This document shows positions 1 to 56,094 of a stretch of 56,094 nucleotides of DNA, in pieces. Both the position numbers and the translations under genes were made by a program. The DNA comes from Thermoproteota archaeon (GTDB lineage: Archaea > Thermoproteota > Thermoprotei_A > Sulfolobales > Acidilobaceae). How positions within the stretch are numbered: the stretch's first letter is position 1; every line of letters begins with the position of its first letter. The stretch covers positions 1 to 56,094 of the forward strand of contig JAUQQR010000004.1 in the NCBI GenBank assembly GCA_030549835.1, given 5' to 3'. The notes under the pieces are model-generated. The model ran no database searches. It saw only the letters and a list, made by a program, of their open reading frames with translations, and was not told the origin of the DNA.

Positions 1-147
1 CATAAATTGCGGGTTTAGTGATAAAGCTCTAGCTATGGCTATCCTCTGCCTCTGACCCCCGCTAATCTCGTGTGGGTATCTGAAGAGGTGTGTCTCGTTT
101 AAGCCTACTTGGTATAGTAGTTTAAGTACTAAGAAACATTCCAGGAC
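1..147 (-). pseudogene. C-terminal part of a peptide/dipeptide ABC transporter ATPase (OppD/DppF type), 5'-truncated
   Basis: The reverse strand is open from about 147 down to the window edge and reads through the most conserved part of oligopeptide-transporter ATPases: [18 protein letters not shown], then the ABC signature [15 protein letters not shown] followed by SLNPQF. An in-frame TAA at 148-150 lies just upstream, and nothing before it resembles a Walker A domain, so the N-terminal half is missing. The rest of the gene lies beyond the left edge. In this family the protein energises uptake of peptides or oligosaccharides with two permeases and a binding protein. Because the four following genes are also broken, I read this as a remnant rather than an alternative start. 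Family call is firm; pseudogene status is an inference. Confidence 0.7.
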
Positions 148-199
148 TTAAATGCTTAAATATTAAACCTTAGAATATTACCTAGCCTAATGGTGCTTA

Positions 200-874
200 G
201 GGGTTTTGATGTACCGTATAGGAACTTTAGATGTTAATATTAAAGATGTATCTAAACCCGCTTTACCCCATACTAGAATGTTTAGGTTAGGAGAGAGCTT
301 AGTTAGACTAGTATTAGGAGAGTGGTTATAATAGATAAGCATGATATTAAGATGAGATGGTGTAATATGAGACATAATCTATTAGAGACTTTAATATCAA
401 TACCATATAACATAGTAGTTGCAGGTCATAAGCAGTTAGGATTAGATGCCTACTTCTGGGATAAGCTAAGAGTATTATATAGAAGAGTATTACTAATAAG
501 AAACACTGAAGCTCTTTGTAAAGCAATTTGAAGACTTGAGAAACCTATCTGAAGAAGATATGGGGAGAGATAAGAGTATCAATATACCACTATCACTCAT
601 AAGAATAGCTAGCCTCCTAATCCCATATACTATAGCTGAGAAATTCCAAGACCCAATAGTAAAGAGGTTAATTGAAGCTGATGAGAAGGCAGTAGCAGTT
701 AAAATAGCCAAAACAATACTCTCATGGGGAGACATAAAACCTACAGGTACAGTAATGTGGCTAAATATCAGAATTCAAAATTATAGTATTCAAGATAATC
801 TCCTAAACACATTAAACCACATAGATGAAGAATTCCACAACGCCCTAATCAAAGCTCTTAGAGCATGCCGCTAG
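200..874 (+). pseudogene. Unrecognised gene broken by at least two frameshifts, possibly a P-loop ATPase
   Basis: Three overlapping open stretches in changing frames look like one former gene: one from ATG 209 to a TAA near 330, one from GTG 322 to 531, and one from 536 to 874. The second begins with VVIID, a Walker-B-like strand ending in Asp, followed by helical sequence (NLLETLISIPYNIVV) and then YRRVLLIRN. The third is 112 residues, mostly helical and charged (for example VKRLIEADEKAVAVKIAK). Each piece ends where another frame carries on in similar style. I do not recognise the family; a RecA/AAA-like ATPase from an integrated element is a guess from the VVIID strand only. It could also be unrelated small ORFs. 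Confidence 0.35.
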
Positions 875-916
875 ACCCTAAACCATTAAACTCTCTATAA
901 TATGAGGAATACAGGT

Positions 917-1758
917 TTAATTCCCCGAATTTTCCTTAATAAAGGCGGGGAAACACTCTAGTCCATACTCTAGACATAGTCTTTTAATCATGGATTTCAC
1001 CTTAGCTAGCCACCATTTAGATTTTGCTTTTAGTGACGCCTCTTCTAGTGGGTGATTGTTTGATAGCATGAATGGTTTAACTCTTAGTTTATCATAGTAT
1101 AGTGTTGATTTTGTTTTAGCTGATAATTTAATTGTGGTTTCTGCAGTCTCTGGGTCATCGTTTAACCCTGGGATTACTGGTCCACAGAAGATCCATGTTT
1201 TAATTCCTGCTTTAGTTAGATTTTCTAATGCTCTAAATCTTGCTAGTAGTGGGGGGCGTATGGTTCTATGAATTTTGTTATTTCATAGTTTAAAGTTGTT
1301 AATGTTAAGCCTACATCAACATTTTCTTTATTAGCTGTAAGTATGTCTAGATCTCTTAGTATCATGGGACTTTTTGTTTGAATACTTAAATGGAATCCTT
1401 TTTCTAGAAGTATCTCTAGAGATTTCCTGGTTAACTTAAATATAGATTCAATAGTTTGATAGCCATCTGTTATAGTCCCTAATCCTACTACTCCTCTAGG
1501 TAACTTTTTAACTTCATGCTCTAAAACTTTAATAATATTAGCTTTAACAATAACAATATCACCCCAGTTACTATAAGCTCTTCTATCTCTAGTATAGAGT
1601 CTAGCATAGCAATAGATACAGCCGAAAGAGCATCCTGCATATGGGTTTAAAGCATAATCTAAATCTGGAAGTCCGTGTCATGATAATGCATTCTTAACAT
1701 TTGATATGTAAATTGTAAGCCTTCCAAACTTAATAGAACTACTTGAAAGTAATGTCAA
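917..1758 (-). pseudogene. Spore-photolyase-like (SPL family) radical SAM protein, broken by a TGA and a frameshift
   Basis: Conceptual translation gives a radical SAM domain with the cluster motif in NPYAGCSFGCIYCYAR (C-x3-C-x2-C), then GVVGLGTITDGYQ and LEKGFHLSIQTKSP, typical of SPL-family proteins found in archaea. Two lesions interrupt it. An in-frame TGA at 1678-1680 stands between NALS and HGLPDLDYAL, where a tryptophan codon would fit. A frameshift lies at the six-G run 1251-1256, where one more G would restore EPYAPPPLLARF. The C-terminal part then continues open to the TAA at 917-919. The likely TTG start at 1758 overlaps the 3' end of the broken nre gene by 20 nt, so the two were once co-transcribed. 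Its substrate is unknown. Confidence 0.75.
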
Positions 1759-2678
1759 GTCTTTTCTCACCTATAAATCTCCTAAGTAGTTTTGACTTAC
1801 TAAACCACATCTTCCACCCTATTCGGCTCTCTTTCTCAATAACCTCTTTTACCTCACTAATATTACTTGTTTTAATTATAGGAGTTCTCTTAAATAATGC
1901 TCTCACAGCTTCTCTAACAAACCATACTTTTACCGGTATATTAAACCCAGGATATACCTCCCCAAAAATTATAACTGTAGCCTGCTTTCTCCTTGCCTCT
2001 AAATACTCTAGTGCTGCAAGCATACTAGCATAATAGCATCCCCCTATACCTGGATAATCTGATCTACCATTATAGCCTTCATAATCTCCTTCAACTATCA
2101 CCTCTGAACTTTCAGGATTCCATGTTGACCCAGATTACCAAGCCTCCATCCACTCAAAACTCTATCCTCTAGGGTACAGTATTGCTATTTATAGTATCAT
2201 CATAACCTTTCCAAATGTAAACCTCTATATTATCAATAATATCATAACCCTTAACCTTCAATACTAGATTTTTAGAAATTATAGAATCAACAGCTGTTAT
2301 ACTCCACCTCGTAGGTACAAGTTTTCCAAATCTTCCAATTCCAAGAGGTCCAATACTTAGAAGTCTTTGAATATAAGATATAGGGATTCCTCTCTCATAA
2401 AGAATTAAGATAGCATTCTTAGCTCTAAGATCTCTATCCTCATAAACCCTATCAATAACTTTAGGAATATTCGGGTTCCCGAGAATAGATAGCTTCTCTA
2501 GAGGTGATCTATGTCCTATTGGGGGAAGTTCTTCGCTAAGGCTAATCTTAAGTCTTGGAGGCTTTAAGAGTTCCATTCTAACATCTATAGGCTTAGAGCT
2601 TAAAGCTAGAAGTCTTAATTCTTCAATAATCTTATCATTTAGTTTTTTAGCATGTACAGATTTCAAACCTAAAACCAT
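1739..2678 (-). pseudogene. nreA: Archaeal DNA repair protein Nre, decayed (N terminus lost, frameshift and stops)
   Basis: Two open pieces are halves of an Nre (DUF650/DUF651) protein, which in archaea works with PCNA in DNA damage repair. The upstream piece (2678 to 2169) carries ELPPIGHRSPLEKL, IQRLLSIGPLGIGR and KLVPTRWSITAVD, hallmarks of the central Nre domain. The downstream piece (2101 to 1739) carries DYEGYNGRSDY, GGCYYASMLAALEYLEARRK and FGEVYPGF, the C-terminal domain. Between them the frame shifts near 2180 and, in the second frame, a TAG (2162-2164, after PRG, before SFEWMEAW) and a TAA (2135-2137, after EAW) interrupt recognisable sequence. The N-terminal part with the usual zinc-binding cysteines is absent. 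A repair gene normally conserved in archaea is therefore dead here; an intact copy may exist elsewhere. Confidence 0.85.
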
Positions 2679-2766
2679 ACTAAGCCTATAATATTAAAGT
2701 ATGAGTATCATTGTAGTATCGCAGCTTTTAGGAGTTCATTTAACACTGCTCATCTCAGAGTATTCA

Positions 2767-2871
2767 TTAGTAACATCCAATCATATAGGAAATTAAAGTA
2801 AACGCCAAAACTAAAAGCATTATCAGCATACTTGGAAAAATAATAAGCCAATAAGCCTTACTCCTAGACAT
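2767..2871 (-). pseudogene. N-terminal stub of a sugar-type ABC permease
   Basis: An ATG at 2871 opens a 34-residue reading frame that ends at TAA 2767-2769. It starts [16 protein letters not shown] and continues as a single hydrophobic helix. This resembles the first membrane helix of MalF/UgpA-type permeases (basic residues, then a YxxxxPxxL helix). No continuation is seen in any frame beyond the stop. It lies head to head with the prolidase fragment and within the run of broken genes, so I treat it as a remnant. It could be chance; family assignment is weak. Confidence 0.3.
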
Positions 2872-2876
2872 TGGAG

Positions 2877-3041
2877 ATGAGAGAGTTAAAGCTTGGAATG
2901 ACTCTAACAATAGAACCAGGAATATACGTTAAAGGCCTTGAAGGCTTTAGGTACTCAGATACCATACTAGTAACTGAAGAAGGCTATGAGAAAATAACAT
3001 ATTACCCAAAAAGTCTCGAAGATTTCATAGTAGAAGCTTAA
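2877..3041 (+). pseudogene. C-terminal 54 residues of an Xaa-Pro aminopeptidase/prolidase (M24)
   Basis: The + strand reads [18 protein letters not shown], then [18 protein letters not shown] and YPKSLEDF before TAA at 3039-3041. The GM-x-LTIEPG and [11 protein letters not shown]-x-LT motifs are the C-terminal signature of M24 metallopeptidases (prolidase, Xaa-Pro aminopeptidase); the Glu of IEPG is a metal ligand in that family. The preceding 300 residues of the pita-bread fold are absent, so this is a truncated remnant. It ends 13 nt before the leftward frame at 3055. Confidence 0.75.
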
Positions 3042-3054
3042 TATTCTCGACTCT

Positions 3055-3297
3055 CTACGGTGTTCTCCAGTATTTAAGGGGCATATTAATTCTTACTTTA
3101 GTTCTATCTTCCCATCTAAATCCCCATAAGCCTCTACCTATATCTTCAAGAGCTACCCCTAGCTCACCCATTAATTTGTCACCAATATTGATCTCATCGA
3201 TAAGAAGAGATATTAGAAGGTCAGATATAACCTCAGAAGATTCAACATTACTAACAACCTTAACACTGCACGCTAGCTCTAATACTAATATTGTCAA
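3055..3297 (-). CDS. Unrecognised 80-residue frame, possibly a remnant
   Basis: A leftward frame with a TTG start at 3297 is open upstream as far as about 3345 without an ATG. It encodes a hydrophobic then acidic segment (LISLLIDEINIGDKL, LEDIGRGLWGFRWEDRTKVRIN). The composition looks like real protein, with a patterned C-terminal beta strand region, but I do not recognise a family. Given its short length, lack of a clear start and position at the end of a run of broken genes, it may be the 3' end of another decayed gene. Confidence 0.3.
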   Translation of the reverse strand: MTILVLELACSVKVVSNVESSEVISDLLISLLIDEINIGDKLMGELGVALEDIGRGLWGFRWEDRTKVRINMPLKYWRTP

Positions 3298-3380
3298 AAA
3301 ACCACCTGCAGTCTCAAGACTAAATAGCTTAATTATATCCGGTATGCTCTTTCCTTAAATTGATAAATAGCGGAGTTCAT

Positions 3381-3393
3381 AAAGTTTTTAAAT
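3381..3393 (+). promoter_or_regulatory. TATA box and RBS for the large surface protein
   Basis: AAGTTTTTAAATT at 3381-3393 fits an archaeal TATA element. Transcription would begin near 3412-3416, giving a short leader containing AGGTG (3416-3420) about 8 nt before the ATG at 3428. Confidence 0.45.
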
Positions 3394-3427
3394 TAGTAGA
3401 ATGTCTAATATATTAGGTGCTAGTTAG

Positions 3428-6400
3428 ATGAAGCTGAAAAGCCTTATGAACATAGAACAATCTATGGCAGTTATTCTATCCATGCTGTTTTTAGTGGCTT
3501 TAGTCCTTGCTTCAATACCTACCCAGCAGGTTATAATAGAGCCTAGTAGTAACAGTATTATCTCTGTCTTTTCACTAACTAGATCTCCGAAGACTGTTCA
3601 TTCAATGCAAGGTGTTATTATCTTTGCTGAAGTTTATGGAAATATTAGTACTATAAATCTTTCCGTAACTATAACGTTAAGCTTAATGAGAGATGGTTCA
3701 GTATTACTTTCAGAGTCGAGAACATTTGATCTACCAATGCTTCCAATCCCTTTTTCTCCTGGGTGGTATTTTACATCTATTCCAGGCCTTCCAGCAAAAA
3801 CTATGAGAGATATAATTTATACGTGGAAGATTTTAAGCCATGTTAATTACTCGCTTATAGTTAATGGTGCTCAAATTGCTTCAGGCAATTATACAGTTAT
3901 TGAAGGTGAAGCTTCATATAAACCCCCGCTTGTTTTCACAGCAGTTTACGAGATTCTCAGTGATCCTACTCTTCTTATGGAGACGGGTGGATTAGGGCCT
4001 AAGGGATGGGTGTTAGGTAGTAATAAGCAACTGAAGACTCTGATCGTAGCTATAGATAGTGAAGGAGTTAAAGATGTTAGTTTTGAATTTTCAGTTGATG
4101 GAGGGCCGTGGAACACGTTAATGCTAGTCCCTGACGAACTAATGTCCCCCATCGAAGATATGATAAAGAAACTAAATGATATAATAAATTTAATTAATGG
4201 AGTTATTCCTCCAGGTCTGCCAAAACTTTCAAGCATAAGCTTTTCCATCAAGATTTTTAATGCGCAGATAGATGGACAGCCGGAAGGCCACTATGTTATG
4301 TTCCGGGCTAATGTAACAGATACCGATGGAAATACGTCTACTTCACCGTCAGGGTTCTACTACGTTGTTAACGAGTCCAGTAGTACCAGAGTCCTCATTA
4401 TTGACCCTTATGTCAAGCTATGGCTACTTCAACATAACTTGAAACAGCTCTCAAAAATGCTTAAAGACTATTCTAATTATGAGATCCCAGACAGTATTAT
4501 GAGAAATATAACTATAATAAGTAAAATCTCAGATCTTATTAACAGGAATGGTATTATACCTTTCCATCACTGGGAAAAGCTTGGAAAGTACTATAACCTC
4601 TACATAGCTTGGCCTGATATATCCGTAGTAGACATATTGAAAGGGGGTTTTGAACCAAGCGTTATAATCCTAAGTAATCTATGGCTTGGAGTTAATGTAA
4701 CAGGAAAAATTAGTCCCTGGAACTGGGATCTCAGAGATATAAGTATCCTGAATGAGTTAATTGTATATATAAAGACAAAGCATGCGGGACTTATAGTAAC
4801 ACATGGAACATTAAGTGATTGGATTGTTTGGACTGACTGCAGCTCTGAAAAACATTATAAGGTGGGGTCTAGAGGACATGTAGGTGAGGCTATTGAAGAT
4901 GTAAATATAATTTTTGAGAGTACTATAGCAGCACTTCTAGGAATGCCTGAACTAGCTCTATGGGAGTATGTACGTGATCAGATTGCCTATACTTTATGTG
5001 GTCAATATGAGTACTTAGGGTTGCTTGTCGGCTCTATTCCAATTCAAGTCCCCTACGTACCTTTCAATGGTTCAATGAAGACAACTATTGAAGCTAAATA
5101 CCTTGACTTTAATATCCCTGAGGAATTTAGTATTCTAATACCAAGCGTATATAATGAATTTAATATACCAGCATATACTCAGGTTGGCTGGCAGCTTGTA
5201 ATGCCTAGAGCTCTAGCGTATACAGCTTGGTGGAAAGCTCAGGAGATGAGACCTCAAGCAGAAAGGGTTTATAGTAAGCTCTCAAGACTTATAGAAAATA
5301 CAACCCAGGAGATTTACTCTTCAGAGAATATTATACAGCATATGAATATGTCTTTAAATTGGACTCTCCAAAGCCTCTATAGATCTATAATTAGTGCTAA
5401 TATTTCAGACGCTATACTCAGTTTAGTTATAAACATTCCTAACCTAGGTAATAGTCTTACTTTAACATTTAACATTAGTAATGCATATGATATGATACTA
5501 CAACTGCTTCCAACAAAGCTCATAGCTCTCTCTAAGGATGGCCTTGCAGGAATTATAGTTCATGATAAGTACTGGTCTCCCTTAGGATATCGGGCTGTTT
5601 ACTTTAGCTTTGAAGTAGAAGCTGTTGAGGACGAGATTGCTGAAGTACTTTTGGTTAATGCTGTAGAGTGGAGTCTTAAATGGCAGTTTAAAGATATTAC
5701 TGAGCTCTTAGGAGGTAAGGTTCGAGTACCAAAAGAGTTAGCATCTAAATTTACTGAAGCGCTTAACAGCCTCCCCGGTAATTTAATAGAGTCTAAAGGG
5801 CTTATACTTAATGAGGAAGGTTATGCAAAGATAGAGATCCTCGCAAATACCTCAGGAGTACTCCACGTCCTTATAGCTCATCCAACAACAAGTGAAGTTA
5901 AGATTGTTATACTAGAAGGCTTAGCAAGAATTATTAATGTTACAAATGTGACTGAGGGGATTACACAGGTAACTATTAAAGTTAATGAAACTGGTAAGAT
6001 CACGATAGGACTCAGAAGTGGTTCTCAATCAGCATTAAATCCCGTATATGTAGCTGTGAAGCAGGAAGTAGTTGCTCCTCCACAAACTGCTACTATAACA
6101 TTCTCCGCCTTAGGTTTAAGCTATGATGCGTCAGGGATTGTGTTAATTGTTGATGGTGTAGGATACACGTATGCAGACTTACCTATAAGCTTCACATGGG
6201 AAGTTGGCTCTTATCACTCATTCACTTGGACTGATCTGGTTAGTGCCGGAGCTAGTAAGCGTTATGTATGGGTTTCTACAAGTGGTTTATCAGATGCTAG
6301 AAGCGGCTTAATAATTGTACCTTCAGGTGGAGGCTCTATAACTGCATCTTATAAGACTCAATACTACTTAACCATACAGGCTAGCCCGAGCGATGGTGGT

Positions 6401-7852
6401 TCTGTCTCACCAAGCTCAGGCTGGTATGATGCCGGCTCTTTAATTCTAATTAGTGCTACACCATCTCCAGGCTGGACTTTTGAGCGATGGATTGGCTATG
6501 GAAATGGGTCATATAGTGGGACTAGAAGCTCTGTGAATATTATAATAAATGAACCTATAATTGAAATAGCATACTTCTACACTTTCTCAATCTCAGTTTT
6601 ACCTACAAATGGTTCCATAATACATGGTAGAAGTATTTCTACAATTATCACGGTTACACTCATTGGTGGTTATAACTCTTCAATTACTATAAGCTTTTCA
6701 GCTTCAGGTCTCCCACCAGGAACCTCAGTAAGCTTTAACCCAGATAGTGTTACGATTAATCCAAGTATAGCTACAGCTTATTCAAATATGACTATATTAA
6801 CTTCAACATTAACACCTGAAGGATTATACATAATAACTATTACAGGATTAGATGGTGGCTTGTCAAAAACAGCAATTTATACGCTTACAGTCTTAGCACA
6901 AACACATATAGTTAAATTCTACATTTACGATGAAGCTGGAAATGTTATTAGCGAAGCTTCATTAATTTTTGCAGGTAAAACTTACTCGCATGGTAGTACA
7001 ACAACTGTAACTATAGGCTCCTACCCACTTACAACTGGATTTATTCCAAGAGGGTATAGCTTTAAACAATGGGAATCATTTGGAGGTATTAGTATTATGA
7101 ATACAACGGAATCTTCAACAATAGCCACAGTAAGTGGAGATGGCTATATCATTATGAGGCTTACAGCTATACCTCTTACCGCGAAGTTTGAAATAAGTAA
7201 CTTGCTGATAAATCCAACGGAAGCTAACGTCGGAGAGGAGATAACGATATCAGTTACTGTGAGAAATATTGGTGAGAGAGAAGGAGTATATAGAGTGAAT
7301 TTAAAGATAAATGGTTTAGATGAGGCTAGTAAAGATATAAAGCTAGCACCTAGAGAATCGACTACTGTGACATTTAAGGTAAGAAGAGATGTTCCAGGTA
7401 TTTATAATGTTGAAGTAAACGGCTTAACAGGACGCTTTATACTAAAAGCACCCCTTAAGCCAGCCGAGTTTAGAATTACCAGTCTATCTATAAGTCCAAG
7501 TGAAGTTAAACCTGGAGAAGTTGTTAAGATCACAATCAATATAACCAATGTTGGCGAAGAGACAGGCTCTTATACAGTTAAACTTAAGGTAGATGGTGCA
7601 ATTGTAGATTCAAAAACTATTACACTTTCAGGGGGAGAATCTAAAATTGTTATATTTGAAGTAACCAGAAATGTAGTGGGAACATATGAGATTGAGGTCA
7701 ATGGACAGAGAGGAACTTTTACTGTGAAAGAAGCTGTAACACCTTTAACACCAATCAAAACCTGGCTACCATACATAGGCTTTGTCATCGTTATTATCTT
7801 AATCTTAGCTCTAGCAACATTCCTAGTTAAGAAAGGAAGAAAACAAGCATAA
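3428..7852 (+). CDS. Large cell-surface protein, GATase-like domain, InlB-type repeat, two CARDB domains, C-terminal anchor
   Basis: This 1474-aa protein is built for the cell surface. Residues 1-32 form a signal peptide (MAVILSMLFLVALVLAS core). Ig-like or fibronectin-like sequence follows to about 325. Residues 325-770 look like a flavodoxin/class I glutamine-amidotransferase-like fold: a starting strand VLIIDPYVKLWLL, a THGTLSDW segment and an end YRAVYFSFEVEA...LLVNAVEW as in ThuA-like domains. A glycine-rich thermopsin-like repeat plus YLTIQASPSDGGSVSPSSG (divergent InlB-type repeat) come next. Two CARDB-like domains (about 1245-1330 and 1345-1430) share the pattern VNVGEEITISV/VKPGEVVKITI. 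The C terminus is one membrane helix (WLPYIGFVIVIILILAL) and a KKGRK tail. Many N-x-S/T sites suggest glycosylation. Function unknown: S-layer, adhesion or extracellular enzyme. The frame is intact although both flanks are decayed. Confidence 0.85.
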   Translation: MKLKSLMNIEQSMAVILSMLFLVALVLASIPTQQVIIEPSSNSIISVFSLTRSPKTVHSMQGVIIFAEVYGNISTINLSVTITLSLMRDGSVLLSESRTFDLPMLPIPFSPGWYFTSIPGLPAKTMRDIIYTWKILSHVNYSLIVNGAQIASGNYTVIEGEASYKPPLVFTAVYEILSDPTLLMETGGLGPKGWVLGSNKQLKTLIVAIDSEGVKDVSFEFSVDGGPWNTLMLVPDELMSPIEDMIKKLNDIINLINGVIPPGLPKLSSISFSIKIFNAQIDGQPEGHYVMFRANVTDTDGNTSTSPSGFYYVVNESSSTRVLIIDPYVKLWLLQHNLKQLSKMLKDYSNYEIPDSIMRNITIISKISDLINRNGIIPFHHWEKLGKYYNLYIAWPDISVVDILKGGFEPSVIILSNLWLGVNVTGKISPWNWDLRDISILNELIVYIKTKHAGLIVTHGTLSDWIVWTDCSSEKHYKVGSRGHVGEAIEDVNIIFESTIAALLGMPELALWEYVRDQIAYTLCGQYEYLGLLVGSIPIQVPYVPFNGSMKTTIEAKYLDFNIPEEFSILIPSVYNEFNIPAYTQVGWQLVMPRALAYTAWWKAQEMRPQAERVYSKLSRLIENTTQEIYSSENIIQHMNMSLNWTLQSLYRSIISANISDAILSLVINIPNLGNSLTLTFNISNAYDMILQLLPTKLIALSKDGLAGIIVHDKYWSPLGYRAVYFSFEVEAVEDEIAEVLLVNAVEWSLKWQFKDITELLGGKVRVPKELASKFTEALNSLPGNLIESKGLILNEEGYAKIEILANTSGVLHVLIAHPTTSEVKIVILEGLARIINVTNVTEGITQVTIKVNETGKITIGLRSGSQSALNPVYVAVKQEVVAPPQTATITFSALGLSYDASGIVLIVDGVGYTYADLPISFTWEVGSYHSFTWTDLVSAGASKRYVWVSTSGLSDARSGLIIVPSGGGSITASYKTQYYLTIQASPSDGGSVSPSSGWYDAGSLILISATPSPGWTFERWIGYGNGSYSGTRSSVNIIINEPIIEIAYFYTFSISVLPTNGSIIHGRSISTIITVTLIGGYNSSITISFSASGLPPGTSVSFNPDSVTINPSIATAYSNMTILTSTLTPEGLYIITITGLDGGLSKTAIYTLTVLAQTHIVKFYIYDEAGNVISEASLIFAGKTYSHGSTTTVTIGSYPLTTGFIPRGYSFKQWESFGGISIMNTTESSTIATVSGDGYIIMRLTAIPLTAKFEISNLLINPTEANVGEEITISVTVRNIGEREGVYRVNLKINGLDEASKDIKLAPRESTTVTFKVRRDVPGIYNVEVNGLTGRFILKAPLKPAEFRITSLSISPSEVKPGEVVKITINITNVGEETGSYTVKLKVDGAIVDSKTITLSGGESKIVIFEVTRNVVGTYEIEVNGQRGTFTVKEAVTPLTPIKTWLPYIGFVIVIILILALATFLVKKGRKQA

Positions 7853-8047
7853 GACTCAGAATAGGCTAAAGACTGGAACTTTATAGGCCTAAAAATACTA
7901 ATACATGTTCCTATTGTAGATTGTAGCCTCTTTGACGCTAAAAGGATTGCGAGTAAGGTAGTAGAGGAGTTAGGCCTTTCAATGAGAATGAATCTTTAAA
8001 TTTTAAAATTGAATATATGAGGGGGAAAAATGGAAATTTTATTTATT
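7853..8047. other. Intergenic stretch with a possible N-terminal gene remnant
   Basis: This gap lies between the 3' ends of the surface-protein gene and the nrfD pseudogene. On the + strand a frame open from 7865 to TAA 7997-7999 reads LKILIHVPIVDCSLF, then KRIASKVVEELGLSM. It has good amphipathic pattern but only an ATA where the start would be. It may be another remnant; I do not recognise it. Confidence 0.25.
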
Positions 8048-9234
8048 TTATTTGAATATGAGGAGTCTTCTCGGCTTTTCGCCGGGTAGTAGTGGTAGTA
8101 GTATTTGGCCGAGAACATATAGAGATATCCATATTATGATTGCTCCTATTAATATTAGAACTTCACCTAGTGTTATATTGAATTCTCTTACTATGAAGAG
8201 TCCGCTTAGGCTTCGGGTATTATTGTTTGGTGTACTATGGTTATTATGTAAATATTTACGAAAACTGCTATTAGGGTTAGTATTGAGTCGAGTATTAGGG
8301 CTGTTATGCTTCTACTGGATACTGCGTATAAGGCTAGTACTAGTGTAGCTCCTATGCCTAGTAGTATTCCGAAAATCCAGAATATTGGAGCATAGGCTCC
8401 CATAATGATTTCACTATAAGTTACCCACGCATCTGGTCTATACACTACTATTATAATATTCCATATGGTTAGAAATGCTACTACAAGGATTGCTAAAGCT
8501 ATTATTGATCCATGATATCTTGTCATAAAACCTTTTATCTCTTCACTCCTCCATATGTAAGGTAGTGTGAAGAGTGCTTGAATAGCTGTCCCTAGTTGAA
8601 TGGCGCTAGCTATAAAGTATGGGGCTAGTAAGGGGAGAGACCCGTATCATCCTGGGATAGATATTAGAGTACTATGTGTTTGGGCTAGGTTAGTGTATAA
8701 TGCTATTGCAATTATAAATCCTAAGACTGCTAAGGCTAACTCAACTCTACCAATACTCATACTATGAGCTCTCATCAAGAGTATTAATTGCACTGCTAAG
8801 ATTACAATAAATAAGGCAATAAGGGGTACATCTAATGCTATTCTAGAGGCTGGGTTAAAACTTGATAGTATTAGTAAAGCCGCGTCTAAAGGTCTAGTCA
8901 ACTTTACAAGTATTGCTATGCCAGCTACAGCTAAACTTACTATAGAGAACCATAATCCAAGCTTAACTATATTATCAAGCTCTCCTTTAGGCCCTCGGTA
9001 GCCGAGAACTATATAAATACTCCAAATCAATATTGAACCCCCAGCTGTCATAGCAAAGTAAATATAGCCGACATTTAGTAAACCCCAATTTATAATGTGA
9101 GCTTCCTTCCTAGTAAAGCCGTAGACTATCATAGCGAAACCTACAATTATTAAAACTAATGAAGCAACGAAAGCAGTCAGCTTCCCAGGAACCTTGGACT
9201 CCCCCATAGAGGTCACCCTGTAACTATAAACCAA
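8048..9234 (-). pseudogene. NrfD/PsrC-like membrane anchor of a molybdopterin oxidoreductase, TGA plus frameshift
   Basis: The gene starts at 9234 (MVYSYRVTSMGESKVPGK) and encodes about nine hydrophobic helices typical of NrfD/PsrC quinol-interacting subunits. The first part reads intact to an in-frame TGA just below 8650 (after STLISIPG). Reading through it, the same frame continues YGSLPLLAPYFIASAIQLG and on through helices to 8206, so a single stop interrupts the protein where GWYG would be natural. Near 8206 the frame shifts and the last helix continues in another frame (SGLFIVREFNITLGEVL, then ILLPLLPGEKPRR) to TAA 8048-8050. It sits 5 nt after the Fe-S subunit gene. With two lesions the anchor cannot be made, so quinone coupling of the complex is lost. 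Confidence 0.85.
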
Positions 9235-9239
9235 TTAGG

Positions 9240-9773
9240 CTATGTGTCAAGACGCTCTAACATCCCCTCTACCTTATGCTTTCTTAATACCTCATTAACT
9301 GGTGAGTTAGGATCGTCGAGATCCTCAAATAGCCTAGCCCCAGCTGGGCATACTTCAACACACACCGGCTCCATTTTTTTAGAGCATAAGGGGCCAGGGC
9401 ATTTTTCAGGTTGTAATGTTACAGGATTTAACCATCTAGCATTATATGGACATGATACAAGACAAGACCTACACCCTATACACTTATCATGATCCATTCT
9501 AACTGAGCCCGTGCCCTTATCAATATAAGTAGCCTTTGTAGGACATACGTAGACGCATGGCGGGTTATCGCAGTGCTGGCAGGATAAAAGTCTTATGAAT
9601 GGTTTCTCCTCCATCTCATTAACTATAATTCTTATATTGCCTGCAAGCCAGTTCCATTGAGGATTAGCTTTAGTATTCTCCATAAAATCTGGATAGTTTG
9701 CTGAGGCACAAGCTACTACGCAAGCCATACATCCTATACATTTACGAGAGTCCCAGACGAATGCAAGCCTCAT
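9240..9773 (-). CDS. Four-cluster ferredoxin subunit (DmsB/PsrB type) of a molybdopterin oxidoreductase
   Basis: This 177-aa protein has four cysteine groups of the electron-transfer subunits of DMSO-reductase-family enzymes: CIGCMACVVAC (from residue 13), CQHCDNPPCVYVCP, CIGCRSCLVSCP, and CPGPLCSKKMEPVCVEVCP. It would carry four [4Fe-4S] clusters passing electrons between an NrfD-type anchor and a catalytic subunit. The frame is intact and near the usual family length, yet the genes on both sides, which encode those partners, are broken. The ATG at 9773 follows a GTGAG-like RBS. Either the protein survives by chance soon after the complex died, or it has been kept for another partner. No Tat signal is expected on this subunit. 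Confidence 0.9.
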   Translation of the reverse strand: MRLAFVWDSRKCIGCMACVVACASANYPDFMENTKANPQWNWLAGNIRIIVNEMEEKPFIRLLSCQHCDNPPCVYVCPTKATYIDKGTGSVRMDHDKCIGCRSCLVSCPYNARWLNPVTLQPEKCPGPLCSKKMEPVCVEVCPAGARLFEDLDDPNSPVNEVLRKHKVEGMLERLDT

Positions 9774-9856
9774 AACTTTCTCACCCTTACACTACAATTA
9801 CATGAACCTTCACCTACTATTGGAGTTGCATAGTCTTTGTTTAGCCAATTGGGGGT

Positions 9857-12125
9857 TTACTTCTTTTTTGCGAAGTGATCTTCTGGTAAGAGCTTTGACA
9901 TCCAATTATACATATTACTATATACGAAGAGGACTCCTTCTCTAACTCTCTTAGTTACTTTAACCTTAGCTCTAGCTTTAATCCCTGTATCTATAATTTC
10001 TAATTCTACTACGTCGCCACTACGGATTCCAAGCCTTTCAGCATCCTTCGGGTTTATCCATACACTCCTCTCTCCAATGAACTTCATAGGCTCCATAAGG
10101 CTTGCATGGACAGAGGTGAGGGGAGCCTTACCACTAATAAAGTAGAATTCATCTTGAGCTTTCGGCTTAGCATATGGCGAAGGAATATAGTCTGGTTGTG
10201 GATCTAAGCCGTTAGCTAATGCTGCTAAAGAGTATATCTCAACCTTATCGGAGGGGGTTCTAAGAGCTGTCTTATATGGTGTCACATGGTACTCCTTCTT
10301 TTTAAGCACATAATATCCTTCCTCTTCAGGGCTTTCTTAAGCTTCTCCTTATCTATATTCCTTGTCGCGGCGAGCTTAGATATTACTGCCTCCTCAATTC
10401 TAGGTAGGACTTTTCTTTGTAAATCTTATAGTCTGCATATCTATCATCTTAGCCTAAAGCTTTAGCCCTCTCGGGGAACGATCTTCTAACAATTTCAAAT
10501 ATTACCCAGAGAGCATCTCTAGCATTGAATCCTTCAGGCGGGTCTACAACCTTAGACCGTCTTTGAACTACAGCATGGAGAGACCACTTGGTAAATGTTA
10601 TCTCATCTCTCAAGGAAAATTGTATCCGGTAGGATATAGTCAGCATAGTTGGCATCATCTATAGGGAGCACATCTATTACAACTAAGAGTTCAAGCTCTT
10701 TTAAAGCATCAGTAACCTTCTTTGTATTCATATCTCTCATTATCATACTAGTTCCAATCGTGAATAAAGCATTAATTGGGTAAGGTTTCTCCTCTAATAT
10801 AGCATCTAGAAGAGCGTCAGAGGTTGAAGGGGTTAGAGGATACTTAGCTTTATCAACTCTCAGCTTAGTTATGTCTTCAAAAAGCTCCTTTCTTACCCTC
10901 AACAGTCTTAACAGTTATGATTGAGGGGAGTTTAGTTGATTCTTGGAAGCAGAGGCCCCCAGGCTTATCTATATTGCCTAGTAGAGTATTAATTATTATG
11001 AATGCCCTTACATCATTATAGTCATTCCCATTCTCTTCCTCTTCAGGCTTATATCTTGAAGCTCTATCTTTTATATAGATTTAGAGCTGTCTTAACTTCA
11101 ATCTTGGTTCCATCTTTTAGGGTTACCTCACCAATATACCAGAGGTCTGGATCTAAAGCCTCTCTATGGTCTTTAAGCTTCTTATCCTTAGCATCAAACA
11201 CTAAATACTTCTTAGAATCTCCACCTTCAATAATATCGGCTTCAGTTAAAGGCTTACCATCAGATTTTACTAGGAATGGAGCATTAGAGTATTTCTTAAG
11301 GAAATTAGCATCATAAAGACCCTCTTCCAATAAAACATGTATAATGCTTAGAGCGAAAGCAGGATCAGTCCCTGATGTTATAGATATCCATTTAACATTG
11401 CCAAACGCGAACTCAGACATTTTGGGATCAACATATAGCTATATCTAGCTTCTCATTAGTCATAGCTCTATGCACTGCACCCATACTGGCATGGCTTAAA
11501 GCCCTACCTACTAATAACAGGAAACTAGAGTTCTCATAGTCAGGGTCAACAGCAAAAGGTGGCCCTGCACTTAAAGTATGCATTCTAGCTACAATACCAG
11601 ACCCAGCACATATACCAAGAACACTTACAGTATTAGGAGTTCCATGAAGATATGAGAAGAGAGGCATATAATGAGACCAAACATCATGAAATGCAATAGC
11701 TATAGCCTTATACCCGTACTTATCAACTACCTCTTTAAGCGCTTAGAAGCTATACTATTAAGAGCAGTATCCCAATCAACCTCTCTAAATTTAGCTTCAC
11801 CTTTCTCACCAACCCTAACCATAGGCTTCTTAAGCCTCAAAGCATTCCTCCAAAGCCACAGACTACTGGCACTTCTACCACAAAGACTTCGCTGTGGATG
11901 CTCTCTTATAGAAAATACTACTCTAGACCTATTATTACCATCAACACCAATTTGAATACCACAAAGAGCTACACACATACCACAAAAGGTTTTAACAAAC
12001 TTCAAACCCTCTACAGGCTCTACAGGAGCCTCCCTCAAAATAATCTGTTGCGCTAACCTCCTACCAACAACATCGTAAGAACTAATACCAAAATTAGTCC
12101 CTAGTACATCTTTACCTCGATATTT
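9857..12125 (-). pseudogene. Molybdopterin oxidoreductase catalytic subunit (polysulfide/tetrathionate reductase-like), at least six frameshifts
   Basis: At least seven open pieces in changing frames assemble into one DMSO-reductase-family catalytic subunit. From the N terminus: CGMCVALCGIQIG with SLCGRSAS (cluster-binding cysteines, near 11.9-12.0 kb); TVSVLGICAGSG and FLLLVGRALSH (11.43-11.67 kb); SITSGTDPAFALSIIHVLL (11.06-11.42 kb); a piece with NTLLGNIDKPGGLCF (about 10.9-11.06 kb); DDANYADYILPDT (10.60-10.90 kb); TKWSLHAVVQ (10.45-10.66 kb); and the C-terminal pterin domain with HASLMEPMKF and RLGIRSGDVVELE (9.86-10.31 kb). Junctions near 11.73, 11.42, 11.06, 10.9, 10.61 and 10.4 kb all change frame. 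The motifs place it near PsrA/TtrA-type reductases of sulfur oxyanions or polysulfide, but the substrate cannot be told. No intact start codon is obvious; the open N-terminal frame extends to 12125. Confidence 0.88.
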
Positions 12126-12384
12126 TTATTCCGAAGTTTAACCTTTCTTAGTTATGAAGACTTTTAAGTGAATAGCTCCTATATCTTAGCCTGCATACAT
12201 CTAAGCTTATATAAGCTCTCTATTAAATAGAAGGCTATTGATTATAGTTAATAGTATTTACAGGTTATTGAAAGGGAAGACTACGATTATGAAGATCTAT
12301 CAAAGGAGACATATATTTATCTAATACATGAATATTTATATTCTCTAAGAGCTACATAGATTATGAATGGTATAGCTATAAGCT

Positions 12385-12434
12385 ATGATGAAAGGCGGGC
12401 TTATTGGAAGAGTGACAGGGCTTGCATCGTCTGA
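12385..12434 (+). ncRNA. Candidate C/D-box sRNA
   Basis: A perfect C box ATGATGA (12385-12391) is followed 39 nt later by a perfect D box CTGA (12431-12434). Between them lies a C'-like GTGACAG (12412-12418) exactly 12 nt before D, and a weak D'-like TGGA (12405-12408). The box spacing matches archaeal 2'-O-methylation guide RNAs, which bind L7Ae, Nop5 and fibrillarin. The D guide would be GGCTTGCATCGT. The internal boxes are degenerate, so confidence is moderate. It lies in the 550-nt gap between the dead oxidoreductase and the Nramp-like gene. Confidence 0.45.
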
Positions 12435-12521
12435 GCACCCCGCTATCTATTATTACTAAGAGAGTTTAATTATTAAGTATTTAATGTTTAATAACGTAAG
12501 TTACTATTTGATTATATTAGG

Positions 12522-12572
12522 ATGATGTAGGTAGTTTTCGGTTGATTTAATGATAAGGCCCCGCATCACTGA
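12522..12572 (+). ncRNA. Candidate C/D-box sRNA
   Basis: Boxes in order: C ATGATGT (12522-12528), D' TTGA (12542-12545), C' ATGATAA (12550-12556), D CTGA (12569-12572). Guide spacers are 13 and 12 nt and the D'-C' gap is 4 nt, the symmetric geometry of archaeal C/D sRNAs. The D guide is GGCCCCGCATCA, GC-rich in an AT-rich intergenic region, as expected for an rRNA- or tRNA-targeting guide. It lies about 90 nt after the other candidate. Target not determined here. The rest of the 12126-12675 gap holds no gene I can see. Confidence 0.5.
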
Positions 12573-12675
12573 CCTTAATAGTCTTCATAATATTATTCTT
12601 TACAATTAACTAATGTTTAATTTAGGTTAAAAAGAGTTTAAGATAGGAGGAAAAATTACTTCATTGATTCTATTA

Positions 12676-14163
12676 CTATTTTAGTACTAATGATAGTAGG
12701 AATAGTGTAAAGAATGTTAGCCAGAATATTGTTCCTACTAGTAGTATTGCTACTATTATTGGTGATGGTTTTATCTCTTTTGGTAAATATTTTATGTTTA
12801 TATACAGGTTAGCTAAGACTGTTAATGGGTACACTATGTTTGACATATTAGCTACTAGTGCTGATGCTAGTAGTGGGTTAATTTTGAGTATATAGAATAG
12901 GATATATGATGTTATTATCCATAGTGTCATAAAGGCTAGTAGAGTATAGTATACTTTTCTAACATCGTTTCTTGTAAGCTCTCTTATTTTACTACTCATA
13001 GTCCATAGTATATCTGTAGCTGTTCTAACAACAAGTTCTGTTAGTCCGAGCTGGGTACTGTATAGTACCCAGAATCCAACTACTAGGATTATAGCCCAGC
13101 CGGTTGATCCATATATGGTTTTTAGAGCTTCGCCTTGATATACCGCAACAGCCCATCCTCCTATATCTTCACCTTGTGGTAGTAATGTTATAGCTAGAGC
13201 TACTGGTAGTAGTATTCCTAGGAATGAACCTAAAGTAAATATACCTATAATATCTATTAATGCAATATTTCTCCAAGCTCTCCACCTCCTTAAATTATCA
13301 TCTGTTATCTTAAATGCTACACCATTAGGTGATAGGTTTATCTTCGATCCTCCTACTATAGTAGTTATACTTACAACATAAGCTCCCATACCTAAACCTT
13401 TATCTCTATAATAACTTGAGATAACTGTATTAGCAAAGGCTCCGGCTCCAGCATATCCAGCAACAGCTCCTAGTAGTAGAGCTGCTCCTAGTAAATCACT
13501 AGATTGTATTTGACCAAATGATATGAAACCTTTAATTACATTAATAAGGCTAACTTTAGGAACTATAGTAAATACAAGTAAAACCATAACTACAAGAACG
13601 AAAATCATCATAAACAATTGAAAGACCTCTAAAACTCTAACAACTTTACCTCCAAAAGATAAAATTAATATAATGAGTACTGACAGGATGAAGCCTGATA
13701 TTAAAATTAAATTTGCATCTTGAGGCCCTGGGAGTCTACCCATATAAGCTGCAATTATAGCTGTAGCTGCTCCAAAAGCCCAAACAGGCCATCCAAGACT
13801 TAAAACCAGCAATACTAAGAGAATAAAACCCCAGAATTTAGGTCCAGGCCATAACCTCATAATACCAGTTGTTAAAGGCTCTCCAGTATATATAGTGTAT
13901 CTAACAGCCTCAAGAAAAGCTAGAGTTTGAATAATTATAGCTATAGTAGCAATCCATAGAATTCCTACACCATATTTTACAGTAGCTGCAGGAGCTAAAA
14001 GCCATTCTCCAGCACCAATACCCATCCCAAGAACAATAACGCTAGGCCCTATTATCTTAATTAATCCTATAAGACTACTCGGAGGAGATGGAAGATCTGA
14101 TAATCTTAGTGGAGGCCCAACTCCAATCAAAACCTGACCATTATCATCATTTACATTATCCAT
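12676..14163 (-). CDS. Nramp-like (SLC11-related) divalent cation transporter
   Basis: The 495-aa product has about 11-12 hydrophobic helices and opens with a first-helix motif (IIGPSVIVLGMGIGAGEW) in the place where Nramp proteins have the metal-binding DPGN of helix 1. The glycine-rich unwound helix is present but the Asp and Asn metal ligands are not, so this belongs to a divergent Nramp-related branch and its substrate is uncertain. Other family-like parts are AFLEAVRYTIYTGEP (helix 3 region) and LLGAVAGYAGAGAFANTV (helix 6 region). It starts at ATG 14163 and has an AT-rich promoter region upstream to 14372. It is monocistronic. The first 35 residues are a polar cytoplasmic tail. Confidence 0.75.
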   Translation of the reverse strand: MDNVNDDNGQVLIGVGPPLRLSDLPSPPSSLIGLIKIIGPSVIVLGMGIGAGEWLLAPAATVKYGVGILWIATIAIIIQTLAFLEAVRYTIYTGEPLTTGIMRLWPGPKFWGFILLVLLVLSLGWPVWAFGAATAIIAAYMGRLPGPQDANLILISGFILSVLIILILSFGGKVVRVLEVFQLFMMIFVLVVMVLLVFTIVPKVSLINVIKGFISFGQIQSSDLLGAALLLGAVAGYAGAGAFANTVISSYYRDKGLGMGAYVVSITTIVGGSKINLSPNGVAFKITDDNLRRWRAWRNIALIDIIGIFTLGSFLGILLPVALAITLLPQGEDIGGWAVAVYQGEALKTIYGSTGWAIILVVGFWVLYSTQLGLTELVVRTATDILWTMSSKIRELTRNDVRKVYYTLLAFMTLWIITSYILFYILKINPLLASALVANMSNIVYPLTVLANLYINIKYLPKEIKPSPIIVAILLVGTIFWLTFFTLFLLSLVLK

Positions 14164-14372
14164 TGGCGATTAACCATCATGCCATCACCTAAGGTATTAT
14201 AATAATTATTATAATTGGTATAAAAGCTTTAATATATATTTATCATAGACAATCAAGCGTGAATAATAGTAGTATATATTAACATTATGAGTTTAATGAG
14301 AATATCTTTCAAAGTAATAGGATAATAGATTTTATAACTAAAGGTTTACTGTATATTCTATATTAAAACGAT

Positions 14373-15908
14373 TTATATAGTAACTGCTCTGTAGTGTGCC
14401 ATTTGTCTTGCTTTATTGTAACAATTTATTATCATTTTATATATTGGTTCTTCTCTGAATGTTTCTTCTACTCTTCTTATACAGTTTTCTCTTATACTAT
14501 CTGGTTTTATTGTATATGCTATTCTTCTTATTTCTTCTAGTGGGATATTGTGGTAGTCTTTACCTGTCATTATTATTGCTAGTGATCTCATAGCTAAGCC
14601 TAAATCTACATGATCTTCTGGCTTTACTAATATTCCTGTTCCTTTGTTTGACCATCTTAAATCTACTACTATCTCTTTTAGTCCTCCAGTATTTGAGGCT
14701 ACTACTGGGGTTCCTAAGGCTATGGATTCTACTGCTGTCATGCCGAATGGCTCCCATCTTGATGGTATTATTGTAGTTTTAGATAGTCTCATTAATGCTA
14801 GTCTAATTATGGGGTCGATTTTCCCAGTTATGACTTTAACTCTACTCCATTTCTCGTATACTAGGTTTTTAATGTAGTTCTCATAGTCTATGTCTCCTAC
14901 TGGTATGCCTAGTATTAGTAGTTTTACCTCGGGCGCGTGGTCTAATGCTTTAATTGCTATATCGAATCCTTTCTGCCAGGTTAGTCTCCCTAGTGATACT
15001 ACTAATATTCCGTTAGGCTCTATATAGCCCCAGCCATCTAATCCTCTAAGCTTCTCTTCTATAAGTCTCCACTCTAACCCCTCCCATATGCCTCCAAATT
15101 CTTTATTAATCCATGAGTCTACATGTTCTACCCTGACATCTGTAGTATTATATGTCACACATGATTTACCAGTAATCCAGTCGCCATGTCTTCTAGCTAG
15201 TTCTTCTCTAAGATATGACCAGCTCACTGTAGCTACAACGTCAGCCTCATGTACTCCGAAGGCTTCAATATTCCCGTAGACAGAGTCCCAGACACTCTTA
15301 TAGCTCTCAAAGTTATGTTTATAAACCCTCCATACTGGGTGAATATAGTCACCTAGCCCAGACCACTCACTAGAAGCATAGTGCCATGGGAAGCTTGGAG
15401 AGCCAGAGAGGTGTATAGTGTAGACTAGTGGTATAGCATATCCTCTAAGCTCTCCCTCCTGCTTAACAGCTACACCTGCGAGGACACTATGCCAATCATT
15501 AACATCAATAATATCTGGTAGAGTATTAGACCACCTAATATACCCTCTAACTGCTCTAGCTAGGAGTGATGCCTTCTCAGGAGTATTAGAGTATATATGC
15601 CATGAGTCTAGTATACTACTCGTATAATCATCTAGCCCCCTAAATAAGACTAACCTAACATTATCAACATAGACTTCACAAGCACCAATACAGTACCTAT
15701 AATGTAACCCGTCTAATCCAATCCTAAAACTACACTCTCTAAAATTGATATCCTTATACATATAACACCTTCCATGAGCCGGCATGAGGACCGTTACGTT
15801 AAAACCCCTCTTAGCCAATACTAGAGCCTTAGATTTAACGGCCTCCCCCAAGCCTCCGAGACTAGCTATACCGCTAAACTCAAAGCTAATAATCCAGACT
15901 ATACTCAA
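14373..15908 (-). CDS. glgA: Glycogen/starch synthase (GT5-like)
   Basis: This 511-aa GT-B glycosyltransferase adds glucose from ADP- or UDP-glucose to alpha-1,4-glucan. The N terminus (IVWIISFEFSGIASLGGLGE) contains the GLGE loop that replaces the KxGGL motif of bacterial GlgA. The middle has DIIDVNDWHSVLAGV, and the C-terminal Rossmann domain has LVVSLGRLTWQKGFDIAI and IPSRWEPFGMTAVESIALG followed by GTPVVASNTGGLKEIV, the nucleotide-sugar site with its EPFG Glu. The start is TTG 15908, next to IVWI. It lies 47 nt downstream of the glucan phosphorylase in the same direction, so synthesis and breakdown of storage glucan appear co-expressed. Family is firm; donor nucleotide is not readable. 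Confidence 0.85.
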   Translation of the reverse strand: MSIVWIISFEFSGIASLGGLGEAVKSKALVLAKRGFNVTVLMPAHGRCYMYKDINFRECSFRIGLDGLHYRYCIGACEVYVDNVRLVLFRGLDDYTSSILDSWHIYSNTPEKASLLARAVRGYIRWSNTLPDIIDVNDWHSVLAGVAVKQEGELRGYAIPLVYTIHLSGSPSFPWHYASSEWSGLGDYIHPVWRVYKHNFESYKSVWDSVYGNIEAFGVHEADVVATVSWSYLREELARRHGDWITGKSCVTYNTTDVRVEHVDSWINKEFGGIWEGLEWRLIEEKLRGLDGWGYIEPNGILVVSLGRLTWQKGFDIAIKALDHAPEVKLLILGIPVGDIDYENYIKNLVYEKWSRVKVITGKIDPIIRLALMRLSKTTIIPSRWEPFGMTAVESIALGTPVVASNTGGLKEIVVDLRWSNKGTGILVKPEDHVDLGLAMRSLAIIMTGKDYHNIPLEEIRRIAYTIKPDSIRENCIRRVEETFREEPIYKMIINCYNKARQMAHYRAVTI

Positions 15909-15955
15909 AGCCTCAATCCTAAATAGTACTATAGGATCCTAAAGGCTCTATAAGC

Positions 15956-17485
15956 TTATGGGCTAGAAAAGTACTGGGGATAGTATTGTTTGAGGACTCT
16001 ATTAATATCGGCGAATGGTATTGAAGTCTTATAGGCATTATAGGATACGCTATTATATAGATCTCTATCATTCTCATATATATTAACTATTTTTACCAAC
16101 TTCTTAACCATATCATCATATTCTAATTCATCAATCTCCTGAGCTCTAGCATCTCTATCTATGTCGATAAACTCATTAATATCTAAGCCGAAAAGCCAGC
16201 CATTAATATTATCCTGTATTAACTCTAGGCTAGAGCCATCTTTAGATGATAGTACTGGTACGCCATTCACCATAGCCTTCATATGGCTAGTTCCGCTAGC
16301 CTCCCATCCTGGGAATGGTGTGAATAGTAGTAGGTCTGAGCCTGATATAAGATAGTATGCTATTGTAGTATCATATGTTGAGTGGAAGTATATATTATCT
16401 AATTCTCTAGAGGCTCTGATAAACCTCTCAGCCATATCTTTACCCCAGTGATCCCAGATATGTGGTTTCCCAGCTACTACTAGGAATATTCTATCCCTCA
16501 AATCTTCTTCTAAGACAAGCCTCTCCACAAAGTATGGTCTCTTATACTTAACAATCCTCCTAGTCCAAGCTACTACTAGCCTATCACCAATATTCTTACC
16601 TGAAGTAGCGGATATTAGTGATTTAAGTTGTTCTTTAAAACTCAATCTCAGCTTCATAAGCGCCTCACTACTACCAGGATCCTCCTTAATCCTACGCCAC
16701 CTCTCGAGATCAATACCATTAGTTACATACTTAATCTTATCAGCATATTTAGGGAAGAGTTTCTTAGTAATCTCAGAGTGTTTATGTGACACGGTATAGA
16801 CTTCATCTGCATTCTCCATAGCAGCCTCAGTCATAGTCTTAACGTTAGGTAAGCTTAAGTCTAAGAGACTTTCAGCTTCACTCCTACACAGTCTAGGGTG
16901 ACCCCAGGGGCCCGGAGTGTGTGTTATGAATCTTCTCCTTATACTCTTAGGTAACATGTAGAGTAGTAGAGCTAAATGTGACTCCTGGACATCTACGATA
17001 CTAATATTGCCGATAAGCTTAACAATCTCTGATGCTACAGCTGCAGCTGTAATATAATATGTGCACTCATCAATATGATGTCTATATAAGTACTCGAATA
17101 AACTAGCTATATGTAGTGGTCTAGTAATTCTATATAGTAGTGCTTTAGCAGATCCAAAACTATACTCATAGATATCAGCCTCAGCTATAAGCTTACCTTG
17201 ACTACCTTTGACACTAATACTCTTAACATGTCTAAGATTAGATAAGAACTCGAAGCTATGCCTATTCACAACTTCTACAAGCTTAGCCCTATCAGCTACA
17301 TTATAATCTACGTAGCCTTTAGGATAAAATGGTACAATAAGAATATAAGGTAAGCCTATACGGCCTGCAGCATAGAATTTATCAGTTTCTAAGACACCTA
17401 GTCCACCAGCATAATTAGCTGAACCCCTGAAAGCAGCCTCCATAGCCGCGCTAACTATAAACCCCATACCCATACATAGTTCCAC
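15956..17485 (-). CDS. Short archaeal alpha-glucan phosphorylase (GT35-like)
   Basis: The 509-aa product matches glucan phosphorylases, which cleave alpha-1,4-glucan with phosphate to glucose-1-phosphate. Diagnostic segments are ANYAGGLGVLETDKF near the N terminus, VTNGIDLERW, TRRIVKYKRPY (the active-site YKR), and PGWEASGTSHMKAMVNGVP, where the Lys of MK is the expected PLP-binding residue. Classical enzymes have 750-850 residues; crenarchaeal forms are this short, lacking the N-terminal regulatory region. GTG 17485 is the longest start; ATG 17473 (MGMGF) with GGTGG upstream is equally good. Its 3' end is 47 nt before the glycogen synthase start. Confidence 0.82.
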   Translation of the reverse strand: MELCMGMGFIVSAAMEAAFRGSANYAGGLGVLETDKFYAAGRIGLPYILIVPFYPKGYVDYNVADRAKLVEVVNRHSFEFLSNLRHVKSISVKGSQGKLIAEADIYEYSFGSAKALLYRITRPLHIASLFEYLYRHHIDECTYYITAAAVASEIVKLIGNISIVDVQESHLALLLYMLPKSIRRRFITHTPGPWGHPRLCRSEAESLLDLSLPNVKTMTEAAMENADEVYTVSHKHSEITKKLFPKYADKIKYVTNGIDLERWRRIKEDPGSSEALMKLRLSFKEQLKSLISATSGKNIGDRLVVAWTRRIVKYKRPYFVERLVLEEDLRDRIFLVVAGKPHIWDHWGKDMAERFIRASRELDNIYFHSTYDTTIAYYLISGSDLLLFTPFPGWEASGTSHMKAMVNGVPVLSSKDGSSLELIQDNINGWLFGLDINEFIDIDRDARAQEIDELEYDDMVKKLVKIVNIYENDRDLYNSVSYNAYKTSIPFADINRVLKQYYPQYFSSP

Positions 17486-17586
17486 CAGATTATGGTTTGG
17501 AGATAATCCTTATAAGCATATCATCTAAACAGACCTTATAGATGAAACTACCTTACATAATATAGACAAGCTCATAAAAACTTTAG

Positions 17587-17594
17587 TTTTATAA
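17587..17594 (+). promoter_or_regulatory. TATA box of the NifX-like gene
   Basis: TTTTATAA at 17587-17594 predicts transcription starting near 17614-17618, at or just beyond the TTG at 17614. This argues for a leaderless start there rather than at GTG 17605. Confidence 0.4.
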
Positions 17595-17613
17595 GCAAGC
17601 TTAGGTGCATAGA

Positions 17614-18054
17614 TTGACTAAATATAGGATAGCTATAGCTAGCACAATAGAAGGAAATGTTTATCCAGGACACTTTGCCCACAGTCAGATATTTAAAATA
17701 TATGATTATATGGAGGATGGCGATCTAGTCTTCGTAGAAGATAGAGTGAATCCTCTGGGATCTCTCCCAGACACTGATATTGAAGGAAGACATCATCACC
17801 ATGTAATTAATATACAAGGCATACCACTACGTGGACCCCCTAAGTATAACTGGTTGAGAGAGAATATTTTAAGAGACGCAGACGTTATTATAGCTTCCGA
17901 CGCGTGCCAGACTAGTTATAGAGTATTTACATCCCAAGGTGTAAGACTAATATTTACAGATCCAGTCTCTGTAGACGAACTTGTAAACTATATTGAGAAA
18001 GAGAAGGAGAAGTTTAGAGAAATAATAGAGAAGTATTTTGAAGAAGAAACTTAA
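17614..18054 (+). CDS. NifX/NafY-like protein (dinitrogenase cofactor biosynthesis family)
   Basis: The protein (about 146 aa) starts with a strand YRIAIAST and then shows HFAHSQIFKIYDYMEDGDL, close to the family pattern of a metal-cluster-binding His followed by a strand-helix. RHHHHVINI and DVIIASDACQTSYRV fit the middle of the fold. The last 25 residues are a charged helix (YIEKEKEKFREIIEKY). In bacteria relatives bind Fe-Mo cofactor or its precursors; archaea without nitrogenase carry small relatives of unknown role, possibly in Mo, W or Fe-S handling. There is a histidine-rich stretch at about residue 70. I chose TTG 17614 from the promoter position. It is monocistronic. Confidence 0.7.
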   Translation: MTKYRIAIASTIEGNVYPGHFAHSQIFKIYDYMEDGDLVFVEDRVNPLGSLPDTDIEGRHHHHVINIQGIPLRGPPKYNWLRENILRDADVIIASDACQTSYRVFTSQGVRLIFTDPVSVDELVNYIEKEKEKFREIIEKYFEEET

Positions 18055-18147
18055 AACTTAGAGTCTACCCTAAGTAATTCTCACTTAATATAAGATTTTA
18101 ATATTAACTACTCAATTATATCCTTTTATAAAGGGTGTATTCATCTA

Positions 18148-19065
18148 GTGCTAGAGATATTAAAGAGTGTTAGAGCTGTTTGGGATCCCGCCACGTTACT
18201 ATACCCATCTTTTGCTCTACCTATGTTTAGTATACATGATAGTATTATGGTTAAAGATTATGGTGTTTGTAGTGGTCTTAGGGTTAAAGCCACAAGTAGT
18301 GGTTACTTGGTTAGTCATGATAGTGTCTTTTGCCTCAACTATGCCGACTACATACTAGGTCTATGGTTTGATATTGAGAGTGCTCTTAGAGATGTTAGGA
18401 GTGTATTTAAAGAGGTTATTGATTATCTCATCGGGTATTATCCCTCATATGGTATTGCTGTATCTCATTTAGATGATATTACTGTATTTATGTCTATCTT
18501 CCTCTCTAAGAATACAAACTACCATGTTAATACTGTAAGGTGGGTTAAGAGAATTCTAGCTAGCTACAGTGACCCCCTTGATATTATTCATAGTGATCTA
18601 GAAGACGTTCTGACCAGTATTAGTAGTATCCAGGTTAGAGAGCTCCCTAAAGCTCTCAGATACTATTATAGTGTTAGAGATAGCATTATCAAGGGCGGCT
18701 CTGAGGATAGTAGGCTATTATTAGAGTATAAAGGTGTTGGTCCAAAGACTTTATACTCATATATACTACATGTTAAGCTAGACTCTAGCTATGCACCATT
18801 CGATGTTAACTTCGAGAAATTCCTATTAAACCTTGGATTTAGGCTATGGAGTAGAAGACCTGATAAGAGGTATTGCAGGCTATATACTTGCCCTACATGC
18901 CCTCAGAGTAGCTCGTGCAGTATAGGGGTTTTGAGGAGTAGCTTAGGTAGAGCTCTAGGCTGGCTTCAGACAGTAGCCTATATACATGTTAAGAGGGCTT
19001 GTAGAGTAAGAGCTTGCCGGGAGTGTCCTTTAAGAAGGATTTGTATAGCTAGATCATATTCCTAG
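18148..19065 (+). CDS. HhH-GPD DNA glycosylase with two tandem Cys4 motifs
   Basis: The 305-aa protein has a helix-hairpin-helix LLLEYKGVGPKT followed by HVKLDSSYAPFDVNFEKF, which supplies the Lys (in GPKT) and Asp (in FDVN) expected of bifunctional base-excision glycosylases of the EndoIII/OGG superfamily. The N-terminal 100 residues resemble the OGG-type lead domain. The C terminus has two copies of C-x4-C-x2-C-x5-C: residues 243-257 (CRLYTCPTCPQSSSC) and 285-299 (CRVRACRECPLRRIC). EndoIII normally has one Fe-S cluster with C-x6-C-x2-C-x5-C. The GTG start at 18148 sits about 20 nt after TATA-like TTTTATAAAG, implying a leaderless message. Its last 17 nt overlap the opposite gene. Confidence 0.75.
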   Translation: MLEILKSVRAVWDPATLLYPSFALPMFSIHDSIMVKDYGVCSGLRVKATSSGYLVSHDSVFCLNYADYILGLWFDIESALRDVRSVFKEVIDYLIGYYPSYGIAVSHLDDITVFMSIFLSKNTNYHVNTVRWVKRILASYSDPLDIIHSDLEDVLTSISSIQVRELPKALRYYYSVRDSIIKGGSEDSRLLLEYKGVGPKTLYSYILHVKLDSSYAPFDVNFEKFLLNLGFRLWSRRPDKRYCRLYTCPTCPQSSSCSIGVLRSSLGRALGWLQTVAYIHVKRACRVRACRECPLRRICIARSYS

Positions 19066-19825
19066 GTATACTGTTAGGCTTCACCGCCCTAGTAGGCTTT
19101 AAGCCTACCCTATCTAAAACCATCTTAACATGCGGGTATAGTATAACATACTCCCAGTCTACATCTGTTAAAGCCGGATGAATGCTAGCTAGTCTCCTAG
19201 TAAACTCTATTATATCACTATCACTACTAAAGCCTATCATAGTTGCTGGGTAGAATTCAATTCCAGGTTTTAAACCAGCGTTTAATAGATTCTCTAAGGC
19301 TCTAAACTGATACTCGAAAGCTTCTGGATTCGCTCCTGTGAGTCTATGGAATTCTTCTCTACTAACACCCTTAAATGATACCCTCACAATAATATTATTA
19401 TAGTTTGAGAGGGCTTTCGCATATCCCTCATCATAGCCTATGAGTATTCCGTTAGTTTCAAGAATAAATTTTAAACCTTCCTCCTCAAATAGCCTTATAA
19501 CTTCTAGTAAGTGATCTCTACTTATAGTAGGCTCTCCGCCACTTAATCTAATCTTATCTAAGCCCCTCATCCTAGCAATACCTAGTAGCTTATAGAAAAC
19601 TTCTCGTGGAGTATAGAATCTACCCAGATCAGGTCTATCTTTAAAACGCCAACTCCAGCAGAATACACAAGAGAGATTACAGCCGATAACATCACCTGTA
19701 GCAATACCACCATACCACCTATCAATCCTAAACCTATAGTAGAGTCTAAGCTCTCTACCACTCTCAATCCTAGCTACCTTCTCTTTAACTCTAAGAGCTC
19801 TAACTACAGGATCATAGCCTGTCAA
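19049..19825 (-). CDS. Radical SAM protein of unknown substrate
   Basis: The 258-aa protein carries GCNLSCVFCWSW (C-x3-C-x2-C, binding the SAM [4Fe-4S] cluster) at about residue 48-60, then KIRLSGGEPTISRDHL (the GGE SAM-amine motif) and FILETNGIL. It is a minimal radical SAM core without an extra C-terminal cluster domain. The fold resembles small archaeal activase-like radical SAM proteins (PflA/NrdG relatives), but the substrate is not evident. TTG 19825 is the start. Its 3' end overlaps the DNA glycosylase gene, and it lies 98 nt downstream of the tungsten AOR gene in the same direction, so read-through or a tungsten-related role is possible but unproven. Confidence 0.75.
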   Translation of the reverse strand: MTGYDPVVRALRVKEKVARIESGRELRLYYRFRIDRWYGGIATGDVIGCNLSCVFCWSWRFKDRPDLGRFYTPREVFYKLLGIARMRGLDKIRLSGGEPTISRDHLLEVIRLFEEEGLKFILETNGILIGYDEGYAKALSNYNNIIVRVSFKGVSREEFHRLTGANPEAFEYQFRALENLLNAGLKPGIEFYPATMIGFSSDSDIIEFTRRLASIHPALTDVDWEYVILYPHVKMVLDRVGLKPTRAVKPNSIPRNMI

Positions 19826-19923
19826 GACTACTCCACTCTAAGATTATATATGGTGAGATTAATACTCTTATGGGGAGAAAAGAGAAAAAAGATTTGAGAT
19901 TATAAGTCTTAAATTATCTAGTG

Positions 19924-21816
19924 TTAAACTGGTAATAGTCCTTCAGATTCTAGCCTATCTGCTAGCCACTTGAGTCCTAGCTTCTCTAGAGTCTCTCTTG
20001 TCGGCCTCCCTTTAACCCACCCTCTAAGTTTATAGTATTCTTCTAGCATTGGCTTAAGCTCTACTACATGGCCTTTAGCTGGCCCTTCAGGCATGGGCTC
20101 CTCTAGTAGTCTCCTCGGTAGTGTATCATATTCTTCTCCGTCTCCGAATGCTAGTATATTGAATACTCTCTCTGCATTATATATCCTTTCACCTATAATG
20201 TTGAAGTCTTGAACTCCTATATCCCAGCCTGTTACAGCTGATAATTGAGCTGCTAGGACATCATTCCAGTAGGAGAATGATACAAACTTACATACCACTA
20301 GGCTATCTAATGCTGCGAACACGTCCTGGAATTCTTTAACTATTGGAGCCTTACCTGTTACTGAAAACCTATCTACAAGCTGTGGGACTCCAAGTATCTC
20401 TGGAGCTATAACATATGCTCTTAGATGGCATCCACCCCTATTACTTGTAGCATATGCTAGCCCGTGACCCTTAGATCCCCTAGGGTCATATGCTGGTAGC
20501 TCCATGCCTCTAACGACCATTGCTAGCTCTGGCGCCCCATACTTCTTAGCTAGTCTTAAGGCACCCTCAGCTAGGTCATCACCAATGCCAGATCTATAGG
20601 CAGTCCTCCATACTAACTCTACTAGAGCTTCACCATTACCCCATCTCACATCTAATCCTCTAAGCTTCTCTGCTGAAATCTTACCCTTCTCTACGAGCTC
20701 CATTAATGTTGCTATTGTAGCACCCATCGATATGGTGTCTAAGCCTAACTCGTTGCATAGGTAATTTGCTTTAGTTACAGCTTCTAAATCTCCAACTCCA
20801 GTATCTGCTCCTAGAGCCCATACAGTCTCATATTCCGGGCCTCCACCCTCACCAGTCCATTTACCTCTAATCTTAGAACCTCTAGAGCATCCTATAATGC
20901 AGCCCCAGCATATCTCCTCTTTCTGAAGCTTAGGGTCGAGTATTGTCTCAGCTATCTTTTCACCACTAATATTAGCAGCCTCAGGGAATACTCCTGTCTG
21001 GAAGTTTCTAGTAGGGAATATGCCGTGAGCATTTATAATGTTAACTAGAACAGCTGTACCATACATTGGCAGTGCTTCAGATGTTATAGGTGATTTCCTG
21101 GCGATATCAATCGACTTACTAGAAACCTCCCTATATATATCTTCTCTAGCTATTTTAGGCTTCATATGGCCTCTAACAGCTATAGCCTTAAGCTTCTTAG
21201 AGCCCCATACAGCCCCATGGCCTCCCCTACCTGCAGCTCTATTCTTATCATTCATTATATTAGCAATCCTAGATAGATTCTCTCCTGCTGGCCCAATAGT
21301 GGCGACTTTAATCTTCTTAGCCTCATCTCTACCAATAGCTGGCGTAAGCTCCTCAATAATCATATCAGTTGTACTATGAACATCCTTACCCCATAAGTGC
21401 TTAGCATCTCTAATCTCAGCTTTACCATCCTGAATCCATAAGTATACTGGTCTCTCAGATGCACCCTCAATAATTATACTATCAAATCCAGCAAACTTAA
21501 GCTCTGGACCAAACTTACCGCCACTATGAGAGTCGTGGATTGTATTGGTTAATGGAGACTTAGTAATTGAAGCCCACCTACCAGGAGAGACGAGTCCAGG
21601 AATACCTGTTAGTGGACCTGTAGCTACTATAGCTTTATTAGCTGGACTAAACGGGTCAACTCTAGGATCAACCTCTTTAAGCATAATATAGACTCCAAGA
21701 CCCCTACCGCCAATCCACATTCTTAGAACATCCTCAGGAAGCTCTTCATAATATAGTTTCCCGGCTGTTAAATCAACTCTCAGAATCTTACCCATATAGC
21801 CTCCAGGAGGAGCCAT
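19924..21816 (-). CDS. Tungsten-containing aldehyde:ferredoxin oxidoreductase
   Basis: About 630 aa, full family length. AOR enzymes oxidise aldehydes to acids and reduce ferredoxin, using a tungsten bis-pterin and one [4Fe-4S] cluster. The N terminus reads GGYMGKILRVDLTAGKLYYE and WIGGRGLGVYIM; pterin-binding regions include SPGRWASITKSPLT and GRGGHGAVWGSKKLKAIAV. The cluster cysteines are CWGCIIGC plus a distant one in LVVCKF. ATG 21816 has GGTGAG 5 nt upstream and is preferred to the GTG at 21825. Minus-strand TATA GATTTATATTTTCC (21853-21866) lies about 40 nt upstream. It is divergent from a SPASM radical SAM gene that resembles the AOR-associated maturase group. The natural aldehyde cannot be told. 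Confidence 0.92.
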   Translation of the reverse strand: MAPPGGYMGKILRVDLTAGKLYYEELPEDVLRMWIGGRGLGVYIMLKEVDPRVDPFSPANKAIVATGPLTGIPGLVSPGRWASITKSPLTNTIHDSHSGGKFGPELKFAGFDSIIIEGASERPVYLWIQDGKAEIRDAKHLWGKDVHSTTDMIIEELTPAIGRDEAKKIKVATIGPAGENLSRIANIMNDKNRAAGRGGHGAVWGSKKLKAIAVRGHMKPKIAREDIYREVSSKSIDIARKSPITSEALPMYGTAVLVNIINAHGIFPTRNFQTGVFPEAANISGEKIAETILDPKLQKEEICWGCIIGCSRGSKIRGKWTGEGGGPEYETVWALGADTGVGDLEAVTKANYLCNELGLDTISMGATIATLMELVEKGKISAEKLRGLDVRWGNGEALVELVWRTAYRSGIGDDLAEGALRLAKKYGAPELAMVVRGMELPAYDPRGSKGHGLAYATSNRGGCHLRAYVIAPEILGVPQLVDRFSVTGKAPIVKEFQDVFAALDSLVVCKFVSFSYWNDVLAAQLSAVTGWDIGVQDFNIIGERIYNAERVFNILAFGDGEEYDTLPRRLLEEPMPEGPAKGHVVELKPMLEEYYKLRGWVKGRPTRETLEKLGLKWLADRLESEGLLPV

Positions 21817-21852
21817 AATACTCACCTTGAAACCACAAGTATAGTAGCAGAT

Positions 21853-21866
21853 GGGAAAATATAAAT
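21853..21866 (-). promoter_or_regulatory. TATA box of the AOR gene
   Basis: On the minus strand the element reads GATTTATATTTTCC. It puts the transcription start near 21832, with a short leader carrying AAGGTGAG before ATG 21816. Confidence 0.5.
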
Positions 21867-21916
21867 CTTGCTTTCAAATACATATAATAATAGTTAAGTA
21901 TACATAATAAACTTCT

Positions 21917-22002
21917 AGAGCTCTTAGAATCTATTTTAAACATGTAGGCGAGACTCTAATATACTCAGCAGAGCTAGAGAATCCTAGTATCCTAAGAGCT
22001 CT
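21917..22002. promoter_or_regulatory. 11-bp inverted repeat with 64-nt loop in the AOR/radical-SAM divergent gap
   Basis: AGAGCTCTTAG (21917-21927) and CTAAGAGCTCT (21992-22002) are perfect inverted copies, and a third partial copy AGCTCTTAG follows near 22040. The 330-nt gap 21826-22155 has no protein frame. The arms could pair in RNA as a stem with a 64-nt structured loop, or act as paired protein-binding sites for shared control of the two genes. The core AGAGCTCT is itself palindromic and AGCTCT is common in this genome, so significance is moderate. Confidence 0.35.
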
Positions 22003-22155
22003 TTGCGGGACATAGAAACAACTCTATATCCATTAATAGCTCTTAGGTGGAATCATGGGCTGAACTCTTCTCAGTGATGATTTCTGCTAACTAGAGTATG
22101 TGAGATTAACAATTTACTTCCATTAATGTATAGTATTTATCTAGATATTTAGGCT

Positions 22156-23289
22156 ATGGTAGATAACTTATTTTGGGCGCTATATTTGCCGAGTTTATTG
22201 TTTAGTAATTGGACTGTTAGTATGAGAGATGAATCTAAGCCTAGAGAGCTTGTAATAGAACTTACTACTTCATGCAACTATTCATGTATTCACTGTTTTA
22301 GGTTTGCTGTTAAAGATTTCAATATGTCATGTTTCATGTCTCGCGATGTCTTCAAGAGGATTATTGATGAGGCGTTAGCCATAGGTGTTAGTAAGCTTGT
22401 ATTTACAGGTTTTGGTGAGCCTACAATTCATCCTTTATTCCTAGAGTTCATATCTTATGTTAAGAGTTTAGGATTCTATACTGTAATTAATACTAATGGG
22501 TCTAGGCTTGAGGAGCTCTCAGAATACTTTATTAAGATTGGTATTGATGAGGTTTATGTTAGTATTGATGCGTATGATGTTAAGCTCTATAAGCAAATTA
22601 GGAGGCCTGGTAGTTTAACTGATGTAACTAGGGGCCTCATTAAGCTTAAGGATGCCAAGTTAAAGTATGGTACTATTAAACCTATTGTTAAGAGTATATT
22701 TACTGTTAATAGGCTTAACGTTAGAGAGGTTAGTAAAGCTGTAGAGTATGCTAAGGACTTAGGTATAAGTGAGGTTATGTATAGCTACTACATACCATAT
22801 ATTGGTGGAGATCAGTGGATAGACTGTTTTAGTAGTGATGAGTGTAGGCAGTCATTGACTATAGAATTGCGTAATGCTATAGGTAAGATATTAGAGAGTG
22901 GAGTTAAAGTAACTAAGCCTAACATTAAACCATCAACACTAAGATCATGCCCCTTCGCTTCAAATAAAGCACTATATATTAGATGTGATGGGCTAGTATC
23001 ACCATGTATATACTACTCGAGGAGCTGGAAGACAGTTATAGATGGCATTGAGCGAGATATCAGAGAATACATAGTAGGGGATACTATGAAAGATAACTTA
23101 ATTGAAATATGGAGGAGAAACTATAAACTCTTATTCAACCTAGACTTTAAGAATATACCATCATGCCTAGATTGTGAGTTGAGAAGCGTATGCTATCATA
23201 CTATGAGTAACGAGTATGACTGCCTAGGGAACACCCCATCATGCGCCCACTGCCCATACCTACACCTACTATCATACTGTCCGATCTAG
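22156..23289 (+). CDS. SPASM radical SAM protein, likely tungsten-oxidoreductase maturase
   Basis: The 377-aa protein has a radical SAM motif TTSCNYSCIHCFRFAV (C-x3-C-x2-C) near residue 40-55, VFTGFGEPTIHP (the GGE position reads GFGE), INTNGS and VYVSIDAYD. The C terminus is a twitch/SPASM region with several cysteines: LRSCPF, YIRCDGLVSPC, SCLDCELRSVC and PSCAHCPY. Radical SAM/SPASM proteins of this kind are known next to AOR genes, as a tungsten cofactor oxidoreductase maturase group; divergence from the AOR here supports that reading. An alternative is peptide modification, but no short precursor gene is seen nearby. A TATA-like AGTATTTATC lies just upstream of ATG 22156, so the message may be leaderless. 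An 11-nt gap links it to the phosphatase gene. Confidence 0.72.
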   Translation: MVDNLFWALYLPSLLFSNWTVSMRDESKPRELVIELTTSCNYSCIHCFRFAVKDFNMSCFMSRDVFKRIIDEALAIGVSKLVFTGFGEPTIHPLFLEFISYVKSLGFYTVINTNGSRLEELSEYFIKIGIDEVYVSIDAYDVKLYKQIRRPGSLTDVTRGLIKLKDAKLKYGTIKPIVKSIFTVNRLNVREVSKAVEYAKDLGISEVMYSYYIPYIGGDQWIDCFSSDECRQSLTIELRNAIGKILESGVKVTKPNIKPSTLRSCPFASNKALYIRCDGLVSPCIYYSRSWKTVIDGIERDIREYIVGDTMKDNLIEIWRRNYKLLFNLDFKNIPSCLDCELRSVCYHTMSNEYDCLGNTPSCAHCPYLHLLSYCPI

Positions 23290-23300
23290 GAGACTCTACC

Positions 23301-23801
23301 ATGAAGTGCTGGCTACTACTAGTAGACTTAGACGGTACACTATGGGATAACCTAGATATATCAGCTCTAAAACCTCCATTTAGGAGGATATCAGAGAAAA
23401 CAGTAATTGATAGTAGTGGAGTAGAAGTCAACCTATACCTAGATATGGTCTACCTAATTAAATGGGCAAAAGAAAATGGAGCATTCATATCAGTACTAAG
23501 CTGGAATATACCTGATATAGCTATTGAAGCATTAAATAAATTCAACTTAACCCACCTCTTCAACTATTTAGTCATCGGGCCACACCCAGATAAAGGTATC
23601 ATGGCGTTAAAAGCATTAAAGCATGCCGAGAAGAGTGAATGCGTGCCTTGTGCTATCATATACATAGATGATAGAGATATACACTTAGAAGGAGTAAAGA
23701 AGAGGATAGATAACAAATTATACTTAAAGACATGGATGGATTTTAAGAACGTCAATGAAGCAAAAAACATAATAAGCGCACATATAAGTAGAGTATGCTA
23801 A
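23301..23801 (+). CDS. HAD-superfamily phosphatase, MDP-1-like
   Basis: From ATG 23301 the 166-aa product begins LLLVDLDGTLWDN, the HAD motif I in which the first Asp is the nucleophile and DGTLWD is characteristic of magnesium-dependent phosphatase-1. VLSWN supplies motif II (Ser), a Lys lies in PDKGIMALKALK (motif III), and IIYIDDRDIHL is motif IV with paired acidic residues. The start 11 nt after the radical SAM stop indicates one operon. The longer frame from 23241 runs inside the upstream gene and is unlikely. MDP-1 relatives remove phosphate from small sugars or proteins; here the substrate is unknown, possibly linked to cofactor maturation through its neighbour. Confidence 0.75.
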   Translation: MKCWLLLVDLDGTLWDNLDISALKPPFRRISEKTVIDSSGVEVNLYLDMVYLIKWAKENGAFISVLSWNIPDIAIEALNKFNLTHLFNYLVIGPHPDKGIMALKALKHAEKSECVPCAIIYIDDRDIHLEGVKKRIDNKLYLKTWMDFKNVNEAKNIISAHISRVC

Positions 23802-23996
23802 TACCATCAATAGTTAAATCCATTAGGACTTGTTATTCCAAAATACCTAATGTATATATAAGACTTTTCTCATACACTTCTAATATAGCATTAGAGATAG
23901 GTTTACGTAAATGCTATTACTCATTAAGAAGTCCATAATTATTATGATAGTAGTAGTTTAGCAGTGGTTAGGACTTGATTAGATTATAGTAGAAGT

Positions 23997-24446
23997 TTAG
24001 GTTAAGGCCTGCAGATCCTTGGCTTTAATGTATGCGTATTTATTTAAGCCTTCATATACTAGTTGTTGTAGTCTCCAGTCTTCTATTGGAGCTCCATTTA
24101 GTTCTAAGATCTTAAGCATGGTAGCGTATACGTGCTTACATGGGTTAAAGTGATGTTGTTGGTATGGGCATGTACATTCAAAGTCGAGAGGTAATATAAT
24201 CTTTACTCTATATTCTTTAGTTGAATTCTCACTAGGAACCCTAGCTATGATTTCACTATATTCTCCATCTACTGTTACCTTAACAATCTTAACCTTATCC
24301 TTGAGTTTAAGACCTTTAAGAAATACTCCTTCATTATCTCTCTTTTTGTAGTAGCTATATAAATAAGATGTTGGCTTATAGTCTCTACCAACTTCTATTC
24401 CAGCTATCTCTGCTAATGTAAATATTACCCTTATAGCGAGTTGCAT
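23997..24446 (-). CDS. Small SWIM zinc-finger protein
   Basis: The 149-aa protein ends with a SWIM motif CTCPYQQHHFNPCKHVYA (C-x-C-x9-C-x-H), a zinc-binding element found in DNA-binding, Rad51-paralogue-associated and ubiquitin-ligase proteins. Archaeal stand-alone SWIM proteins of this size are common but uncharacterised. The N-terminal 95 residues hold a beta-rich segment (KVKIVKVTVDGEYSEIIARV) feeding the finger. ATG 24446 is a clear start. It is transcribed away from a 24557-25309 gene in the same direction, about 110 nt apart. A role in nucleic-acid or protein binding is likely; nothing more specific is visible. Confidence 0.7.
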   Translation of the reverse strand: MQLAIRVIFTLAEIAGIEVGRDYKPTSYLYSYYKKRDNEGVFLKGLKLKDKVKIVKVTVDGEYSEIIARVPSENSTKEYRVKIILPLDFECTCPYQQHHFNPCKHVYATMLKILELNGAPIEDWRLQQLVYEGLNKYAYIKAKDLQALT

Positions 24447-24556
24447 TAATAATCACCTTAACCATCTATCTTAAAGTATTATATTTAGGAGGTTTGGGTT
24501 TAGTATACTATAGGGGGTATGGTGTTAATACTCTTATATTTCCGGTTCTAAAACAG

Positions 24557-25309
24557 TTAAATTACTACCGGCTTAACTAGGTTTAGGCTCTCTACTAGGC
24601 TAATATACTCTCTATCATTAGCTAGCTTCTCATAAGCCTCTGTTAGGTTCCTAGATGTGATGATGTATTCTCCAAGATATCTAATAGCGTGTCTTATAGC
24701 CTTAACTGCTACACTCTCACCTATATAGCCGTAGGCTATGAGTTCTAGTAAGTCTAGAGGTGTCGGTATAAGCTTATCAATAGATATAAACTTCTCAGCC
24801 TTAAACTCTACGTACACCCTGTAAGCCCAGCTATAGCCATCAGCTACTAGTAAATTAACACCTGGAATATTAGATGCTGTCCTCCCACTAATTCTACTCT
24901 TAAATAGTGATAACCACTCAGAGACATTAACTTTATTGTAAGCCTTAGCCTTAACTAAGAGAGATGCAATCTCATAGCCAAATTTTTCAGAGCTCTTAAA
25001 GGAGTCATCACTAAGATAGCAGACCATAGTATTATCCGGGAACCTATAGGCTAAATCTGGGATAATAGTTATTAAGCTAGACCATACTCTAAGCTGAGAG
25101 GAGTTCATATACTCATATGCTAAGTCAAAGACTCTACTAGGAGCAGTAACAGCTAGGAGACAGAGGCTATGAGGGAGAGGTAAACCAATACTCCCATATA
25201 GCCTAGTAAACTCAAAAATACGTCTAGATAATCTTAATACACCCCTCTCAGTAATAGGAACACCAATAACATCCAAGATATTAAACCCATAACATAATAT
25301 AAACACCAT
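24557..25309 (-). CDS. Conserved-looking hypothetical protein (250 aa)
   Basis: I do not recognise this family. The protein is mixed alpha/beta without signal peptide or transmembrane helices of convincing length. It contains a segment NTMVCYLSDDSFKSS, a helix SEWLSLFKSRIS and a strand GVNLLVADGYSWAYRVYVEF. ATG 25309 begins MVFILCYGF. The gene has coding composition like its neighbours and a clean 250-residue length, so it is likely real. It lies between a SWIM protein and a DUF996-like membrane protein, all leftward, with gaps of 50-110 nt; context gives no function. Confidence 0.5.
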   Translation of the reverse strand: MVFILCYGFNILDVIGVPITERGVLRLSRRIFEFTRLYGSIGLPLPHSLCLLAVTAPSRVFDLAYEYMNSSQLRVWSSLITIIPDLAYRFPDNTMVCYLSDDSFKSSEKFGYEIASLLVKAKAYNKVNVSEWLSLFKSRISGRTASNIPGVNLLVADGYSWAYRVYVEFKAEKFISIDKLIPTPLDLLELIAYGYIGESVAVKAIRHAIRYLGEYIITSRNLTEAYEKLANDREYISLVESLNLVKPVVI

Positions 25310-25362
25310 GGGGAAATAAGCTTTAAGGATATTATAGATAAGTAAACCTATAAAATCTAGAT

Positions 25363-26001
25363 TTAGCTCTTTAATTCTCCACTAGTTACTATTCCAGGAG
25401 GCTTTAAGGAGTAGTATGCTACAGCTAGTACGGTGAGACTAGCAATATTAAATAGTAAAGCTAGAGGGAGTATTATCACTAGTATGGCTGATATTAGTAA
25501 GAGTATACCAGCATACTTAAATGACTCTTCTCTAGACTTCATAGAGAGGAGTCTTAGAGACGTGTAGGCGAAGTATCCTCCAGCAATAATGCCCGCATAG
25601 AAAGCTAATAGTGCAAGTATCATTATGAGCACACCTATAAGGATTACTAGTGTCACCACACCAACCATAAATAGGATAATTGATAGTATAAACCCAGAAA
25701 TAATAGCTAATATTGAGTAGAGGATGTAACTGAAAATACCCGGCTCCCCATAAAACCTAGAGAATAAGTATAGAGAAATTATAATCAGTACCCAGCCAGC
25801 AAGACTAAGCCAGGAGAGCGTACTATAGAAGGCTAATGGATAGGGATGATGCATTGGAGGCATAAATCCACTACTCCAGCCAGGACCACTGATAAATGTT
25901 AATCTAAAGAAGCTTAATCCAGCTAGGCTACCAATCATACCCATAATAGCTAGTAGAGATCCAGTCAAGCCTATTATCTTAGCATTATTGAAATCAGACA
26001 A
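25363..26001 (-). CDS. DUF996-like multi-pass membrane protein
   Basis: A 212-aa protein with about five or six hydrophobic helices. It starts (TTG 26001, GGAGA RBS 6-7 nt upstream) with AKIIGLTGSLLAIMGMIGSL, the K-x-x-G-L-x-G-S pattern of DUF996 proteins widespread in crenarchaea and without known function. The stretch SGPGWSSGFMPPMHHP between helices 1 and 2 is an extracytoplasmic loop rich in Met and His. The third helix group (IISGFILSIILFMVG, VVTLVILIGVLIMIL) is nearly uncharged. The gene is monocistronic or weakly linked to the gene downstream. Confidence 0.6.
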   Translation of the reverse strand: MSDFNNAKIIGLTGSLLAIMGMIGSLAGLSFFRLTFISGPGWSSGFMPPMHHPYPLAFYSTLSWLSLAGWVLIIISLYLFSRFYGEPGIFSYILYSILAIISGFILSIILFMVGVVTLVILIGVLIMILALLAFYAGIIAGGYFAYTSLRLLSMKSREESFKYAGILLLISAILVIILPLALLFNIASLTVLAVAYYSLKPPGIVTSGELKS

Positions 26002-26092
26002 TTTAATCTCCAGAACTAAGGGGTCAAATGAAACTTAAATACACCACATATATGACTAAAAATTGTGGATAAAAATGAAAATAATTATTCAA

Positions 26093-26674
26093 TTATAACT
26101 TTAATCTTTCTTTAACAAGCTTAATGAACTCCCTCATCCACGCAGGATTATCGGGCCACGCTCTAGATGTTACTAGGTTTCCATCTACTACAACTTCCTC
26201 GTCAACCCATACTGCTCCTCCATTCACTACCTCAGGCTTGACAGCAATATAGCTAGTCATTCTCCTCCCTCTAACTAGTCCAAAAGCTGCTAGTATCTGG
26301 GGGCCATGGCATATTGCTGCTACTGGTTTACCTTCATCCATGAAGGATTTAATAATTCTCTTAACGTCTTCCTCAGCATTAACTCTAACGTACTCAGGCA
26401 TTCTTCCACCAGGGATAACTAAGCCATCATAATCTCTAGGATCAACCTCTGATAAGTTTTTAGTGACCCATGGGAACCTATAGCCAGCTTTCTCAGTATA
26501 GGTCTCCCATCCCTCCTCAAAGTCGTGAACGACTGTTCTTAACGGCTTCCTTGTAGGAGCAGCTACATCAACATGCCATCCTTCCTCTTTAAGCCTAAAG
26601 TATGGGTAGAAGATTTCGAGAGCTTCTACAGCATCACCACCTATGATTAGGATTCTAGGATTCCTAGCCGTCAT
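26093..26674 (-). CDS. DJ-1/PfpI family protein (protease or deglycase)
   Basis: About 193 aa, the normal length. Members form hexamers or dimers with a nucleophilic cysteine and were described as intracellular proteases (PfpI) and later as protein or nucleotide deglycases. The nucleophile elbow is VAAICHGPQILAAFG, with Cys and the adjacent His of the active site, and DGLVIPGGRMPEY supplies the conserved Gly-Gly loop. The start ILIIGGDAVEALEIFYPYFRL supplies the Glu next to the cysteine (EALE). ATG 26674 after GTGAG is a better start than GTG 26686. Monocistronic; a stress role is likely from family knowledge. Confidence 0.82.
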   Translation of the reverse strand: MTARNPRILIIGGDAVEALEIFYPYFRLKEEGWHVDVAAPTRKPLRTVVHDFEEGWETYTEKAGYRFPWVTKNLSEVDPRDYDGLVIPGGRMPEYVRVNAEEDVKRIIKSFMDEGKPVAAICHGPQILAAFGLVRGRRMTSYIAVKPEVVNGGAVWVDEEVVVDGNLVTSRAWPDNPAWMREFIKLVKERLKL

Positions 26675-26769
26675 ATTCTCACACACATACTTAATGTTAC
26701 TAAGGGGGATTTATAAATCTTTCATACTATAGAAGCAGGTAACAAATTTGTTTACACTTATATCCATAA

Positions 26770-26780
26770 CGCTTTAAAAG
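26770..26780 (+). promoter_or_regulatory. TATA box of the tungstate/molybdate transporter operon
   Basis: GCTTTAAAAG at 26771-26780 predicts transcription from about 26800. The in-frame GTG at 26793 would lie before that point, so ATG 26814 is the preferred first codon. Confidence 0.4.
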
Positions 26781-26813
26781 TTTAGAACAGCTGTGTTTAA
26801 GTGGGCTACAATT

Positions 26814-27863
26814 ATGGACAGTACTAATTTAAGCTTGGACCTAGATTGTTCGAGGGCTTTAGAAGTTTATAATGTGGTTAAATGGTTTAAGGGAAGGGCT
26901 ATTTTAAGAAATGCTAGCTTTAAGGTTAGATTTGGTGAGATCTATGCCCTCATAGGCCCTAATGGCGCCGGCAAAACCACAGTCCTTAAAGTCATAGCTG
27001 GATTACTAAGTCATGATGAGGGGTTAATAAGATATTCGTGTATCGATATGAGTAAATATCCGAGCTGGGAAAGGAGATTTACATATTTCAAGTCCCCATA
27101 CCCATTTATTGAGAGTAAGAGTATTAGAGAAAATATTATTATATCTGCTTCTCTTAGTGGAGCTCCACGTAGCATACATGATGATATTATTAGGGAGGTA
27201 TCTAAGAGATTCGACATAGGCAACTTACTTGATAGGAAGCCTAGAGAGCTTAGTATGGGTGAAAGGCAGAGAGCTGGGCTTGCATGTATTATAGCTTCGA
27301 GGCCTAAAGCCCTATTATTAGATGAGCCTCTATCCCACCTATCTAGGAAAATCGCTTTAGAGGTAGCTAGTGAGATTAAGAGTATTGTTAGAGAGCTAGA
27401 TATACCGGCTATTGCAGCATTCCCAAGATATGATGATGCACTACTATTCGGCCATGATTTAAGGGCTGGAGTTATAGTAAAGGGTCAAATAATCGGTGAG
27501 AGTAGCTTAGAGAACCTAATCTTAAAGCCGCCAAGTAAGAGTATCATAGAGGCGCTAGATATAAGTTCAACTAATCTAATCCCACTCAATGATAGCAGAG
27601 TTCCTGAGGCTATAAAAAGGATGTGTAATAGTAAAGCAAAGTGGGCCTGGATACCTCCAAACAAAGTAGAGGTTTCTGTTAATGGAGAAGGCTTAAATGC
27701 TGTAATCAATAGTCTAACCCTTAATAGTGTCATTATTAGTGTCAGTGGGTTGAAATTAGAAGTATTAAATTCACAGTATAGTCTTAATCCTACTCTAGGC
27801 AGTAATATTAGGGTTAAGCCTTTGGAGGTGCTATGCTATGATGAGGAGGGTAGTATTATCTAG
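26814..27863 (+). CDS. ABC transporter ATPase of a tungstate/molybdate uptake system
   Basis: First gene of an ATPase, binding protein, permease operon. The 349-aa product has Walker A GPNGAGKTT, signature LSMGERQRAGLA and Walker B ALLLDEPLS, and a C-terminal 110-residue TOBE-like region (AWIPPNKVEVSVNGEG). Two conserved switches look wrong: where a Q-loop Gln is expected the protein reads RFTYFKSPYPFIE, and where the H-loop His is expected it reads IPAIAAFPRYDDALL. ATP hydrolysis may therefore be unusual. Assignment to tungstate or molybdate rests on the ModA-like and ModB-like partner genes. The next gene overlaps by 26 nt. Start chosen as ATG 26814 from the TATA position. Confidence 0.75.
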   Translation: MDSTNLSLDLDCSRALEVYNVVKWFKGRAILRNASFKVRFGEIYALIGPNGAGKTTVLKVIAGLLSHDEGLIRYSCIDMSKYPSWERRFTYFKSPYPFIESKSIRENIIISASLSGAPRSIHDDIIREVSKRFDIGNLLDRKPRELSMGERQRAGLACIIASRPKALLLDEPLSHLSRKIALEVASEIKSIVRELDIPAIAAFPRYDDALLFGHDLRAGVIVKGQIIGESSLENLILKPPSKSIIEALDISSTNLIPLNDSRVPEAIKRMCNSKAKWAWIPPNKVEVSVNGEGLNAVINSLTLNSVIISVSGLKLEVLNSQYSLNPTLGSNIRVKPLEVLCYDEEGSII

Positions 27864-28755
27864 CTTAATCTTAATCCTAGTTATACTAGGAATCCTAATA
27901 GTAATTAGGCCCCTAAATCTAGCAGTATTTAGAGGAGAAGACTGTGTGTATACCTTCAACTTTTTCGTAGATAGGACTCTTCAACCTATCGTGGAGGAGG
28001 CTGCTAGGAGATTTTCTTCTGAACTAGAGAGGGAGGGGTGTAGAGCTGAGTTTAGGTACGTCTATGGTAGTAGTGGATTTGTATTAAGTCAGCTAATTTT
28101 AACTAAGTCAGGCGACTTATATGTCTCAGATGACTTTACATTTGCTAGAAAAGCTGTTATTGAAGGCCATGTGTATAGAGATAGTGTTATTATTACAGGC
28201 TATATTCAGTTAGCTATATTCACGGTTGAAGGTAATCCCCTTGGAATCAAGGGTTTAAAGGACCTACTATTTAATAGGTCTAAACTTATAGTGGCTGTAG
28301 GTGACCCTACTCACGTTGCCGCAGGCTTACTAGCTAAAGAGCTACTTACGGCTATAACATATGTTGACCCAGTCACCGGGGTTAATAAGACTTACTGGGA
28401 TATACTTCATGAGAGGCATAATGTTATATACGCTTTCTCGGCCTTCGATGCCTTCAATAGAGCTAAGCTTGGAGCCGTAGACGCTTCATTAACATTTGAC
28501 GTCTTTAACTACCTAGATCCTAGAGGTGTAACAATGATACCTATAGAGCCTGAAGTTAATGTTAGAGCCGCTCCAATAGTTTGGGCTATACCAGTATATA
28601 CTAAGCAGAGGAATATTATGGAGAGATTCTTATCCCTAGTAGCTAGTGATGATATGATAGAATATGCTAGAAATTTAGGGTTTAGGACAATCGACGATAT
28701 GAAGGTTATTGCCCCATATGCAAAGCTACCTACTCTAGAGGATATTGTAGGGTGA
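27838..28755 (+). CDS. Tungstate/molybdate-binding protein (ModA/WtpA-like)
   Basis: The 305-aa protein starts with an uncleaved-looking N-terminal anchor (VVLSSLILILVILGILIVI), without lipobox, then an extracellular type II binding-protein fold. Family pattern: RYVYGSSGFVLSQL (oxyanion-binding GSSG), GDLYVSDDFTFARKA, VAVGDPTHVAAGLLAKELL, and VDASLTFDVFNY. The GSSG and GDP segments line the oxyanion site in ModA/WtpA proteins. ATG 27838 follows GGAGGTG by 7 nt and lies inside the end of the ATPase gene. Tungstate is more likely than molybdate because an AOR gene and its likely maturase are nearby; this is inference. Confidence 0.82.
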   Translation: MMRRVVLSSLILILVILGILIVIRPLNLAVFRGEDCVYTFNFFVDRTLQPIVEEAARRFSSELEREGCRAEFRYVYGSSGFVLSQLILTKSGDLYVSDDFTFARKAVIEGHVYRDSVIITGYIQLAIFTVEGNPLGIKGLKDLLFNRSKLIVAVGDPTHVAAGLLAKELLTAITYVDPVTGVNKTYWDILHERHNVIYAFSAFDAFNRAKLGAVDASLTFDVFNYLDPRGVTMIPIEPEVNVRAAPIVWAIPVYTKQRNIMERFLSLVASDDMIEYARNLGFRTIDDMKVIAPYAKLPTLEDIVG

Positions 28756-28761
28756 GATTTA

Positions 28762-29532
28762 TTGAGGGCTACTATCTTATTCTTACTACCTTTACTAACT
28801 TTACTCATATACCTACTCATTTTTATAACGACACTCTTATTTATAGTTGATATTAATAGCTTAACATATGTTTTACAGCATGATAGGTTTATTAGCGCTC
28901 TTAGAGTTAGCATTATTGCGGCATTTGGTTCAGCTACATTAACAACACTACTATGTATCCCCATAGCATATGCTCTATCTAGAAGAATAATACCTGGAGG
29001 CTCTATTGCTAATGTTATGGGGCTAGCAGTATTATCACTACCACCAGTAGCTATAGGATTAATGCTTCTAGGCTTATTTAAGGCAACACCCCACGGCTCA
29101 CTTATAGACTATAGACTTCAAATAGTCTATGATATTAAGGGCATAGTTCTAGCTCAGATGACCGTAGAATTACCTGTAGTACTAGTTCTTTTGAAGCAAG
29201 TCTTTGACTACATAAACCCAGAGCCAGAAGATACACTAATGACTATGGGAGCTACAAGAGCTCAGGCTATGCTAAAAGCGACAATACCAGAAGCGATACC
29301 GGGAATAGTGGCAGCATATATTGTAGCATGGCTTAGATCACTTGGAGAGTTTGGAGCAACCCTTGTAGTATCAGGGAATATACATTATAAGACTGAAACA
29401 CTACCATTACTAATGTACAATTACATGTCTGAAGCTAAACTAGCAGAGGGATTAATAGTTGTAGTCATAATTTTAACCATAGCAGTCCTATCAGCTACAC
29501 TAATATACCTATACTATAAGCCTCTAAGATAG
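28762..29532 (+). CDS. Tungstate/molybdate ABC permease (ModB/WtpB-like)
   Basis: A 256-aa permease with about six helices and the ATPase-coupling loop EDTLMTMGATRAQAMLKATI (the EAA motif), followed by PEAIPGIVAAYIVAW and RSLGEFGATLVVSGN, a hallmark of ModB/WtpB permeases. TTG 28762 follows GGGTGAG with a 5-nt spacer and starts 6 nt after the stop of the binding protein gene. The operon ends here. The three genes together make a complete importer. Confidence 0.85.
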   Translation: MRATILFLLPLLTLLIYLLIFITTLLFIVDINSLTYVLQHDRFISALRVSIIAAFGSATLTTLLCIPIAYALSRRIIPGGSIANVMGLAVLSLPPVAIGLMLLGLFKATPHGSLIDYRLQIVYDIKGIVLAQMTVELPVVLVLLKQVFDYINPEPEDTLMTMGATRAQAMLKATIPEAIPGIVAAYIVAWLRSLGEFGATLVVSGNIHYKTETLPLLMYNYMSEAKLAEGLIVVVIILTIAVLSATLIYLYYKPLR

Positions 29533-29643
29533 AATGAAATCGCAACTTACTACACTATCACAAGAACTGATATAGTAGTGTTGATAAGAGCTTAATCTCT
29601 TCAAGAGTCTAAGATTAAGAGTTTTAGATAATATTACTTCTAT

Positions 29644-29694
29644 GGGATGAGGTGGAGAGGGTCTCTGAGCTGTGATGTTAGCTGGAACAACCGA
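29644..29694 (+). ncRNA. Candidate C/D-box sRNA
   Basis: Boxes in order: C GGGATGA (29644-29650), D' CTGA (29665-29668), C' GTGATGT (29672-29678), D CCGA (29691-29694). Guides are 14 and 12 nt and the D'-C' spacer is 3 nt, as in archaeal methylation guides. C, C' and D each have one mismatch to consensus. The D guide is TAGCTGGAACAA. It lies in the 171-nt gap after the transporter operon and within 10 nt of the end of the next, opposite gene. Confidence 0.45.
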
Positions 29695-29703
29695 CCTCTA
29701 CTA

Positions 29704-29985
29704 CTAACCCCCATATATTTCCTCTACTATGGATAAGTCTACGTATGGTGGCGGATATAGCTCGTGGAATATGTGGTCTTCATATTCAGCTTCATGAACT
29801 ACCCTATTACATGTTGCACACCACATCATACTAAATTTTGATAGATTTAATCTAGAGTAGCAGTCGCCTCCCCAATCTGTAGTTAGTCTTATAACTTCTC
29901 TTTTAATACATAAACCAATTGAGTTATATGATATACTTGGCCTCCAGAAGACACATGTTCTACATGCTTCCTTATAGGGTAGCAT
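29704..29985 (-). CDS. Small cysteine-rich protein, two zinc-finger-like motifs
   Basis: About 93 aa with two putative zinc sites: KEACRTCVFWRP with later GLCIKRE and GGDCYSR (four cysteines), and WCATCNRVVHEAEYEDHIFH (C-x2-C plus two His, like a C2H2 finger). The first four-cysteine block could equally hold an Fe-S cluster. ATG 29985 preceded by GGTGA is preferred to TTG 29997. The family is not recognised. It lies divergent to the MBL hydrolase gene, 124 nt away. The gene is short, but its composition and RBS support it. Confidence 0.55.
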   Translation of the reverse strand: MLPYKEACRTCVFWRPSISYNSIGLCIKREVIRLTTDWGGDCYSRLNLSKFSMMWCATCNRVVHEAEYEDHIFHELYPPPYVDLSIVEEIYGG

Positions 29986-30108
29986 TACTTTCACCAATAT
30001 AACTATTGTTATCTAAATTTTATATATTTACTTATTAGAATATATATGTTTTTATAGTAATCTATTGCTTTTAAGTTTAGCTTATAAGCCTTTAATGATG
30101 GTGGTTTA

Positions 30109-30819
30109 ATGGTTGTAGTTCATAGGTGGGCTTTAGGGCCTTTAAGGGCTAACTGCTATGTTATTGTGTCTAGTGGTGAGGCTATTATTGTAGATCCTGG
30201 CTGGCATGAGGATGTTATAGATATTATTAGGTTTATAGACTCTAATAAGTTGAAAATTAAGGGTATTATTGCCACTCACGGACACTTTGACCATGTTTCT
30301 GGAGTTTCTATTGTCAAGAACTATACTAATGCTCCATTTATGATTCATGAAGGTGATCTTGAGATTGCTAGGAGAGCTCACAGGTCAGCCTATAGGTATA
30401 TTGGTGTTGAGCCTCCCCAAGTACCTGAGCCAGATATTCTCGTAAGTGAAGGGTTTACAGTTGAGATTGGAGATGTTAAGCTTAGAGTTATCGAGACTCC
30501 AGGTCATACTATGGGTAGTATATCTATAGTAGCTCCGGGGGAGGTATTTACTGGAGACTTACTGCTAGAGGCTTCAAGAGCAATATCTAGGACAGCATAT
30601 GATATACCAGTAGTCTTAACTGGAGACACATTGTTTAAGGGTACTATAGGTAGAGTAGATCTCCCAGGCTCCTCACCTCAAAGTATGATATCTAGCTTGA
30701 GGAAACTCTCAAAACTTCCATTAAAGACAATAATATACCCTGGTCATGGGCCAGAAACTACTTTAGAAGAAGAGATTAAGAATAACCAGTACCTTAGAGC
30801 AGTACTAGAGTCTAGTTAA
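30109..30819 (+). CDS. Metallo-beta-lactamase-fold hydrolase (glyoxalase II-like)
   Basis: The 236-aa protein contains IIATHGHFDHVSG (the HxHxDH metal motif, reading H-G-H-F-D-H), GHTMGSISIV (third metal His) and IYPGHGPETTLEEE (fourth His), typical of glyoxalase II and related hydrolases that use Zn or Fe/Zn. LTGDTLFKGTIGRVDLPG gives the bridging Asp. ATG 30109 follows GGTGG and a TATA-like CTTTTAAGT (30067-30075). The substrate is probably a thioester or similar; it is not determinable here. It is a single gene. Confidence 0.85.
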   Translation: MVVVHRWALGPLRANCYVIVSSGEAIIVDPGWHEDVIDIIRFIDSNKLKIKGIIATHGHFDHVSGVSIVKNYTNAPFMIHEGDLEIARRAHRSAYRYIGVEPPQVPEPDILVSEGFTVEIGDVKLRVIETPGHTMGSISIVAPGEVFTGDLLLEASRAISRTAYDIPVVLTGDTLFKGTIGRVDLPGSSPQSMISSLRKLSKLPLKTIIYPGHGPETTLEEEIKNNQYLRAVLESS

Positions 30820-30864
30820 TCGTCTACATCTTAACTGTTCGTAGATAGCCACAGTATAGGATGG

Positions 30865-32070
30865 TTACATTATTCTCATACTCTTTACCCTTAGTATGTG
30901 GTCTGGGAAGAGTATTATTAGCATAGTGAATGCTAGAGTATATAGGATGCTTGTAGCTATGAGTGGAGCTTCTATATTATAGCTCATGAGAGCTCCCCCA
31001 ATGCCTCTACCTATGCCTGCAGGTATTTGCCAAGCGATACTAATTAGAGATACTCCTCTACCCCTATACTCTTTAGGTATAAGGCTGACCTCGAAAGCTT
31101 GATATAGTGGGTTAGCAACATTCATGAGTATAGTTCTGGCTATGTATATTATAGATGATATTGTATAGCTTGATGTTAGAGTCATGAGAATTAAGAGTAT
31201 TATGCTTGGAGATGCTATAATTATATATGTCCTTAGAGCTCCCCCAATGATTCTACTAAGTTTAGGTGTTAGTAACATGAGAATACCCATTATGAAGTTT
31301 ACAGCTCCAAGAACTGTACCTAGCTCTCCACTACTAACATTGAATTTAAGAACAAAGTAGTAGTCGATGAGATGAATGGACATTCCTGCACCTAGACTTA
31401 TCACAATATTTATGGCTATTAGCCTAGCTAGTATATTCCAAGGTATATTATTCCTGCCTAGAATACCACTACTCTCAGGTTTACCCCTAAAGTCTTCTCT
31501 AATAGAGGCAATTAATGGTATTGAGACTAGGGGGACTATTAGTGCTACTACTAGGAGTATTAGCCTATACGTATTGATTATCTCAATATCGTAAGTACTA
31601 CTTATAATTACTGGAATCCATCCGCCAAACAATCCTAGCCCTGAACCTATAGTACTAGAGGATGATAGATAGGGTAGGATCCTATCATACTCATCTAATC
31701 CCCTAAGCCTAGTAGCTAGCACTAATCCGGAAACAGAGCCAGAGCCTTGGCTTAGCCCCGCAATGATATAGGATAAGTATATGAGGCTAATATTACTAGA
31801 CGCTAATAGTGCTAAACTTGAGCTCACCAGTATAAAGGATAGCATTAATATGAGTCTAGACCCAAACTTATCACATAGCCAGCCTGAGATTATAGTTGAT
31901 AGTAGAGCTGAGAATAGTAGAGCTGAGCTTAGAGTACCATACTGTAGAGCTGTAATACCGTGGAGTTTAAGATATGGAGCATACACGCTATAAGTGACTC
32001 CCATTAACATTGAAACTATGAAGTTTAAGACTAGTAGTTTACTAAAATCACTCGACCTTAACGCTAGCAT
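30865..32070 (-). CDS. MFS transporter
   Basis: A 401-aa integral membrane protein with 12 predicted helices. The loop between helices 2 and 3 reads GWLCDKFGSRLIL, close to the MFS motif G-x-x-x-D-(R/K)-x-G-x-(R/K). The second half shows a related loop LSRIIGGALRTY. The proline- and glycine-rich helix GLSQGSGSVSGLVLATRL is helix 4. A short loop with an EDFRGKPESSG-type charged segment separates the halves. ATG 32070 is a firm start. The substrate is unknown. It is followed leftward by the end of the MBL gene (convergent) and preceded by a 74-aa frame. Confidence 0.8.
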   Translation of the reverse strand: MLALRSSDFSKLLVLNFIVSMLMGVTYSVYAPYLKLHGITALQYGTLSSALLFSALLSTIISGWLCDKFGSRLILMLSFILVSSSLALLASSNISLIYLSYIIAGLSQGSGSVSGLVLATRLRGLDEYDRILPYLSSSSTIGSGLGLFGGWIPVIISSTYDIEIINTYRLILLVVALIVPLVSIPLIASIREDFRGKPESSGILGRNNIPWNILARLIAINIVISLGAGMSIHLIDYYFVLKFNVSSGELGTVLGAVNFIMGILMLLTPKLSRIIGGALRTYIIIASPSIILLILMTLTSSYTISSIIYIARTILMNVANPLYQAFEVSLIPKEYRGRGVSLISIAWQIPAGIGRGIGGALMSYNIEAPLIATSILYTLAFTMLIILFPDHILRVKSMRIM

Positions 32071-32088
32071 TTCTAAACTCTTCTCCTA

Positions 32089-32313
32089 CTATTTAAGTCT
32101 AAGTCTAATAGGATTCTTAATGCTAGTAATGTTAGCTATTGAAGACTTAATAATATCAGCTAGAGCATTAACTAAGTTAGATGATATACTTGTAGAGAAC
32201 GTATATGTAGTAGTTTCAATAATATATCTCCTCACATTAGCAGTTAATCCCTCATCTCTAACGATTCCATAGTCAACTGATATTAAGTCTCTAAAGATAT
32301 ATGGCAGCCTCAA
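32089..32313 (-). CDS. Possible 74-residue protein upstream of the MFS gene
   Basis: A leftward frame with TTG start 32313 and stop 32089, 18 nt before the MFS gene. The sequence is amphipathic (LVNALADIIKSSIANI) with a basic N terminus. There is no recognisable RBS and no known family. Position and spacing suggest it could be translated with the MFS gene, but the frame may be chance. Confidence 0.25.
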   Translation of the reverse strand: MRLPYIFRDLISVDYGIVRDEGLTANVRRYIIETTTYTFSTSISSNLVNALADIIKSSIANITSIKNPIRLRLK

Positions 32314-32442
32314 AGCTTAATCTCACTCTCTAATACATCCAATATAATAGATTTATGCTATAGCTGAATGCTTAAATATAGAAATGACTATAGAAGTTTT
32401 TAACAGTTAAAACATTGAATTAAATAGTATAAGGTGGGTTAA

Positions 32443-32727
32443 TTATTCACCTTTATATTCTCCTATAATTCTAAATATGCCACGCCATTTACCATATGGA
32501 CTTCTAGGCTCTATGATTTCTGAGAGCTCTATATTTAACCCAATACTTCTAGCTACATATACGAAGTCTTCAATCCAATCTATTAATCCACATGTCTCAC
32601 AGAATGATCCTTGAAATGATACTTTAATAGTATCATTACTTATCTCTACAAGTTTAGCTCTAGCCTCTCTACCTCTAAATTTATTATATATTCTTATAGC
32701 TCTCCTAGTCTTCTCCTGAATACCCAA
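32443..32727 (-). CDS. Conserved crenarchaeal-type hypothetical (94 aa), C-x2-C motif
   Basis: The protein has an alpha/beta pattern: basic helix (RAIRIYNKFRGREARAKLV), strand TIKVSFQGSFCETCGLIDW, helix WIEDFVYVARSIGL, strand. The strand-FCETCG-helix layout recalls the NifU C-terminal domain (strand, C-x2-C, helix), which holds an Fe-S cluster, but similarity is only in layout. TTG 32727 begins two nt after the stop of the upstream surface-protein gene, so translation is coupled. Function unknown. Confidence 0.5.
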   Translation of the reverse strand: MGIQEKTRRAIRIYNKFRGREARAKLVEISNDTIKVSFQGSFCETCGLIDWIEDFVYVARSIGLNIELSEIIEPRSPYGKWRGIFRIIGEYKGE

Positions 32728-32729
32728 TA

Positions 32730-34037
32730 CTAGACTCCTCTCCTTGACTGGATGTATAGTGGACCTATTATTATGATTAGAGTAGCTACACCTATGAGCA
32801 CTAGTATTATTGTTGGATTATTTATAATACTACTACTTTGCTCATCTCTACTTGTCTGAGACTCTACTATTATGGGGGTTGTATATGGGCTAGTGCTAGT
32901 TTGCTTACTTAACTCTTCTAAGCTACTCTCTAATGTTGGCATAACTGATTTCTCGATAATGGATACTAGTCTAGATAGGTTTCTAACTACTGAAGTAACT
33001 TGTCTAGTCTCACTAGCTAAACTTACTAGGTCTCTAACTAAGTCTACCATATTAACTAGTATTTCACTAGTAGTCCTCTTTGTTTTAACTTTATATAATG
33101 TAGTCTCTGTATAGACCTCTAAGGTCTTATTCTTAATAGTTAATACTAGTACCCCACTATAATTAGCTTTCCTACTATCGAGTTTAGTGTATAAGAGCAT
33201 ACCTGAAGACTTAACTTCTCCGGGTTCAAATATGATGCTAATATTACATTTGGTAGTATGCTCTTTAAGTAACTTAGCGGTAGTGGGTACCCTTAATTTA
33301 TCCCAGGCTGGGTAATATAGTTTAATAATAACTCTAACTTTAGACTGCTCTACTTTAACACTATATTCTAGTGTAGCATTTGGATTAATTGTTTTAATTA
33401 ATTCAGATAAATCGCTGAGAGTATTTTTCAATATAGTGTATATGACTCCTGCTAATACTTGATTTACCATAGCATTATCTGTTTTAGGCTCTATTGTAAG
33501 CCTACTACTTAAATTAAACCACTTATTAGTCAGATTAAACCATACATCACCATATGAGTCAACTCTTAGAGCCTTCACTCTAGTAGCTGAAGCTAAATTC
33601 CCATAGTCTACATATGTAGCATTAAATCTTATAGTCCCACTCGTTAAATTACCAATATAGACTGTAGAGTCTGCTATTAGGTTAAGAGTGAAGTTTAAAT
33701 CTCTACTAGTAGTATTAGCTAGTTTTAATTGTATAGTTGAGTAAGTCTTACTAGTATTATTCCGGAGCTCATTAACTATATGTGCTGTTATTGAGCCTTT
33801 TAGATCACTTTTATGAATCTTAGATAAATTAAAGTTAACATTTAGCGTAGTAGCATTATATGATACCATAATGTTAAGTGTTATATTCTCTAGTTTAACA
33901 GGAGCTCTTACCTTATTAATAGACTGAATATACGCACTACTCTCAGCTTGAGCTTGAATAGTGTAAGGTAATATTAGTATTAGAGTTATGATAGCTACAG
34001 CTATTATCCTAGCTATACTCTTATCTATAAGACTCAA
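32730..34037 (-). CDS. Membrane-anchored secreted protein (435 aa)
   Basis: A Sec signal peptide (IARIIAVAIITLILILPYTIQAQAE, cleavage near AQA) is followed by a 350-residue beta-rich exterior domain with more than ten N-x-S/T sites, a Ser/Thr-rich stalk (SKQTSTSPYTTPIIVE) and a C-terminal helix (NPTIILVLIGVATLIIII) ending SRRGV. It is thus anchored outside the cell with a tiny cytoplasmic tail. I do not recognise the exterior domain. It is co-directional and nearly abutting the 94-aa gene downstream. A signal or adhesive role is possible; nothing specific is visible. Confidence 0.65.
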   Translation of the reverse strand: MSLIDKSIARIIAVAIITLILILPYTIQAQAESSAYIQSINKVRAPVKLENITLNIMVSYNATTLNVNFNLSKIHKSDLKGSITAHIVNELRNNTSKTYSTIQLKLANTTSRDLNFTLNLIADSTVYIGNLTSGTIRFNATYVDYGNLASATRVKALRVDSYGDVWFNLTNKWFNLSSRLTIEPKTDNAMVNQVLAGVIYTILKNTLSDLSELIKTINPNATLEYSVKVEQSKVRVIIKLYYPAWDKLRVPTTAKLLKEHTTKCNISIIFEPGEVKSSGMLLYTKLDSRKANYSGVLVLTIKNKTLEVYTETTLYKVKTKRTTSEILVNMVDLVRDLVSLASETRQVTSVVRNLSRLVSIIEKSVMPTLESSLEELSKQTSTSPYTTPIIVESQTSRDEQSSSIINNPTIILVLIGVATLIIIIGPLYIQSRRGV

Positions 34038-34078
34038 CTTCTTAACCCTAATGATAGGATGATTAGAGAGGTTAAATA

Positions 34079-34813
34079 TTAGTTTATAAATGATTTTAGG
34101 CTTATTGGTAGCTTTATTTTCGTTATATTCCTAGTTAGCGGTAATGCTACATTATATACTGGGACGCCTTTCACCATAACATATTGTCTACCTAGATGTG
34201 AATGTCCATGTATAGCTATGTTAGGTCTAGACTCTACTAAGGCTTTCTCCATCTTCTTCGAGAACATCTCAGGCCATATCTTAGGGTCTTCCCCCTTAAG
34301 ATTCTCTGATGTTAGTGCATAGTGTGATACTAGTATTACTATATCTGCATCTCTCCTAGCCTCACTTATTAGATTAGTAACTACCTCAGGTCTTCTCTTA
34401 TACTCTTCTTCAAGCCACGGCATATTAGCTGACTGCCATTTTGTTAGCCTATCTATTGCTCCCTGTGTCCCTATAACTGCTACCTTAATATTAGAGCATT
34501 TAAGTATAGATAAAGAGTCGTCAAGCCATATTATATTACTATACTCTCTTCTAAGCCTATCTCTTACACTATGATACTCCTCATTACCAAATACTGCTAT
34601 AATAGGAGTACTCCATTTTGATGCTAGCTCTTCTACAACTGGCTTCATCATCTCAACCCTTCCCTTATCAATTATATCTCCTGCTAATATGAATATACAG
34701 GGTTCTACGTCTAGATTTCTAAGTGATTGTCTGAATAGCTGGAGGAATCTTGGGCTATGTATATCGCTTACAGCGTATAATATTGAAGCTTCACTCAATA
34801 TCTTCAGCCTCAC
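34079..34813 (-). CDS. Calcineurin-like metallophosphoesterase
   Basis: The 244-aa protein has AVSDIHSPRF (D-x-H, motif I), FILAGDIIDKG (GD, motif II), IAVFGNEEYHS (GNHE-type motif III, here GNEE), VSHYAL (motif IV) and AIHGHSHLGRQ (GHSH, motif V), the metal-binding set of this superfamily. The third motif has Glu where GNH(D/E) is usual, which may alter metal or substrate choice. It overlaps the glmS-like gene by 4 nt (GTGA), so the two are translationally coupled. Typical substrates are phosphodiesters, nucleotides or proteins. A link to amino-sugar metabolism is possible from coupling. Confidence 0.8.
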   Translation of the reverse strand: MRLKILSEASILYAVSDIHSPRFLQLFRQSLRNLDVEPCIFILAGDIIDKGRVEMMKPVVEELASKWSTPIIAVFGNEEYHSVRDRLRREYSNIIWLDDSLSILKCSNIKVAVIGTQGAIDRLTKWQSANMPWLEEEYKRRPEVVTNLISEARRDADIVILVSHYALTSENLKGEDPKIWPEMFSKKMEKALVESRPNIAIHGHSHLGRQYVMVKGVPVYNVALPLTRNITKIKLPISLKSFIN

Positions 34814-36618
34814 GTAGTTATAGCTTTAGCTAGCCCAGGAGGAGTATCTATAGGTAGAGTCTTAATTACTCCAATCTTATAAGCTAAGAGCTGTAATGGG
34901 ATAATAGATACTATGGGGGCGGTTATTCTAGTAGTCTTAGGTAGTCTTATTGTTGAATCTTCTCTAAACCCTAATCTTATAGTATGAACATCTCTACTCC
35001 TAATCTCTCCAAGGACTTTCTCATATAATTCTAGAGCTTGATCCTCTACAGGCTCAACTAGGATTATAGGGTGTTCTCTACCCGCGAGCACTAGAGGACC
35101 GTGTCTTAGTTCTCCAAGCTGTACTCCTTCAGCATGTACTAGTGATGCTTCTTTAAGCTTGAGAGCTCCCTCTAAAGCTATTGGATAACTTATACCACTA
35201 CTAGTAACATAGACCTTACTTATTCTAACTAAGTCTTCTGCTATAGCTGAGACTTGAGATTCTATTCTTGGGAGCTCTTCTCTAGTAATCTTAGCTGTAT
35301 TCTTTATATCAATATACATGTTCTCTAAGCTACTCTTATCAAACCTCCCAGTATATAAGCCTGTATAGCCTGCTAGTATAGCTAGAGTTGCTAGTGTAGA
35401 TGTAAATGTCTTTGTTGCCGGGACAGCTATCTCAGGCCCGGCACCTATGGGTAGGTAGACGTTAGAGTGTATTGTTAGTCTAGAGCCTAGAACATTAGTT
35501 ATACCAACTATAACAGCCCCCCTCTGTTTAGCTAGCTTAATGCTCCTAATAACATCACTAGTCTCTCCGCTCTGGCTAATAGCTAATACTACTGTTCCAG
35601 TTATGACATTATTTAGAGCATAGTATGGGAATTCAGCTGCACTTACAACATTAACATTAATACCTGCCAAGTCTGCAAAGTAGTACTGTGATATTAGTCC
35701 TGCATGTAGACTGGTACCATTACCTATAACTATGACGTTTCTAGCATTAGCTATAATCATAGCTGATAATCTAAGATACTTATCCATAAGTGATACTGTA
35801 GTCCTTAGTAGAGCATCTGGAATCTCGTAAATCTCTTTAAGCATATAGTGGGGGTATCCAGCTTTACTTATAGCCTCTAATGGATACTTAACCTTTTTCC
35901 TCTGATACTCTAGGATTTCAAGCCCAGACTCTAAGCTTAATATCTTAAAGCCTCCTGGAGTAACTATTGATACAATATTATCTTCTAGTATCACAGCCTC
36001 ATCAGAAAACCCGTATAGGCTAGCTATGTCACTAGAGACATATATGCATGGACCTTCAGGCTTTAACCCTAGGACTAGGGGTTGACCCTTAGATATTAAG
36101 CCTAAGGCGTTGAGACCAGTAATCATTATAACTGTTGAGTATAATCCATCAACTCTCCTACCAGCATCTAAGAGTATATCCTGGAAGCTTAAACCACTAC
36201 CTAGAAGCTCCTCTACAATATGGGCTAAGACTTCAGTATCAGTAGTAGATGTGAACCTATGACCTCTACGTTTAAGCTCTTCTCTTAAATCCTCATACTT
36301 ATAGATAACACCATCCATAACTACAGCTATGTTACCCTTACAGTCTAGGAGAGGATGGCTATTAAAATCTGCTGGTACACCTCTACTAGCATATCTTGTA
36401 TGGCCTACAGCAATATTAGAGTTGAAGCTATCGAACCCAAGTTTACTCATAACCCTCTCAATGTGACCTACAGTCTTTCTCACAATAATTAACCCATTAT
36501 CATCAAGGAAGCCGAAGCCTGCACCATCGTAACCCCTATATGTAAGTCTACGTAAACCCTCCCCTATGACTGAGAGGTTAACTTTATCTTTACATGCGAA
36601 CCCAAATATGCCTCCCAA
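34810..36618 (-). CDS. glmS: GlmS-like glucosamine-6-phosphate synthase lacking the catalytic cysteine
   Basis: The 602-aa protein has the GlmS layout: an N-terminal class II glutaminase-like domain (1-230) and two SIS domains. The isomerase part is good: IVIGNGTSLHAGLIS, AISQSGETSDVIRS, ATKTFTSTL, LEGALKLKEASLVHAEG and GELRHGPLVL, ending PPGLAKAITT. The glutaminase part is odd. It should begin M-C-G-I with Cys2 as nucleophile; here the only possible start is TTG followed by GGA, giving MGGIFGFACKD, and the residue before TTG is in frame with a TAA. The oxyanion Asn of HNG is replaced (VVMDGVIY), though GHTRYASRGVP and TTDTEVLAH remain. It may use ammonia, or be a paralogue. It overlaps the phosphoesterase by 4 nt. 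Confidence 0.8.
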   Translation of the reverse strand: MGGIFGFACKDKVNLSVIGEGLRRLTYRGYDGAGFGFLDDNGLIIVRKTVGHIERVMSKLGFDSFNSNIAVGHTRYASRGVPADFNSHPLLDCKGNIAVVMDGVIYKYEDLREELKRRGHRFTSTTDTEVLAHIVEELLGSGLSFQDILLDAGRRVDGLYSTVIMITGLNALGLISKGQPLVLGLKPEGPCIYVSSDIASLYGFSDEAVILEDNIVSIVTPGGFKILSLESGLEILEYQRKKVKYPLEAISKAGYPHYMLKEIYEIPDALLRTTVSLMDKYLRLSAMIIANARNVIVIGNGTSLHAGLISQYYFADLAGINVNVVSAAEFPYYALNNVITGTVVLAISQSGETSDVIRSIKLAKQRGAVIVGITNVLGSRLTIHSNVYLPIGAGPEIAVPATKTFTSTLATLAILAGYTGLYTGRFDKSSLENMYIDIKNTAKITREELPRIESQVSAIAEDLVRISKVYVTSSGISYPIALEGALKLKEASLVHAEGVQLGELRHGPLVLAGREHPIILVEPVEDQALELYEKVLGEIRSRDVHTIRLGFREDSTIRLPKTTRITAPIVSIIPLQLLAYKIGVIKTLPIDTPPGLAKAITT

Positions 36619-36772
36619 AGGTTAACTACCAAGTTTTAATGTCTAGCTAGGTAGTATTTATAAGCTAATACTATAGATACTCTATTCCCTAAGCTTTCCC
36701 TACACTTTCCATAGTATACCCTAATATGGGGGTTTAACCTATTAATATATATGGTATAGTGAGGTGGGCGGT

Positions 36773-38248
36773 ATGAGAATGCTAGCTGGGTTAGGGTTAA
36801 TGGTATTAATGCTATTAGCTTCTCTAACACCTGGGACTACGGTATTTAGTCAAACAACTAGTAGTAGGGGTTTAGAGGCTATTATAGACTATGAGAAGCA
36901 GCTACTAGAAGCACTAAAGTCTATGGTTCCAGATATCTCGCCGCAGATAGATGAGGCTATATCTAGGCTTGAGGAAGCTAAAGCTAAAGCCTCAATTGAT
37001 CCTGAGAGTGCTCTAAGAGAAGCTGTTATGGCTCAAATTCAGGCATTAAACGTGGGTAAGGCTAGAGAAGTCTTATCAAGAGTCAATATTACGGCTCCTC
37101 CAGGCTTAATAGTAGCTCTTAGTGTAAGGCTTAGAATGATATCTGAGATTAACGCTACAATCACGTATCTTAAGTCTATGAATATAACAGTAAATCCTGA
37201 GATTGAGGTGAAGCTAGGAGAGCTCACTACTAGAGTAGTTCAGACTAGAGAGAAGCTACTAGCCGGGAAACTTAGACCAGAAGAGGTAGCAAATATAATT
37301 GGAGAAGTTAGTAGAGAATTAGCACTAATTAAGACTGAGATTGTTAGAGAGTATAAGCAGGAGTGGGGAAGAGCACAGGCAGTAAATGCAGTAGTTAGAG
37401 TTAAAGCTGACACAGTCTCAAGCCTCGAGCTAGTACTACCAAATCTTGATAAACTTAACTTAAAAGACTTAGAGGATGTAGTTATAAGAATAGAGAATGT
37501 TGTATTATTCGAGAGGAGAGCTGAAGAGCTCCTAGGTGTAGAAATACCACCAGAGTATAAGTGTGATGTAAAGAGTGTGATTGAGAAATTAACAGGTTTA
37601 ATAGACTTAAGAGTAGAGCCTGGATTCCTAGGGAGAATTATAGCTAGCCTAGTAGCTGAAGGTAAGCTAGAAGAGTTAAAAAAGCTGTTAATAGAGTATA
37701 AGAGATGCTTAATACAACCATTAAAACCTGAAATCATTGAGAAAACACCTGGCTTAGGTAAAGATGTTGCTGAGAAGGCTAAACACGTAGCTGAAATGAT
37801 TAGAACAGAGATTACTAGAGCAGTAGATATTAAGATAATACTAGTCCAAACAGGTGGGAGACCAGATCTAATTTTAGCTCCTCCAAGGATAGAGCTTAAC
37901 ATTAAGCCTGAGACTAGAGAGGGTAATATTAAATTTAAGAATGTAGGAGCACTCACTGTTAAAAAAGACACAACAGTGATACTCAAGCCTGTTAACTTAA
38001 ATACAGATAAAAACCTAGAAGTCATCATAAGCCTAGTCATAGAGCTCGAAAGTAAAGATAGAAACTATACTATAAACATGCCATGCGCTCTAGCCAATAC
38101 TGAGTGCTCTAGGATAATGGTGTTAATCCCAGGATACGATATACCACTAAGTATCAAACAAGGAGAGTATAACTTAAACATAATCGTATCATGGAATATA
38201 CTTGGAACTGGTAAAGCAGAGGGATTAGTCGGGCTAAGCGATAAGTAA
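36773..38248 (+). CDS. Secreted helical protein, coiled-coil rich (491 aa)
   Basis: A signal peptide (MLAGLGLMVLMLLASLTPGTTVFS) is followed by a long helical, charged region (residues about 45-330) with heptad-like stretches such as DEAISRLEEAKAKASIDPES and EVKLGELTTRVVQTREKLL, then a short beta domain (360-491) containing NMPCALANTECSRIMVLIPG with a likely disulfide. No membrane anchor is seen at the C terminus, so it is probably released or bound to the S-layer. ATG 36773 has GAGGTG at 36761-36766; the GTG at 36764 lies within that RBS. Function not recognised. It is divergent from glmS and convergent with the membrane-tethered wHTH gene. Confidence 0.65.
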   Translation: MRMLAGLGLMVLMLLASLTPGTTVFSQTTSSRGLEAIIDYEKQLLEALKSMVPDISPQIDEAISRLEEAKAKASIDPESALREAVMAQIQALNVGKAREVLSRVNITAPPGLIVALSVRLRMISEINATITYLKSMNITVNPEIEVKLGELTTRVVQTREKLLAGKLRPEEVANIIGEVSRELALIKTEIVREYKQEWGRAQAVNAVVRVKADTVSSLELVLPNLDKLNLKDLEDVVIRIENVVLFERRAEELLGVEIPPEYKCDVKSVIEKLTGLIDLRVEPGFLGRIIASLVAEGKLEELKKLLIEYKRCLIQPLKPEIIEKTPGLGKDVAEKAKHVAEMIRTEITRAVDIKIILVQTGGRPDLILAPPRIELNIKPETREGNIKFKNVGALTVKKDTTVILKPVNLNTDKNLEVIISLVIELESKDRNYTINMPCALANTECSRIMVLIPGYDIPLSIKQGEYNLNIIVSWNILGTGKAEGLVGLSDK

Positions 38249-38298
38249 GCGGGATAGCCCCATATTCTACCTCATCTTTCCCTCTTCAATCCATATAG

Positions 38299-39198
38299 TT
38301 AAGCTAACCTATATACCTTTACTCCACCCTTAATAGTGTATGCTATTATCTTATACTTCTCTAACTTCTCAAGTTTACGGTATAGTGGAGTTTTAGGTAT
38401 ACCTGTTATTCTCTGTATTTCTTGTGCTGTTAGCTCTCCATGCTTCCTCAACGCCTCTATTATAGCCTTATCTCTCTCATCTAAAGCATCTTCTACTGTT
38501 GTAGGTTCTACTATGCTAGTTGGAGGTTTCGGTCTTATTATCATTTTATAAGCTAGTAGCCCTAATACGCTTATAGCTACTAATGCTATGATTAGTATTG
38601 GTATTATCCAGTTTATTCTCCTAGCCTCCCCTGTGCTCGTCGTTTGTGTATGTGTTAGTGGTGGAGTATGTGTGGGGGTTATAGTTTGGGGTACAATAAT
38701 ATACTCTAATTTAAGCTCATATCCTGGACTAAATTGTAAGACTATTCTATTATCAACTACTTTAACCTTAAAATTTCTTGGCTCAACAGCAACTATTACA
38801 GAGCCCTCTGGTAGTATAATTGTAGTCTCATAGTCTTGTTTAGGTAAAGTAAATCTCCAGATAAGACCTGTTTTAGAAGTTAAACCTCCATGGTATACGT
38901 TAATAGATGCTTTACTAGATGTAGCTACAAACTCTATCTTACCACTAATACTATCATAGCTGTATGGGATAGGCTCCCCATTAACGTAAACTGAGATTAG
39001 AGAAGCATTAGAAGGTACGTATATAGATACTTTTGATGGTATATAATCGATAGTTAAATTATAAGTTAGGAGAGTAAAACCATCAGGATAAATATAGGCT
39101 ATAAGTGACCCAGTAGCATAACTAGCATGTGATAGAAGTGATAAGGCTAATATAGCTAAGACACTTACAAATACATATCTACTCATACCTTTCGCCAT
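38299..39198 (-). CDS. Membrane-tethered winged-helix protein with extracellular domain
   Basis: The 299-aa protein reads from the outside in: signal peptide (FVSVLAILALSLLSHASYA), an exterior beta-rich domain (30-185), a Thr/Pro stalk (TPTHTPPLTHTQTTST), one transmembrane helix (WIIPILIIALVAISVLGLLAY) and a cytoplasmic winged helix of about 65 residues: ERDKAIIEALRKHGELTAQE, then IQRITGIPKTPLYRKLEKLE and a wing. The recognition helix TPLYRKLEKL resembles IclR/TrmB-type DNA binding. Such one-protein sensors could couple a surface signal directly to transcription. ATG 39198 or 39186 may be the start. It is divergent to a single-domain EamA gene, a candidate target. Confidence 0.75.
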   Translation of the reverse strand: MAKGMSRYVFVSVLAILALSLLSHASYATGSLIAYIYPDGFTLLTYNLTIDYIPSKVSIYVPSNASLISVYVNGEPIPYSYDSISGKIEFVATSSKASINVYHGGLTSKTGLIWRFTLPKQDYETTIILPEGSVIVAVEPRNFKVKVVDNRIVLQFSPGYELKLEYIIVPQTITPTHTPPLTHTQTTSTGEARRINWIIPILIIALVAISVLGLLAYKMIIRPKPPTSIVEPTTVEDALDERDKAIIEALRKHGELTAQEIQRITGIPKTPLYRKLEKLEKYKIIAYTIKGGVKVYRLA

Positions 39199-39310
39199 AA
39201 ATCTTAGATTATCTCAGCAGTTTAAAAGGCATATTTAATGATCTAGTTTCAATATATAATTAGACTATTATAGATAGTGTAGCTTATAAGAGTATGATCT
39301 CGTTAGAGTA

Positions 39311-39751
39311 TTGGTGACTCTAGTGGAGGTATGGATCCTACTATCTCTTATAGTATTAATCGCGTGGGGCTTATGGGGCTTTATGCTTAAATATGCTGAG
39401 CTCCAAACCTCATGGTTCCATGTATATGTCGCTTCTGTAGCTGGACTACTTACTATGCACTTTATAGCCATTACTATACTAGCTTTAAATGGTAAAATGC
39501 AGAGTTTAGAGCTTAACAGGTATACATTAATAGCCTATATTGGCGGCTTATTCGGAGCTCTTGGAGGACTACTATTCATACTAGCTCTAAGATTCGGAGA
39601 AGCAAGTCTAATAATACCATTAACAAGCCTATATCCAATAATAGCAGTAATTCTCTCAATCCTAATACTAGGAGAGAGCATAACAGCTAAGAAAATAGCG
39701 GGAATAATATTCGTAGTAGTAGCCATAATACTAATATCAACACCAGAATAA
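39311..39751 (+). CDS. Single EamA-domain (DMT superfamily) membrane protein
   Basis: A 146-aa protein with about five helices equal to one half of a normal ten-helix DMT transporter. WGLWGFMLKYAE begins it; LRFGEASLIIPLTSLYPII and LSILILGESITAKKIAGII are the family's conserved C-terminal pair of helices. Such half-size proteins must form dimers. The start is TTG 39311 or GTG 39314/39323; no clear RBS. It is divergent to the wHTH sensor. The substrate is unknown. Confidence 0.75.
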   Translation: MVTLVEVWILLSLIVLIAWGLWGFMLKYAELQTSWFHVYVASVAGLLTMHFIAITILALNGKMQSLELNRYTLIAYIGGLFGALGGLLFILALRFGEASLIIPLTSLYPIIAVILSILILGESITAKKIAGIIFVVVAIILISTPE

Positions 39752-39813
39752 TAGAGAAATAATAAAATAAACTAAAACCATTAAATAATCGCTACAGACA
39801 CTGTATAGCTAGA

Positions 39814-39823
39814 AAATTAATAA
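39814..39823 (+). promoter_or_regulatory. Promoter of the SRP RNA gene
   Basis: AAAATTAATA lies 26-35 nt before the predicted 5' end of the 7S RNA, the proper distance for an archaeal TATA box. Confidence 0.4.
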
Positions 39824-39848
39824 CCCTAGCCTCACAATATATGAATAT

Positions 39849-40178
39849 GGCGTGCGGGTAGGGCCGGGGACTCGCCAATCCCCCTAGCCCGTAACGGGCT
39901 AGCCCGAAGGCGCCACGCGGGGGCCAGTAATCCGAGAACCTAGAGGGCAGAGAGTAGAGCCACCGGGGGGTTAAAGAGCAATGATACTCGTCCCGCGGAG
40001 CTCACAGAGACGGGGATCCCGCTGGAGAGCGAGACTCTACCGTCTTAGCCGAGGAAACCTGGCCAGGCCCGGAAGGGAGCAACCTAGCCTCGGATGTGGG
40101 CGTTCGCGGGGGCGCGGGTTGAGCTCTCCCCGAGTAGGCTCTACTTTCTAGCCTCTAGGTCCTCGGAGTCCGCACGCC
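39849..40178 (+). ncRNA. ffs: Signal recognition particle 7S RNA
   Basis: A 330-nt GC-rich island in AT-rich DNA. GGCGTGCGG at the 5' end pairs with CCGCACGCC at the 3' end, forming helix 1 of archaeal SRP RNA. The S-domain core GGCCAGGCCCGGAAGGGAGC (40061-40080) followed by AACCTAGCC is the SRP54-binding helix 8 with its conserved GGAA and GGAGCA internal loops. The 5' part (GGGCCGGGGACTC, then CCCCTAGCCCG) fits the Alu domain. It directs ribosomes making secreted and membrane proteins to the membrane with SRP19 and SRP54, neither of which is in this window. Confidence 0.93.
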
Positions 40179-40237
40179 GTTATTTTCCATTTTAAGGTTA
40201 AAACCCTTAGAGTCTATTATACCTGGGGGATTAATTG

Positions 40238-40510
40238 GTGGTTGAATGGAGTCATTTATCAATCTTAGGTATTATACTAGTATTCCTCGGCATTATACTA
40301 GTATTCGCTGGTATTTTGGGTATGATTCTAGGTAAGGGGGTTGGGGAGGGTGCTAAAGTTGAGAGTGGAGGCTTAGTAGTCATAGGGCCTATACCAATAA
40401 TCTTTGGTACATCGGCGACAGTAGCCTTAATAGCTGCCATTATAGGATTAGTGATTATGATCCTAGCTGTAATATTAACCTTACTATTACCAAGACTACT
40501 TGGAGGCTAG
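40238..40510 (+). CDS. DUF131 (TIGR00304-type) small membrane protein
   Basis: The 90-aa protein has two or three hydrophobic helices around a glycine-rich loop VESGGLVVIGPIPIIFGTS, the signature of the archaeal DUF131 family (the GG-V-V-I-GPIPI-x-FG motif). GGGGGA (40225-40230) is 7 nt before GTG 40238, making that the best start; TTG 40235 is the longest. The sequence repeats GIILVF in tandem (nucleotide ATTATACTAGTATTC twice, 20 nt apart). It follows the SRP RNA by 59 nt. No function is known. Confidence 0.85.
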   Translation: MVEWSHLSILGIILVFLGIILVFAGILGMILGKGVGEGAKVESGGLVVIGPIPIIFGTSATVALIAAIIGLVIMILAVILTLLLPRLLGG

Positions 40511-40540
40511 ATGCTCTCTACGGCTTAATATGGGGTATCT

Positions 40541-42916
40541 TTATAGGTCTGCCAGAGCTCTAACAGTGTTAAGTCTAGATGTTGTGATTAATACTGTAAT
40601 AGTTATTATTACTGTTACTACTATTAGTATTGTTAGCGTGTTGCTTGTGATTAGACTATTTAGTGTTACTTCAGGCTCTATGTATCCAAAGAATGTTGCT
40701 GTCTCTCTTGCTAGTAGCTTAGCTGTTATGTAGCTTGTAGCATATGCTATTGGTGTCGATAATATTATTATTGCTATTGTTTGAGTTAATGTTTCTAGTG
40801 CTCTACTACTTGGTGAAACCCCTAATGCTTTAAGTACTGCAATCTCTCTCATCTTTGCTTGACTCTCAACTATATTTATAGAGCTTAGTGCTACAGCTAC
40901 AGATATTAAAGCTATAATAGATATTATCCCTGTTACTCCTTGGATCATACGTGATGCTGTACTATATTCTCTAGAGACTTCATGTCTCGTGTAGTATTCA
41001 ACGTTTATAGACTCTACTGATTCGAGTATTTTCCTCAGCTTCTCAGCTTCATGCTCAATGCTTAACCCATCCTTTAGCCTAATAGCTAATCCTAAGCCTC
41101 TAAACTCCTCAGCTCTTAGCCCAGAGATCTTCACTATATCACTCTCTGTTAAGAGTAGGTATGAGCCCCTATCTTGTAGAGCCCTAGATATGCCGGTAAT
41201 CTTGAACTCCCAGATTCTCCCTAAGCCGTCTACTAGTCTTAACTTATCTCCGACTTTATAGCCTTTCAGCATTGCTAAACTCCTAGATATAACTACTTCG
41301 CCTTCCCTCTCAGGATATCTACCAGCCTCTAGTGGATACTCTATACTTGGGTCTCCAGCTATGGTAGCTCTAAGGAATACGAATGATAACCCCTCAACTC
41401 CAACCCCTAGGGTATACTGGAGTGTCACATGGTATCCGCTTACAGAGTCAACCTCCCCCATAATCCTCGAGATGTAGCCTAGAAGATCTATGCTTGGATC
41501 AGCTGCGTACACGAAGCCTATAATGTCTACTGGGTTATACTCTCTGTCCAGGGCTAAGCCTGAGTATTTTAAAGCACCGCTACCGAGGCTACTACTAGAG
41601 ACTTGAAGCCCCCATAAGATGGCTAATAATATAACAGTTGTTATAAGCTTCCACCTCCCAGAAGTAAGATTCCTAAGCCATAGCTTAAACCATAGGAATC
41701 TATGAAATCCAGATAGTATTCTCAAGGTTTCACCAGCATATAGGCCTGTAAAGCTTATAGACTTAACTATATCAATCCTATAAGCTAATACTAGAGGCAC
41801 TAGAGAGCCTAATGCTAGGAGAGCTAGAGCTATAATAGTGTACCTGAATGCTACATCATACATAAGCTTAAAGCCTACAGCCTCGTAGAGTAGCTCAGCA
41901 ATATAGGCACCGCCCATGAAGTACACATATAGCCATTTAGCGACATAGGGTGAAACAATTAAAGCAGGTATAGCCCCTAAGAGACCCCTAATAATCCATG
42001 GTAGAGAGTAGTATATGAATAAATCCATTGAACTAAAGCCTATAGACTTCATTACAGCAACTAGCTTATAATCTCTAGCTACACTTGCTAACCCTATAGA
42101 TGCAGACATCACAGGAGCTATTAGGAGTAGCGCGATGAGCGGCAACGTGAATATACCCATTAAACCCTCTATCAGGACATTAACTGGGTTCTCCTCCCTA
42201 ATATTTATGAAATACCATGATATTGAGACACCATTATCTCTTAGAGTTTTTAGAACATTCTCAGATACAGTCTTAACATCATCTCTAATGAGTATCCGTA
42301 AGGCTAGGTGGCTTTCTCCACTCATACCTCTAACTAGGTTCTCATTCATAATCAGCACGTATGGAGTCCTACCAATATGGTTAAAGCCTTCAGCTAAGCC
42401 TACTAGAGTAACGTTAAGCCTAGCTAGCTTACGCTCTGATACATTGAAAGCTACAACCTCAATGCCATCACCTAGGCTAGCATTAACCTTCTTAGCTATA
42501 GGGCCTCGGATAGATGAGTATAGAGTAGCCTCATTAGCATTACCTGGTAGTCTCCCCTCCTTAATAACAACTACTCTAAAGATACTAGTTATAGTCTCAT
42601 GACCTACTATAGATACCTGTATCCTCTCCCCTCCAACTAAAGCTACACCAGTCAGAGCCCTATATGGTGCTACATCTAAGACGCCATCTACCCTCTTAAC
42701 TAACTCTAAATGAGTGTCATTAAATAAGCCGAGAACTAGAAGATCTCCAGTAGCAGACCCAAACAGCTCATATACTTGATTCTTCATATTCTCCTTCATT
42801 ATAGCTATAGATGATATGCTTAGAATTGATATAAAGACTAGGAGAGCTACAGATATAGTCTCAAGCCATTTACCTGTAATAATTCTAAGTGCAGCCCTCA
42901 ATATAACCCTACTCAT
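40541..42916 (-). CDS. FtsX/MacB-type ABC permease (791 aa, duplicated)
   Basis: A two-part permease. An N-terminal helix (TISVALLVFISILSISSIAI) and an exterior MacB-PCD-like domain (about 45-240) lead to three helices, then a second half repeats this: helix (ITTVILLAILWGLQVS) near 430, exterior domain (455-675) and three final helices (VTGIISIIALISVAVAL, IAIIILSTPIAYATSYITA, LTILIVVTVIITITVLI). The FtsX signature appears at REIAVLKALGVSPSSRALE and at KLVAVMKSIGFSSMDL, the cytoplasmic coupling elements. The ATPase gene 42909-43589 overlaps its start by 8 nt. MacB/LolE relatives extrude lipids, lipoproteins or peptides mechanically; the cargo here is unknown. A subset of the following genes encode surface proteins in the same direction. 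Confidence 0.85.
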   Translation of the reverse strand: MSRVILRAALRIITGKWLETISVALLVFISILSISSIAIMKENMKNQVYELFGSATGDLLVLGLFNDTHLELVKRVDGVLDVAPYRALTGVALVGGERIQVSIVGHETITSIFRVVVIKEGRLPGNANEATLYSSIRGPIAKKVNASLGDGIEVVAFNVSERKLARLNVTLVGLAEGFNHIGRTPYVLIMNENLVRGMSGESHLALRILIRDDVKTVSENVLKTLRDNGVSISWYFINIREENPVNVLIEGLMGIFTLPLIALLLIAPVMSASIGLASVARDYKLVAVMKSIGFSSMDLFIYYSLPWIIRGLLGAIPALIVSPYVAKWLYVYFMGGAYIAELLYEAVGFKLMYDVAFRYTIIALALLALGSLVPLVLAYRIDIVKSISFTGLYAGETLRILSGFHRFLWFKLWLRNLTSGRWKLITTVILLAILWGLQVSSSSLGSGALKYSGLALDREYNPVDIIGFVYAADPSIDLLGYISRIMGEVDSVSGYHVTLQYTLGVGVEGLSFVFLRATIAGDPSIEYPLEAGRYPEREGEVVISRSLAMLKGYKVGDKLRLVDGLGRIWEFKITGISRALQDRGSYLLLTESDIVKISGLRAEEFRGLGLAIRLKDGLSIEHEAEKLRKILESVESINVEYYTRHEVSREYSTASRMIQGVTGIISIIALISVAVALSSINIVESQAKMREIAVLKALGVSPSSRALETLTQTIAIIILSTPIAYATSYITAKLLARETATFFGYIEPEVTLNSLITSNTLTILIVVTVIITITVLITTSRLNTVRALADL

Positions 42917-43589
42917 TCAAGTCACCTACTAGTACTCCATCTAACAGTCTAATCCTCCTATAAGCATAGCCTGCTAGCTCCTGATCATGAGTAGTATATA
43001 TGACTGTCTTACCTAGAGCATTAGCTTCTCTTAGGAGCTCAACAATCTTAATCTTATTAGCTCTATCTAGGAATGCTGTTGGCTCATCAGCTAGTATTAT
43101 TGGCGGATCATTAGCTAATGCTCTAGCTATGGCAACTCTCTGCTGCTCTCCACCACTAAGCTCCCACGGGAACTTATCTGCTTTATCTCTTAAGCCAACA
43201 AACTCTAACAACTCCATAGCCCTCCCAACCTTATCCTTAACCTTAACATTAGCGAGCTCCATCGACAACATAACATTCTCTAAAGCAGTAAGAGTTGGTA
43301 TAAGGTGGAAGAACTGGAAAATAATCCCAACATTATTCCTCCTCCACCTAGCCCTCTCACCATCCCCTAGCTTAGAGATCTCTAAGCCATCAATAATAAT
43401 ACTACCCCTACTAGGCCTATCAATACCTGAGAGTAAGTATATCAAAGTACTTTTACCAGAGCCGCTAGGTCCAATAATAGCTATAAACTCCCCTCTCTTA
43501 ACACTAAAGCTAACACCCCTGAGAGCCCAAACTCTAACCCTACCCATAACATACTCCTTCCAAACATCATTAAAAACAATGAGAACCAA
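42909..43589 (-). CDS. LolD/MacB-type ABC ATPase partnering the FtsX permease
   Basis: 226-aa ATPase with Walker A IGPSGSGKSTLIY, Q-loop FQFFHLIPTLTALENV, signature LSGGEQQRVAIARAL, Walker B IILADEPTAFLD and H-loop TTHDQELAGY, all intact. The sequence order and length match LolD/MacB/FtsE. TTG 43589 is the start. The stop overlaps the permease start by 8 nt, so subunits are made together. It follows the 58-aa coiled-coil gene by 97 nt. Confidence 0.9.
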   Translation of the reverse strand: MVLIVFNDVWKEYVMGRVRVWALRGVSFSVKRGEFIAIIGPSGSGKSTLIYLLSGIDRPSRGSIIIDGLEISKLGDGERARWRRNNVGIIFQFFHLIPTLTALENVMLSMELANVKVKDKVGRAMELLEFVGLRDKADKFPWELSGGEQQRVAIARALANDPPIILADEPTAFLDRANKIKIVELLREANALGKTVIYTTHDQELAGYAYRRIRLLDGVLVGDLNE

Positions 43590-43686
43590 GAATTACCCCA
43601 TATACTTATCGAATATAGTTCAACTTAAAAATTTATTCTATTTAGACTAAAAATACTAATATATGCGATTTAGGGGTTAACACTGA

Positions 43687-43863
43687 TTATGCCTTAAGCT
43701 TATCTACAAATCTCCTAATAATATCATTATATCTCTCCTCTAACTGCTTAGCCAACGATTGATACTTAATTTTAAGTTCTTCAAGTCTATGCTCGTAGTG
43801 TTCTCTCGCTCTCCTCCTTAGCTCTTCAACCTGTTTCTCTAACTTCTCTCTGCCTAGGCTCAA
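43687..43863 (-). CDS. 58-residue charged coiled-coil protein
   Basis: A short leftward frame: TTG 43863 to TAA 43687, with GGGG six nt upstream as RBS. It reads SLGREKLEKQVEELRRRARE, then HYEHRLEELKIKYQSLAKQL and DIIRRFVDKLKA: a continuous, very charged heptad helix without membrane segment. Its composition differs strongly from chance frames and matches gene-like codon use. It lies between the 1037-aa surface protein and the FtsX-type ABC ATPase in one direction, so a role in that cluster (scaffold or linker) is possible. Not recognised. It could belong to a V-ATPase stalk-like helical family, but no partner is present. Confidence 0.65.
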   Translation of the reverse strand: MSLGREKLEKQVEELRRRAREHYEHRLEELKIKYQSLAKQLEERYNDIIRRFVDKLKA

Positions 43864-43959
43864 CTTAACCCCTTATGTCATACTTTGATGGTTGAATCTT
43901 ATATAATATTAATTCCTACCTATATGCTAGTTGAGTATGTGTTTAGGTAGTGTGTATTT

Positions 43960-46900
43960 TTAGAAGTATTCTTCGTTTAATTTCTCTTCTACTATTCTCT
44001 TTATTCTTATTAGGGCTATTATTGCTACTAGTGCTCCGCCTGCTACTAGGAGGTATGGTGAGTACTTTAGTGTTAGTAGTGGTAGTGTTGGCTCTACTAC
44101 TATCTTATCTTCTAATGTCTCAGGCACAGTTATTGACTTATATGTCTTCTTATACCATCTCTTCTCAATTGTAATATCATATGTTCCGTGTGGTAGGCTT
44201 AGTGAGGTTAGTCCATTCTCGCTTGTGGTGGTCTCATACTCTAGCCCTCCTTCTACTCTAATTACTTTTATTATAGCGTCTACTACTGGTTTGCTCCATG
44301 TATCTCTAACTTCTAATACTACATTGTATACCTTGGGTTTGAGTTTTATAATTACTTCTCCGCTAGCCTCTACTATAAACTTTAAGTCTCTGGGGACCTC
44401 ATATATATCTCTCCCTGCAAGAGTCAATGTTACCTTATATGTTCCAGGTGGTAGGCTAGTCTTGTATGATCCCTTTGTTACGGTAAACTCTCTAGGGTAA
44501 TCTAGCATGTGCGACCCAGGCTCTAGCCTCTCAATCTTAAGCTTAAATGGTTCCTGGACTAGTGTGTTAAAGGTTCCATCTATAAGCTTGATTGTCACAT
44601 TAATACTCCTAGGCTTTAAGATTAATATACTAGGCTCTACGCCCCTCATTGTAACCTTAACGTTGATACTTAGAGATTCATAGGATCTATCAAGCGGTAG
44701 TGCTTCAAGCTTATATATGCCTAGTGGAACATCAGAGAATAATACTAACCCATTACTAGATGTAGATCTATAAGTGGCATGCTCACTTATAAGAGTTATC
44801 CTCACAGGAGATAATATAGGGTTTCCATCAACATCTCTAATCTTAAACTCAACATTAACCCTAGGCGTATATAATCTAGCTATAGTATTGAGCTCATTTA
44901 ATTCTCTAATAAGCTCAACTAGTAGTGACCTAGGTTGAGGAATTAAGACTAGGAGAGCCTCGTTAAATCCAATAGTAACGGGGAACAGTATACTTTTAGA
45001 CTCTCTCCCTTCAAAGTTAATAGTTAAGTTGAAGAGACCCTGGGGTAAATAGAGTGTAGCAGTGCTATTGGAGACTCTAGTCTCCGCTACTATTGCATTA
45101 TTCTTCTTAATTTTAACACTTATGTCCCCTATTGGATCTATTAGGAGCCATGATCCTTCTAATGTGTAATCTATCATTAGGACCCTAATAAATACAGGGT
45201 TTAGATCTTTGAGAGGCTGGTTGAATAGATATATTTTATTTGAGCCTGGAGAGTATAGTATCACCTTATCAGAATACCTAGAACCAGCTATAATACTACC
45301 TAGCCTAGTGTCTAAGCCCAGGAAGCCGGGAGCACTCCTCCACAGCGGGTGCCAAATATTTTCTTCTAAATTAATTAACTGTATCCTACCAGACATTGAG
45401 GTGGCTAGAGTAAGCTTTCCACCATATATCTCTACTATAGAGGCTATGGGAGTAGAGTCTACTACTAGAGATAAACTCATATAATATCTAGCCTTATTAG
45501 GTATATGGGGAGTTATTAGCGGTAAATCCATGAGCCACGATAACTTATATACTGTCCCATTAGATACCCCGACATAGATCCTCCTAGAGTCTGGGGATAC
45601 TTCTAGAGCCGTAATCCTACTACCAAGATATATTATTTGAGGCTGAGTATAGCCTACGTCTACTAGGCTTAAACCCTCGCCAAGATAGTATATTAGGAGC
45701 CACTCTCCAATACCTATAGCTAGTATTGACTTAATACCCTTATCAGCCCACCCTGTTGGGATCCCCAGCTTAGGCCTTAATAGCATAGCTACCTGGTGAT
45801 TAGCTAGATTTAATATCCCCCTATCAGCCATCTCTCTCGATATAGGCGCTATAATTGTCTTAATATCAACGCCATACTCGTAGATTTCTGGGAGCCTGCT
45901 AGTATCTATTAGTAGTAATACTTGAGCATAGGCTGGATTATCTAGTTTATTGAAGGGTATACCGTTGACTATAGTACCTTCTAGGCAACTGGATAATGTG
46001 GATCCACAATAATTCAATTCTAAGCTACCCATATCAGTTACTAATCCAGGCTTCACCTCAAAACTCTTATACCCAGCATAGTATGAACTCTTAATAATTA
46101 TTCTCTTAACAGTATCTACAACTCTAACCTCATATAATGATAGTATAGTGTATTTTTGTGGAGGGAGACCTAGTATAGTTATAGTATAGTTACTAGCCTC
46201 ATAGACGTTAATATCTCGCCCTAAACTTAAAGGTAACAGTATAGACTCGTAGACTACTCCATAGTATAGCCTCCTCTCAATAGTAATATTCTCATTAACC
46301 CTATATAATCCTGTATATGACGGTTCTAGTAAGCCACTAATATTATAGTATACTTGAACTCTTAGACCGCCTAGGAAACTATTCACTATAGGGGTAGCTG
46401 GGAGTATTACGTTAGTAAATGCTACAATCTTCTCTCCACTATTAAAGTATGCTACCCAGTCTTTAAAGTATATTGTAGGGTATACTCTCAGAATATTCAC
46501 ATCATATAATCCTATTAAGGCACCTCTATGCCTTACGGGCCCTACCTCAAACCACCCGCCACTACTTAATACTCCTCTAATAAACTTCATAACATAGAGG
46601 AACCCCATATTATCTAAGACTATTAGCCTCTCCTCTCCACCAACTCTAGCTAGATATGCGCTCTTAACAGAGCCTCTTGAGGCGACATAGAAGCTCGTTT
46701 TAGGTGTTAAGTCTTTAAAACTAGCTACTATTACTTCACCTAGGCTGGTACCTACAGTAACCCATTCTGGTGGATTAGAGTCTACTGATAGTGATGTTAC
46801 ATTCCCAATAACACCTAAGGCTCTCTCTATACTCTCTGTATTAATGTTTACTTTAGCAATATATCCTTCTCCAGCTATTATAGCATAGTCTCTAGTTGAG

Positions 46901-47073
46901 ATGAGACTGTAATACTTTAGGTTACCAGGTAGCTCTATGTAGTTTAGGCCGTAGACATTAGTCGAGCCACCCGTTAATTTCATATTCATGGGAAATATGT
47001 TACTTGAGGATGGGAGTATTAGGAACTGGAGTATTATAATTACTAGTAGTCCTAGAATAACGTATCGTCTCAT
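43960..47073 (-). CDS. Large surface protein: beta-propeller-like front and carboxypeptidase-regulatory-like repeats, C-terminal anchor
   Basis: The 1037-aa protein starts with a signal peptide (MRRYVILGLLVIIILQFLIL). Residues about 40-170 and 450-560 hold propeller-type repeats (AGEGYIAKVNINTESIE, GKLTLATSMSGRI, RRIYVGVSNGTVYKLSW). Residues 690-1000 hold three or more beta-sandwich domains like carboxypeptidase regulatory/PEGA domains (EFKIRDVDGNPILSPV, FNLTINFEGRES, VVLEVRDTWSKPVVDAII with TYDITIEKRWYKKTY). A final helix (YLLVAGGALVAIIALIRI) and a basic tail (KRIVEEKLNEEYF) anchor it. It sits divergent to the pilus-motor genes 47204-50583. Substrate or partner unknown; an extracellular sensor or adhesin is likely. 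Confidence 0.7.
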   Translation of the reverse strand: MRRYVILGLLVIIILQFLILPSSSNIFPMNMKLTGGSTNVYGLNYIELPGNLKYYSLISTRDYAIIAGEGYIAKVNINTESIERALGVIGNVTSLSVDSNPPEWVTVGTSLGEVIVASFKDLTPKTSFYVASRGSVKSAYLARVGGEERLIVLDNMGFLYVMKFIRGVLSSGGWFEVGPVRHRGALIGLYDVNILRVYPTIYFKDWVAYFNSGEKIVAFTNVILPATPIVNSFLGGLRVQVYYNISGLLEPSYTGLYRVNENITIERRLYYGVVYESILLPLSLGRDINVYEASNYTITILGLPPQKYTILSLYEVRVVDTVKRIIIKSSYYAGYKSFEVKPGLVTDMGSLELNYCGSTLSSCLEGTIVNGIPFNKLDNPAYAQVLLLIDTSRLPEIYEYGVDIKTIIAPISREMADRGILNLANHQVAMLLRPKLGIPTGWADKGIKSILAIGIGEWLLIYYLGEGLSLVDVGYTQPQIIYLGSRITALEVSPDSRRIYVGVSNGTVYKLSWLMDLPLITPHIPNKARYYMSLSLVVDSTPIASIVEIYGGKLTLATSMSGRIQLINLEENIWHPLWRSAPGFLGLDTRLGSIIAGSRYSDKVILYSPGSNKIYLFNQPLKDLNPVFIRVLMIDYTLEGSWLLIDPIGDISVKIKKNNAIVAETRVSNSTATLYLPQGLFNLTINFEGRESKSILFPVTIGFNEALLVLIPQPRSLLVELIRELNELNTIARLYTPRVNVEFKIRDVDGNPILSPVRITLISEHATYRSTSSNGLVLFSDVPLGIYKLEALPLDRSYESLSINVKVTMRGVEPSILILKPRSINVTIKLIDGTFNTLVQEPFKLKIERLEPGSHMLDYPREFTVTKGSYKTSLPPGTYKVTLTLAGRDIYEVPRDLKFIVEASGEVIIKLKPKVYNVVLEVRDTWSKPVVDAIIKVIRVEGGLEYETTTSENGLTSLSLPHGTYDITIEKRWYKKTYKSITVPETLEDKIVVEPTLPLLTLKYSPYLLVAGGALVAIIALIRIKRIVEEKLNEEYF

Positions 47074-47203
47074 AACTAGTACTTTAAGTCACCTAGATTA
47101 TAGTTTTCAAATCTATTGTTTTAAAAGTCAATTAATGATTAATGTAGTTTAAGTTAATTCAAATTTACACCTACTAGGTACTATTAAATCACTGGGTTTA
47201 AGT

Positions 47204-48838
47204 TTGAAGATTATAAACATATTAAACACATTATTTCGCAGTAAGACTAGTAAAACAGAGAATACTCAAACATATACTACTTCTGCTATAGAGGATAGCT
47301 CAGTGAAGTCCTCCTATGAGCCTGAGATGACTAATAGTGAATATATTGAGATTAATAGGTATAAGCTTATAGATCCATGGGCTTGGGCTTTAATCCTTGA
47401 GTCTAAGTCTACTGGGGAGAGAGTATACTATGTTAGTGAGGCTCCAATGAGTGACCTCGAGAAGAGCATATATGGTAGAATCATGAAGATTATAGAGTGG
47501 GAGATTAAGCCATATAAGGGCGGTAAGGACTCGAGTATATCATATGATCTAATAAGAGAATATTTCATAGATCAGGTTAGGAGGATTGTCAGAGTTTATA
47601 GCATTAAGCTTGGAGCCGTAACTAGAGGTGTAGACTGGCATAAGATACTATACTATCTACTTAGAGATACTGTAGGCTACGGTCCACTAGAGCCTCTAAT
47701 GAGAGACCCATATATTGAGGATATTAGCTGTGATGGTGTAGGTAAACCAGTCTACATATGGCATCAGATGTATGAGAGTATGCCTACGAATATAAGATTT
47801 AATAGTGATGAGGAGTTAGACTCTATAGTATTAAAGCTTGCACATATAGCTGGCAAACATATTAGTGTAGCCTTCCCAATAGTTGACGCTATACTCCCTG
47901 GGGGTCATAGGCTAGCTGCAACTTTTAAGAGAGAGATTAGCGTTGGCGGATCATCATTCACAATTAGGAAGTTTAGGGAGAAGCCTTTAAGCATAGTTGA
48001 CTTAATTATACAGAGGAGTATTAATAGTCTTATAGCAGGCTACCTGTGGCTACTAGTAGAGTATAAGATGCCCGGCATAATTATGGGTGTAACAGGCTCT
48101 GGTAAGACTACAATGCTTAACGCTATAGCTACACTATTAAGACCCAATATTAAAGTTGTAACCATAGAGGATACCCCAGAGCTCAGATTAACATTAGAGA
48201 ACTGGGTACAACTAGTATCTAGACCAAGCTACTCACTAACAGGGAGTAAAATTGGAGAAGTCACATTATATGACTTAGTAAAAGTAAGCTTAAGATACAG
48301 GCCTGACGTCATAATTGTTGGAGAGATTAGAGGAGAAGAAGCATATGTACTATTCCAAGCTATAGCTACAGGTCACGGCGGGCTAACAACAGCTCACGCT
48401 GAGAGTATCTATGCACTAGTTAGAAGACTAACAAGCCCCCCAATGAATATTCCACAAAATTACATCCCCCTAATGAAGTGGGCTCTATTAGTTAAGAGGA
48501 TTGTTTTAGCTAGAGAGGGGAAGCTAAGTGTTTATAGGAGAGTATCCAATATATGGGAGATTAGGGGGCCTAATGATTACGAGAATATAGCAGTATGGGA
48601 TCCACCAATAGATTCTCATAGAGTAAATCTTAGTAATAGCAACTTACTAAGAGATATAGCCCAGCAAACCGGGTTAAGCTTGAATGATGCAATAGATGAG
48701 GTTAAGAGAAGAGCTTATGTGCTAGAGCAACTAGCATTGAGAGGAGAGAGAGATTATAGGAGAGTTGCAGAGGTAGTATATATGTACTACATCAACCCAG
48801 ATAGAGTACTAAGTTCTCTTGGAGGTCCTGAAATTTGA
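47204..48838 (+). CDS. Type II/IV secretion-like ATPase (GspE/TadA/FlaI family)
   Basis: The 544-aa hexameric motor ATPase has an N-terminal domain to about residue 245 and the secretion ATPase core: MGVTGSGKTTMLNAIAT (Walker A), VVTIEDTPELRL (Asp box), LRYRPDVIIVGEIRGEEAYV (Walker B) and ATGHGGLTTAHAES (His box). It powers assembly of type IV pili, archaella or DNA/protein transfer machines in archaea. The start is TTG 47204. The TGA stop overlaps the next gene's TTG by 4 nt, so it is coupled to the TadC-like membrane protein. There is no pilin-like gene or prepilin peptidase nearby, so the structure cannot be named. Confidence 0.88.
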   Translation: MKIINILNTLFRSKTSKTENTQTYTTSAIEDSSVKSSYEPEMTNSEYIEINRYKLIDPWAWALILESKSTGERVYYVSEAPMSDLEKSIYGRIMKIIEWEIKPYKGGKDSSISYDLIREYFIDQVRRIVRVYSIKLGAVTRGVDWHKILYYLLRDTVGYGPLEPLMRDPYIEDISCDGVGKPVYIWHQMYESMPTNIRFNSDEELDSIVLKLAHIAGKHISVAFPIVDAILPGGHRLAATFKREISVGGSSFTIRKFREKPLSIVDLIIQRSINSLIAGYLWLLVEYKMPGIIMGVTGSGKTTMLNAIATLLRPNIKVVTIEDTPELRLTLENWVQLVSRPSYSLTGSKIGEVTLYDLVKVSLRYRPDVIIVGEIRGEEAYVLFQAIATGHGGLTTAHAESIYALVRRLTSPPMNIPQNYIPLMKWALLVKRIVLAREGKLSVYRRVSNIWEIRGPNDYENIAVWDPPIDSHRVNLSNSNLLRDIAQQTGLSLNDAIDEVKRRAYVLEQLALRGERDYRRVAEVVYMYYINPDRVLSSLGGPEI

Positions 48839-50583
48839 GTAGTAAGAGATCTATTAGCATTATAGAGGTATTCGATTACTTAGCTATAAAATATTTTGGA
48901 GAATTAGCTGTATACATAGCTAAAACTTTTGAATTAGAGCAAGCTATTAGAAGAGCGGGTCTAGACATTTATCCTCCACTATATGCTGCTAGGCTAATCC
49001 TATATACTGTAATAGCTTTATTAATATCTCTATACTCGATTTTCATTATCCTCTTAACAGGCTTAAGTCTAACTGTTAAGATAGCTTTATCTATGGTTCT
49101 ACTATCTATACCAATCCTAGTCTACGCTATAGGCCTATCATACCCGTCCTATAAGGCTGGTGAGAGGAGGAGCTGGGTTGAGAGTGAGATTTCACTATTT
49201 GCTGCATACTTAACAGCTATGGCTATAGCCGGTCTAGATGTAGTCTCTACTCTAGATAGGGTTGCTAGGTTACAGGTATTTAGAGGTATTAGGGATGAGG
49301 CTCTAAGGATACTAAAGTCTATTAGGATACTCGGTAAGGATCCACTAGATGCAATAGAATTTAATTCTTCAAACCACCCAAGCCCATTGTATAGAGACTT
49401 TATGCTAGGATTCTCAGCTACAACTAAAATTGGGGGTAGTATTATTGGGTACCTTGAGATGAAGACTAGTGATATCTTTAAGTCTAAGATTGAAGAGCTG
49501 AAACTTATGGCTGAAAGGATTGCTCTATACACAGAGTTATATATTATAATATCAGTTATAATGTCTGTATCACTATACATATTCTTCACTATAAGCTCCC
49601 TATTCCCTGGCACAGGCTTCGGGGGACCTACTCAGCTAGTACTCTTTAGCTTCATATTCATGCCTCTAATAACACTACTACTAATATACTTAGTTGATAA
49701 AACCCAGCCACGTAACCCTGTTAGGATTCCTAAACTCTACGAGGCCATACTAGTCTATGGAGTTCCATCAGCTATAGTATCAGTACTCATACTAGCATAT
49801 CTTACAGGATCCTATAAGCTGTTAGCTGGAGCCCTAGATAGGGATACTATAATAGCATCAAATGTAACCTTAGCTGGAGCCCTAGTAGCTCTAAGTATAC
49901 CTAGCTCATACCTGTGGATTATAGAGTCTAGGAAACTTAAGGGAATGGGGGATTCGCTAGCTAGCTTTCTTAGAGACCTTGTTGAGATTAGGAAAATGGG
50001 TTTAAGCCCTGAGAAGAGTATAGTCGTATTATCTAATAGAGATTATGGACCGTTAAACCCAATAATTAGGAAGATAGCCGCCTCACTATCACTAGGCTTT
50101 GATATGGAGAGAGCTGTAGCATCAGCTCTAAGAGGCTACTATAACTGGATGCTAATATCAACACTAAGGTTCTTAACAGACGCTATAACATTAGGCGGTG
50201 GGAGTATAGAGACGATTGATAGCCTAGCTAGATACACTAGGAGCCTAGCAGACTTCGAGAGCGAGCTATCAAGGAGGCTAAAGATATATGTGATCATGCC
50301 CTACATAGGTGCAGTCATGGTGGCAGGCTCTAGCATGATGATATTATCATATACAGCTCAAACACTAACACTAAACCCTCAACAATCAACACTACTTGAA
50401 GATTTAGGAAGAATAACATTAATAGTAAGTCTAGGAGCGCTATTTAACTCGTGGCTAATGGGTATAATGGCTGGGAAGCTTAGTAGAGGGAGTATAGTAG
50501 CAGGATTCCAGCACTCTATAATACTAACAATAATAGCATTATTAGTAATAGCATTTACAGTGAGTAGCATACCAGGACTATAA
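48835..50583 (+). CDS. TadC/FlaJ-like membrane platform protein
   Basis: 582 aa with about nine helices in two repeated halves. The cytoplasmic T2SSF domains fall at about 110-220 (LFAAYLTAMAIAGLDVVSTL) and 375-480 (LASFLRDLVEIRKMGLSPEK, then FLTDAITLGGGSIETIDSLARY), separated by membrane helices (YIIISVIMSVSLYIFFTIS; TQLVLFSFIFMPLITLLLIY). It forms the inner-membrane base of type IV pilus-like machines, bound by the ATPase encoded upstream. The genes overlap by 4 nt. The last helix is GFQHSIILTIIALLVIAF. The operon ends here; 34 nt separate it from a convergent gene. Confidence 0.87.
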   Translation: MSSKRSISIIEVFDYLAIKYFGELAVYIAKTFELEQAIRRAGLDIYPPLYAARLILYTVIALLISLYSIFIILLTGLSLTVKIALSMVLLSIPILVYAIGLSYPSYKAGERRSWVESEISLFAAYLTAMAIAGLDVVSTLDRVARLQVFRGIRDEALRILKSIRILGKDPLDAIEFNSSNHPSPLYRDFMLGFSATTKIGGSIIGYLEMKTSDIFKSKIEELKLMAERIALYTELYIIISVIMSVSLYIFFTISSLFPGTGFGGPTQLVLFSFIFMPLITLLLIYLVDKTQPRNPVRIPKLYEAILVYGVPSAIVSVLILAYLTGSYKLLAGALDRDTIIASNVTLAGALVALSIPSSYLWIIESRKLKGMGDSLASFLRDLVEIRKMGLSPEKSIVVLSNRDYGPLNPIIRKIAASLSLGFDMERAVASALRGYYNWMLISTLRFLTDAITLGGGSIETIDSLARYTRSLADFESELSRRLKIYVIMPYIGAVMVAGSSMMILSYTAQTLTLNPQQSTLLEDLGRITLIVSLGALFNSWLMGIMAGKLSRGSIVAGFQHSIILTIIALLVIAFTVSSIPGL

Positions 50584-50617
50584 AAAGAAAATGAGAGTAT
50601 ATACGCGGGAGTATATA

Positions 50618-51817
50618 CTATATCTTTAACCCAAATGCTTGCCTTAGTAGCTGCCTAACTATTACTAATCTCTGGATTTCATTAGTCCCCTCATATATAG
50701 TTGTTATTATAGCATCTCTAAGATACCTCTCTACTCCAGTCTCAAAGTCTACACCATATCCTCCATGTATTTGTATTGCTTGTCTAGCTATCCATTCTGC
50801 AGCCTCTGTTGCGTATGCTTTAGCTAGGCTAGCCGCTATTACAAACTCTGGCCTCCCCTTATCTGCTAGTGCTGCAGCCCAGTATGTAAGTAGTCTTGCT
50901 GCCTGTAGCCTCATATACATGTCTGCTATCCTCTCAGTTATTATACCATGTGCTATTAATGGCTGCCCGAATGTCTCTCTCTGTAGCGCGTAGTTTAGTG
51001 TTTTCTCGAATGCTGCTTGGGCTATCCCTACTCCTTGAGCTGCAACTCCAATCCTAGTATGATCATATGTATCCATTAATACCTTGAATCCCTCATTAAC
51101 ATTTCCAACAATATTCTCTTCTGGCACTTTAACCTCATCCAGTATAACCTCGTATGGCTGCTCTCCCCTAAGCCCTAGTACTCTAAACTGTTGCCCAATC
51201 CTTACTCCAGGCCACTCTCTCTCAATAACAAATGTTGTTATACCCCACCATCTCTTATCAGTCCTCGGAGCATCTGTCCTAGCAGATACTAGTAGGTAGT
51301 CAGCCTCTGCTGCTCCAGTAATGAAAATCTTCCTACCACTTATAACATAATGGTTATTAACTCTCCTGGCTGTAGTCTGAATCCCAGCTACATCGCTACC
51401 AGCACCAGGCTCTGTATTAGCGTGAGCTGCTCTAGCCTCTCCTCTAGCTACTGGTGGTACATACTTCTTCCTAAGATACTCACTACCATACCTAAGAACG
51501 GGTGCTACAAATAAGTCTCTAACACCTATAGCAGCGCTTAGAGCAGTACTAGCTCTAGAAAGCTCTTCAGTCAATATAACGGCCATTAGCATCCCGCCAC
51601 CTTGCCCACCGTATTCTTCAGGGATACCGACACCTGTAAACCCTAACTTAACCATCTCATCATAGATATCTTCTGGGATCTTATTACTCTCCTCAATCTC
51701 CCTCCATCTAGGCATAACTCTAGACTCTACGAATTCTCTAACACTCTTCCTAAAAAGCTCATGCTCCTCTGTAATCTCAATCCTGAAATCCTCTATACTC
51801 TTAAATGGGAATACCAA
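50618..51817 (-). CDS. Acyl-CoA dehydrogenase
   Basis: 399-aa flavoenzyme of the usual length. Motifs: LGFTGVGIPEEYGGQGGGML, ANTEPGAGSDVAGIQT (FAD/substrate loop), VLDTYDHTRIGVAAQGVGIA region (here LMDTYDHTRI), QIHGGYGVDFETGVERY and AIITTIYEGTNEIQRLVI, with the catalytic Glu of IYEGT. It oxidises acyl-CoA to enoyl-CoA and passes electrons to ETF or another acceptor. No ETF, thiolase or CoA ligase is nearby. TTG 51817 is the start. It is convergent with TadC and co-directional with the binding protein gene at 51873, 55 nt upstream. Confidence 0.92.
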   Translation of the reverse strand: MVFPFKSIEDFRIEITEEHELFRKSVREFVESRVMPRWREIEESNKIPEDIYDEMVKLGFTGVGIPEEYGGQGGGMLMAVILTEELSRASTALSAAIGVRDLFVAPVLRYGSEYLRKKYVPPVARGEARAAHANTEPGAGSDVAGIQTTARRVNNHYVISGRKIFITGAAEADYLLVSARTDAPRTDKRWWGITTFVIEREWPGVRIGQQFRVLGLRGEQPYEVILDEVKVPEENIVGNVNEGFKVLMDTYDHTRIGVAAQGVGIAQAAFEKTLNYALQRETFGQPLIAHGIITERIADMYMRLQAARLLTYWAAALADKGRPEFVIAASLAKAYATEAAEWIARQAIQIHGGYGVDFETGVERYLRDAIITTIYEGTNEIQRLVIVRQLLRQAFGLKI

Positions 51818-51872
51818 GATGTAAGCACCAATCTATATATAAAAAATGAATTTTTAAAAGTTTACACACTAG

Positions 51873-52811
51873 TCATTTATGATGCATAGTAGCGTGTAGT
51901 ATTACATGCCTAATACTCTCTAATATACTCTCCCCAGCCCATCCAGGAGGCACACCTATTACGATTCTACCTCTAGCGTTAGCCTCTTCAGCAATCATCT
52001 TATCCAAAATAGTCATGAATCTATGTGACCCATGGTCATGCTTATGATTATGTTTATGGTCATGCTTATGGTCAGTAATTGCAACTACAGCTATAACATT
52101 GCTATCATCTAATGCTCTTATAGCTTCTTCTATAGCACTAGCTTTAGGAGTCTCATGGGTATCCCAGACTATGTATGAAACTACGTTTAGGCCGAGCCAA
52201 GCTACTGCAGGCTGTAACTCAGCTGTTGTTAAGACAGCATTATAGCCCTTTAGTATCCCGGAATAGCGGCTAATTAATTCTTCAACTTCACTCCTAACCT
52301 CACTCAGTCTACTATAATAGTAATCTCTCTTCTCTGGTCTAAGCCTACTCATCTCATCAACTAATACTTCTAATATCAATATAAGATTCCTAGGATCATA
52401 GTATGGTTCATGAATATTTATTTTACCATCAGGGAGCCTTGGCAGTATTAAACCCTCAATCTCTAGGACATTAATGAATCTAGCTTTAACCTCACCCCTC
52501 TTAATCATGCTCTCAACCTGTTCATCAACATGAGTATGCCCCATAGACAGTACTATGTTAGCTCTTCTAATCATCTCAACATCTGATGGTGATAATTGTA
52601 GCTCATGCGGGTCAACGCCCGCACCGCCAATAACATAGAGTTTGTCATCGCTAGATAGTAGCCGGTTAACCTCCTTCTGAATACCCGGGAATAGTAGTAC
52701 GATTGTTAAGCCCTCACTAGGCGTGTATACACCTCTATATAGTACTATGATTAATCCTAGTAGAGCTACTAGTACTACTACTGAGGCTCCAAGTAATAAA
52801 TTCCTATTCAT
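51873..52811 (-). CDS. Metal-binding ABC solute-binding protein (ZnuA/TroA type) with His-rich loop
   Basis: About 312 aa. A N-terminal hydrophobic anchor (LLLGASVVVLVALLGLIIVLY) has no lipobox. The cluster A-1 fold shows VIGGAGVDPHELQLSPSDV (first His ligand), LSMGHTHVDEQVESM (second His site) and AVVAITDHKHDHKHNHKH followed by DHGSHRFM, a His/Asp-rich loop common in zinc-binding ZnuA. LTTAELQPAVAWLGLNVV contains the usual Glu/His site position, and IWDTHETPKASAIEE follows. ATG 52811 with GAGGTG upstream is preferred to GTG 52820. It is divergent from the ATPase/permease/regulator genes. Zinc is most likely; Ni or Mn possible given the NikR-like regulator. Confidence 0.82.
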   Translation of the reverse strand: MNRNLLLGASVVVLVALLGLIIVLYRGVYTPSEGLTIVLLFPGIQKEVNRLLSSDDKLYVIGGAGVDPHELQLSPSDVEMIRRANIVLSMGHTHVDEQVESMIKRGEVKARFINVLEIEGLILPRLPDGKINIHEPYYDPRNLILILEVLVDEMSRLRPEKRDYYYSRLSEVRSEVEELISRYSGILKGYNAVLTTAELQPAVAWLGLNVVSYIVWDTHETPKASAIEEAIRALDDSNVIAVVAITDHKHDHKHNHKHDHGSHRFMTILDKMIAEEANARGRIVIGVPPGWAGESILESIRHVILHATMHHK

Positions 52812-52972
52812 GTGCACCACCTCAATTATAAACTATATTACTCGTGCACTTAAATATCTTAATTAACAGTTAATCTATATTAAGCTTAGAATCCTATATC
52901 AGATGTTATTGGGGTTGTATAACTGTGCACAATTTAAATAACCACATATCTATTAGATTTGAAGATGTGCAC
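52812..52972. promoter_or_regulatory. Four GTGCAC palindromes across the znu-type divergent promoter: candidate operator
   Basis: GTGCAC occurs at 52812-52817, 52844-52849, 52925-52930 and 52967-52972. The first overlaps the RBS/start of the binding protein gene; the second flanks its minus-strand TATA region (TAATATAGTT, 52831-52840). The third contains the GTG start codon of the ATPase gene and the fourth lies early in it. Four copies of one 6-mer in 161 bp is far above chance. A ribbon-helix-helix regulator encoded at the end of the rightward operon is the obvious binder. Inference only. Confidence 0.5.
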
Positions 52973-53683
52973 GTTAGGTTTGGTGATGTTATAGCTCTAG
53001 ATGGGGTGAGCTTCGAGGTTAGAGGTCCTGGTTTAATTCAGATTCTAGGACCTAATGGTGCTGGCAAGTCTACTCTATTAAAGGTTATTACTGGGTTAGT
53101 TAAGCCTAGCTCTGGTAGGGTGTATATTAATGGTTTAGACTTGGCTATGTTTAATAAGCTTAATGATAGGTACTTATCATATGTTCCCCAGACTAATCAG
53201 CCACCTAGAGACTCTCCATTAACTGTATGGGAGTTTATAGAGACAGCTGCTACTATTAAGAAGCTAAGGTGGCCTAGGCTATTTACATCTAGTGTTAAGA
53301 GTAGTGTGGTTAGATGCTTAGAGAATGTAGGTCTATCTAGGGAGGAGTGGGGTAAGAGGTTGAGAGATCTTAGCGGAGGCTTATTTCAGAGGGTGCTAGT
53401 TGCTAAAGCTTTGATTAGTGATCCTGCGATAGTATTACTTGATGAGCCACTCGCCTCTGTAGATCCTGATGGTAGGGTATCTCTAGCTAGACTATTAGGA
53501 TCTATTGCTAAGAGTAAGTTAGTAATAGTTACAAGCCATGACCCTAACCCCCTCATAGACTACACTAACGTAGTCATACTACTGAATAAGCGTGTAATAG
53601 CTATGGGTGATCCCCTAGAGACACTTAGACTATATAGTCCAAGGGTTTTATACCCTGAGTGGGTGTCAGATCATGGCCATTAA
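52925..53683 (+). CDS. ABC ATPase for Zn/Mn/Ni-type uptake (ZnuC-like)
   Basis: 252-aa ATPase with Walker A GPNGAGKSTLLKV, Q-loop YVPQTNQPPRD, signature LSGGLFQRVLVAKAL, Walker B IVLLDEPLASVDP and H-loop VTSHDPN, complete. Similar to ZnuC/MntB ATPases. GTG 52925 follows GGGGTTG by 7 nt and is itself part of a GTGCAC palindrome. It overlaps the permease gene by 11 nt. It is divergent to the binding protein gene. Confidence 0.88.
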   Translation: MHNLNNHISIRFEDVHVRFGDVIALDGVSFEVRGPGLIQILGPNGAGKSTLLKVITGLVKPSSGRVYINGLDLAMFNKLNDRYLSYVPQTNQPPRDSPLTVWEFIETAATIKKLRWPRLFTSSVKSSVVRCLENVGLSREEWGKRLRDLSGGLFQRVLVAKALISDPAIVLLDEPLASVDPDGRVSLARLLGSIAKSKLVIVTSHDPNPLIDYTNVVILLNKRVIAMGDPLETLRLYSPRVLYPEWVSDHGH

Positions 53684-54542
53684 TCCTCTAATAGTAACCC
53701 TAATATTATCATCTACTATACTCTTAGCTTTAGCCCCACATATTTACTGGTTTATAGGCTATGGTGTTGTAGCCTCACTTATAGGAGCTTCACTAGCATT
53801 TGGCTCTATAAGTGTACTCGTATCTGCTAGGAGACTATACTTTATGGCCCATGTAGTCCCCCATATGGCTATATTTGCTGCTCCAATAGCTATCATTGTA
53901 ACACGGCACCTCCAGGTTAATGAGTGGCTTTTATCAGCAATAATAGTTATGATACTACTATGGGCTTCAGGCTACGCTATTAGCCGCGGTTTGAGTAGTG
54001 ATATTATAGCGTCACTGTCTGTATCTTTTACCGCGTCGGCTACAATCATAGCACTATATTATGCTCAGAGGATTGTAGGTGCTGGGAGGATATCATCAAT
54101 AATACTTGGAGACCCTCTATTGACTAGTATTAGTGAGGGTTTAATAGCTCTAGTAGTAGGCTCTATGATATTACTAGCATCATTAATGGTAGTGAGGGAG
54201 ATGTTCTATATAAGTGTTGATAGGGAGGGAGCTATAGTTGATGGTTTAAGAGTAGTATACTATGATTACACACTCTATACTCTAATAGGTGTAACGGTAG
54301 CTATTATGCTTAAGATAGTAGGCTTCCTAGTATCAAGCATCCTAATACTAGTACCTGGAGCTGTGAGCCTCCTACTATCTAGGAGCTCTTATGAGGCGCT
54401 AATGGCTTCAATAGGCGTATCCCTAATAGCATCAGCTCTAGGCCTATACGCTGGAATACTCCTAGACATACCACCATCTGGAGCTTTAGGCCTAATCCTG
54501 GTAGCTATATATGCTCTCGTATGGGTGGCTAGGAGTGCCTAA
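53673..54542 (+). CDS. ABC permease for Zn/Mn/Ni-type uptake (ZnuB-like)
   Basis: 289 aa with about eight helices. Typical ZnuB/MntC features: ISVLVSARRLYFMAHVVPHM (family-specific loop after helix 2), SGYAISRGLSSDIIASL, and the coupling loop VDGLRVVYYDYTLYTLIG, ending with LVSSILILVPGAVSLLLSR and ASALGLYAGILLDIPPSGA. ATG 53673 overlaps the ATPase stop by 11 nt. The regulator gene starts within its last 8 nt. Confidence 0.87.
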   Translation: MAINPLIVTLILSSTILLALAPHIYWFIGYGVVASLIGASLAFGSISVLVSARRLYFMAHVVPHMAIFAAPIAIIVTRHLQVNEWLLSAIIVMILLWASGYAISRGLSSDIIASLSVSFTASATIIALYYAQRIVGAGRISSIILGDPLLTSISEGLIALVVGSMILLASLMVVREMFYISVDREGAIVDGLRVVYYDYTLYTLIGVTVAIMLKIVGFLVSSILILVPGAVSLLLSRSSYEALMASIGVSLIASALGLYAGILLDIPPSGALGLILVAIYALVWVARSA

Positions 54543-54915
54543 GAGGAAGTTTGGTGTAAGTATTAGTGATAGCTTAGCTGAAAGCCTAGACAATCTCTGT
54601 AGCGTACTAGGTGTTGATAGGAGTAGTGTAGTTGAGAGAGCTATAGGAAACCTTATAGTAGAGTACTCTCACCACCTAGTAAGTCATGAGTGCCTAGCTC
54701 TACTAGCAATAGTATGCTCAGAGGAGGAGAATATTCAGGATATACTTAGAGATGTGAGAGATATCGATGTAACACAAATACACAACCATAGGGGGAATAA
54801 GTGTACCCAAGTAATAATAGCCTCAGGCCCTAGTGATAAGATAGCTGAGCTCTACTCAAAATTAAATAGTATAGAGAACTGTAGAGTTAAGTATATGGCT
54901 CTACACGATATATGA
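54535..54915 (+). CDS. NikR-like ribbon-helix-helix metal regulator
   Basis: From GTG 54535 (inside the permease stop: GTGCCTAA) the product is about 126 aa. The N-terminal RHH domain reads RKFGVSISDSLAESLDNLCS and DRSSVVERAIGNLIVEYSHH; the C-terminal ACT-like half has DVTQIHNHRGNKCTQVIIAS. In NikR the nickel ligands are one His about 11 residues before an H-x-H-x5-C motif. Here the motif is H-x-H-x4-C and the earlier His is an Arg. The metal may therefore not be nickel. It probably represses the uptake genes when metal is plentiful, binding the GTGCAC sites. The ATG at 54511 would place the start inside the permease frame and is less likely. Confidence 0.75.
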   Translation: MPKRKFGVSISDSLAESLDNLCSVLGVDRSSVVERAIGNLIVEYSHHLVSHECLALLAIVCSEEENIQDILRDVRDIDVTQIHNHRGNKCTQVIIASGPSDKIAELYSKLNSIENCRVKYMALHDI

Positions 54916-54957
54916 GTATACTTAAAATGTAATACACCCTATACACTCTTAAAACAT

Positions 54958-56082
54958 ATGCCGGCTTATAATTCCTCCGGGGTCCCTATACTCAACCTTA
55001 TACTAGTGCTTGGGCTAGCAATGATAACAGCAGTATGGGCCTACTATGAGGCCCTGCTAGCCTCTAAGATAGCTTTAGGCTTATCTAGTGGAGTCTACGC
55101 TAGCCTCCTAGGCTTTATTGGTATAACTATAGCATACATATCTAAGCTCCCCCTCCTAAGGCTCATGTATAGGTTTGAGGTTAGAAAGAATAGCTTAATA
55201 ATAGCATCAATACTATTGCTACTAGCACTCACACCAAAATACCTAGCTGAGGACCACTATTCACTCACAATATCCTATCTAATCCTATCAGCTTCATATG
55301 GCTTAGCCTCAGCATCAATATTCATGTTTATAATTAATGACTTAAGCTATGAAGATTGGCGTAAGGCTCTAGCAATACTACCTATGGCATCAGCAGTTAT
55401 AGCCTCACTAACACTAGTATCCTGGGCACAGCTAAAAGCAGATATAGCTCCACCAGTAATCATAATTGGATCACTACTACTAGCATACGGGTACATTACC
55501 TCTGTAAGACCACTAATACCATCACTAACACTGAAAAGCCTAGAGATACTATCAGATATACTAGCCTTCAGAGGAGCAATCACAGCCTACAGGAACTGGC
55601 ACATTGAAGTAACTAAGATAGCTCTAATCCTAGGAGGGCTAGGAGCACTAAAAATACTAATACTATCAAAAGCAATAATAGAATATAGCATATACAGTAT
55701 AGTATCATACAATATAGGAGTAGCAATAGGGGCAATAATAGCATACAAGGAGAGTAAGCCAAGAATAACACAAATACTAGCAATAACAACAATAGCAATA
55801 CTACTACTCACAAATAACACACTAATAGCACTAGCACTAATAGGAGTAACAATAGCATACGGACAAATATCAACAATAGACTACATACTAGAGAATAGGC
55901 CAAGAGCAGTATACACAGCAATAGCAATAATAACAACAACTATAGGTATAGGAGCAGTAATAACAGGAATAGCATCACTAGCAAACACAGAGAAAGCAAC
56001 AATAATAACACTAGCAATAACAATAGCAACAATCACAACATCAATAATAATAGATAAAAAACAAAAAAGAAAATGGGAATAA
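54958..56082 (+). CDS. Multi-pass membrane protein, MFS-like, unknown function
   Basis: 374 aa with about ten helices (IPILNLILVLGLAMITAVWA, SLTISYLILSASYGLASASI, ITKI-type charged loops between). The first half resembles a truncated MFS half with loop LPLLRLMYRFEVRKNS, but there is no clear MFS signature; other membrane families are equally possible. The tail KKQKRKW is cytoplasmic. The coding strand is extremely A/C-rich at its 3' end: only 12 of the 60 bases in 55981-56040 are G or T. Nothing else is seen after it to 56094. Confidence 0.6.
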   Translation: MPAYNSSGVPILNLILVLGLAMITAVWAYYEALLASKIALGLSSGVYASLLGFIGITIAYISKLPLLRLMYRFEVRKNSLIIASILLLLALTPKYLAEDHYSLTISYLILSASYGLASASIFMFIINDLSYEDWRKALAILPMASAVIASLTLVSWAQLKADIAPPVIIIGSLLLAYGYITSVRPLIPSLTLKSLEILSDILAFRGAITAYRNWHIEVTKIALILGGLGALKILILSKAIIEYSIYSIVSYNIGVAIGAIIAYKESKPRITQILAITTIAILLLTNNTLIALALIGVTIAYGQISTIDYILENRPRAVYTAIAIITTTIGIGAVITGIASLANTEKATIITLAITIATITTSIIIDKKQKRKWE

Positions 56083-56094
56083 AACAGCTATCAC

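Follow-up and report, generated by a model that had tools for sequence, protein, structure and literature searches.

A GlmS lineage of Thermoproteota without the glutaminase cysteine, and its possible turn to glucosamine-6-phosphate deamination

The window, the whole 56,094-nucleotide stretch of DNA analysed here from a Thermoproteota archaeon of the Acidilobaceae (contig JAUQQR010000004.1), encodes on its minus strand a 602-residue GlmS paralogue (34810..36618, stop 34812-34810) that matches TIGR01135 and lacks the glutaminase nucleophile. This raises the question of whether such a protein is an artefact, a relic or an enzyme with a different task. The initial annotation held that TTG (36618-36616) is the sole possible start at this end of the gene, a reading that stands, as an in-frame TAA two codons upstream (36622..36624) excludes an earlier one. 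The second codon, GGA (36613..36615), places Gly at the position of the nucleophilic Cys, while the ammonia-channel Trp (E. coli Trp74) is replaced by Tyr76 (36391..36393) and the glutaminase Asn (human Asn123) by Asp102 (36313..36315); all of these codons are on the minus strand. The motifs read MGGIFG..HTRYASRG..MDG, in which HTRYASRG replaces HTRWATHG and MDG (residues 101-103) replaces HNG. The loss of Cys and of HNG, both noted initially in the window protein (hereafter GG-GlmS, as are its relatives), recurs in the five same-genus orthologues, which display 65-67% identity to it (tblastn). All five carry [M/V/L]GGIFG at the same start position together with an xDG motif, and therefore neither a sequencing error nor a misplaced start accounts for the MGG of the window.

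Relatives were gathered from two sets of genomes, 214 belonging to the order and 398 sampled across the phylum. In the order, genomes were taken to contain GG-GlmS at E<=1e-190, with N-termini read in the fetched loci only; scores against a profile of the clade were bimodal, 79 genomes falling at 649-986 bits and the next match at 533. Residues were counted in 91 distinct GG-GlmS and 116 distinct canonical GlmS proteins, the latter comprising 44 from the archaeal genomes of these searches and 72 from other loci. Five of 220 proteins were dropped, comprising three in the wrong frame (L085, L088 and L106), a fragment (L229), and L247, whose frame continues upstream though it reads VGGIFGFYC. The two groups were defined by residue 2, and their agreement at other positions is independent of that split. 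Whether relatives share the MGG start was answered without exception: residue 2 is Gly in 91/91 GG-GlmS proteins and Cys in 116/116 canonical enzymes, and a Cys2 sought among the close orthologues was not found. The differences extend across the glutaminase site. Residue 102 is Asp in 90 GG-GlmS proteins and Glu in one, in contrast to Asn in 116/116 canonical proteins; residue 76 is Tyr (80), Phe (9) or Ser (2), where all 116 canonical proteins have Trp; and His, invariant at residue 101 in the canonical set (116/116), occurs there in none of the 91. At residue 79 (E. coli His77), 36 members of the clade retain His and the other 55 have Arg, and Thr is found at the place of human Thr679 in 55/91. 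Gly103 is retained throughout, as are the other ligand-pocket residues Arg75 and Asp127 (91/91 each). Cys9 (window codon 36592-36594) is present in 51/91 members and is almost confined to the RYASRG branch (50 of the 51 carry Arg79).

Passages of the human GFAT literature assign glutamine hydrolysis in GFAT-1 to Cys2, Asn123, Gly124 and Thr679, and describe the turning of Trp96 (E. coli Trp74) as the event that opens the ammonia channel (PMC7000685, PMC7948480). As the nucleophile, the oxyanion Asn and the ammonia-gate Trp are lost together clade-wide, GG-GlmS is predicted to be unable to use glutamine, a well-supported view that agrees with the initial annotation.

The isomerase half tells a different story from the glutaminase half. 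The former (approximately residues 250-602; 34813..35871, minus strand) comprises two SIS domains identified by profile matches, and its motifs, described as intact when the gene was initially annotated, are indeed kept. E483, K487, E490 and H506 are conserved in 91/91 GG-GlmS proteins and K598 in 90/91, the remaining row being gapped. K487, E490, H506 and K598 were equated through conserved motifs with human Lys558, Glu561, His577 and Lys676, whose roles are described in the human GFAT literature. Clade-specific changes in this half occur at residues 328, 359, 398, 400, 408, 473 and 583. The glutaminase half (approximately residues 1-240; 35899..36618, minus strand) matches GATase_6 and has lost its catalytic residues. 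An AlphaFold2 model built from 19 clade members (mean pLDDT 88.2) aligned with the structures of both E. coli GlmS domains: its isomerase half matched the isomerase (1moq) at a Z of 45.3 with an rmsd of 2.1 over 345, and its N-terminal half the glutaminase domain (1xff) at a Z of 34.6 with an rmsd of 1.6 over 235. In the model, the fold is kept in both halves and the glutaminase active site is missing. On sequence grounds, the protein is predicted to combine a dead glutaminase with an intact isomerase.

A tree of the isomerase domain was built from 154 rows, comprising the 91 GG-GlmS proteins, 56 of the 116 canonical enzymes and seven of eight stand-alone SIS proteins, one short row being left out. 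All 91 Gly-type proteins lie on one side of a branch with an SH-aLRT of 99, requiring one label change, and both canonical GlmS and the stand-alone SIS proteins fall outside the group. The group itself consists of a branch of 56 rows that includes the window protein, a branch of 33, most of which retain ATHG or STHG, and two basal rows. To judge from this tree, the Gly-type clade has a single origin and is an old lineage in Thermoproteota. Eleven close pairs were listed for dN/dS, of which nine gave a value, one was saturated and one lacked a sequence. The values, 0.04-0.18 for the glutaminase half and 0.015-0.13 for the isomerase half, indicate purifying selection on both. The TTG start is unusual and the loss of motifs might at first sight suggest a sequencing error, a wrong start or a decaying pseudogene. 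The same residues, however, recur in the same-genus orthologues and in 91 distinct proteins, ruling out an error or a misplaced start; at the relatives' loci the frames are open and free of internal stops, and the low dN/dS in both halves rules out decay. The likelihood of such an artefact is negligible.

Most genomes with GG-GlmS also encode a conventional enzyme. In the genome from which the window derives (G000) a separate, intact GlmS with the motifs MCGI..HTRWATHG..HNG, 35% identical to GG-GlmS, is located on another contig, and a canonical match accompanies GG-GlmS in 70/79 genomes of the order (E<=1e-125). At this threshold nine of the 79 lack a canonical match; six of these are <=86% complete, and in G159, also one of the nine, the gene is present in pieces. 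G123 (99% complete) and G130 (97%) contain GG-GlmS without a full-length canonical GlmS at E<=1e-125, reflecting either contig breaks or a real absence. In the window's family, no full GlmS of either kind was found in three genomes of genus g14 (G018, G027 and G035; 92-99% complete), and G019 carries two canonical-like genes on contigs C17 and C29, neither of which belongs to the Cys-less clade by score. A search of a phage collection returned only canonical GlmS-like matches, at 32-34%.

Insight into the possible role of GG-GlmS is provided by its genomic association with NagA, the GlcNAc-6-P deacetylase. Among the 214 genomes of the order, 55 contain both NagA and GG-GlmS, 12 only NagA, 24 only GG-GlmS and 123 neither; 55/67 NagA genomes therefore have GG-GlmS (Fisher p 1.6e-20, a value uncorrected for relatedness). 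Of the 55 genomes of the order with both genes, 21 have NagA <=350 bp from GG-GlmS by printed coordinates and 23 have it <=1.3 kb away. NagA was the commonest neighbour family (15 regions) in the first 40 regions analysed together with the window, and all six GG-adjacent NagA proteins tested exceeded the TIGR00221 cut-off. The pairs are spread over several families and may be convergent, divergent or on the same strand, a variety expected if the link was formed or kept repeatedly. Outside the order, NagA adjoins GG-GlmS in 6/6 fetched genomes of one genus (L251-L256). Classical NagB (TIGR00502) was detected in 0/214 genomes of the order, while controls were detected. In the 12 genomes with NagA only, seven encode a stand-alone SIS protein of the GlmS-isomerase/NagB-II type (approximately 320-385 aa). 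In G196 (L263:8163-10213), where Cys-less GlmS is absent, this protein lies directly beside NagA, and the profiles that it matches best are those of the GlmS isomerase half, NagB-II and GlmD, in that order, each under its cut-off; in G150 (L264) a stand-alone SIS protein adjoins a BadF-type kinase. A SIS protein in G057 (L325), not counted here, is accompanied by PfkB-type and BadF-type kinases and a possible tagatose-type aldolase, named by eye, and may serve another sugar.

Gene linkage and the phylogenetic profile together lead us to infer, at a probability of roughly 0.58, that in most of the clade GG-GlmS is a GlmS converted to a GlcN-6-P deaminase-isomerase that releases ammonia. The main reason is that the only visible deaminase candidates in NagA genomes are Gly-type GlmS or stand-alone SIS proteins. 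The enzyme would catalyse GlcN-6-P + H2O -> Fru-6-P + NH3 downstream of NagA in the breakdown of GlcNAc or, in some genomes, MurNAc, while the separate Cys-bearing GlmS would make GlcN-6-P. Without the Cys and the gate Trp no ammonia would be channelled, leaving the isomerase site free to run towards ammonia release, and the retained glutaminase fold may act as a structural or ligand-binding lid. Several findings count against this proposal. Among the 12 genomes with NagA only, five lack both GG-GlmS and a stand-alone SIS match, 24/79 GG genomes in the order lack NagA, and profiles name the window protein as GlmS: it scores 459.1 bits against TIGR01135, over the cut-off of 418.05, but only 125.6 against NagB-II (NF046059; cut-off 430), its glutaminase domain being present, and 76.8 against GlmD (NF041128; cut-off 580). 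A bolder version, which we regard as speculative, is that GG-GlmS represents a third, unnamed class of GlcN-6-P deaminase, a whole GlmS killed in its glutaminase and run backwards, whose dead pocket, with Arg75, Gly103 and Asp127 kept in 91/91, might sense glutamine or glutamate allosterically and so time the burning of amino sugars for carbon and ammonia.

As SIS isomerases run in both directions, the linkage to NagA identifies the pathway and not the direction. Bypass of the dead glutaminase, with free ammonia and Fru-6-P yielding GlcN-6-P, is the same chemistry in reverse and is compatible with the retention of all isomerase residues. Free ammonia is plentiful in peptide-fermenting hot-spring archaea. 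Such a synthase would also fit the 24/79 GG genomes without NagA, which include the whole window genus, and the near-complete G123 and G130 with their lack of a full-length canonical GlmS. A second synthase would, however, be unneeded in the 70/79 GG genomes, the window's among them, that have a canonical enzyme, and the repeated linkage is to a catabolic gene; we consider synthesis from ammonia unlikely as the general function. The initial annotation had proposed dependence on ammonia or on another protein. The former may hold, but the NagA linkage, the lack of NagB in the order and the intact GlmS paralogue suggest that in most of the clade ammonia is rather a product; the latter received no support.

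The second, canonical GlmS in 70/79 genomes and the selection on both domains would also be expected of a regulatory subunit that pairs with and modulates the canonical enzyme. The isomerase catalytic residues nevertheless show no drift, unlike those of a pseudo-subunit, the two genes are on different contigs in the window genome, and the tight link is to NagA and not to glmS. With no positive evidence in its favour, this explanation was rejected as improbable. Activity as another aldose-ketose isomerase or epimerase of an amino-sugar phosphate is scarcely more probable, although the clade-specific A398, P400, T408 and A328 lie near conserved sugar loops and could signify a new substrate. A precedent would be the GlcN-6-P 4-epimerase ST2245 of Sulfolobus tokodaii, reportedly characterized by Dadashipour et al. 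in 2018. The GG gene of G211, a genome taken as S. tokodaii and encoding a protein identical over 299/299 residues to the hexokinase of PDB 2e2n, is located at 2,553,853, away from where ST2245 is presumed to lie, an argument that is not firm since this place rests on a presumed ST numbering whose anchors mutually disagree (the KDG-aldolase number does not fit). No GlmS-like gene was seen in the stretch of G211 read for ST2245 (approximately 2.224-2.256 Mb). The identity of GG-GlmS with ST2245 is judged unlikely from this soft evidence.

The proposed deaminase may have wider catabolic partners. AnmK (PF03702) occurs in 13/214 genomes of the order, 13/13 of which have NagA, nine having GG-GlmS and the other four a stand-alone SIS protein. 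Some GG loci also encode a BadF-type kinase, or else AnmK together with a beta-lactamase-like protein and a PRK02947-type SIS protein, and would plausibly provide a route from anhydro-MurNAc or GlcNAc to GlcN-6-P. AnmK, BadF and the beta-lactamase-like protein were named by eye, the first two being confirmed by matches to PF03702 and PF01869, respectively. Clusters of NagA, AnmK, the beta-lactamase-like protein and the PRK02947-type SIS protein beside Cys-less GlmS were observed at L205:3722-8000, L197:11416-15709, L200:1-8415 and L301; these clusters look as though they let archaea use sugars from bacterial peptidoglycan.

The window genus departs from this pattern. GG-GlmS is present in 6/6 genomes, and NagA, AnmK and a BadF-type kinase were found in 0/6, which counts against the deaminase reading. 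PIG-L deacetylases are encoded by 8/24 NagA-less GG genomes, including 4/6 in the window genus (G000 is not among them), and are no more than suggestive of an alternative source of glucosamine; a ROK kinase is present in 5/6. In this genus glucosamine could thus be produced and phosphorylated along a different route to supply GlcN-6-P, or GG-GlmS may run in reverse and drive synthesis with free ammonia.

Compared with known systems, GG-GlmS resembles GlmS/GFAT over its full length, with both domains, 31-36% identity to solved structures over the matched part, conserved isomerase residues and a score above the TIGR01135 cut-off, but differs in lacking Cys1, Asn98 and Trp74, in never keeping His97 and in the partial loss of His77 and Thr76. 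The top Foldseek match was the E. coli GlmS C1A mutant (3ooj), an artificial parallel to the loss of Cys in nature, although it carries a single engineered change and the natural clade has also altered Trp74, Asn98 and more. NagB-II from Shewanella (8eol, 8fdb; Z 37.6) has a SIS fold of the same chemistry and the reaction proposed here, without the glutaminase domain of GG-GlmS. That domain is also absent from GlmD of Thermococcales (PH0510, 2cb0/2dec; approximately 325 aa), an archaeal SIS GlcN-6-P deaminase with a Z of 38.7-38.9 to the GG-GlmS model. A passage in PMC3512248 ties GlmD to amino-sugar catabolism in the chitin pathway.

No paper on the Gly-type clade was found in the open-licence literature, a limited scope. 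GlmS, SIS-type deaminases and dead amidotransferase domains are already known. Many heat-loving archaea carry GG-GlmS beside the normal GlcN-6-P-making GlmS. If the deaminase reading is true, a biosynthetic, glutamine-driven enzyme acquired the opposite, catabolic role through the loss of one active site, its scaffold remaining whole, providing a natural experiment on the purpose of the ammonia channel. The deaminase step of GlcNAc breakdown would be filled in NagB-less Sulfolobales, Desulfurococcales, Ignisphaera-like and Thermofilum-like archaea, and an annotation would be corrected, as GG proteins pass the GlmS cut-off and would otherwise be named glutamine-dependent synthases.

The initial annotation also drew attention to translational coupling with a phosphoesterase. 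A 244-residue metallophosphoesterase ORF with a Metallophos match (34079..34813, minus strand) does overlap the GG-GlmS stop by 4 nt, and the two genes are adjacent in the 5/5 window-genus genomes with sufficient contig (G000, G001, G003, G004 and G005; that of G002 is too short). The overlap itself is not conserved, as gaps of 15-415 nt separate the genes in the other four (tblastn). With the linkage limited to the genus (at L178 one copy is 2.7 kb away), the phosphoesterase was rejected as part of the mechanism. In the window (32443-34813) GG-GlmS is followed by the phosphoesterase, a 435-residue protein with hydrophobic ends and a 94-residue protein, an order that is the same in relatives of the genus (clusters c6, c21 and c42).
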